The notes under the pieces are model-generated. The model saw only the letters and a program-made list of their open reading frames with translations. It was not told where the DNA came from and ran no database searches. Of a stretch of DNA of 36,016 nucleotides, positions 1 through 36,016 are shown in pieces. The first letter of the stretch is position 1. Every line of letters begins with the position of its first letter. The position numbers were made by a program, and so were the translations under genes. This stretch comes from Chelativorans alearensis (GTDB lineage: Bacteria; Pseudomonadota; Alphaproteobacteria; Rhizobiales; Rhizobiaceae). The stretch spans positions 1 to 36,016 of the forward strand of contig NZ_WQNI01000026.1 of the NCBI RefSeq assembly GCF_010993735.1. Reading direction: 5' to 3'.

Positions 1-3000
1 CGGCGGCCGCGAGCGCGTCGGGCCAGCGGCCCCGCGACAGGCGCCGAAGGGTGGCAATGCGGTCGGCGCGGCGCGCCCAGTTGCCCTTCCTTGGGTCTGG
101 CATACGCGCGGCCAGCGTTTCGGCATCGACCGGGCTTGCCGCCGGCGCGCCGGCCGCCCCCTTCCCGCGGCGGAAGCGGCGCAGGTAGAGCGGCCCGCCG
201 GCCTTCGGCCCGGTGCCCGAGAGGCCCTCGCCGCCGAAGGGCTGTGAGCCGACGACGGCGCCGATCTGGTTGCGGTTGACGTAGATATTGCCGACGTGGA
301 TGCTGTCCACCACCTCCTGCACCCGCGCGTCGATGCGCGTGTGCAATCCGAAGGTCAGCCCGTAACCCCTTGCATTGACGTTCGAAATCACCTTCGCCAG
401 ATCCTCGGCCTCGAAGGTCGCCACGTGCAGGACCGGGCCGAACACCTCGCGCTCCATCTCCTCGATGCCGGAGACCTTGAAGGCGCTGGGGGCAACGAAG
501 CGCCCGCCCGCCGGCGGTTCGATACGGGCGATCAGGCGGCCTTCCTTCTCCATCTTCTCGCAGTAGCCGGCGATGCCGGAAAGCGCCTCGTCGTCGATGA
601 CGGGCCCGACATCGGTCGAAACCTGCCACGGATTGCCGACCGACAGCGCCTCCATGGCGCCCTTGAGCATGCCGACGATGCGCTTTTCCACGTCCTTCTG
701 CACGTAGAGGACACGCAGCGCGGAACAGCGCTGGCCGGCGCTCTGGAAGGCGGAAGCGACGATGTCGCGCACCGCCTGCTCGGGCAATGCCGTCGAATCG
801 ACAATCATCGCGTTGAGCCCGCCGGTCTCGGCGATCAGCATGGCATCGGGCGATGCCGTCTCGGCAAGCTGCCGCTCGATCAGGCGGGCGACCTCCACCG
901 AACCCGTGAAACAGACGCCGGCAATGCGCGGGTCGGCCGTCAGCGGCGCGCCGACGGACGGCCCATCGCCCGGCAGAAGCTGCAGCACATCCTGAGGGAT
1001 GCCCGCCTCGTGCATCAGCGCCGCCGCGCGCGCGGCGATCAGGCAGGTCTGCTCGGCCGGTTTGGCGACGATCGCGTTGCCGGTGACGAGCGCGGCGGCG
1101 ATCTGCCCGGTGAAGATGGCAAGCGGGAAGTTCCACGGCGAGATGCAGACGATGACGCCGCGCGCCTCCGTCCCCTCCTCCGCCTGCGATGCGCCGTTGG
1201 CGTAGTAGCGCAGGAAGTCGACGGCCTCGCGCACCTCGGCGATGCCGTCGGCCAGCGACTTGCCGGCCTCGCGCGCGGCGAGCGCGAAGAACTCTCCGGC
1301 GTGGGCCTCGTAGAGATCGGCGATGCGGCGCAGGATCGCCGCCCGTTCCTTGACGGGCGTGGCGGCCCAAGCGGGTTGCGCGGCAAGGGCGATCTTCACC
1401 GCCTCCCGCGCCTCTTCGGCCGAGGCATCGACGACCGTGCCGACCGTCTCGTCCATACGCGCCGGGTTGAGGACGGTACGGGCCTCGCCCCCGTCGTGCG
1501 CACGCGTCATCGGCCGCGCCTCCCAGCGGTGGGGGCTGAGGAAGGGACGCCGCGCCTCCTCGATATCGGCGAGCGTTTCCGGGTCCGTCAGGTCCCAGCC
1601 CTTCGAATTCCGCCGCTGCGGGCCGAAGATCGCGAGCGGCGCGGGAATGGCGGGGTTGGCGGCCCTGCCGTTGGCCGCGACGGCCGTGAAGGGGTCGCGG
1701 GCGATCTCGTCGGCGCTTACCTCCTCGTCGACGATCTGGTGCACGAAGGAGGAGTTGGCGCCGTTTTCCAGAAGCCGCCGCACCAGATAGGCCAGGAGGT
1801 CCTCATGCGCGCCCACCGGCGCGTAGACGCGGCAGCGTGTGCCCTCGCGCCGCCGCACGATCTCGTGCAGCGCTTCGCCCATGCCGTGCAGCCGCTGGAA
1901 CTCGAAGGCCTGCTTGTCTTCGGCCATGGCAAGGACGGCGGCCACCGTGTGGGCATTGTGCGTGGCGAATTGCGGATAGACGCGGTCGGTCATGGAAAGG
2001 AGCTTGCGGGCGCAGGCGATGTAGGAGACGTCCGTGTTCACCTTGCGTGTGAAGACGGGATAGCCTTCGAGCCCCATCACCTGGGCGCGCTTGATCTCCG
2101 TATCCCAGTAGGCGCCCTTGACCAGCCGCACCATGATCTTGCGGTCGAGCTTCCGGGCCAGCGCGTAGAGCCAGTCAAGCACGAAGGGCGCGCGCTGGCT
2201 GTAGGCCTGAACGACGACGCCGAAGCCGTCCCATCCTTCAAGGGAGGGATCGGCAAGGACGCGCTCGATCACGTCGAGCGACAGGTCGAGCCGATCCGCC
2301 TCCTCGGCGTCGACGTTGAGCCCCATGCCCGCCGCGCGCGCCGCCTGGGCGAGAAGCAGGAGCCGCTCCGCCATCACCGGCAGCACCTTTTTGCCTTGCG
2401 TTGCCTCATAGCGCGGGTGAAGCGCCGAGAGCTTTACCGAGATGCCCGGATTGGCGCGGATATCACCGCTTTTCGCTTCGCCCCGAAGGGCCGCGATCGC
2501 CTGCCGGTAGGCCTCGAAATAGCGCAGGGCATCGGCCTGCGTCCGCGCCGCCTCGCCCAGCATGTCGTAGGAATAGGTGTAGCCCTTGTCCGTGTTGGCG
2601 CGGCCGCGCTTGACGGCCTCACGAATAGTGCGGCCGAGCACGAACTGCTCGCCCATCTCGCGCATGGCCGCCGCCACCGCGGTGCGGATGACCGGCTCGC
2701 CGAGCCTTCTCACCATGGCGCGCAGCGTCGCCTCCACGCCATCGCCCCTCTCGTCCAGCACGCGGCCGGTGAGCACCAGCGCCCAGGTGGAGGCGTTGAC
2801 GAAGATGGAGGCGGAGGAGCCGGAGTGCGCCGACCAGTCGTGCGGGGCGATCTTGTCGCGGATGAGATCGTCCACCGTCTCCGCGTCGGGCACGCGCAGA
2901 AGCGCCTCGGCCAGGCACATCAGCGCCACGCCCTCGGCCGTGGAGAGCCCGTATTCGGACAGGAAGGCTTCCATCAGATGCAGGTCGGAACGCGCCCTGA

Positions 3001-3157
3001 CCGCCCGCACAAGCTCCGCCGCCTGCGCGGAGATCGCCTCGCGCCGCGCCTCGGACAGCGCCGCCGTCCCGACGAGCCCCGCAAGCGTGCGGTCCTCGTC
3101 GGCGAGATACTGCGCGCGGATCGCCCCGCGCAGAACGTCGAGATCTGATGCGAGCAT
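1..3157 (-). CDS. putA: Bifunctional proline dehydrogenase / L-glutamate-gamma-semialdehyde dehydrogenase PutA (3' end beyond window)
   Basis: Oxidises proline to glutamate in two steps: an FAD proline dehydrogenase domain makes pyrroline-5-carboxylate and an NAD aldehyde dehydrogenase domain makes glutamate. The frame is open from 3157 to the window edge (1052 residues seen). The proline dehydrogenase part carries RLVKGAYWDTEIK and a RRLLENGANSSFVHQI stretch. The dehydrogenase part has ITPWNFPLAIF-like (here CISPWNFPLAIF), the IAETGG glutamate motif and catalytic Cys about residue 811 in SAGQRCSAL. The protein starts MLASDLDVLRGAI, so there is no N-terminal ribbon-helix-helix DNA-binding domain as in enterobacterial PutA. 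The start is firm: AGGGGAA lies 6 nt upstream and an in-frame TAA sits two codons before the ATG. Residues after the dehydrogenase domain run on past the edge, so this may be a long (type B-like) PutA. The divergent Lrp-type gene is its probable regulator. Confidence 0.96.
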   Translation of the reverse strand, partial: MLASDLDVLRGAIRAQYLADEDRTLAGLVGTAALSEARREAISAQAAELVRAVRARSDLHLMEAFLSEYGLSTAEGVALMCLAEALLRVPDAETVDDLIRDKIAPHDWSAHSGSSASIFVNASTWALVLTGRVLDERGDGVEATLRAMVRRLGEPVIRTAVAAAMREMGEQFVLGRTIREAVKRGRANTDKGYTYSYDMLGEAARTQADALRYFEAYRQAIAALRGEAKSGDIRANPGISVKLSALHPRYEATQGKKVLPVMAERLLLLAQAARAAGMGLNVDAEEADRLDLSLDVIERVLADPSLEGWDGFGVVVQAYSQRAPFVLDWLYALARKLDRKIMVRLVKGAYWDTEIKRAQVMGLEGYPVFTRKVNTDVSYIACARKLLSMTDRVYPQFATHNAHTVAAVLAMAEDKQAFEFQRLHGMGEALHEIVRRREGTRCRVYAPVGAHEDLLAYLVRRLLENGANSSFVHQIVDEEVSADEIARDPFTAVAANGRAANPAIPAPLAIFGPQRRNSKGWDLTDPETLADIEEARRPFLSPHRWEARPMTRAHDGGEARTVLNPARMDETVGTVVDASAEEAREAVKIALAAQPAWAATPVKERAAILRRIADLYEAHAGEFFALAAREAGKSLADGIAEVREAVDFLRYYANGASQAEEGTEARGVIVCISPWNFPLAIFTGQIAAALVTGNAIVAKPAEQTCLIAARAAALMHEAGIPQDVLQLLPGDGPSVGAPLTADPRIAGVCFTGSVEVARLIERQLAETASPDAMLIAETGGLNAMIVDSTALPEQAVRDIVASAFQSAGQRCSALRVLYVQKDVEKRIVGMLKGAMEALSVGNPWQVSTDVGPVIDDEALSGIAGYCEKMEKEGRLIARIEPPAGGRFVAPSAFKVSGIEEMEREVFGPVLHVATFEAEDLAKVISNVNARGYGLTFGLHTRIDARVQEVVDSIHVGNIYVNRNQIGAVVGSQPFGGEGLSGTGPKAGGPLYLRRFRRGKGAAGAPAASPVDAETLAARMPDPRKGNWARRADRIATLRRLSRGRWPDALAAA

Positions 3158-3165
3158 CGTTTATT

Positions 3166-3199
3166 CCCCTGTGCTTCTTCGGCCCCTGTGCTTCTTCGG
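3166..3199. repeat. Two perfect tandem copies of a 17-bp unit in the putA leader
   Basis: The unit cccctgtgcttcttcgg occurs at 3166-3182 and again at 3183-3199, just upstream of the putA start codon. The first copy contributes the putA ribosome-binding site (AGGGG on the minus strand), so the second copy places a duplicate Shine-Dalgarno-like sequence 17 bp further upstream. It looks like a recent slippage duplication. Confidence 0.8.
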
Positions 3200-3321
3200 C
3201 CAGCGGTTTTTCGGACTCATAACATATGGTGTTTCCCCGCCATGGTCTGAAATAAGGATATTGCCAGGCGAAAATGACTATTATAAGCCGAGTTCATCTT
3301 ATGATCGAACTGGAAAAACAG

Positions 3322-3771
3322 ATGTCTTCAGACCGTTTGGACCGCATCGACCGCAACATCCTCGGCGCCCTGTCGCAGGACGGCCGGCTTTCGATGGCTG
3401 AACTGGCAAGGCGTGTCGGCCTTTCCAAGACGCCGGTGCTCGCGCGCCTCAAGCGGCTGGAGAAGGACGGTGTCATCCGCGGCTACGCGGCCATCGTCGA
3501 CCGCGAGCGCATGGGCGAAGGCCATGTCGCCTTCGTCCAGGTCACGCTTTCCGACACGCGCTCGACGGCGCTCGCTGACTTCAACCGCGCCGTTCTGGCC
3601 GTGCCCGAGATCGACCAGTGCCACATGATCGCGGCGAGTTTCGACTATCTTCTGAAGGTGCGCACGAAGGATATCCAGGCCTACCGCCGCGTGCTGGGCG
3701 AGAAGATTTCCAGCCTGCCCCACGTCTCGCATACCTCGACATTCGTGGCGATGGAGACGGTCAGGGAGTAG
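3322..3771 (+). CDS. putR: Lrp/AsnC-family transcriptional regulator, probable proline-responsive activator of putA
   Basis: A 149-residue Lrp/AsnC protein. An N-terminal winged helix-turn-helix (LDRIDRNILGALSQDGRLSMAELARRVGLSKTPV, about residues 5-40) is followed by the RAM ligand-binding domain with the usual GHVAFVQVTL strand and a C-terminal HVSHTSTFVAMETVRE. It is divergent from putA across about 165 bp. In Alphaproteobacteria an Lrp-type gene in this position (PutR) activates putA in response to proline, and I infer the same role. In-frame ATGs also exist at 3274 and 3301. I chose 3322 because GGAAAAACAG precedes it and because family members begin at LDRIDRNIL. An AT-rich TATTATAA stretch at 3279-3286 could hold the -10 element, but no convincing -35 partner is seen. 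Confidence 0.85.
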   Translation: MSSDRLDRIDRNILGALSQDGRLSMAELARRVGLSKTPVLARLKRLEKDGVIRGYAAIVDRERMGEGHVAFVQVTLSDTRSTALADFNRAVLAVPEIDQCHMIAASFDYLLKVRTKDIQAYRRVLGEKISSLPHVSHTSTFVAMETVRE

Positions 3772-4044
3772 CTATCGCCGGTAGATTTCGCGCCGGTTAC
3801 CGACCCGCACGATCAGAATCCGCACCGCGTCGTCTTCGATATGGGCAATCACGCGATAATCGCCGACGCGATATTTCCAGAATGAACCCAAATCCGGCCC
3901 TTTGAGCGCTGCGCCGATCGCACGGGGATCATCCAATTTCGCAACGCGCTCATGAAGGAAGCGCAGAATCCGCCGCGCCGCCTCGTGCCCCAGCTTGCCA
4001 AGCTCGCGCTCGGCGGCCTTGTGAAACTCAATCCTCCACGCCAT
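3772..4044 (-). CDS. RelE/ParE-family toxin of a type II toxin-antitoxin pair
   Basis: A 90-residue basic protein of RelE/ParE type. It begins MAWRIEFHKAAERELGKL and carries RVGDYRVIAHIEDD and the C-terminal VRVGNRREIYRR, the two strands that usually hold the RelE arginine and tyrosine residues. RelE proteins cleave mRNA on the ribosome; ParE relatives instead poison gyrase, and sequence alone does not decide between them. Many relatives have a histidine where this one has Asn in VGNRRE. It overlaps the upstream antitoxin gene by 17 nt (4028-4044), so translation is probably coupled. Its stop lies directly against the end of the convergent Lrp gene (3771), leaving no intergenic space. Confidence 0.85.
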   Translation of the reverse strand: MAWRIEFHKAAERELGKLGHEAARRILRFLHERVAKLDDPRAIGAALKGPDLGSFWKYRVGDYRVIAHIEDDAVRILIVRVGNRREIYRR

Positions 4045-4252
4045 AGCGCGCCATCAGGGCGGAAAGCGGCACGGTTTCGCCATCCTCCCTGCGCAATTCC
4101 TCCAGGCGCTGAGCAGCCAGATGGAGATCCTCGAGGTCGTCCAGATATTCAAGGATGGCTTCACGCGCGTAAAAGCTCTTGCTGCGCCCTGTACGCTTGG
4201 CTAGCGCGTCAAGCCGCGCCTCGATTTCCGGAGGAAGCCTCAAAGCCAGCAT
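4028..4252 (-). CDS. Ribbon-helix-helix antitoxin of the RelBE-like pair
   Basis: A 74-residue acidic protein starting MLALRLPPEIEARLDALAKRTGRSKSFYAREAI, a textbook ribbon-helix-helix (MetJ/Arc-type) DNA-binding domain of RelB-like antitoxins. An acidic C-terminal tail (DDLEDLHLAAQRLEELRRE) follows that would wrap the toxin. The start at 4252 is set by GGGAG 7 nt upstream and by family length; the frame stays open further upstream, but that stretch contains the operator. Antitoxin first and toxin second with overlap is the normal order. The complex probably autorepresses through the inverted repeat at 4269-4284. Confidence 0.87.
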   Translation of the reverse strand: MLALRLPPEIEARLDALAKRTGRSKSFYAREAILEYLDDLEDLHLAAQRLEELRREDGETVPLSALMARYGVED

Positions 4253-4268
4253 GGTCGTACTCCCGGTT

Positions 4269-4284
4269 GCTATACAAATATAGC
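4269..4284. promoter_or_regulatory. Inverted-repeat operator of the toxin-antitoxin pair
   Basis: GCTATA-CAAA-TATAGC is a perfect 6-bp inverted repeat with a 4-bp spacer, located 17-32 bp upstream of the antitoxin start. It overlaps AT-rich sequence that could serve as the -10 element. Ribbon-helix-helix antitoxins bind such short palindromes over their own promoter. Assignment is by position and symmetry only. Confidence 0.6.
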
Positions 4285-4393
4285 ATGCCCTCGCCATAGC
4301 ACCAACTTGCATGCGTGGCGACGACACCACGCCCATTTGCCCCACCCATGGAACGTGCTATGCGCGACGCGGTTTTCGAACGAGGGAAAGCGT

Positions 4394-5323
4394 ATGGAAA
4401 AGGGCGGTATCGCGTCGGTGGGTGAGTGCATGCTGGAGCTTTCCGGCGGCAGCGGCGGCAATTGGCGCATGGGGCATGCCGGCGACACCTTCAACACGCT
4501 GTGGGCCATGCGCGCACTGACGCCGGAAACGATCGCGGCCGACTATGTCAGCGCCTTCGGCGACGACCCCTTCTCCGCCGACCAGAGGAATTTCTTTGCC
4601 GATCATGGCATCGGCACCGCGGCGAGCCCGGTCATTCCGGGAAAGCGTCCCGGCCTTTATGCCATCACGCTCGACGGCGCCGAGCGCTCCTTCACCTACT
4701 GGCGCGCCGATTCGGCGGCGAGGTGCCTGGCGGACGATCCGCTTGCATTAGAAAAGAGCCTGGAAAAACGGGCGCTTGTCTATTTTTCCGGAATCACTTT
4801 GGCAATTCTCGAGGAGCCGGCGCGAAAGACGCTGATCGCGGCACTGGAAACGGCGCGTAAGGACGGCAGCCGCATCGCCTTCGACCCCAACTACCGGCCG
4901 CGCCTGTGGGCCTCGCCCGAGGCAGCGCGAGCGGCGATCGATGCCGCGCTTGCCGTCTGCGACATCGCGCTGCCCACCTTTCCCGACGAGGCGGAACTAT
5001 ACGGCGACAAGGACCCGCAGGCGACAGCGCGGCGGTTGGCGGAGGCCGGCGTGGGCGAGGCCGCGATCAAGAACGGGGCGGAGCCGACATTGCTCTCGGC
5101 CGGCGGCGGCGCGGTCTTAATCCCCGCCGTCGCGGTGGCCGATCCGGTCGACACCACCGGCGCCGGCGATTCCTTCAACGGCGCCTATCTTGCCGCAAGG
5201 GTTGCGGGCCTCGCGCCGGAGACGGCCGCCCGCCGCGCCCACAAGGTGGCGGCGGCGGTGATCCAGGTGCACGGGGCCCTGGCGCCGTTTTCCGTGCTGC
5301 GCGAAGCGTTCGCCGAGGCGTGA
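4394..5323 (+). CDS. kdgK: 2-dehydro-3-deoxygluconokinase (PfkB-family sugar kinase)
   Basis: Phosphorylates 2-keto-3-deoxygluconate to KDPG for cleavage in the Entner-Doudoroff branch used for hexuronates. It is a 309-residue ribokinase-fold protein with an N-terminal ASVGECMLELS strand, a GHAGDTFNTLWA segment that replaces the usual PfkB glycine-rich signature, IAFDPNYRPRLW in the middle, and the C-terminal anion-hole motif DTTGAGDSF at about residues 253-261, whose Asp is the catalytic base. FDPNYRP and the length fit KDG kinases better than ribokinase or fructokinase, but substrate is not certain from sequence. The start at 4394 has GAGGGAAAG upstream; a longer frame from 4307 has no family similarity. 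It is convergent with the aldehyde dehydrogenase, with only 3 nt between stop codons. Confidence 0.85.
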   Translation: MEKGGIASVGECMLELSGGSGGNWRMGHAGDTFNTLWAMRALTPETIAADYVSAFGDDPFSADQRNFFADHGIGTAASPVIPGKRPGLYAITLDGAERSFTYWRADSAARCLADDPLALEKSLEKRALVYFSGITLAILEEPARKTLIAALETARKDGSRIAFDPNYRPRLWASPEAARAAIDAALAVCDIALPTFPDEAELYGDKDPQATARRLAEAGVGEAAIKNGAEPTLLSAGGGAVLIPAVAVADPVDTTGAGDSFNGAYLAARVAGLAPETAARRAHKVAAAVIQVHGALAPFSVLREAFAEA

Positions 5324-5326
5324 GGG

Positions 5327-6784
5327 CTACAGCCCCAGCCCTCCGATGCAGACATATTTGGTGTCGAGATAGTCCTCGATGCCCTGGTGGCCGCCCTCCT
5401 TGCCGAGGCCGGACTCCTTCAGGCCGCCGAACGGCGCCTCGACCGTGGTGATGATGCCCTCATTGACGCCGATGAGGCCGTATCTCAGTCCCTCCATCAC
5501 GCGGAAGGCGCGGCCGAGATCGGCCGTGTAGAAATAGCAGGCAAGGCCGAACGCGGTATCGTTGGCGAGCCTGACGGCCTCTTCCTCGTCATTGAAGCGG
5601 AAGATGGGCGAGACGGGGCCGAAGATCTCCTCCTGCATGAAGCGCATTTCGGGCGATGCCTCGGCGATCACCGTCGGCTCGAAGAAGGTGCCGCCGAGCG
5701 CATGCCGCTTGCCGCCGGCCACCACCTTGCCGCCCTTCTCGGCGGCGTCGGCGACCAGTTCCTCGACCTTCTCGACCGCCTTCTCGTCGATCAGCGGCCC
5801 CTGCTGCGTGCCCTCTTCGAGGCCGGAGCCCACCTTGAGCCTTTCGGTCGCCTCGACCAGCTTTTCCACGAAACGGTCGTAGACGCCCTCCTGCACGAAG
5901 AAGCGATTAGTGCACACGCAGGTCTGGCCGGAGTTGCGGTATTTCGCCGCCACCGCGCCTTCGACCGCACGCTCCACGTCAGCATCGTCGAAGACGAGGA
6001 AAGGCGCGTTGCCGCCAAGTTCCATCGATACCTTCTTGACGGTACCGGCGGACTTCCGGATGAGGGTCTTGCCGACCTCGGTGGAGCCGGTGAAGGTGAT
6101 CTTGCGCACCAGCGGGTTTTCCGTCAGTTCGTCGCCGATCTCGGAGGCAGAGCCGGTGACGATGTTGACGACACCCGCCGGAAAGCCCGCCTCCTCGGCG
6201 AGCACGCCCCAGGCGAGCCCGGAATAGGGCGTCTGCGAGGCCGGCTTGGCGACCGCCGTGCAGCCGGCGGCGAGCGCCGGGCCAAGCTTGCGCGCCAGCA
6301 TGGAGGAAGGAAAATTCCACGGCGTTATGGCGCCGATCACGCCGACCGGCTCTTTTGTGACGAGGATGCGCCGGTCCGCCCAGGGCGAAGGCACGACGTC
6401 GCCGTAGGTCCGCCGGCCCTCCTCGGCGTACCACAGCACATAGGCAGCCGACATGCCGACCTCGCCGCGCGCCTCGGCCAGCGGCTTGCCCTGCTCCATG
6501 ACCAGAAGCTCGGCCAGCGCCTCCTGGTTGTCCATGATGGCATCGTGCAGTTTGCGCAGGAGCTTGGCGCGGTCGTTGGCCGAGGTCTTCTTCCAGGAGT
6601 GGAAGGCTTCCTCGGCGGCCTCGATAGCGCGCCGGGTCTCAGTGCGGCCGCATTTCGGCACCGTGCCGATCGTCTGCCGCGTGGCGGGATTGACCACATC
6701 GATCATGGCACCCGAATCCGCTCCGACCCATGAGCCTCCGATGAAATTCGCCTCGCGCATGAAATGGCTTGTCTTCTTGAGCAT
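5327..6784 (-). CDS. gabD: NAD(P)-dependent succinate-semialdehyde dehydrogenase (GabD-type aldehyde dehydrogenase)
   Basis: A 485-residue aldehyde dehydrogenase of the GabD branch, which converts succinate semialdehyde to succinate at the end of GABA catabolism. Visible are ITPWNFPSSMLARK (residues 153-166), FTGSTEVGK (231-239), general-base Glu255 in MELGGNAPF, and the nucleophile Cys289 in NSGQTCVCTNR. The double-cysteine TCVCTNR and the C-terminal GLKESGLGKEGGHQGIEDYLDTKY are typical of GabD. The start at 6784 has GGAGGAAG directly upstream. It lies 132 bp downstream of an AEC-family permease on the same strand, suggesting a shared transcript. A glutarate-semialdehyde dehydrogenase role is possible, since the two activities overlap. 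Confidence 0.88.
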   Translation of the reverse strand: MLKKTSHFMREANFIGGSWVGADSGAMIDVVNPATRQTIGTVPKCGRTETRRAIEAAEEAFHSWKKTSANDRAKLLRKLHDAIMDNQEALAELLVMEQGKPLAEARGEVGMSAAYVLWYAEEGRRTYGDVVPSPWADRRILVTKEPVGVIGAITPWNFPSSMLARKLGPALAAGCTAVAKPASQTPYSGLAWGVLAEEAGFPAGVVNIVTGSASEIGDELTENPLVRKITFTGSTEVGKTLIRKSAGTVKKVSMELGGNAPFLVFDDADVERAVEGAVAAKYRNSGQTCVCTNRFFVQEGVYDRFVEKLVEATERLKVGSGLEEGTQQGPLIDEKAVEKVEELVADAAEKGGKVVAGGKRHALGGTFFEPTVIAEASPEMRFMQEEIFGPVSPIFRFNDEEEAVRLANDTAFGLACYFYTADLGRAFRVMEGLRYGLIGVNEGIITTVEAPFGGLKESGLGKEGGHQGIEDYLDTKYVCIGGLGL

Positions 6785-6916
6785 TCTTCCTCCTTCGCGC
6801 CGGCGGGCGCGGTTGGCTTTTCGGGGTCGTCCAGAAAACTGGTGCAATTCCCGGGCTGCGGCAAGGACCTGTCCGCGCTGGCCGGCTGGGCCACGCTCGA
6901 AAGCGCAAAAGCGCCG

Positions 6917-7864
6917 TCAGCCGAACATCCACTCCGCCACCGATAGCCAGAAAACCATGGTGAGAACAGCCGAGGCGGTGCCGATGCTCATGGCGTTCGC
7001 CGACAGCGCCTGGCCCGTGCCGAAGCGCATGGCGATAAGATAGGGATTGACGCCGGACGGCAGCGAGGCGGCGGCCACCACCACCTTCGCACTCATCGGC
7101 GGCAGGCCCGTCAGCTTGGCCATGGCGAGCGCCAGGCCCGGCATCACGAAAAGCTTCAGCGCCGCCACGGCGAGCGCCGGACGCACATTGCCGGTGATGC
7201 CGTAGCGCCTGAGCCCCAGCCCCATGGCGAACAGCGCCACCGGACCTGCGACATCGGCCAGCGCATCTACCAGCCGTGTCATCAGCGACGGCATTTCCAT
7301 TCCCGAAATGCGCCACAGAAGCCCAGCGGCGATGCCGACGATGAGGGGGCTCGACACCATGCTGCGCGCAAAGTCGCGCACCGCGCCGGCGATCCCTCGC
7401 GGCGCCCCCGCCCCGCCCAGCCAGCCGAACAGGATGATGGTGGTGCCGATCATGACCGGCAGATGGATGGAGACGATGAGCGACAGGACCTCGAAACCTT
7501 CCTGCCCGTAGACGCCGAGCATGAAGGGAATGCCGAGGAGCACCAGGTTGGAAAAGCTCGCCGCCAACCCGCCGACGACGGCGGCGCGGTTGTCGCGGCC
7601 AAAGACGTGAATCACCGCAAGCAACCCGATGAGCCAGGTTATGGCGACGGCGGTGAAATAGGACACCCAGAGGCTCACCGGCAGGCTGCCGCCGAAATCT
7701 GCGCCGGCCATGGTCCTGAAAAGCAGGAGCGGCACGGCCACCGAGACGGCGAAATCCGATAGGGCCTCGCCGGTCTCCTGCTTGAGCAGCCCGAACAAGC
7801 CGCTGGCATAACCGAGCGCGACAAGTGAGAAGACGAAAGCGATTGTTTCGACGAGGGGGGACAT
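6917..7864 (-). CDS. AEC-family (auxin efflux carrier-like) permease
   Basis: A 315-residue integral membrane protein with about ten hydrophobic helices in the two-bundle AEC pattern. It begins MSPLVETIAFVFSLVALGYASG and includes ASFSNLVLLGIPFMLGVYG and the late AAASLPSGVNPYLIAMRFG segment, which recalls the family's conserved proline/asparagine-broken helix. Bacterial AEC proteins carry malate, malonate and related organic acids or unknown substrates; nothing here fixes the substrate. I chose the start at 7864 because the first helix begins there, although the ribosome-binding site is weak; a longer frame to 8038 would add a non-family tail. The gabD gene follows on the same strand, so a dicarboxylate or semialdehyde precursor is a reasonable but untested guess. 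Confidence 0.82.
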   Translation of the reverse strand: MSPLVETIAFVFSLVALGYASGLFGLLKQETGEALSDFAVSVAVPLLLFRTMAGADFGGSLPVSLWVSYFTAVAITWLIGLLAVIHVFGRDNRAAVVGGLAASFSNLVLLGIPFMLGVYGQEGFEVLSLIVSIHLPVMIGTTIILFGWLGGAGAPRGIAGAVRDFARSMVSSPLIVGIAAGLLWRISGMEMPSLMTRLVDALADVAGPVALFAMGLGLRRYGITGNVRPALAVAALKLFVMPGLALAMAKLTGLPPMSAKVVVAAASLPSGVNPYLIAMRFGTGQALSANAMSIGTASAVLTMVFWLSVAEWMFG

Positions 7865-7939
7865 CGGCACCGGCTTTATGGGACCGGGTAAGGAACGGCA
7901 AGCAGGCGCGCCAGGAATACACAGTTGAAAAACCCGTGA

Positions 7940-7968
7940 TTGCTTACCGGCGCGCCATCCTCCTATAT
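7940..7968 (+). promoter_or_regulatory. Candidate sigma-70 promoter of the histidine-phosphatase gene
   Basis: TTGCTT at 7940-7945 and CTATAT at 7963-7968 are separated by 17 bp. CTATAT is the favoured alphaproteobacterial -10 form. The predicted transcript would start about 17 bp before the strong GGAGG ribosome-binding site of the gene at 7993. Confidence 0.55.
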
Positions 7969-7992
7969 GGTAAGACAACTTCGGAGGAATGC

Positions 7993-8547
7993 ATGTTTCG
8001 TGCCGCCATCGCTTTTCTGATGCTTCTGGCGGTGGCAACCGCGCAGGCGACGGAAGCGGCTTGGGCGCTGTTGCGGAACGGCGGCCAGGTGGTGCTCGTC
8101 AACCATGCCCATGCGCCCGGCAGCGGCGACCCTGCGAATTTCGACCTGGAGAACTGCGCCACCCAACGCAATCTCTCCGAGCAGGGACGCCAGCAGGCGC
8201 GCGGGATGGGCGCGCTCTTCTACGCCCGCGCCGCCCCCATCGGAATGGTGCTGACCAGCCGCTACTGCCGTGCCCGCGATACCGCCGACATCGCCTTCCG
8301 CGACAGCCCGATCGAAACGTTCGACGCGCTGGACGAACTGGCGCGCGACCCGGAAGTGGCAGACGAGCAGATACGGGCCACCTTGCAGCGCATACTCGAC
8401 TACAGCGGCTCGGAAAATCTCGTCATGGTGACGCACGAAGCCAACATCGAGGCGATCGCCAATGTCCGGCCGCGGCAGGGCGAGGCGGTCGTTCTGTCAC
8501 GCTCGGACGATGGGGTCCGTGTCGCAGCCCGTCTTACCTTCGACTAA
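7993..8547 (+). CDS. Exported histidine-phosphatase-superfamily protein with altered catalytic motif
   Basis: A 184-residue protein with an N-terminal signal peptide (MFRAAIAFLMLLAVATAQATEA), so periplasmic. The body matches the short branch-2 histidine phosphatases of Proteobacteria: a first strand ending in VNHAHAPGSGDP, then CATQRNLSEQGRQQAR, TSRYCRARDTADIAF and a C-terminal VMVTHEANIEAI. Relatives normally read (M/V)RHA at the first motif, the phosphate-binding Arg followed by the nucleophilic His. Here Arg is replaced by Asn (codon aac), while the His, the downstream RCRA arginine and the late His remain. Activity may be lowered or the substrate different. The start at 7993 is fixed by GGAGG and the signal peptide. 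It is transcribed alone, diverging from the AEC permease. Confidence 0.8.
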   Translation: MFRAAIAFLMLLAVATAQATEAAWALLRNGGQVVLVNHAHAPGSGDPANFDLENCATQRNLSEQGRQQARGMGALFYARAAPIGMVLTSRYCRARDTADIAFRDSPIETFDALDELARDPEVADEQIRATLQRILDYSGSENLVMVTHEANIEAIANVRPRQGEAVVLSRSDDGVRVAARLTFD

Positions 8548-8653
8548 CATCCGCCCGGATTGAGCGCGACTGCCCTTTTCCTGCCGTTAAAAACCGATTA
8601 GACAGCCGGCGCACACTTAGAGAACCGAATCCCCCACACCGAGGGAACCCGCA

Positions 8654-8935
8654 GTGACGACGACATTTGACAAGGTTGCCGACATCATCGCCGAAACGAG
8701 CGAGATCGACCGCGACAAGATTACCCTTGAAAGCCATACCATCGACGATCTCGGCATCGACAGCCTGGACTTCCTGGACATCGTCTTCGCGATCGACAAG
8801 GAGTTCGGCATCAAGGTGCCGCTGGAACAATGGACGCAGGAGGTCAATGACGGAAGGGTTGCGACCGAGGAATATTTCGTCATGAAGAACCTGTGCTCCA
8901 AGATCGACGGCCTGGTGGCCGCCAAGGCCGCCTGA
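8654..8935 (+). CDS. acpXL: Acyl carrier protein AcpXL for very-long-chain lipid A fatty acid
   Basis: A 93-residue specialised acyl carrier protein that holds the growing (omega-1)-hydroxylated very-long-chain acyl chain (27-hydroxyoctacosanoate in rhizobia) before transfer to lipid A. The phosphopantetheine serine is Ser37 in [18 protein letters not shown]. The whole sequence, including [21 protein letters not shown] and [10 protein letters not shown], closely follows rhizobial AcpXL and not the housekeeping AcpP. Translation starts at GTG 8654 with GAGGGAA upstream. It is the first gene of a five-gene same-strand cluster ending at 13615. In Rhizobium leguminosarum the next gene is fabZXL; here the ketosynthase follows after 34 bp. 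Confidence 0.95.
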
Positions 8936-8969
8936 GCACGCACCGACACCAAAACCGCAGCGAGGCGAC

Positions 8970-10154
8970 ATGAACCCGAAGGACGTGGTCATCACCGGGA
9001 TCGGCGTCGTCTCGTCGCTGGGCCTGGGTGTCGACGCGCACTGGCAGGCGCTGACGGGCGCCGCGCCGAAGCCCGTTCTCGATGGAGAGCGCTTCGCTCC
9101 CTATACGGTCCACCCGCTGCCCGAGATCGACTGGAGCACGCAGATCCCCAAGCGCGGCGACCAGCGCCAGATGGAGACCTGGCAGCGCCTCGGCACCTAT
9201 ACGGCGGGGCTCGCACTGGACGACGCCGGCATGAAGGACGACGAGGCGCTGTGCGCCTCCATGGACATGGTTGTGGCCGCCGGCGGCGGCGAGCGCGACG
9301 TGAACGTCGACCAGGACATCCTCGACACATCGCTCACCCGCAACGATCATGACGTGCTTTTGAACGAGAAGCTGACGACGGAGCTGAGGCCCACCCTGTT
9401 CCTGGCCCAGCTTTCCAATCTTCTGGCCGGCAACATCTCCATCGTCCACAAGGTCACCGGTTCCTCACGCACATTCATGGGCGAAGAGGGCGCCGGCGTC
9501 TCGGCGATCGAGACGGCAGCCGCGCGCATCCGCTCGGGCCAGTCGAGCCACCTTCTGGTGGGCGCTGCGTTCCAGACAGAGCATCCCGACATGCTTCTCG
9601 CCTACGAGCTTGGCCGCCACCTGCAGCGCGGCGGCTGGTCTCCGCTCTGGCAGCGAAGCCCGGAGGAAGGCGGTGGCGTCATCACCGGCTCGGGCGCGGC
9701 CTTCCTGGTGCTGGAATCGCGCGAACACGCGCAGAAGCGCGGCCGCACCGCATACGCCGCCGTCGGCCCCGTCGCCTCCGGCCGGGCGCGGCGCGGCGGC
9801 GATGGCCTGCAGGACGCGCTGGAGGAGATGGTGGGCAGACTGCTCGGCGGCGATGCGCCTATGCTGGCGATCTCCGGCGCCTCCGGCGCGCACGCGGTGA
9901 CGAAGGCCGAAAAAGCCGCGCTCGATGCCCGTGGACATGTCACGGCGCGCGGCTTCTCCTCGCTCACCGGGCACATGAAGGAGGCGCAGTTCCCCTTCGC
10001 CGTGGCGCTTGCCGCGCTCGCCGTTCATCACGGAAAGGCCTATCCTGCGTTCGCGGAGAGCGAACGTCCCTTCGAAGCCGCCCCCTCGGCCGCGTTGGCA
10101 ACGGCGGTCGGCTACAACTGCTTCGAGGGCATGGGGCTCGTGGTCAAGGCCTGA
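8970..10154 (+). CDS. fabF2XL: Beta-ketoacyl-ACP synthase homolog FabF2XL, catalytic cysteine absent
   Basis: A 394-residue thiolase-fold KAS II-like protein of the very-long-chain acyl cluster. Fold landmarks are VVITGIGVVSSLGLG at the N-terminus, GSGAAFLVLE, the late SSLTGHMKEAQFPFAVALA and the C-terminal GYNCFEGMGLVVK. Where condensing enzymes have TAC(A/S) this protein reads TGSSRTFMGEEGAG (residues 163-176). By my manual alignment a Glu (about 173) replaces the nucleophilic Cys, and the first active-site His region reads SGASGAHAVTKAE instead of NAHGTST. It therefore resembles a chain-length-factor (KS-beta) subunit and probably partners the intact FabF1XL next door. GAGGCG precedes the ATG. 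Regulatory and substrate-shaping roles are inference. Confidence 0.88.
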   Translation: MNPKDVVITGIGVVSSLGLGVDAHWQALTGAAPKPVLDGERFAPYTVHPLPEIDWSTQIPKRGDQRQMETWQRLGTYTAGLALDDAGMKDDEALCASMDMVVAAGGGERDVNVDQDILDTSLTRNDHDVLLNEKLTTELRPTLFLAQLSNLLAGNISIVHKVTGSSRTFMGEEGAGVSAIETAAARIRSGQSSHLLVGAAFQTEHPDMLLAYELGRHLQRGGWSPLWQRSPEEGGGVITGSGAAFLVLESREHAQKRGRTAYAAVGPVASGRARRGGDGLQDALEEMVGRLLGGDAPMLAISGASGAHAVTKAEKAALDARGHVTARGFSSLTGHMKEAQFPFAVALAALAVHHGKAYPAFAESERPFEAAPSAALATAVGYNCFEGMGLVVKA

Positions 10155-10216
10155 GGAAGATAGGGGCCTGAGGAAGATAGTGGCCTGAGGAAGATAGGGG
10201 CCTGAGAGATAAGGGG
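10150..10216 (+). repeat. 17-bp tandem repeat between the two ketosynthase genes
   Basis: Units CCTGAGGAAGATAGGGG begin at 10150, 10167 (one change) and 10184, followed by a shortened, degenerate copy at 10201. The first unit overlaps the fabF2XL stop codon. Each unit contains GAGGAAG, so the array presents several Shine-Dalgarno-like sites just before the true one for fabF1XL (GAGGAAGGAAG at 10219-10229). Confidence 0.85.
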
Positions 10217-10230
10217 CTGAGGAAGGAAGC

Positions 10231-11499
10231 ATGAAGACAACCGACAGCTTCGGAAGGCCGCTCGTCGCCGTCACCGGCATGGGCGTGGTCACCTCGCTCG
10301 GCCGGGGAAAGGACGAAAACTGGACGGCGCTGACAAGCGGGCGTTCGGGTATCCACCCCATCACCCGCTTTCCCACCAGCCACCTGGCCACGACCATCGC
10401 CGGCACCGTCGACTTCCTGCCCGAAAGCCGGCGTGGGGCAAGCCCCCTCACTTACGCGCTTGCGGACCTGGCGGCAGAAGAGGCGGTGGGCGAAGCCGGC
10501 CTTCCTGCCGCCGATTTCGGCGGACCGCTCTTCCTCGCCGCACCGCCGGTCGAGATTGACTGGCATCACCGGCTGCGCCTTTACGCGCAGTCGCAACGCG
10601 CGGGCGACTGGCGCAGCCTGATCGAGGCGGCGCGCGAGGCCAATGAGGCGGAGCTTTTCGACGAGAGCCAGTTCGCCACCATCGCCGACCGGATAGCGGA
10701 GAAATACGGAACGCGCGGCCTGCCGATCACGCTTTCGACGGCCTGCGCCTCCGGCGCCACGGCCATCCAGCTCGGTATCGAGGCGATCCGCCGTGGCGAG
10801 TGCGACCGGGCGCTGGCCATCGGCTCCGATGGGTCGGCGACGGCCGAGGCGCTCATCCGCTTCTCGCTGCTTTCGGCGCTGACGACCCAGAACGAGGTGC
10901 CGGAGAAGGCGTCGAAGCCCTTTTCCAAGGACCGCAGCGGCTTCGTGCTTGCCGAGGGCTCGGGCGCGATGGTGCTCGAATCGCTGGAAGGTGCCATCGC
11001 CCGCGGCGCGGAGATCCTCGGCATCATGCGCGGCTGCGGCGAGAAGGCGGACGACTTCCACCGCACGCGCTCCAAGCCGGACGGATCGCCCGCCATCGCC
11101 GCCGTGCGCGCCGCCCTTTCCGACGCCGGCATGTCGGAGGACGAGATCGAGTACATCAACGCCCACGGCACCTCGACGCCGGAGAACGACAAGATGGAGC
11201 ACCTGTCGCTGTCGACCGTCTTCGGGGTGCGCATGCCGACCGTACCGATCTCCTCCAACAAGTCGATGATCGGCCACACGCTCTCGGCGGCAGGCGCGGT
11301 GGAGGCCGTTTTCTCGATCATGACCATGCGCGAGGGCGTCATTCCGCCCACCATCAACTACGAGAACCCGGACCCGGCAATCGAGCTGGACGTCGTGCCG
11401 AACGTGAAGCGCGATGCCGATGTGGCAACAGTATTGTCCAACTCCTTCGGCTTCGGCGGCCAGAATACGTGTCTGGTGATGGCGCGGGAGGCGGGGTGA
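10231..11499 (+). CDS. fabF1XL: Beta-ketoacyl-ACP synthase FabF1XL (active condensing enzyme of the very-long-chain acyl cluster)
   Basis: A 422-residue KAS II-type enzyme with all expected catalytic residues: nucleophile Cys172 in LSTACASGAT, His312 in INAHGTSTPEND, Lys344 and His349 in SNKSMIGHTLSAAG, and the C-terminal SNSFGFGGQNTCLV loop. It would elongate AcpXL-bound acyl chains by decarboxylative condensation with malonyl-ACP. The conserved pairing with the cysteine-less FabF2XL upstream suggests a heterodimer. It is about 75 bp from fabF2XL, and the gap is filled by the 17-bp tandem array. The start at 10231 has a clear GGAAGGAAG site. Confidence 0.92.
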   Translation: MKTTDSFGRPLVAVTGMGVVTSLGRGKDENWTALTSGRSGIHPITRFPTSHLATTIAGTVDFLPESRRGASPLTYALADLAAEEAVGEAGLPAADFGGPLFLAAPPVEIDWHHRLRLYAQSQRAGDWRSLIEAAREANEAELFDESQFATIADRIAEKYGTRGLPITLSTACASGATAIQLGIEAIRRGECDRALAIGSDGSATAEALIRFSLLSALTTQNEVPEKASKPFSKDRSGFVLAEGSGAMVLESLEGAIARGAEILGIMRGCGEKADDFHRTRSKPDGSPAIAAVRAALSDAGMSEDEIEYINAHGTSTPENDKMEHLSLSTVFGVRMPTVPISSNKSMIGHTLSAAGAVEAVFSIMTMREGVIPPTINYENPDPAIELDVVPNVKRDADVATVLSNSFGFGGQNTCLVMAREAG

Positions 11500-11505
11500 A
11501 GGGGG

Positions 11506-11617
11506 GAATAGTGAATAGTGAATAGTGAATAGTGAATAGTGAATAAAGGGCACTGCACGGACATATTCGTCAAGACGAAACACCAGGAACTTACCATTAA
11601 CTACTCACTACTCACTA
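11506..11617. repeat. Heptanucleotide-array foldback element, copy 1
   Basis: Five perfect copies of the 7-mer GAATAGT (11506-11540) plus a degenerate sixth are followed about 55 bp later by an oppositely oriented array CTACTCACTACTCACTA (11601-11617). The two arrays are near-complementary, so a transcript could fold back. The element sits between fabF1XL and adhXL inside the operon. A second copy of the same design lies at 23675-23811. Confidence 0.85.
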
Positions 11618-11644
11618 CCCCACCAATAGCCGAGACACCGACCC

Positions 11645-12673
11645 ATGCGCGCACTGCAACTCATTGCCGATCGCCAGCTCGAAATTGCCGACGTCCCGCC
11701 GCCTCCTCCGCCCGGCCAGGGCGAGGTGACGGTGCGGGTTGGCGCCGTTGCGCTCAACCATATCGACGTGTGGGGCTGGCGCGGAATGGCATTTGCCAAG
11801 CGCAAGCTGCCGCTGGTGGTGGGGGCGGAGGCTTCCGGTACCGTTGACGCCGTTGGCGCCGGCGTCGGCAATCTCCTGCCCGGCCAGCTCGTCTCCATCT
11901 ACGGCGCGCGCACCTGTGGCCTGTGCCGCCCGTGCCGCGAGGGGCGCGACAATCTGTGCGAGAACGTCGGCGGCGTGCACGGCTTCCATCTCGACGGCTT
12001 TGCCCAGGAGAAGATCAACCTGCCGGCCCGCCTGCTCGTCCCCGCCCCGCCGGGCGTCGACGAGATCGGCGCCGCCGTCGCCCCCGTCACCTTCGGCACG
12101 GTCGAGCACATGCTCTTCGACAACGCCAAATTGGAGCCGGGCGAGACCATCCTGGTGCACGCCGGCGGCTCCGGCATCGGCTCGGCGGCCATCCAGCTCG
12201 CCAAGCGCATGGGCTGCACCGTCATCACCACCGTCGGCTCGGATGAGAAGATCGAGAAGGCGAAGGCGCTGGGCGCCGACCACGTCATCAATTACCGCGA
12301 GGACCGCTTCGAGGGCGCAGTGCGCAAGATCACCAGAAAGCGCGGCGTGGATGTGGTGTTCGAACATGTCGGCGCTGACACCTGGGCGGGCTCCATGCTG
12401 TCGCTAAGGCGCGGCGGCCGCATCGTCACCTGTGGCTCCACCTCGGGCGTTTCGACGAATATGAACCTGATGCAGCTCTTCCAGCAGCAGTTGAAGATCT
12501 TCGGCTCCTTCGGCTGCCGCATGGAGAACATGGCCGATGCCATGCAGAAGATGGCCGCCGGCCTCGTCGCGCCGGTCGTCGACACGGTGGTGGGCTTCGA
12601 GGACATCGAAACCGCGCTGAAGCGCATGGAAGGCCGCGACGTCTTCGGCAAGATCGTCCTGCGCGTTCAGTAG
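11645..12673 (+). CDS. adhXL: Zinc-type medium-chain dehydrogenase/reductase AdhXL of the very-long-chain acyl cluster
   Basis: A 342-residue MDR-family oxidoreductase. The N-terminal catalytic domain includes VGAVALNHIDVWGWRGM and a structural-zinc lobe with four cysteines in GARTCGLCRPCREGRDNLC. The Rossmann part has HAGGSGIGSAAIQLAK and GADHVINYRED. The catalytic-zinc GHE motif of alcohol dehydrogenases is replaced by GAEASG, so it may act as a reductase, possibly an enoyl reductase. In rhizobial clusters the gene at this position (adh2XL) is proposed to take part in chain elongation; its exact reaction is not settled to my knowledge. It ends 9 nt before lpxXL, consistent with one transcript. 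Confidence 0.88.
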   Translation: MRALQLIADRQLEIADVPPPPPPGQGEVTVRVGAVALNHIDVWGWRGMAFAKRKLPLVVGAEASGTVDAVGAGVGNLLPGQLVSIYGARTCGLCRPCREGRDNLCENVGGVHGFHLDGFAQEKINLPARLLVPAPPGVDEIGAAVAPVTFGTVEHMLFDNAKLEPGETILVHAGGSGIGSAAIQLAKRMGCTVITTVGSDEKIEKAKALGADHVINYREDRFEGAVRKITRKRGVDVVFEHVGADTWAGSMLSLRRGGRIVTCGSTSGVSTNMNLMQLFQQQLKIFGSFGCRMENMADAMQKMAAGLVAPVVDTVVGFEDIETALKRMEGRDVFGKIVLRVQ

Positions 12674-12682
12674 CGCCGCCGC

Positions 12683-13615
12683 ATGAATCGCCTCCTCGTC
12701 AAATTCGGCCGCCACCTTCAGACCGCTGAGCACTGGCTGACGGCGCAGATATCGCTCGCCGTCCTCTCCATCCTGCGCCACCTGCCGCCCGACAAGGCGC
12801 TGAATTTCGCCGAGCGCGTTGCCCGCAGGGTCGGCCCCCTGGTCGGCCGTCATCGCCTGGCGCTCGACAATTTGCGCAGGGCCTATCCGCAAAAGCCGCA
12901 AGCCGAGATCGAGGCCATCGCCTCCGACATGTGGGCCAACATGGCCCGCCTCGCCGTCGAATACGTGTTTCTCGACAAGCTGTTCGACTTCGACCCGGAA
13001 AGCGAGAGGCCCGGCCGCGTCGAGGTTACGGGCATAGAGATATTCAAGCGCGTGCGCGAGGAGAAGCGGCCGCACATCTTCTTCACCGGCCACCTCGGCA
13101 ATTTCGAGTTCCTGCCGATCGCAGCGGCGACCTTCGGCCTTAAGGTCACCTCTCTCTTCCGCCCGCCGAACAACCCTTATATCGCCGACTATATCCACGG
13201 CACCCGCACCACCTCCATGGGCGGCCTCCTGCCCTCGCGGGCGGGCGCGGCGCTGCAGCTTGCCCGCGTGCTCGAGAACGACGGCAATATCGGCGTGCTG
13301 GTCGACCAGAAATTCAGGCGCGGCGTGCGCACCCGCTTCTTCGGCCGCGAATGCGAGACGAGCCCGCTCGTGCCCAAGCTGGCGCGCCAGTACGACTGCG
13401 ACGTCTACCCCGCCCATTGCATCCGCCTGCCCGGCGGCCGCTTCCGCCTCGAGGTGGGCGAGAAGCTCGAACTGCCGCGCGATGAAAGCGGCACCATCGA
13501 CGTCGAGCGCATGGCGCAGCAGTTGAACGACGTCGTGGAGGAATGGGTGCGCGCCGACCCCGGCCAGTGGATGTGGTTCCACCGCCGCTGGGAGGTCAGC
13601 CGCAAGCGGCGCTGA
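12683..13615 (+). CDS. lpxXL: Very-long-chain acyltransferase LpxXL (lipid A secondary acylation)
   Basis: A 310-residue lysophospholipid acyltransferase-superfamily protein, the rhizobial counterpart of the late lipid A acyltransferases LpxL/LpxM. It moves the very-long-chain hydroxyacyl group from AcpXL onto lipid A at the inner membrane. It shows a membrane-proximal N-terminus, the HX4E-type catalytic motif in FFTGHLGNFEFLP, VTSLFRPPNNPYIADYI for acyl/lipid binding, VLVDQKFRRGVRTRFFG, and the C-terminal DPGQWMWFHRRW typical of LpxL proteins. It starts 9 nt after adhXL and closes the cluster. A short CTGAG/CTCAG hairpin follows the stop, but without a T-run. Confidence 0.93.
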   Translation: MNRLLVKFGRHLQTAEHWLTAQISLAVLSILRHLPPDKALNFAERVARRVGPLVGRHRLALDNLRRAYPQKPQAEIEAIASDMWANMARLAVEYVFLDKLFDFDPESERPGRVEVTGIEIFKRVREEKRPHIFFTGHLGNFEFLPIAAATFGLKVTSLFRPPNNPYIADYIHGTRTTSMGGLLPSRAGAALQLARVLENDGNIGVLVDQKFRRGVRTRFFGRECETSPLVPKLARQYDCDVYPAHCIRLPGGRFRLEVGEKLELPRDESGTIDVERMAQQLNDVVEEWVRADPGQWMWFHRRWEVSRKRR

Positions 13616-13760
13616 GGCCATCTCTCAGGCCGTTCCGCAGAAGCCGGCTGCGATATTTGCAAGGCTCATGCGTGGCTCAGTGGAAGCGGCCGCGGGCGGA
13701 GTCGGGGGAAGACCTGCCTGCCATCTTGCCAAGCTGGCCGATTCCCGTCTCTATGCCGCA

Positions 13761-15035
13761 ATGAATGAAAGATTGTTCCGCGCTGTCGACGAGCGTGTCG
13801 AAGAACTCGTCGCGCTTACCGTCGACCTGATCCGCTTTCCCACCGTCAACCCGCCGGGCGAGGCCTACACGCCTTGCGCGGAGTATATCGGCCGGCGGCT
13901 TTCCGCGCGCGGCTTCGAGGTCCGGCTCATCCGCGGCGAAGGCGCGCCTGGCGACAGCGACCGCTACCCGCGCACCAACGTGGTGGCGCACCGCGAGGGG
14001 CGGAGCCCCGGCCCCACCGTCCACTTCAACTCGCACATAGACGTTGTCGAGGCCGGCGAGGGCTGGACGGTCGATCCCTTCGCCGGCGTGGTGCGCGAGG
14101 GCAAGGTGTTCGGCCGCGGCGCTTGCGACATGAAGGGAGGGCTCGCCGCCTCCATCATCGCGGTGGAGGCCTTTCTCGCCGTGAACCCGGATTTTCCCGG
14201 CGCCATCGAGATCTCCGGCACGGCGGACGAGGAATCGGGCGGCTACGGCGGCGTGGCGCATCTGGCCAAGCAAGGTTTCTTCTCAAAACCCCGCGTCGAC
14301 CACGTCATCATTCCCGAACCGCTCAACAAGGACCGCATCTGCCTCGGCCATCGCGGGGTGTGGTGGGCGGAGATCGAGACGGCCGGCTCCATCGCCCATG
14401 GCTCCATGCCTTTCCTCGGCGATTCGGCGATCCGCCACATGGGGGCGGTGCTCAGCGCGTTCGAGGAGGAGTTGTTTCCGGCCCTCGAGGCCAAGGAGAC
14501 GCACATGCCGGTGGTGCCGGAGGGGGCGCGCCGCTCGACGATGAACATCAACTCCATCCATGGCGGGCAGACGGAGGATTTCTTCCCAGGCCTGCCGTCG
14601 CCCAACGTCGCCGATTCCTGCCGCCTCGTCATCGACCGCCGCTTCCTCATCGAGGAGGACATCGGCCAAGTGAAGGGCGAGGTGGTGGCGATACTGGAGC
14701 GGCTGAAGCGCGAGCGGCCGCGCTTTGACTACAAGATCCGCGACCTGATGGAGGTGCTGCCCCTGATGACGGAGCGCGACGCGCCGGTGCCCAACGCGCT
14801 CGCAGGGGCCATCCGCGAAGTCTTCGGCAAGGAGCCGGAATACGTGATCTCGCCCGGCACCTACGACCAGAAACACGTCGCCCGCTTCGGCCACCTGCAC
14901 GACTGCGTGGCCTACGGCCCCGGCATCCTCGACCTGGCGCATCGCCCGGACGAATGGGTGGGCATCGATGATATGGTCGAATCGGCCAAGGTGATGGCCG
15001 CAGGCCTCGATGCACTGCTGCGCGGCGTTGCGTAA
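13761..15035 (+). CDS. M20-family metallo-deacylase/peptidase (ArgE/DapE type)
   Basis: A 424-residue di-zinc hydrolase of the M20 family, acting on N-acyl amino acids or small peptides. Metal ligands and catalytic residues fall in HFNSHIDVVEAGEGW (first His/Asp), GRGACDMKGG (bridging Asp), GTADEESGG (catalytic Glu pair) and late GTYDQKHVARFGH. N-terminal LIRFPTVNPPGEAYTPCAEYIG is typical of the subgroup annotated as acetylornithine deacetylase/succinyl-diaminopimelate desuccinylase family, whose real substrates are mostly unknown. I set the start at 13761 because similarity begins at MNERLFRAVDERVEELVAL; a frame to 13668 adds an unlikely alanine/glycine-rich leader, and both starts have weak ribosome-binding sites. 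It lies 60 bp before a peptide ABC importer, suggesting it processes the imported compound. Confidence 0.85.
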   Translation: MNERLFRAVDERVEELVALTVDLIRFPTVNPPGEAYTPCAEYIGRRLSARGFEVRLIRGEGAPGDSDRYPRTNVVAHREGRSPGPTVHFNSHIDVVEAGEGWTVDPFAGVVREGKVFGRGACDMKGGLAASIIAVEAFLAVNPDFPGAIEISGTADEESGGYGGVAHLAKQGFFSKPRVDHVIIPEPLNKDRICLGHRGVWWAEIETAGSIAHGSMPFLGDSAIRHMGAVLSAFEEELFPALEAKETHMPVVPEGARRSTMNINSIHGGQTEDFFPGLPSPNVADSCRLVIDRRFLIEEDIGQVKGEVVAILERLKRERPRFDYKIRDLMEVLPLMTERDAPVPNALAGAIREVFGKEPEYVISPGTYDQKHVARFGHLHDCVAYGPGILDLAHRPDEWVGIDDMVESAKVMAAGLDALLRGVA

Positions 15036-15095
15036 GGGCGATTTACTCACCACCGGATTCGCGCTTCAATCGCGCCAAGAAATGGGAGATACGGC

Positions 15096-16577
15096 ATGAA
15101 GACTTTTGCAACGATGCTCGGCGCGGCGGCGGTTTTCCTTGTGTCCGGGTCAGCCGCCTTGAGCGCGCGCACGGACCTCGTTGTCGGCGTCGTGCTTGAA
15201 CCGCCGCATCTCGACCCCACCGCGGGCGCGGCCGCGGCCATCGACGAGATCGTCTATGCCAACGTCTTCGAGGGCCTCACCCGCATCGGTCCCAGCGGCG
15301 AGGTCGAGCCGGCACTTGCCGAAAGCTGGAAGGTCTCCGAGGACGGGCTGACCTACACCTTCAAGCTTCGCGAGGGGGTGACCTTCCACGACGGCACCAC
15401 CTTCGAGGCCGAGGACGTGAAATTCTCCCTCGACCGCGCGCGGGCCGAGGATTCGACGAACGCGCAAAAGGTGCTCTTCTCGGCCATCGAGAGCGTCGAG
15501 GCTGTCGATCCTACGACCGTCAGGATCACGCTCGGGCACCCGCAGGGCGCCCTTCCCTATAACCTTGGCTGGGGCGACGCCGTGATCGTGGCGCCCGAAT
15601 CGGCCGACGCCAACAAGGAAAAGCCCGTCGGCACCGGCCCCTTCAAGTTCGACAACTGGGCCAAGGGCTCGTCCGTCACCATCTCGAAATACGCCGACTA
15701 CTGGGGCGAGCCGGTGGCGCTGGAAAAGGCCGAGTTCCGCTTCATTCCCGATGCCGCGGCCGCCGTGCCCGCGCTCCTGTCCGGCGACGTGCACACCTTC
15801 CCCAACCTGCAGGCGGGCGATGCCCTGCCGCAGATCGAGGCCGATCCGCGCTTCGAGGTGGTGATCGGCGCCACCGAGGGCGAGACGATCCTGGCCACCA
15901 ACAACGGCAAGGCGCCGTTCGACAATCTCATGGTGCGCCAGGCCATCGCCCACGCGCTTGACCGCGACGAGATCATCCTCGGTGCATCGGCCGGCAACGG
16001 CGTGCCCATCGGCTCCCACTTCTCGCCCGCCAACGCGGCCTATATCGACCTGACCGACACCTATCCCCACAACGTGGAGAAGGCGAAGGCGCTGCTGGCC
16101 GAGGCCGGCTATCCGGACGGCTTCTCCGCCACCTTGAAGCTGCCGCCACCGCCTTATGCACGAGAAGGCGGCGAGATCGTCGCCTCGCAGCTACGCGAGA
16201 TCGGCATAGAGCTTGAGATCATCCCCGTGGAATGGGCGCAGTGGCTGGAGCAGGTCTTCACCAACAAGGACTACGACCTGACCATCGTCTCCCATACCGA
16301 GCCCAACGACATCAACATCTACGCCCGCGAGGGATACTACTTCAACTACGACAACCCCGCCTTCGATGCGGTGATGGAAGAACTCGGCGCGACGTCCGAC
16401 CCGGCCAAGCGCAAGGAGCTCTTCGGAACGGCCCAGCGCATCCTTGCCGAGGATGCGGTGAACGGCTTCCTCTTCCAGTTGCCGAAGACGGGGGTGTGGG
16501 ATGCCAAGCTGGAAGGCATGTGGGAGAACACGCCCGTGCAGGCGAACGACCTGACGAAGGTGCGGTGGGTGGAGTGA
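15096..16577 (+). CDS. Periplasmic solute-binding protein of an Opp/Dpp-type ABC importer
   Basis: A 493-residue family 5 extracellular solute-binding protein. It has a signal peptide (MKTFATMLGAAAVFLVSGSAALSA), then the family pattern EPPHLDPT, YANVFEGLTRI, PALAESWKVSEDGLTYTFKLREGVTFHDG, VGTGPFKFDNWAKGSSV, FDNLMVRQAIAHALDRDEII and AKALLAEAGYPDGF. Family 5 proteins bind peptides, glutathione, nickel chelates or opines, and the substrate cannot be read from sequence. AATGGGAG upstream gives a good start. The rest of the importer follows after a 357-bp gap containing a long foldback repeat. Confidence 0.92.
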   Translation: MKTFATMLGAAAVFLVSGSAALSARTDLVVGVVLEPPHLDPTAGAAAAIDEIVYANVFEGLTRIGPSGEVEPALAESWKVSEDGLTYTFKLREGVTFHDGTTFEAEDVKFSLDRARAEDSTNAQKVLFSAIESVEAVDPTTVRITLGHPQGALPYNLGWGDAVIVAPESADANKEKPVGTGPFKFDNWAKGSSVTISKYADYWGEPVALEKAEFRFIPDAAAAVPALLSGDVHTFPNLQAGDALPQIEADPRFEVVIGATEGETILATNNGKAPFDNLMVRQAIAHALDRDEIILGASAGNGVPIGSHFSPANAAYIDLTDTYPHNVEKAKALLAEAGYPDGFSATLKLPPPPYAREGGEIVASQLREIGIELEIIPVEWAQWLEQVFTNKDYDLTIVSHTEPNDINIYAREGYYFNYDNPAFDAVMEELGATSDPAKRKELFGTAQRILAEDAVNGFLFQLPKTGVWDAKLEGMWENTPVQANDLTKVRWVE

Positions 16578-16720
16578 TTTTCGAGGAGTTTTGCGGAAAT
16601 TCATGTGAAGCTTCGTCTACATGCAATTTCACGGGCATCCCAGGCTGATGAGAAGGCATAGGTGGCCTGTTCGGTTGAACTCTTCCTCAGCCTGTAGCGC
16701 CATTGGTGATGGCGCGGGTT

Positions 16721-16870
16721 CCCCCACTCCGTCTCGGCCTGCGGCCGATCCACCTCTCCCCCACTTGACCTGGGGGAGAGGAAGGGCGCCCTTCATCCCG
16801 GCCGGCGCTTCCTCTCCCCCGTTTTCGGGGGAGAGGTGGATCGCGCGGAACGCGCGAGACGGAGTGGGGG
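16721..16870. repeat. 150-bp foldback intergenic repeat between binding-protein and permease genes
   Basis: The gene-free stretch 16578-16934 is dominated by a long imperfect inverted repeat. The left arm begins CCCCCACTCCGTCTCG at 16721 and contains GATCCACCTCTCCCCC; the right arm ends with the reverse complement, GACGGAGTGGGGG at 16870. Each arm of about 64 bp also contains its own hairpin (CTCTCCCCC...GGGGGAGAG). The middle is a GC-rich spacer of about 23 bp. It resembles the repeated intergenic mosaic elements of rhizobial genomes. Being inside an ABC operon, it could lower expression of the downstream permeases relative to the binding protein or stabilise the upstream mRNA. The flanks 16578-16720 and 16871-16934 show no gene. 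Confidence 0.85.
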
Positions 16871-16934
16871 ATTGTGCACCCCTATCCCATAGGTGCCCTT
16901 CGATCGGCTTTCCCATTCTTCAGGAAGGCCACCC

Positions 16935-17891
16935 ATGACCGCCTACCTCGCCAAGCGCCTCGCCATCGGCCTCGCCACTCTCTTCGTCGCCTCCCTCGTC
17001 GTCTTCTTCGTCCTGGAGATCCTCCCCGGCGATCCGGCGCGCATCATGCTCGGCATGAACGCCAGCCCCGAGGCGCTCACAGCGCTGCGCACAGAGATGG
17101 GTCTCGACCGCCCGCTGGCCCTGCGCTACCTCGACTGGCTCACCGGCATGGCGACGGGCGATTTCGGCCGCTCCTACACCTATTCCTCGCCGGTTATCGA
17201 ACTTGTCGCCGAGCGCGTGGCGGTCTCCCTGCCGCTCGCTGTGATGGCGTTGTCGCTGTCGACGGCCATCGCCATCCCCGTCGGCATCTTCGCCGCCGCC
17301 CGCCGCGGGCGCCTCTCCGACACGCTCGCCATGGGTGCTGCGCAGGTGGGCGTCGCCATCCCCAATTTCTGGTTTGCGATGCTGCTCGTCTACGTCTTTG
17401 CCGTCGGCTTCCGCCTGCTGCCGGCGGGCGGCTTTCCCGGCTGGGGCGAGGGCTGGGGCGGGCTTTGGCAGGGGTTCAAGGCGTTGCTCCTGCCGGCCGT
17501 CTCACTCGCCCTGCCGCAGGCGGCCATCCTTGCCCGCGTCACCCGCTCGGCCATGCTGGAAGTGCTGGGCGAAGACTATATCCGCACCGCCCGCGCCAAG
17601 GGCCTGCCGCGACGCGCCGTCCTGTGGCGGCACGCGCTGCGCAATGCGCTGATCCCGGTGCTGACCATCCTCGGTCTGCAATTCGCCTTCCTGCTCGCCG
17701 GCACCATTATCATCGAGAACGTGTTCTACCTGCCGGGCCTCGGAAGGCTCATCTTCCAGGCCATCAGCCAGCGCGACCTGATCGTCGTGGAAGGCGTGGT
17801 GATGCTGCTGGTGGCCAGCATCATCCTCGTCAACCTCCTCGTCGACGTCTGCTACGCCGTCGCCGATCCGCGCCTGAGGACCGGCCGATGA
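16935..17891 (+). CDS. Opp/Dpp-type ABC importer permease, DppB-like
   Basis: A 318-residue inner-membrane permease with about six membrane helices. It begins MTAYLAKRLAIGLATLFVASLVVFFVLEILPGDPA, the signature N-terminus of the DppB/OppB half. The periplasmic loop carries MGLDRPLALRYLDWL and GDFGRSY. The EAA cytoplasmic loop that docks on the ATPase reads YIRTARAKGLPRRAVLWRHALRNA. AGGAAGG lies 7 nt before the ATG. The next permease starts inside its stop codon (ATGA overlap at 17888), so the two are translationally coupled. Confidence 0.93.
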   Translation: MTAYLAKRLAIGLATLFVASLVVFFVLEILPGDPARIMLGMNASPEALTALRTEMGLDRPLALRYLDWLTGMATGDFGRSYTYSSPVIELVAERVAVSLPLAVMALSLSTAIAIPVGIFAAARRGRLSDTLAMGAAQVGVAIPNFWFAMLLVYVFAVGFRLLPAGGFPGWGEGWGGLWQGFKALLLPAVSLALPQAAILARVTRSAMLEVLGEDYIRTARAKGLPRRAVLWRHALRNALIPVLTILGLQFAFLLAGTIIIENVFYLPGLGRLIFQAISQRDLIVVEGVVMLLVASIILVNLLVDVCYAVADPRLRTGR

Positions 17892-18753
17892 GCCTCGATC
17901 CCGTCTTCACCCCGGCGCCAGAGCGCCATGTGCTGATGAAGGCGCTCGCCAACCGCTCCTTCCTCATCGGCCTTGTCATCACCGCGGTGATCGCGCTCAT
18001 GGCGCTCGTCTCCTTCTTCTGGACGCCTCACGACATCACGCGATTGGAGGTTGCCGCCCGCATGCAGGGCCTGTCCCCGGCCCACCCCTTCGGCACCGAC
18101 CATATGGGCCGCGACATCCTGTCGATGATCATGATCGGCGCGCGCAACTCCATCGCCGTCGCCGTCGTCGCCGTCGGTATCGGCATGGGGCTTGGCGTAC
18201 CGCTCGGCACGTGGGCGGCGGCGCGCGGCGGCTGGGCGGACGAGGCGCTGATGCGCGTCAACGACGTGGTCTTCGCCTTTCCCGCCCTTTTAACGGCGGT
18301 GATGATCACCGCCATCTTCGGCCCCGGCGCCGTCAACGCCATCATCGCCATCGGCATCTTCAACGTGCCCGTCTTCGCCCGCATCGCCCGCGCCAGCGCG
18401 CTTTCGCTGTGGCCGCGCGAGTTCATCCTGGCCGCCCGCGCCTCCGGCAAGGGCAAGGCGCTGATCACCATCGAGCACATCCTGCCCAACATCGTCAGCC
18501 TGCTGCTCGTCCAGGGCACGATCCAGTTCGCCCTCGGCATCCTGGCCGAGGCGGGGCTTTCCTATCTCGGCCTTGGCGCACAGCCGCCCATGCCCTCATG
18601 GGGGCGCATGCTGTTCGAGGCGCAGACGCGCATGGCCATCGCCCCGCATCTGGCCCTCTTTCCGGGGCTCGCCATCGTCGTCACCGTGCTCGGCCTCAAC
18701 CTTCTGGGCGACGGCCTGCGCGACGTGCTCGACCCGAGGCTGAGGCGCGAGCG

Positions 18754-18757
<4 letters not shown>
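17888..18757 (+). CDS. Opp/Dpp-type ABC importer permease, DppC-like
   Basis: A 289-residue permease forming the second half of the membrane channel. It has the DppC-type N-terminal helix (RSFLIGLVITAVIALMALVSFFW), the characteristic HPFGTDHMGRDILSMIMIGARNS, the EAA loop REFILAARASGKGKALITIEHILPN, and C-terminal LLGDGLRDVLDPRLR. Its start overlaps the stop of the previous permease by 4 nt, and its own stop overlaps the ATPase start by 4 nt (18754), giving a tightly coupled trio. Confidence 0.93.
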
Positions 18758-20382
<1,625 letters not shown>

Positions 20383-20392
20383 GGGGACGGAC

Positions 20393-20794
20393 CTACCGCA
20401 CGTCCCCTTCATCGAGGCCGAGGATCTCCGCTGCCCGCGCGCGCAGGCGCTCTTCGTGCAGGGTCAGCGTGTCGCCCTTGAGTGCGGCGGCAAGCAGCAT
20501 GCGGGCGAGCAGCACGCGCTCATCCTTCGGCCGTGCGCGGAGCACCGCACCGGCCCGCGCTGCGCCCTTCGCGCCGAAGGGCTGGAGCACCGGCAGGAAT
20601 GCCTCGAACGTCGGCGCGTCAATGCTGAAGGCGCGCTCGGCCACGCGCTGCAGGGCATCGCGCGCGGACGGCGTCATCTCGCCGTCGTTCAGCACCAGGC
20701 GCAGTAATAGCAGGACGTCTCCGGCAAGCTCCGTCGGAGATGCCGGGCGGGGCCCGACGGGGCCTTCGGTCTTGGTCGGCATATCCACGGCCAT
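20393..20794 (-). CDS. Small TerB-like helical protein of unknown function
   Basis: A 133-residue protein that I do not recognise with certainty. The body (ELAGDVLLLLRLVLNDGEMTPSARDALQRVAERAF ... DERVLLARMLLAAALKGDTLTLHEERLRARAAEILGL) has two similar helical segments each containing an acidic turn, the pattern of TerB/DjlA-type domains of tellurite-resistance-related proteins. There is no signal peptide or membrane helix. The start at 20794 has GGGGA 9 nt upstream; Met at 20782 is an alternative. It lies downstream of cobQ on the same strand with a 136-bp gap, and convergent with the ABC ATPase. Confidence 0.6.
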   Translation of the reverse strand: MAVDMPTKTEGPVGPRPASPTELAGDVLLLLRLVLNDGEMTPSARDALQRVAERAFSIDAPTFEAFLPVLQPFGAKGAARAGAVLRARPKDERVLLARMLLAAALKGDTLTLHEERLRARAAEILGLDEGDVR

Positions 20795-20930
20795 TATTCG
20801 GCATCCCCAGTCCATGCAAGGCGGCAGGCGAGCCCGCCTCGCCGACAGAGGCCCTTGCGTGCGAAAGTCCCTTCTTTCCCTTGCAGAGCAATATTGCCAA
20901 ATGTTTGACGCCGCCCGGCGCACTGCCCGT

Positions 20931-22427
20931 TCATGCGGTTTCCGAACGCAGGCCGCCCGACCGAGCGAGGGAAAACAGCGCATCGCAGTCGAGATGGGTT
21001 TCCAGGTGATCGGCGATCGCGTCGAGCGCGGCCTCCACCCCGGCGCGGTAGTCCGTGCCGCCGCCGACGACCCCGAACGCCTCGAGGAAGCGGGCGCGAA
21101 AGGCGTCGGAACCGAAGAGCCCATGCAGATAGGTGCCGTAGACCTTGCCGTCGGGAGAGGTTGCGCCGTCGGCGCGGCCGTCGATCTCGGCCACCGGGCG
21201 CAGGCAATCGGCGCCTTCAGTGCGGCCGAGATGGATTTCGTAGCCGGTGAGCGGCACGTCGTGGTGGAGTGAGCGGGCGTGCACGTTGCGCACGGACTTC
21301 TCCGGCTCCATGACGGTTTCCACGTCGAGATGGCCGAGGCCCTCGACCGCTCCCGCGCCGCCCTCCAGCCCGTGCGGATCGCTCACCCGCCGGCCCAGCA
21401 TCTGGTAGCCGCCGCACAGGCCGACAATGCGGCCGCCGCGCCGCCGGTGGGCGGCAAGATCGCTGTCCCAGCCGTTTTGCCGGAATGCGGCAAGGTCTGC
21501 GATCGTCGATTTGGAGCCGGGGATGACGACGAGCCCGGCATCGGCCGGCAGCCGGCTTCCCGGCGGCACGAACACCACCTCCACCTGCGGCTCGGCGCGC
21601 AGCGGGTCGAGATCGTCGAAATTGGCGATGCGCGGCAGCATGGGCACGGCCACCTTGAGCGGCTTCGCACTGCCGCCGGCAAGCCGCTCCAGCACCACCG
21701 AATCCTCCGACGGCAGCCTCGCCGCCTCGGAAAGCCACGGCACCGTGCCGAAGGAGCGCCAGCCGGTGAAGCGGTCGATCGCCGCGATGCCCTCGTCGAA
21801 GAGCGAGACGTCGCCGCGAAACTTGTTGATGATGTAGCCGGCCACCATGCGCCGGTCCTCTTCCGCCAGGATGAGATGCGTGCCGGCTATGGCGGCGATC
21901 ACGCCGCCGCGGTCGATGTCTCCGACCAGCACCACCGGCACGTTCGCCCTTCTCGCAAAGCCCATATTGGCGATGTCGCGGTCGCGCAGGTTGATCTCGG
22001 CCGGCGAGCCGGCACCCTCGACGATGACGAGATCGGCGCCCTCGCCCACATACGCCCAGGAGTCCATGACCGCATCCATCAGCCGGCCCTTGAGCGCCTG
22101 GTAGTCGCGCGCGGCCGCCCTGCCGGCCACCCTGCCCTGCACGACGATTTGCGAGCCGATGTCGCTCTGCGGCTTCAGGAGCACCGGGTTCATGTGCACG
22201 GTCGGCGGCACACCGCAGGCGAGAGCCTGCAGCCATTGCGCACGGCCGATCTCGCCCTCGCCCGCCTCGCCGGGAATGGCCGCGACGGCGGCGTTGTTGG
22301 ACATGTTCTGCGGCTTGAAGGGGCGCACCTTCAGGCCGCGATTGCGCGCCGCCCGGCAGAGGCCGGCGACAAGCACCGTCTTGCCGACGTCGGAACCGGT
22401 ACCCTGCAGCATGATGGCGTGGGCCAT
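20931..22427 (-). CDS. cobQ: Adenosylcobyric acid synthase (glutamine-hydrolysing) CobQ
   Basis: Amidates side chains b, d, e and g of adenosylcobyrinate diamide in cobalamin synthesis. The 498-residue protein has an N-terminal dethiobiotin-synthetase-like ATPase domain with P-loop GTGSDVGKT (9-17) and [14 protein letters not shown], then [33 protein letters not shown] and the linker [13 protein letters not shown] class I glutamine amidotransferase domain follows with nucleophile Cys338 in [10 protein letters not shown] and a C-terminal GTYLHGLF His. GGGAGGAT sits just before the ATG at 22427. No other cob gene is visible beside it. Cobalamin supply would matter for the corrinoid-type methyltransferases downstream of 25,100. 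I see no cobalamin riboswitch in front of it. Confidence 0.95.
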
Positions 22428-22502
22428 GGGCCATCCTCCCGTTGCGCGCGCCCTCCAATGCACTAAACTTCACTGAAAGAAAAGAAAGGCCGGGAGGACA
22501 CG

Positions 22503-23672
22503 ATGGAGGCCATCGCCGAGAGTGGCAGCGGGCAGTTCACGCTCAACGCCGACCAGCGCGCCATCCGCGAGATGACGCGGAGCTTTGCCGCCGACCACGT
22601 GGCCCCTTTCGCGCTCGACTGGGACCGTGAGCGGCATTTTCCCCTGAACGTCATCCGCCAGACGGGGCCGCTCGGCTTCGGCGGCATCTATTGCGCGGAG
22701 GATGTCGGCGGCTCCGGCCTCAAGCGGCTCGACGCAGTGCTGATCTTCGAGGCGCTGGCGGCCGCCTGCCCCGGCTTCTCCTCCTTCATCTCCATCCACA
22801 ACATGGCCGCCTGGATGATCGACACCTTCGGCAGCGAGGTACAGCGCAAGCGCCTTCTGCCGAAGCTCACCTCTATGAAGTGGCTGGCGAGCTACTGCTT
22901 GACGGAGCCCGGCTCCGGCTCCGATGCCGCTGCACTCAGGACGAAGGCGGTGAAATCGGGCGGCGACTACGTGCTGAACGGCGCCAAGCAGTTCATCTCC
23001 GGTGCCGGCGAGACCGAGCTCTACGTCACCATGGTACGCACCGGCGAGGATGGGCCGAAGGGCGTGTCCGCCCTTGTGGTGCCGGCCGACGCGCCGGGCC
23101 TTTCCTTCGGACCTTTGGAAAAGAAGATGGGCTGGCACATGCAGCCCACACGGCAGGTGATCTTCGAGGATTGCAAGGTGCCGGCGGAAAACCTGCTGGC
23201 GAACGAGGGCGACGGCTTTCGCATCGCCATGGCCGGGCTTGACGGCGGCAGGCTCAACATCGCTGCCTGCTCGCTGGGCGGTGCCCAGGCCGCGCACGAG
23301 AAGGCGCAGGCCTATACGGCCGCGCGCGAGGCCTTCGGCAAGACCATCAACCGCTTCCAGGCGCTGCAGTTCAAGCTGGCGGACATGGAAACGAACCTTT
23401 CCGCCGCCCGCGTGCTGCTCTACACCGCCGCCGCCAAGCTGGACGCCAGGGCGCCCGACGCCTCCAAATGGTCGGCCATGGCCAAACGCTTCGTCACAGA
23501 CACCTGCTTCGACGTCGCCAACGACGCGCTGCAGCTTCACGGCGGCTACGGCTACCTGCACGACTACGGGCTGGAAAAGCTGGTGCGGGACCTGCGCGTG
23601 CACCAGATCCTGGAAGGCACGAATGAGATCATGCGCGTGATCATTGCGCGGCATCTGGTGGGGAAGGAATAG
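22503..23672 (+). CDS. Acyl-CoA dehydrogenase, probably isobutyryl-CoA dehydrogenase
   Basis: A 389-residue FAD acyl-CoA dehydrogenase. It shows the signature YCLTEPGSGSDAAALRTKA, WHMQPTRQVIFEDCKVPAENLL, the FAD/dimer region REAFGKTINRFQALQFKLADME, and C-terminal catalytic Glu371 in ILEGTNEIMR. The WHMQPTR stretch and SSFISIHNMAAWMIDTFG resemble ACAD8-type isobutyryl-CoA dehydrogenases of valine degradation. That call is strengthened by the 3-hydroxyisobutyrate dehydrogenase gene that follows on the same strand. Divergent from cobQ, with about 75 bp between the start codons. Confidence 0.87.
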   Translation: MEAIAESGSGQFTLNADQRAIREMTRSFAADHVAPFALDWDRERHFPLNVIRQTGPLGFGGIYCAEDVGGSGLKRLDAVLIFEALAAACPGFSSFISIHNMAAWMIDTFGSEVQRKRLLPKLTSMKWLASYCLTEPGSGSDAAALRTKAVKSGGDYVLNGAKQFISGAGETELYVTMVRTGEDGPKGVSALVVPADAPGLSFGPLEKKMGWHMQPTRQVIFEDCKVPAENLLANEGDGFRIAMAGLDGGRLNIAACSLGGAQAAHEKAQAYTAAREAFGKTINRFQALQFKLADMETNLSAARVLLYTAAAKLDARAPDASKWSAMAKRFVTDTCFDVANDALQLHGGYGYLHDYGLEKLVRDLRVHQILEGTNEIMRVIIARHLVGKE

Positions 23673-23674
23673 AA

Positions 23675-23811
23675 GATAGTGAATAGTGAATAGTGAATAG
23701 TGAATAGTGAATAGAAAGTATAATAGGGTTTTTGATTATCAATAACAATTCTAAAATTTCTACTCGCTACTCGCTACTCACTATTCACTATTCACTACTC
23801 ACTACTCACTA
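23675..23811. repeat. Heptanucleotide-array foldback element, copy 2
   Basis: A run of about five TAGTGAA 7-mers (23677-23714) begins right after the acyl-CoA dehydrogenase stop codon. An AT-rich spacer of about 45 bp follows (unlike the GC-rich surroundings), then an oppositely oriented array of TACTCGC, TACTCAC and TATTCAC units (23761-23811). At least 15 bp of the left array (GTGAATAGTGAATAG) is perfectly complementary to part of the right. The design matches 11506-11617. Confidence 0.88.
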
Positions 23812-23845
23812 ATCCACCATTCCCCACCCGCGGAGGAGCATCCAC

Positions 23846-24760
23846 ATGACCACCATCGCATTCATCGGCCTTGGCAACATGGGCAACCCCATGGCCGCGA
23901 ACCTCGTCAAGGCCGGGCACAAGGTGCGCGGCTTCGACCTTGTGGCGGAGAACCTGGAGAAGGCCGCCGGGAACGGCGTCGACGTGGCGGCGAGTGCGGC
24001 GGAGACACTGGAAGGGGCGGAGGTCGCCATCACCATGCTGCCGGCCGGCAAGCATGTGCTGTCGGTCTATGAGGACATCGCGCCGAAGGCGGCGAAGGGC
24101 ATGCTGTTCATCGATTCTTCGACCATCGATGTCGAATCGGCGCGCAAGGCGCATGCCATCGCCGGCGAGCGCGGGCTCTTGTCCATCGATGCGCCGGTCT
24201 CCGGCGGTGTCGGCGGTGCGCAGGCGGGCACACTCACCTTCATGGCCGGCGGCGGCGAGGCTGCCTTCGCCAAGGCCGAGCCTATACTCCAGCCGATGGC
24301 CGGCCGCATCGTCCATTGCGGCGAGGCGGGCGCCGGACAGGCGGCGAAGATTTGCAACAACATGATCCTCGGCATTTCGATGATCGGCGTCGGCGAGGCC
24401 TTCGTGCTGGCGGAGAAGCTGGGCCTGTCGCACCAGGCGCTGTTCGACGTCGCCTCCACCGCTTCCGGCCAATGCTGGTCGCTCACTTCCTACTGCCCGG
24501 TGCCCGGCCCCGTGCCGGCCTCGCCCGCCAACCGCGACTACCAGCCGGGCTTTGCGGCAAGCCTGATGCTGAAGGACCTGCGCCTTGCCCAGGAAGCCGC
24601 CCAAGCCTCGGGCGCGGCGACGCCGCTGGGCGCGGAGGCGGCACAGCTTTATGCCCTGTTCGAGGCCATGGGCAACGGCGGCAAGGATTTTTCCGGCATC
24701 ATAAACTTCCTGCGCGGAAACCGGGATGAGCGGAAACCGCGTCAAAAAATGCCACGTTAA
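23846..24760 (+). CDS. mmsB: 3-hydroxyisobutyrate dehydrogenase
   Basis: Oxidises 3-hydroxyisobutyrate to methylmalonate semialdehyde with NAD in valine degradation. It is a 304-residue beta-hydroxyacid dehydrogenase: Rossmann motif FIGLGNMGNPMAANL (6-20), substrate-binding DAPVSGGVGGAQAGTLTFMAGG (115-136), catalytic Lys168 in GQAAKICNNM, and C-terminal GKDFSGIINFLR. A basic tail of about 13 residues (GNRDERKPRQKMPR) extends past the usual family end. GCGGAGGAG precedes the start. It is paired with the acyl-CoA dehydrogenase upstream, separated by the heptad-array element. Confidence 0.92.
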   Translation: MTTIAFIGLGNMGNPMAANLVKAGHKVRGFDLVAENLEKAAGNGVDVAASAAETLEGAEVAITMLPAGKHVLSVYEDIAPKAAKGMLFIDSSTIDVESARKAHAIAGERGLLSIDAPVSGGVGGAQAGTLTFMAGGGEAAFAKAEPILQPMAGRIVHCGEAGAGQAAKICNNMILGISMIGVGEAFVLAEKLGLSHQALFDVASTASGQCWSLTSYCPVPGPVPASPANRDYQPGFAASLMLKDLRLAQEAAQASGAATPLGAEAAQLYALFEAMGNGGKDFSGIINFLRGNRDERKPRQKMPR

Positions 24761-24815
24761 GGATTGCGCAAGCACTTGCTAACCTCCCGGTAACGATGTC
24801 GGTCTAGAACAAAGG

Positions 24816-24922
24816 AAGGCGGACATCACAGGCACCGCCCCGGCTCCGGAAAGGGTCTCGCGTACCGGAGCGGACCGCCTTCGCAAGCGTAACTGTACCC
24901 GTGAGGGCGCCTGTCGAGTTAC
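24816..24922 (+). ncRNA. Candidate structured RNA (riboswitch-like leader or sRNA), family not recognised
   Basis: The 343-bp gap 24761-25103 holds a densely self-complementary segment. Helices seen: AAGGCGG 24816-24822 with CCGCCTT 24875-24881; GCTCCGG 24843-24849 with CCGGAGC 24865-24871; GTAACT 24889-24894 with AGTTAC 24917-24922, enclosing a CCC-GTGA-GGG hairpin at 24898-24907. ACAGGC 24828-24833 can pair with GCCTGT 24909-24914, linking the two domains as a pseudoknot. GGCGG 24818-24822 has a second possible partner, CCGCC 24835-24839, giving mutually exclusive folds. An intrinsic terminator follows within 3 nt. Together this suggests a ligand-sensing attenuator of the mttB-dehydrogenase genes downstream, or a free sRNA. 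I could not match it to cobalamin, glycine, SAM-II, SAH, tmRNA, SRP or 6S consensus features. Confidence 0.5.
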
Positions 24923-24924
24923 AT

Positions 24925-24961
24925 AAAACCGCGTTTCTCCAGTCGGAGGGCGCGGTTTTTT
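24925..24961 (+). terminator. Strong Rho-independent terminator after the candidate RNA
   Basis: AAAACCGCG (24925-24933) pairs with CGCGGTTTT (24951-24959), with an inner CTCC-AGTC-GGAG stem, and ends in a run of six T. It lies 142 bp upstream of the mttB start, so transcripts from upstream (mmsB or a local promoter) would stop here unless antiterminated. The A-run on the left side makes it potentially bidirectional. Confidence 0.85.
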
Positions 24962-25103
24962 GCTGTTCGCGGCAGTGCCCACGTCTTGTCGGAATACGTC
25001 ATTCAGATGTCGCTTCTCTTGCGCTTTCGGTCGCCGTTTCGTTGTCGGTGCTCCATGCGAGGCGTCATGATGCCGGCCAGCGCAACGCACAGCGAGGCAT
25101 CCC
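24962..25103 (+). other. Gene-free leader between terminator and first mttB-like gene
   Basis: These 142 bp hold no gene that I can support. They end in GCGAGGC, the ribosome-binding site of the methyltransferase gene. I see no clear promoter pair, so the downstream genes may depend on read-through of the terminator or on a promoter I cannot recognise. Confidence 0.4.
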
Positions 25104-26681
25104 ATGACCATCCCGGACACAGCCGCCGAGGCACACCCGGAGGGCGGCCGCACGCGGCGTGGCGGCCGTGCGGCAAAGCGGGACAGCATGGCCGACGCCT
25201 TCGACCAGCCTCCCTTCCGCCAGCTGACCGTTCCCTTCCCGCCGACGGGTCTCCTGTCCGAGGACGAGCTGGAATCGATCCACCTCGCCTCGCTTAAGGT
25301 GTTGAAGGAAATCGGCATCGAGGTGCTGCACGACGAGGCGCGCGCCATCATGCGCCGCCATGGCGCCGATGTGCGCGAGGATACGCACCGGGTGCATTTC
25401 GACAGCGACATGGTGCTGGAGTTCATCGCCCATTGCCCGTCCGAGTTTACCGTCCATGCGCGCAATCCGGCGCACGACCTGCGCATGGGCGGCAACAACA
25501 TCATATTCGCGCAGATCGGCTCCGCGCCCAACTGCTCCGACACGGATAGCGGGCGGCGGCCGGGGAACCAGGCCGACTTCCGCAATTTCGTGAAGCTCGC
25601 CCAGATGCACAACATCGTCCACTGCCTGGGCGGCTACCCGGTGGAGCCGATCGACATCCACGCCGGCATCAGGCATCTGGAATGCCTGCGCGACATCACC
25701 ACGCTGACCGACAAGACCTTTCACATCTATTCGCTGGGCAGGGAGCGCAACCAGGACGGCATCGAGATCGCCCGCATCGCCCGCGGCGTGAGTGCCGAGC
25801 AGCTTCGCGACGAGCCCTCCTGCTTCACCGTCATCAACACCAACTCGCCGCTGAAGCTCGACATCCCGATGCTGGAGGGCGTCATCCAGATGGCGACCCA
25901 CGGCCAGGTGGTCATCGTCACGCCATTCACGCTGGCGGGCGCCATGGCGCCCATCACCGTCGCCGGGGCCCTGGTGCAACAGAACGCCGAGGCGCTCGCC
26001 GCCCTCGCCTTTTCGCAGATGGTGAGGAAGGGCGCGCCCGTCGGCTATGGCGGCTTCACCTCCAATGTCGACATGCGCTCCGGCGCGCCTGCCTTCGGCA
26101 CGCCCGAATCCATGAAAGCGCAGCTTATCGGCGGCCAGCTCGCCCGCCGTTACGGCATCCCCTACCGCAGCTCCAATGTCTGCGCGGCCAATACGGTCGA
26201 CGCGCAGGCGGCCTACGAGAGCGTCTTTTCGCTGTGGGGCTGCATCCACGGCGGTGCCAACCTCGTCAAGCACGCGGCCGGCTGGCTAGAGGGCGGGCTG
26301 TGCTGCTCCTACGAAAAAATGATGCTCGACTTCGACCTCCTGCAGATGGTGGCGGAGTTCCTCACCCCGCTCGACCTGTCGGAGGATGCGCTTGGCGTGG
26401 AGGCCATCCGCGAGGTAGGCCCGGGCGGCCATTTCTTCGGCTCCCCACACACCCAGGCGCGCTACAAGACCGCCTTCTACTCACCGATCATCTCCGACTG
26501 GCGCAACTACGAGACCTGGGCGCAGGCCGGTAGCCCGACGGCCATCGAGCATGCCAACCGGCTGTGGAAGGAGCGGCTGGCCACCTACGAGGCGCCACCG
26601 ATGGACGAGGCGATCCGCGAGGAGCTGGACGCGTTCGTGGAGCGACGAATCCGCGAGGGCGGGGCGCCGACGGATTTTTAG
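25104..26681 (+). CDS. MttB-superfamily (COG5598) methyltransferase, non-pyrrolysine
   Basis: A 525-residue TIM-barrel protein of the trimethylamine methyltransferase superfamily. The frame is open throughout with no amber codon, so it is not a pyrrolysine enzyme and belongs with the MtgB-like branch, whose characterised members demethylate glycine betaine, proline betaine or carnitine onto a corrinoid protein. Shared landmarks with the second copy at 34493 are an N-terminal LASLKVLKEIGIEVLHDEA, VHARNPAHDLRMGG, TPFTLAGAMAPITVAG, RSGAPAFGTPES, HAAGWLEGGL-SYEKMMLDFDLLQM, AIREVGPGGHFFGSPHTQA and a C-terminal YEAPPMDEAIREELDAFVERR. A basic N-terminal tail (RTRRGGRAAKRD) resembles the N-terminus of the second copy. 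It is followed 70 bp later by an FAD-GcvT demethylating dehydrogenase. The substrate is not determined, and no corrinoid protein is encoded beside it. Confidence 0.85.
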   Translation: MTIPDTAAEAHPEGGRTRRGGRAAKRDSMADAFDQPPFRQLTVPFPPTGLLSEDELESIHLASLKVLKEIGIEVLHDEARAIMRRHGADVREDTHRVHFDSDMVLEFIAHCPSEFTVHARNPAHDLRMGGNNIIFAQIGSAPNCSDTDSGRRPGNQADFRNFVKLAQMHNIVHCLGGYPVEPIDIHAGIRHLECLRDITTLTDKTFHIYSLGRERNQDGIEIARIARGVSAEQLRDEPSCFTVINTNSPLKLDIPMLEGVIQMATHGQVVIVTPFTLAGAMAPITVAGALVQQNAEALAALAFSQMVRKGAPVGYGGFTSNVDMRSGAPAFGTPESMKAQLIGGQLARRYGIPYRSSNVCAANTVDAQAAYESVFSLWGCIHGGANLVKHAAGWLEGGLCCSYEKMMLDFDLLQMVAEFLTPLDLSEDALGVEAIREVGPGGHFFGSPHTQARYKTAFYSPIISDWRNYETWAQAGSPTAIEHANRLWKERLATYEAPPMDEAIREELDAFVERRIREGGAPTDF

Positions 26682-26751
26682 TGGAACCCATGGAAAGCGA
26701 AGCGCCCCTTCAAGCTCTTGAATCACTTCCCGCATATACGGAAATAACCCC

Positions 26752-29352
26752 ATGAAATCCCATGCAAAAGCAGTTGTCATCGGCGGCGGCGTGGTGGGCT
26801 GCTCGGTGCTTTACCACCTCGCCCGCGCCGGCTGGGCGGATGTGCTTCTGATCGAGCGCTCGGAGCTGACATCCGGCTCGTCCTGGCATGCGGCCGGCGG
26901 CTTCCATACGTTGAACGGCGATCCGAACGTGGCGAAGCTGCAGGCTTACACCGTACAGCTCTATCGCGAGATCGAGGAACTCTCCGGCCAGTCCTGCGGG
27001 CTGCACCTGACGGGCGGCGTGATGATGGCCGATAGCCCGGAGCGCATGGATTTCCTGCGCCTGGCACACGCCAAGGGGCGGTATCTGGGCATGGAGACGG
27101 AGCTGATCACCCCGTCGGAAGCCAAGGCCATGTTCCCGCTCATGGACGAGACCAACTTCGTCGGCGCCATGTGGGACCCGGTGGAGGGCCATCTCGACCC
27201 CTCCGGCACCACCCACGCCTATGCGCGCGCAGCGCGCAAGCTGGGGGCGGAGATCGAATTGAGGAACCGGGTGGTGGAGCTGACGCAGGAGGCTGACGGC
27301 ACCTGGAACGTGGTCACCGAGAAAGGCACGGTGAAGGCCGAGCACGTGGTCAATTGCGGGGGCTTATGGGCGCGCGAGGTGGGGCGCATGGTCGGGCTGG
27401 AACTGCCGCTGCTCGCCATGGAGCACATGTATCTGTTGACCGAGCCGATGCCGGAGGTTGAAGAATTCAACCGCGCCACGGGGCGCGAGATGGTCGGCGT
27501 CATCGACTTCAAGGGCGAGATCTACACGCGGCAGGAGCGGAACGGCATCCTGCTCGGCACCTATGAGAAGGCCGCCAAGCCCTGGTCGGAACATGAGACG
27601 CCGTGGGACTTCGGCCACGAGCTTTTACAGCCGGACATCGACCGCATCTCTCCCTCGCTGGAGGTCGGCTTCCGCCATTTCCCGGCGCTTGAGAACGCCG
27701 GCATCAAGCAGGTTATCAACGGCCCCTTCACCTTTGCGCCGGACGGCAACCCGCTGGTTGGGCCGGTGCAGGGACTGACGAATTTCTGGTGTGCCTGCGC
27801 CGTCATGGCCGGCTTCTCCCAAGGCGGCGGCGTGGGGCTGGCGCTTTCCAACTGGATGGTGAACGGCGATCCGGGCTTCGACGTCTGGGGCATGGATGTC
27901 GCCCGTTTCGGCGAGTGGGCAACGCTGCGCTACACCAACGCCAAGGTGCGCGAGAACTATTCGCGGCGCTTCTCCATCCGCTTCCCCAACGAGGAGCTGC
28001 CGGCCGCGCGGCCGGCACAGACGACGCCGCTCTACGACGTGATGGTGCGCGACAACAACGCCGTGATGGGCGATTCGTGGGGCCTGGAGACGCCGCTCTG
28101 GTTCGCGCCGAAAGGCACGGAGCCGAAGGATATCGTCTCCTTCCACCGCTCCAACGATTTCGAGCATGTGGGGGGCGAGGTGCGCGCGGTGAGGAACGGC
28201 GTCGGCGTCACCGAGATCGCCAATTTCGCCAAATACGCGGTCTCGGGGCCGGGTGCGGCCGCCTTCCTCGACCGGCTGATGACCAACCGCATGCCGAAGA
28301 CGGGCCGCATCGTACTGTCGCCGATGCTCAACGAGTTCGGCAAGCTGATCGGCGATTTCACCATCGCGCGGGCCGGCGAGGAGCGCTTCATGGTGTGGGG
28401 CTCGTCGGCCGCGCAGGTCTACCACATGCGCTGGTTCGAGAAGCACCTGCCGAAGGATGGCCCAAGGGACAGCGAAGTGAGGATCCACCGCTTCGACCAG
28501 ACGCTGGTGGGGCTGTCCATCGCCGGGCCGAAATCGCGGGAGGTGCTGGAAAAGCTTGTCGACACGGATGTCTCGAGGGGCGCCTTCCGTTTCATGGACT
28601 TCCGCGAGATGGCGGTGGCCGGCGCGCCCTCTATGGTCAATCGCCTCACCTATACCGGCGACCTCGGCTACGAGATATGGATGCCGCCAGCCTACCAGCG
28701 GCGTGTTTATGAAGGCATCAAAGAGGCAGGCGCCGAGTTCGGCATTGTAGATTTCGGCATGCGGGCGCTTCTGTCCATGCGGCTTGAGAAGAATTTCCCC
28801 ACCTGGTTCCGCGAGCTACGCCCCATCTATGGGCCCTTCGAAGGGGCGATGGAGCGCTTCGTCAAGCTGGAGAAGAACGATTTCATCGGCTACGAGGCGG
28901 CGGCAAGGGAGAAGGCAAAGGGGCCGAGGCTGCGCCGTGTCTCCTTCATCGTCGAGGCGCTGGATGCCGACGTGATGGGTGATGAGCCGATCTGGGCGAA
29001 GGTGGGCAAGAAGGATTTTGGCACTGTGGAGAAGCCGCACGGCTTCGGAGCGCCGCGCTTTACGGCCGGCGGCGCGGCCGTGCAAAGAAGCGAGGGTGGC
29101 GGCGCGAGCCGCGAGGACCCGGCGCACATCCGCGGCATCGCAGACGGCGAATGGCGCGTCGTCGGGTGGGTGACGTCCGGCGGCTATGCGCACTTCGTGG
29201 AAAAATCCATGGCTCAGGGCTATCTGCCGGCGGAACTGGCGGAAGACGAGAGCGAGGGCCTGTTCGAGATCGAGATCCTCGGCCAGCGCCGCCCGGCCCG
29301 CATCAATCTTCTGCCGCCGTTCGATCCGGAAGGGGAGCGGATGCGGGGGTAG
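26752..29352 (+). CDS. Dimethylglycine/sarcosine dehydrogenase-like FAD-GcvT fusion enzyme
   Basis: An 866-residue two-part enzyme. The N-terminal DAO-type FAD domain has VVIGGGVVGCSVLYHLARAG (8-27) and SGSSWHAAGG, with His46 at the position of the covalent flavin histidine of dimethylglycine and sarcosine dehydrogenases. The C-terminal half is a GcvT-like tetrahydrofolate domain (MVNRLTYTGDLGYEIWMP, FGMRALLSMRLEKNFPTWFREL, VVGWVTSGGYAHFVEKSMAQGY). Such enzymes oxidatively demethylate N-methyl amines and pass the one-carbon unit to folate. Residues around 750-800 contain an insertion of about 50 residues (28996-29154) rich in Gly, Ala and Arg that I do not expect in the family. With the MttB-like gene before it, it would carry out sequential demethylation of a betaine. 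Exact substrate unknown. Confidence 0.88.
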   Translation: MKSHAKAVVIGGGVVGCSVLYHLARAGWADVLLIERSELTSGSSWHAAGGFHTLNGDPNVAKLQAYTVQLYREIEELSGQSCGLHLTGGVMMADSPERMDFLRLAHAKGRYLGMETELITPSEAKAMFPLMDETNFVGAMWDPVEGHLDPSGTTHAYARAARKLGAEIELRNRVVELTQEADGTWNVVTEKGTVKAEHVVNCGGLWAREVGRMVGLELPLLAMEHMYLLTEPMPEVEEFNRATGREMVGVIDFKGEIYTRQERNGILLGTYEKAAKPWSEHETPWDFGHELLQPDIDRISPSLEVGFRHFPALENAGIKQVINGPFTFAPDGNPLVGPVQGLTNFWCACAVMAGFSQGGGVGLALSNWMVNGDPGFDVWGMDVARFGEWATLRYTNAKVRENYSRRFSIRFPNEELPAARPAQTTPLYDVMVRDNNAVMGDSWGLETPLWFAPKGTEPKDIVSFHRSNDFEHVGGEVRAVRNGVGVTEIANFAKYAVSGPGAAAFLDRLMTNRMPKTGRIVLSPMLNEFGKLIGDFTIARAGEERFMVWGSSAAQVYHMRWFEKHLPKDGPRDSEVRIHRFDQTLVGLSIAGPKSREVLEKLVDTDVSRGAFRFMDFREMAVAGAPSMVNRLTYTGDLGYEIWMPPAYQRRVYEGIKEAGAEFGIVDFGMRALLSMRLEKNFPTWFRELRPIYGPFEGAMERFVKLEKNDFIGYEAAAREKAKGPRLRRVSFIVEALDADVMGDEPIWAKVGKKDFGTVEKPHGFGAPRFTAGGAAVQRSEGGGASREDPAHIRGIADGEWRVVGWVTSGGYAHFVEKSMAQGYLPAELAEDESEGLFEIEILGQRRPARINLLPPFDPEGERMRG

Positions 29353-29360
29353 GTCCCCCT

Positions 29361-30167
29361 TCAAGCGGGGGTGCGGAGACCGAGCGCGCGCTGGAAAACT
29401 GCCAGATGCTCCCGTGCGGTCGCTCTGCTCGTAATGAACGGCAAACCCTTCCGCCGCGCCGTCCAGCCGGCGACCACAAGGCCGGCGGATGCTGGCCTGA
29501 AGCGCCGGATGAGCGTCAGGGTCCGGCAGTCGACGGCGCAGGCGTCCGCCCTGCCCTCGGCCACCGCCAATGCCGAGGCACCGTGAGAACCCGTCGCAAT
29601 TCTCTCCGCAAACAGGGAAAAGCCCTCGCCCATCGCCTCCAGATCGCGCCGCAGGGCGATGAAACCGGACATGGAGTTGGGCTCGTTATAGGCAAAGCGC
29701 TTGCCGCGCAGCGTCTCGAGTGGGATGGAGGCGCGTCCGCCGGCGGGCGCGGCGATGGCCGGCGCATCGCCGCGCCGCATCAGGATGGCGCTCGAATAGA
29801 GCGCCCCTTCCCCGCCCTCATAGGCCGAATAGTCCGGCTGGCCGACCACCTGCACATGGGCTTCAAGCCCGGCCTCCATCGGTCCCCAGCAGGTTTGCGC
29901 CAGGAGGAGACGTGGATGCCGCCACAATGTCGCAAGATCGAGCTCCTCCGGGGCCAGCCTCGCCGGGTCCGGCGCGATCCGCCGGCCCACGGCGTCCCGT
30001 ATGCCGCCCGTAACCGCCGGCAGGTCGGCGTTGCGGCGGGCGAGCCGGAGAGGTGCGGCGATGCCTTCCGTCCGCAGGGCATCGCAAAGCCGCGCCCATT
30101 CGGTATCGGTCTCAGCCCGCATCTCGGGCCAGTCGTACATCGGCAGGGCGGCAACGAGACTGCTCAT
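29361..30167 (-). CDS. PhnD/SsuA-type substrate-binding protein without signal peptide
   Basis: A 268-residue protein with the fold pattern of PhnD-like periplasmic binding proteins: N-terminal SLVAALPMYDWPEM, LLAQTCWGPMEAGL, then GKRFAYNEPNSMSGFIALR, TGSHGASALAVAEGRADACAVDCRTLTLIRR and PFITSRA. Relatives in Rhizobiales are usually annotated phosphate/phosphonate-type ABC binding proteins, often without adjacent permeases. No signal peptide or lipobox is seen, so it may be cytoplasmic or a stand-alone sensor. It follows the desaturase gene on the same strand across a 46-bp gap with a hairpin, and converges with the FAD-GcvT gene 8 nt away. Confidence 0.72.
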   Translation of the reverse strand: MSSLVAALPMYDWPEMRAETDTEWARLCDALRTEGIAAPLRLARRNADLPAVTGGIRDAVGRRIAPDPARLAPEELDLATLWRHPRLLLAQTCWGPMEAGLEAHVQVVGQPDYSAYEGGEGALYSSAILMRRGDAPAIAAPAGGRASIPLETLRGKRFAYNEPNSMSGFIALRRDLEAMGEGFSLFAERIATGSHGASALAVAEGRADACAVDCRTLTLIRRFRPASAGLVVAGWTARRKGLPFITSRATAREHLAVFQRALGLRTPA

Positions 30168-30172
30168 GATGT

Positions 30173-30202
30173 GCCTTATCGGCCGTCGGCGCCGGATAAG
30201 GC
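30173..30202 (-). promoter_or_regulatory. Hairpin overlapping the translation start region of the PhnD-like gene
   Basis: GCCTTATC (30173-30180) and GATAAGGC (30195-30202) are perfect inverted repeats with a GC-rich loop, located between desaturase and binding-protein genes. On the transcribed strand the AAGG that may serve as the ribosome-binding site lies inside the stem, which could limit translation of the distal gene. No T-run follows, so it is not a typical terminator. Confidence 0.4.
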
Positions 30203-30213
30203 AAGGCCGGCAC

Positions 30214-31224
30214 CTATTCGTTCGCCGGCCTTGCCGGCACAGGCACGGTGCCCGCCTCTGTCAGCGAATGGCTGCGGGCGCGCGGGCGGAAGGCGCGCGG
30301 TGCATGCGGCTCGCGCTGCAGGGCCGGGTGCGGCACGGGCTCCTTGGCGCGGAAGGCGAAGTCCCTCAGAAGCGCGAGATAGTTCGGATAGGCGTAGCCG
30401 CCGTTCATGGCCAGCCACTCCGCGCGCCTTTCCCGGTAGAGCGCGGGCAGCCGGTACCACGGAACGGTGGGCCGCTTGTGATGCACGAGATGCAGGTTGT
30501 TGTTGAGGAAGAGGAGTGACAGCGGCGAGCGCTCGACGATGATGGTGCGCCCATCCGGCCGCTCCGACCACTGGTGCTCGGCGAAGGTGCGCACGGAGAT
30601 GAGCGACTGGCCAAGCCACGCCGGCACCAGGACGTAGAGCCATAACGGCATGCCGAAGCCTTGGGACACGATCGGCAGGACGATGGCAAGGCCCACGGCG
30701 TGCAGCGCCCAAGCCGTGCGCACGCCCCGGTCGCCCGCCGCGATCAGCTTCGCGTCCGAGGCGAAGAAGGCGGCGTTCATGATGAGCGGACCGAGGACGA
30801 AGCGGCCGATCATCGTGTTGTTGATCTTGAGGATGAGCTTGATCGCCTCCGGCAGTTCCTCGTACCGCCATAGCGCCCGGTAATAGCTCTCCGGATCCTC
30901 GAACGGGTCGGTGAGCCGCTCGTCGGCGTGGTGGCGCAGGTGCAATGCCTTGAAGCGGCGATAGGGATAGACGAGGCCGATGGGCAGGCCCACCAGCGCC
31001 TCGTTGACAGCCGAGTTGCGTGTCGGGTGGCCGTGCAGGCACTCGTGCATGAGCGAGGATTGCAGGGCGATCGTCACGGTAAGCGCGGCAAGCGCCGTCA
31101 GCGGCCAGTCGGGCCACAAGAAGATGCCGGCCGCTCCCCAGGCGGCATAGCAAAGCAGAATCAAGGCAATAGTCGGCCATTCAATCGCCGGAGGGCCGCG
31201 CCGGCTCTTGGTCTTGGGTTTCAT
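30214..31224 (-). CDS. Membrane fatty-acid-desaturase-family di-iron oxygenase
   Basis: A 336-residue integral membrane protein with the histidine boxes that bind two irons: HECLHGH (60-66), HLRHH (95-99), a middle EHQW (His217) and HLVHH (245-249). Two pairs of hydrophobic helices surround them. Family members desaturate or hydroxylate lipids, carotenoids, alkanes or small compounds; substrate is not readable. The start at 31224 (ATG, GGACAGC upstream) is preferred over a TTG at 31248. It is divergent from an XRE regulator and cotranscribed with the PhnD-like gene. Its place beside betaine genes suggests either membrane adaptation or an oxygenase acting on a methylated amine; the latter is speculation. 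Confidence 0.85.
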   Translation of the reverse strand: MKPKTKSRRGPPAIEWPTIALILLCYAAWGAAGIFLWPDWPLTALAALTVTIALQSSLMHECLHGHPTRNSAVNEALVGLPIGLVYPYRRFKALHLRHHADERLTDPFEDPESYYRALWRYEELPEAIKLILKINNTMIGRFVLGPLIMNAAFFASDAKLIAAGDRGVRTAWALHAVGLAIVLPIVSQGFGMPLWLYVLVPAWLGQSLISVRTFAEHQWSERPDGRTIIVERSPLSLLFLNNNLHLVHHKRPTVPWYRLPALYRERRAEWLAMNGGYAYPNYLALLRDFAFRAKEPVPHPALQREPHAPRAFRPRARSHSLTEAGTVPVPARPANE

Positions 31225-31274
31225 TGCTGTCCTGGTCTGCGGTGCCAAACCCCATGCCCGGCGCCGCGTCCGAT

Positions 31275-31296
31275 TCCTGACAGATAGATGTCAGGA
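31275..31296. promoter_or_regulatory. Inverted repeat upstream of the desaturase gene
   Basis: TCCTGACA-GATAGA-TGTCAGGA: perfect 8-bp arms with a 6-bp spacer, 51-72 bp upstream of the desaturase start in the divergent intergenic region. It is a candidate operator for the neighbouring XRE regulator or another factor, by symmetry and position only. Confidence 0.45.
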
Positions 31297-31360
31297 GAGA
31301 CTGGAAGCCGCAATGCGAGAATGCGCACAAAGCGATGCTTATCGGAAGCATCTACCCCAA

Positions 31361-31380
31361 TTGTTGACTTAAGTGAACAA
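31361..31380. promoter_or_regulatory. Palindromic operator overlapping the XRE-regulator promoter
   Basis: A 20-bp near-perfect palindrome centred on CTTAAG (half-sites TTGTTGACTT and AAGTGAACAA, one mismatch pair), 48-67 bp before the regulator start. It contains TTGACT (31364-31369), which could be a -35 element with a weak AAGATT -10 after 17 bp. Binding here would give autorepression. Confidence 0.55.
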
Positions 31381-31427
31381 ATGCGGAAGATTTACCAGAT
31401 TCCGCCATCGAATCCGGCAGGAGCCCA

Positions 31428-32276
31428 ATGGAAAAGATCATCGACAAGCGCGACCTGTCCGGAACATTCCGCGAGCGGCTGAAAGTGCTCATGTCGCGCT
31501 CGGGCCTCAACCAATCCGCCTTCGCTGCTGCCGTCGGCATCGACCGCTCGGCGCTGTCGCAGCTTCTCGCCGGCAGCTCCACGCGCCTGCCGCGCGCCGA
31601 GACGCTGATGAACATCGCCGCCCGGCATCAGGTATCGCTCGACTGGCTTCTGGGCCTCAGCCAGGACGAGGGGATTACCGGTGAATTGCGCGAGAACATG
31701 GAGATCGCGCAAGCCGAGGGCGGCTTCGACAGCACGCTTCTGGCCAAATGGCACGCCGAGGCGGTGGGCACCAAGATCCGCTACGTACCGTCGGGCATCC
31801 CCGACCTTCTGAGAAGCGAGGAGGTGATCTATTTCGAGGCCGATGCCGCCAAGACAAGCCGTGAGGCCCAGCGCGACGAGGCGCAGTACCGGGTGGACTA
31901 CAACCGGCGGCCGGAGACCGACATGGAGGTGTGCATGCCGCGCCAGACGCTGGAGCTTTTCGCCAGCGGCCTTGGCCGATGGCACGGCTTGCCGCGGGAC
32001 GTGCGCGCCGCGCAGCTTGCGCATATGGCAACCCTGATCGACGATCTCTACCCGACCTTCCGCCTGTTCCTCTTCGACTGGCGCGAGCGCTTCTCCGCCC
32101 CCTACACGATCTTCGGGCCCTATCGCGCCGCGATCTACATGGGCGGCATGTATCTGGTTCTGAACGCCCGCCAGACCATCACCACGCTGACGCGCCACTT
32201 CGACGGCCTCATCCGCATCGCCGAGGTGAACGCGCATGAAACGGCGGCGTTTGTGCGAAGCCTGAAGCCGGACTGA
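31428..32276 (+). CDS. XRE-family transcriptional regulator with C-terminal effector domain
   Basis: A 282-residue regulator. The N-terminal Cro/CI helix-turn-helix is clear (FRERLKVLMSRSGLNQSAFAAAVGIDRSALSQLLAG, about 14-49, and SLDWLLGLSQ about 70-79). The C-terminal 200 residues (including YFEADAAKTSREAQRDEAQYRVDYNRRPETDMEVCMPRQTLELF and FRLFLFDWRERFSAPYTIFGPYRAAIYMGGMYLVLN) match no ligand domain that I can name. GGCAGGAG precedes the start. Divergent from the desaturase/PhnD-like pair and upstream of betaine-homocysteine methyltransferase, so it likely senses a compound of the nearby methylated-amine genes; that is inference. Confidence 0.82.
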   Translation: MEKIIDKRDLSGTFRERLKVLMSRSGLNQSAFAAAVGIDRSALSQLLAGSSTRLPRAETLMNIAARHQVSLDWLLGLSQDEGITGELRENMEIAQAEGGFDSTLLAKWHAEAVGTKIRYVPSGIPDLLRSEEVIYFEADAAKTSREAQRDEAQYRVDYNRRPETDMEVCMPRQTLELFASGLGRWHGLPRDVRAAQLAHMATLIDDLYPTFRLFLFDWRERFSAPYTIFGPYRAAIYMGGMYLVLNARQTITTLTRHFDGLIRIAEVNAHETAAFVRSLKPD

Positions 32277-32386
32277 CGGGAGCCTCGCAATGCTGAACCG
32301 GCATGCCTGAGGCCGGGATGATGTCTCCCGCTTGCGGGTGCGGCGGCAACTTTTCTCCACGCATCCGCTCAGCCTCCATTGACCCC

Positions 32387-32406
32387 ATATAAAGACTTCT
32401 TTATAT
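32387..32406. promoter_or_regulatory. Perfect 20-bp palindrome upstream of betaine-homocysteine methyltransferase
   Basis: ATATAAAGA-CT-TCTTTATAT: 9-bp perfect arms and a 2-bp centre, 52-71 bp before the bmt start. It resembles, as far as I recall, the AT-rich palindromes assigned to ArsR-type methionine-cycle repressors (SahR/SamR) of Alphaproteobacteria, which would fit control by S-adenosylhomocysteine or SAM. Upstream, 32282-32313 contains a GCCTC/GAGGC hairpin after the XRE gene without a T-run. Confidence 0.65.
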
Positions 32407-32457
32407 CCTTATTCAATCTCCTAAACGTGCTGAGCGCAGTTATAGAAGGCGCCCCCA

Positions 32458-33480
32458 ATGCAAAACCCCATCGATGCGCTGATTGCCGAAAAGGGCGTGC
32501 TGCTCGCCGACGGCGCGACAGGCACCAATCTCTTCGATATGGGGCTGGAATCGGGCGAAGCGCCGGAGCTTTGGAACGAGTCCGCGCCTGAGAAGGTGGA
32601 GGCCCTGCACCAGGGCTTCGTCGATGCCGGCGCCGACATCATCCTCACCAATTCCTTCGGCGGTACCCGCCACCGGCTGAAGCTGCACCACGCCCAGGAC
32701 CGGGTGTTCGAATTGAACAGGCGGGCGGCCGAGATCGCCTGCCGGGTGGCCGCAAAAGCCGGGCGGCGCGTCATCGTCGCCGGCTCCGTCGGCCCCACGG
32801 GCGAGCTTCTGGTGCCGCTCGGCGCGCTCACTTACGAGGAGGCGGTCGAAGCCTTCGCCGAGCAGATCGAAGGGCTGAAGGCGGGCGGCGCCGAGGTGGC
32901 CTGGATCGAGACCATGTCGGCGCCGGACGAGATCCGCGCCGCGGCGGAAGCTGCCATCCGCGCCGGCCTGCCCTACACCTATACCGGCTCCTTCGACACA
33001 GCCGGACGCACCATGATGGGTCTGGCCCCGAAGGACATCCACGGTGTGGCCGAGGTGCTACCGGTAAAACCGGTTGCCGTCGGCGCTAATTGCGGCGTCG
33101 GCGCACCGGACATCCTCGCCGCCCTCCTCGACATGTCGGAGGCGCGGCCCGACAGCACCATCGTGATCAAGGGCAATTGCGGCATTCCCGAATTCCGCGG
33201 CACGGATATCCACTATTCCGGCACGCCGGAGCTGATGGCCGACTATGTACGGCTGGCGGTCGACGGCGGCGCCAAGATCGTCGGCGGCTGCTGCGGCACC
33301 TCTTTCCAGCACCTGGCGGCCATGCGCAAGGCGCTCGACGAACACAAGAAGGCCGCCGTCCGCCCCACCATCGCCGACATCGAGGCGCGCGTCGGCCCGA
33401 TGCGCAACAAGGGCGCCGCCCAGAGCGGCGCAGGAAGCGCTCCCGCCGGCCGGCGGGAACGGCGGCGGGCGCGGAGCTGA
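32458..33480 (+). CDS. bmt: Betaine--homocysteine S-methyltransferase
   Basis: Transfers a methyl group from glycine betaine to homocysteine, giving methionine and dimethylglycine. It is a 340-residue homocysteine-binding TIM barrel: LLADGATGTNLFDMG (15-29), TNSFGGT (64-70), AGSVGPTGELLVPLG (108-122), and zinc ligands Cys212 in GANCGVG and Cys278/Cys279 in GGCCGT, the spacing of BHMT-type enzymes. There is no cobalamin domain, so it is not MetH. A basic Ala/Arg-rich tail ends the protein. AGAAGGCG precedes the start. The dimethylglycine formed is a plausible substrate for the FAD-GcvT enzyme at 26752. Confidence 0.88.
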   Translation: MQNPIDALIAEKGVLLADGATGTNLFDMGLESGEAPELWNESAPEKVEALHQGFVDAGADIILTNSFGGTRHRLKLHHAQDRVFELNRRAAEIACRVAAKAGRRVIVAGSVGPTGELLVPLGALTYEEAVEAFAEQIEGLKAGGAEVAWIETMSAPDEIRAAAEAAIRAGLPYTYTGSFDTAGRTMMGLAPKDIHGVAEVLPVKPVAVGANCGVGAPDILAALLDMSEARPDSTIVIKGNCGIPEFRGTDIHYSGTPELMADYVRLAVDGGAKIVGGCCGTSFQHLAAMRKALDEHKKAAVRPTIADIEARVGPMRNKGAAQSGAGSAPAGRRERRRARS

Positions 33481-33537
33481 GCGGCGGGCCCACGGAACAT
33501 CGCCGCGCCACCAGCGGTCGACATAGGCCGCCGCTAC

Positions 33538-34128
33538 TTACAGGTCGTTCAACTCGTCGCGCGCCTTCTTCAATATCTCGAGCGCCTTCTTCGCCTGTTC
33601 CGTGCTCATCTCGCCGCTGCGCACCTTACCGAAGAGCGTATGGCGTAGAGACCTGAAGGCTTCGCCGAGCGCGATGCCCTGCATGTCGGTCGAGACTTCG
33701 TCGAGCTGCGCATTGATGCGCTCAAGCTCGTCGTTGTGTTCCTTCAGGAAGGCACGGCCCTGCTTCGTGATCGTGAAGAGGCGCTTGTTTCCCTCCGTCT
33801 TGGAAGAAACGAGGTCGGCCTCCTCCAGCATCTGAAGCATCGGATAGATCGCCCCGGGGCTCGGGCTGTAGGCGCCCTGGAAGCGGGCTTCCAGCGCCTT
33901 GATGATGTCGTAGCCATGGCGCGGCTCTTCCGCGATCAGGCCAAGGACGACGAGGCGCAAGGCGCCCGAATCGAACACCCGCCTGCCGCCTCCGCCGAAC
34001 GGTCCGCCGCGATGGCGGCCGAACGAACCGCCCCTGCCGCCCTTGAAGCCGCCGTGATGGCCGCGCGATGCCGCAAGAGCCCAGGCGTCCCGGCATCGAC
34101 GGTGTCGGTGTCCATGCATACCGTGCAT
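33538..34128 (-). CDS. PadR-family transcriptional regulator with His/Gly/Arg-rich N-terminus
   Basis: A 196-residue PadR-like repressor. Its winged helix domain is evident (LRLVVLGLIAEEPRHGYDIIKALEARFQGAYSPSPGAIYPMLQMLEEADLVSSKTEGNKRLFTITKQGRAFL), followed by a helical dimerisation tail. The first 50 residues are unusual: MHGMHGHRHRRCRDAW, then glycine/arginine-rich sequence with GGFKGGRGGSFGRHRGGPFGGGG. The histidines could bind metal, but this may be a flexible linker. TAGGAGAAA precedes the start. It likely represses its own promoter through the inverted repeat at 34161-34180; other targets are not visible. Confidence 0.85.
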   Translation of the reverse strand: MHGMHGHRHRRCRDAWALAASRGHHGGFKGGRGGSFGRHRGGPFGGGGRRVFDSGALRLVVLGLIAEEPRHGYDIIKALEARFQGAYSPSPGAIYPMLQMLEEADLVSSKTEGNKRLFTITKQGRAFLKEHNDELERINAQLDEVSTDMQGIALGEAFRSLRHTLFGKVRSGEMSTEQAKKALEILKKARDELNDL

Positions 34129-34160
34129 GAGATTTCTCCTAAGTTATGCCTAACATGCGC

Positions 34161-34180
34161 TATATCTAGCAAACGATATA
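34161..34180. promoter_or_regulatory. Inverted repeat, probable PadR autoregulatory operator
   Basis: TATATC-TAGCAAAC-GATATA: perfect 6-bp arms with an 8-bp spacer, 33-52 bp upstream of the PadR start. Spaced palindromes of this geometry with 8-bp centres are usual for PadR proteins. The AT-rich arms could also overlap the -10 region. Confidence 0.6.
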
Positions 34181-34295
34181 TCTTTTGCAAGAGGCATCTC
34201 TGAGAAAATTTCGGGGAAGATGGACCCAATTTTCCGCCCGCAATTACGACGAATATCGACAGCCCTTAGCTTTTAACCGCTGGTGGCGCGTCGAT

Positions 34296-34434
34296 GTTCA
34301 GGCATGGATCCTCGGGTCAAGCCCGAGGATGACGAAGGTTGAGAGGTGCGCGACAAAACGCCGACGTTGGCAACTGGTGGAAACACTCCCACCGTCGTCA
34401 TCCTCGGGCTTGACCCGAGGATCCATGCCTGAAC
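34296..34434. repeat. Paired 39-bp inverted palindromic repeats
   Basis: The gene-free stretch 34129-34492 contains, after the PadR operator, a 39-bp sequence at 34296-34334 repeated perfectly in inverse orientation at 34396-34434. Each arm is itself a hairpin (ATCCTCGGG-TCAAG-CCCGAGGAT). The 61-bp interior encodes nothing visible. This is the common alphaproteobacterial intergenic palindrome type, here as a foldback pair that could act as a transcription or mRNA-stability barrier between the PadR gene and the second mttB-like gene. Nothing else is seen in 34181-34295 or 34435-34492. Confidence 0.88.
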
Positions 34435-34492
34435 CGCTCCAAGAGGCACCCAGGCAGGTCCAACTGACCTCTTTGTCAGGAAAGCCGCGTTC

Positions 34493-36016
34493 TCATGTAA
34501 ACGCGTCCGGCATCGATTCCTTGCGCCTGGCGATGAAGTCCTGAAGAGCCTCGTCGATGCCTTCGTCCAGCGGCGGCGCCTGGTAGGATTCCAGCCAGCT
34601 TCTGGCGAGCTGGTTGGCGCGCTGGGCCGCCGTCTTCTCGCCCTCCGCCGCCCATTGTTCGTAGGAATTGTTGTCGGCGATGGACGAGCGGTAGAAGGCG
34701 GTCTGGAAGTTGGCCTGGGTGTGGGCGCAGCCGAGATAGTGACTGCCGGGGCCCACCTCGCGGATGGCGTCCATCGCCTGGCCGTTCTCCGACAGGTCGA
34801 TCGGCTCGCACAGGCGCTGCTGCATGCCGAGCTGGTCTATGTCCATCATGAATTTCTCGTAGGACGAGACGAGCCCGCCCTCCAGCCAGCCAGCCGCGTG
34901 CAGCACGAAGTTCGTGCCCGCAAGGATGGTCGAATTCAGCGTGTTGGCGCTCTCGTAGGCGGCTTGCGCGTCCGCCACCTTGGAGGCCGTCAGCGAGCCG
35001 CCGGTGCGGAACGGAAGCCCAAGCCGGCGGGCGAGCTGGGCCGCGCCGTAGGACACCAGCGAGGGTTCGGGCGTGCCGAAGGTGGGGGCGCCGGACTGCA
35101 TGGAGATCGAGGAGGCGAAGGTGCCGAACAGCACCGGCGCGCCCGGCCGCACGAGCTGCGTGAAGGCGGCGCCCGCCATGACCTCGGCAAGGACCTGGGT
35201 CAGCGTGCCGACCACCGTCACCGGGCTCATGGCGCCGGCCAGGATGAAGGGCGTGACGATGCAGGCCTGGTTGGCGCGGGCATAGGCCTTGGCCGCGCCC
35301 AGCATGGTCTCGTCGAAGACCATGGGCGAATTGGCGTTGATGAGGTTGATGACGACCGTATTGTTCTCGACGAAATCCTCGCCGAACAGGATCCTCGCCA
35401 TCGCCACCGTGTCCTCGGCGCGGTCGGGCGCCGTGACCGAGCCCATGAAGGGCTTGTCGGAAAAGCGCATGTGCGCGTAGACCATGTCGAGGTGACGCTT
35501 GTTGACCGGCACGTCCACCGGCTCGCACACCGTGCCGCCCGAATGGTGGATGGACGGCGCCATATAGGCGAGCTTCACCAGATTGCGGAAATCTTCCAGC
35601 GTGGCGTAGCGGCGGGTGCCGTCGAGGTCGCGCACGAAGGGCGGGCCGTAGACCGGGGCAAAGACCGTGGTGTCGCCGCCGATCTCGACCGAGCGCTCGG
35701 GGTTGCGGGCGTGCTGCGTGAAGGAGGCGGGCGCTGTCTTCAGGAGTTCGCGGCAAAGCCCCTTGGGGAAGTGGATACGGTCGCCCCGCACGTCGGCGCC
35801 GGCTTCTTTCCACAAGGCGAGCGCCTCCGCGTCGTCGCGGAATTCGATGCCGATCTCCTCCAGCACCGTATCGGTGTTGGCTTCGATGAGGGCCAGCGCC
35901 TCCTCGTCCAGCACCTCGTATGGCGGCCGGACGCGCCGGATATAGGTGAGCTGCTGGCCGGGGCCGCCGCCACTGCGCGCCGCGCGCCTGGCCGCCGCGC
36001 CGCCGCGCTCCCCGCG
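34493..36016 (-). CDS. MttB-superfamily (COG5598) methyltransferase, second copy (5' end beyond window)
   Basis: 507 residues are visible and the frame is open to the right edge, so the true start lies outside; a GTG at 35914 is in frame, but similarity continues upstream of it (ARRAARSGGGPGQQLTYIRRV). It has no in-frame amber codon. Landmarks: EANTDTVLEEIGIEFRDDAEAL, FTQHARNPERSVEIGG, VYGPPFVRDLDGTRRYATLEDFRNLVKL, VTPFILAGAMSPVTVVGTL, MQSGAPTFGTPE, HAAGWLEGGLVSSYEKFMMDIDQLGM, REVGPGSHYLGCAHTQANF, and C-terminal QAPPLDEGIDEALQDFIARRKESMPDAF. This is the canonical form seen in many Rhizobiales; the copy at 25104 is more divergent. The reaction is presumably methyl transfer from a methylated amine to a corrinoid partner not present here. 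Confidence 0.88.
   Translation of the reverse strand, partial: RGERGGAAARRAARSGGGPGQQLTYIRRVRPPYEVLDEEALALIEANTDTVLEEIGIEFRDDAEALALWKEAGADVRGDRIHFPKGLCRELLKTAPASFTQHARNPERSVEIGGDTTVFAPVYGPPFVRDLDGTRRYATLEDFRNLVKLAYMAPSIHHSGGTVCEPVDVPVNKRHLDMVYAHMRFSDKPFMGSVTAPDRAEDTVAMARILFGEDFVENNTVVINLINANSPMVFDETMLGAAKAYARANQACIVTPFILAGAMSPVTVVGTLTQVLAEVMAGAAFTQLVRPGAPVLFGTFASSISMQSGAPTFGTPEPSLVSYGAAQLARRLGLPFRTGGSLTASKVADAQAAYESANTLNSTILAGTNFVLHAAGWLEGGLVSSYEKFMMDIDQLGMQQRLCEPIDLSENGQAMDAIREVGPGSHYLGCAHTQANFQTAFYRSSIADNNSYEQWAAEGEKTAAQRANQLARSWLESYQAPPLDEGIDEALQDFIARRKESMPDAFT

Follow-up and report, generated by a model that had tools for sequence, protein, structure and literature searches.

Trans-encoded small RNAs of the Rhizobiales have been grouped into families, and the part of one survey that was available to us (PMC3927594) gives SmelC023 and SmelC289 as examples. 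GspR (SmelC775) of Sinorhizobium, according to the available portion of PMC5928217, is an RNA of about 143 nt with stem-loops that regulates ctrA. MH_s16, an unassigned candidate from Mesorhizobium huakuii 7653R, appears in the accessible sections of PMC5596092. The binding consensus of CtrA itself in S. meliloti, as quoted in the part of PMC3616915 at hand, is TAA-N7-TTAAC. The locus described here lies in a window of 36,016 nucleotides from Chelativorans alearensis (contig NZ_WQNI01000026.1), where a first-pass annotation had proposed a structured RNA at 24816–24961.

The covariance model R2, built with five helices from this sequence and 29 relatives, matches 24816–24961 on the plus strand from its first to its last position (model positions 1–141 of 141, 89.9 bits). 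The interval given in the annotation is thus correct, and it delimits a predicted non-coding RNA of about 146 nt, the 5′ end being putative. Helix H1 (GGCGG/CCGCC) spans 24818–24839 with its loop and pairs 24818–24822 with 24835–24839. H2, at 24843–24871, pairs 24843–24849 with 24865–24871 and closes a 15-nt loop that is nearly fixed, as seen from the invariant columns of alignment A1, described below. H3 (24876–24909; pairs 24876–24884/24901–24909) is followed by the region that forms helix H4 in relatives (24909–24925) and by the intrinsic terminator (24926–24961), all on the plus strand. H4 is poorly formed at this locus; the region can pair here with the loop of H1. A weak antisense match of R2 at 24923–25080 on the minus strand (E 0.0017) is the terminator palindrome read in reverse.

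By folding energy, the terminator alone is clearly beyond chance. Folded by itself (24926–24962), it has a z-score of −4.78, and none of 200 shuffled sequences is as stable, which bears out the earlier description of a strong intrinsic terminator. H1, H2, and H3, each taken alone, give z-scores of −1.6 to −1.75, and the stretch 24816–24975 folds at −69.4 kcal/mol (z −1.9), with 8 of 200 shuffles equally stable.

Comparison with relatives supports the fold, mainly in H3 and the terminator. A BLASTN query of 24800–24970 against 199 genomes of the same family yielded 29 further loci, and the window together with these best BLAST loci makes up the 30 rows of A1. Standard pairs are formed in 89.4% of the cells, compared with 40–50% when the partners are slid, a percentage favored by the setting of the five-helix structure by hand from the same alignment; RNAalifold applied to the relatives returns H2 and the terminator only. 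Changes on both sides occur in 17 pairs, as against 7.5 in shuffles, and none of 500 shuffles reaches as many. They fall on all seven modelled pairs of H3, on 6 of 10 in the terminator, 2 of 7 in H2, 2 of 4 in H4, and none of 5 in H1. A wider alignment, A2, was made from 139 usable sequences thinned to 57; loci in which a terminator was not recognized, those of Ensifer, Aureimonas, and Devosia among them, were dropped. In this wider set H1 is made up of quite different complementary stems, as judged by a script that picks the best stem in each sequence and so carries a favorable bias. The upstream block described below, the hairpin with the nearly fixed loop, and the terminator are common to the aligned relatives, and H2 with its loop is likely the functional center of the molecule. 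The end-to-end match and the covariation uphold the proposed structured RNA, and the conservation and covariation in relatives that had been put forward as a check were both found.

Two further pairings in the earlier description fared less well. The long-range pairing of 24828–24833 with 24909–24914 (ACAGGC/GCCTGT) is present in the window as six pairs, as written, and at the same place many relatives can join the loop of H1 to the H4 region through CGCA/TGCG. Its comparative support is modest, since many other relatives lack such a pairing: 64.5% of cells are paired, against 24–45% with slid partners, and 20 of 500 shuffles score as high. The summed score of 555 exceeds that for shuffled loops (502 ± 13; none of 200 loop shuffles as high), although this count also picks the best stem and is biased in its favor. 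The competing partner for GGCGG likewise exists in the window, where AAGGCGG can pair with CCGCCTT at 24875–24881, but it is not conserved. Among relatives 68.0% of cells are paired, compared with 67.8% in shuffles, and no pair shows changes on both sides.

The full RNA is essentially confined to one family. At E ≤ 0.01, R2 matches 174 of the 199 genomes sampled from it, and 99 of 109 genera; BLASTN at E ≤ 1 gives some match in 163 of the 199, many of them short and by chance. Named records of Mesorhizobium, Aminobacter, Chelativorans, Phyllobacterium, Falsochrobactrum, Ensifer, Sinorhizobium, Rhizobium, Hoeflea, and Aureimonas suggest that the sampled family is the Rhizobiaceae in the wide GTDB sense. 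An earlier model, R1, matched 27 of 397 genomes in an order-wide sample. Of the 21 family members in that sample 20 matched, and of the 376 genomes outside the family 7 did. The seven outside matches are weak, with E values of 1.3e-4 or worse, and proved on inspection to be terminators standing alone or stretches of coding sequence; the ccrM case discussed below is among them. A sample of 289 genomes from the whole class gave three matches, one of them in the genome of the window. The H2 pattern CGGNTCAGGTNNYGCGTNCCG occurs in 23 of the 397 order genomes, 7 of these outside the family, while the reversed control gives none. Five of the seven outside matches lie within long open frames; another, L216, is just 3′ of a gene that ends like ribosomal protein S9 and has a terminator after it, and L235 is intergenic.

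Several loci depart from the common arrangement. Three Aureimonas loci (L080, L126, and L173) keep the H2 loop, but H2 seems to sit inside a longer outer stem there, and what is left of the upstream block is GTTA...GGTAAG. A Devosia metagenome-assembled genome (L153, 2530–2600) has H2 followed directly by a terminator-like hairpin, and the usual upstream block is absent. One genome, G116, carries two strong copies of the RNA, at C5:1437–1573 and C7:74664–74800 (E 4.6e-16 and 1.1e-14).

Alignment of relatives reveals a conserved block of about 55 bp (24755–24812, plus strand) immediately upstream of the RNA, which is probably its promoter. The block contains TAA repeats every 11 bp, with a core at 24780–24794, and a −10-like box at 24805–24810. 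In a count over 191 loci that required no GTAA anchor, GTAA[CG] is present in 189 and TAA-N8-TAA in 186; from a total of 199 loci, five that lack the H2 pattern and three that are too short were left out, and several loci come from the same genome. A set of 73 thinned sequences, for which a GTAA anchor was required, has the consensus aAAAa....caaaTTtAg.tTTGcTTAAGctCTcGaTAACC...CGGTAACgATGTccc..TA.AA. The core has a single match in the whole genome at three or fewer mismatches. A sigma-70 scan returned no promoter-like site, a result compatible with a promoter that depends on an activator. Sites of OmpR-type regulators are typically built from 11-bp direct repeats. The spacing agrees with that of CtrA sites in S. 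meliloti, but the block has G where the TTAAC of the CtrA consensus has T; CtrA is a possible regulator. The block stays with the RNA both where mmsB and where cobQ is the neighbor, and this persistence beside changing genes suggests that the RNA has a promoter of its own, independent of its neighbors.

Gene order was surveyed in 120 named loci, gathered by the H2 pattern from among the matches listed; they extend to 8 kb at most, form neither a complete nor a random sample, and are uninformative on variation in H2. In the window, an mmsB-like 3-hydroxyisobutyrate dehydrogenase gene (23846–24760, plus strand; PF03446, PF14833) precedes the RNA. The same gene is directly upstream in 86 of the 120 matches listed and adjoins the RNA in 27 of the 29 best BLAST loci. 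The cobQ gene for cobyric acid synthase lies at 20931–22463 on the minus strand (PF07685, PF01656), and among the 120 matches listed, it adjoins the RNA in either orientation in 18 of the 34 loci that are not of the mmsB type. The Ensifer and Sinorhizobium loci L079, L105, and L112 adjoin cobQ. Neither gene is seen in 16 of the 120 matches listed, nine of which have less than 600 nt of upstream sequence. Of the 86 mmsB-type loci among the matches listed, 44 contain cobQ as well.

Downstream in the window, the MttB-like gene (25104–26681, plus strand; PF06253) begins with an ATG at 25104, so its reported position just beyond the RNA is correct, but it is an incidental neighbor. The interval 25104–29352 holds this gene and then a fused FAD oxidoreductase/GcvT-like gene (PF06253; PF01266 with PF01571). 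Among the 120 matches listed, mttB is downstream in the same direction in 20, at 275 to 6708 nt; it is closer than 1 kb in two, at 275 nt (L184) and 723 nt, and at 2.4–6.7 kb in the rest. It is absent from the loci, of about 3 kb, of all 29 best relatives, two genomes of the same genus included, and these two have no mttB within about 1.4 kb downstream. The lasting neighbors among the matches listed are mmsB or cobQ.

The alternatives that tie the RNA to an adjacent gene can be weighed against this record. The first-pass annotation had seen an attenuation-type riboswitch in the leader of mttB/GcvT. The terminator, the position in the window, and the one other locus with mttB at 275 nt speak for that reading; it was rejected because mttB is absent or far away in other loci and the alternative helix is not conserved, and we consider it very improbable. 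Failure to assign the element to a known class was borne out: the Rfam search found no family at the gathering score anywhere in the window, the lowest E in 24600–25200 being 4.3, and the window scan returned no riboswitch near 25104–29352. The four Rfam matches in 16 loci from diverse family members are cobalamin riboswitches that lie elsewhere in those loci; the RNA itself has none. Hardly more probable is a 3′ UTR of mmsB, either a processed fragment or a plain operon terminator. The mmsB gene is on the same strand as the RNA and stops at 24760, and the recurrence of this order in 86 of the 120 matches listed would favor it. The upstream block, however, sits between mmsB and the RNA and stays with the RNA also at loci where the adjoining gene is not mmsB; a 3′ part of mmsB was rejected on this ground. 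Least probable of all, to the point of being scarcely credible, is a short protein-coding gene or leader peptide: an open reading frame of at least 12 codons is present in 12 of 57 sequences, but the relatives have no frame in common, and insertions and deletions do not come in threes, as the even spread of the H2–terminator distance modulo 3 illustrates (20, 19, and 18 among 57 sequences). A small open reading frame was rejected on these grounds.

The interpretation that we favor is that 24816–24961 is probably a gene in its own right, encoding a regulatory non-coding RNA of about 146 nt that putatively acts in trans through the H2 loop and is transcribed from a putative response-regulator promoter. 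It is preferred because the RNA, its fold, the upstream block, and the terminator are inherited together across the family while the neighboring genes change. An OmpR-type response regulator might bind the TAA repeats, spaced at 11 bp in CtrA-like fashion, and so drive a promoter that has no recognizable −35 box. Transcription would start near 24813–24816 and end at the terminator. Target mRNAs would pair with the fixed loop of H2 (AGGU...GCGU), and the remaining parts, H1, H3, and the terminator, would serve as a scaffold. A search of 199 genomes for exact 14-nt complements of the consensus loop gave 41 sites, spread over 40 of the genomes, and the reversed control pattern gave 2; 36 of the 41 are the RNA itself. 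The other five are in G016, G119, G062, G050, and G142, and those of G016 and G119, which belong to one genus, fall in the same coding region. No target identified by exact 14-nt complementarity is common across genera in the 199 genomes. This result counts against the favored interpretation, as do the sigma-70 scan and the lack of both-sided changes in H1 of A1.

The main rival, itself rather unlikely, retains a free-standing RNA but has the H2 hairpin bind a protein, as a sponge, scaffold, or enzyme regulator, in place of pairing with mRNA. The lack of an exact target shared among the 199 genomes favors it, as does the near fixity of the loop in A1, whose rows, being the best BLAST loci, are biased by selection. 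The fixity of H2 exceeds what a pairing seed would need and would suit a protein partner as well. Against this proposal, three positions in the center of the loop vary, as may happen in a loop that pairs, and no protein is known to bind it. A bolder proposal, which we consider doubtful and slightly less probable again, makes the RNA a core regulator of the whole family. The fixed 29-nt H2 hairpin would then exist specifically to be recognized, either by one protein or by a core set of mRNAs, and the promoter, its four TAA half-sites lying on the same side of the DNA helix, would be dedicated to a response regulator. Were this so, an envelope or cell-cycle signal would be converted to an RNA signal in symbionts and in free-living and host-associated members alike.

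A possible link to the cell cycle was met in another family. The family to which G278 belongs, Beijerinckiaceae-like by protein names, was represented by 149 genomes; a looser H2 pattern gave four matches in them, and its control none. All four (L273, L274, L275, and L276, each at 1501–1519; locus L061 is one of them) lie in one frame of ccrM at a distance of 41 nt from the ATG, with a hairpin possible. A QV[LS]RT-like peptide is found at the N-termini of 68 of the best 120 CcrM proteins listed, and the DNA pattern is not kept in most of the 149 genomes. The four matches are homologous and amount to one coincidence; because the peptide is common and the DNA pattern mostly is not retained, the peptide motif probably explains them. 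They give a faint pointer toward the cell cycle, and a reason at the level of RNA is possible.

About nine-tenths of the genera sampled have the RNA, in a family whose members include nitrogen-fixing symbionts as well as other bacteria that live in association with plants and animals. Preservation of the hairpin and promoter block nearly letter for letter implies that the RNA probably does something central, and R2 offers a direct route to the transcript, its regulator, and its partners in tractable rhizobia. The case also teaches that genuine structure can pass for a riboswitch on the strength of one gene neighbor.

Judged from sequence, this is most likely an uncatalogued, family-wide small RNA gene that is missing from Rfam. 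The open-licence PMC main texts searched did not describe it by neighbor, loop letters, or regulator, and an unnamed entry in a supplementary table is possible. The available parts of PMC6234868, PMC2848018, PMC7143759, PMC7717549, and PMC4433202 likewise do not describe it. None of the terms looked for occurs in those of PMC2873474, PMC2573895, PMC2780559, and PMC9751625, and PMC2245857 has one in its reference list; the corresponding part of PMC2881028 turned up ReC64 alone.

Like the cis-regulatory riboswitch classes of Rfam, the RNA has a compact fold with a terminator; unlike them, it matches no Rfam family, its downstream gene changes from locus to locus, and its alternative helix is not conserved. 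It resembles the trans-encoded families, SmelC023 and SmelC289 among them, as presented in the accessible part of PMC3927594, in being intergenic, with several hairpins, a conserved loop, an intrinsic terminator, and microsynteny. Those two RNAs adjoin the genes for DNA polymerase I and prolyl-tRNA synthetase, and the loop motifs quoted there differ from the H2 loop. GspR is similar in length and stem-loops, but in the portion of PMC5928217 at hand it is flanked by SMc03844 and SMc03845 and reported from Sinorhizobium/Ensifer only. Locus and range would distinguish the two, since our RNA occurs in 99 of 109 genera and lies beside cobQ in Ensifer and Sinorhizobium. A possible counterpart by position is MH_s16, which, from the accessible sections of PMC5596092, is 88 kb from a cobalamin riboswitch, compared with 93 kb for the RNA in M. 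ciceri, and has flanking genes on the plus and minus strands as expected; its own strand is opposite to that expected, and it is 256 kb, as against 195 kb, from tmRNA. By these landmarks in M. ciceri, MH_s16 might be the same gene as the RNA described here.
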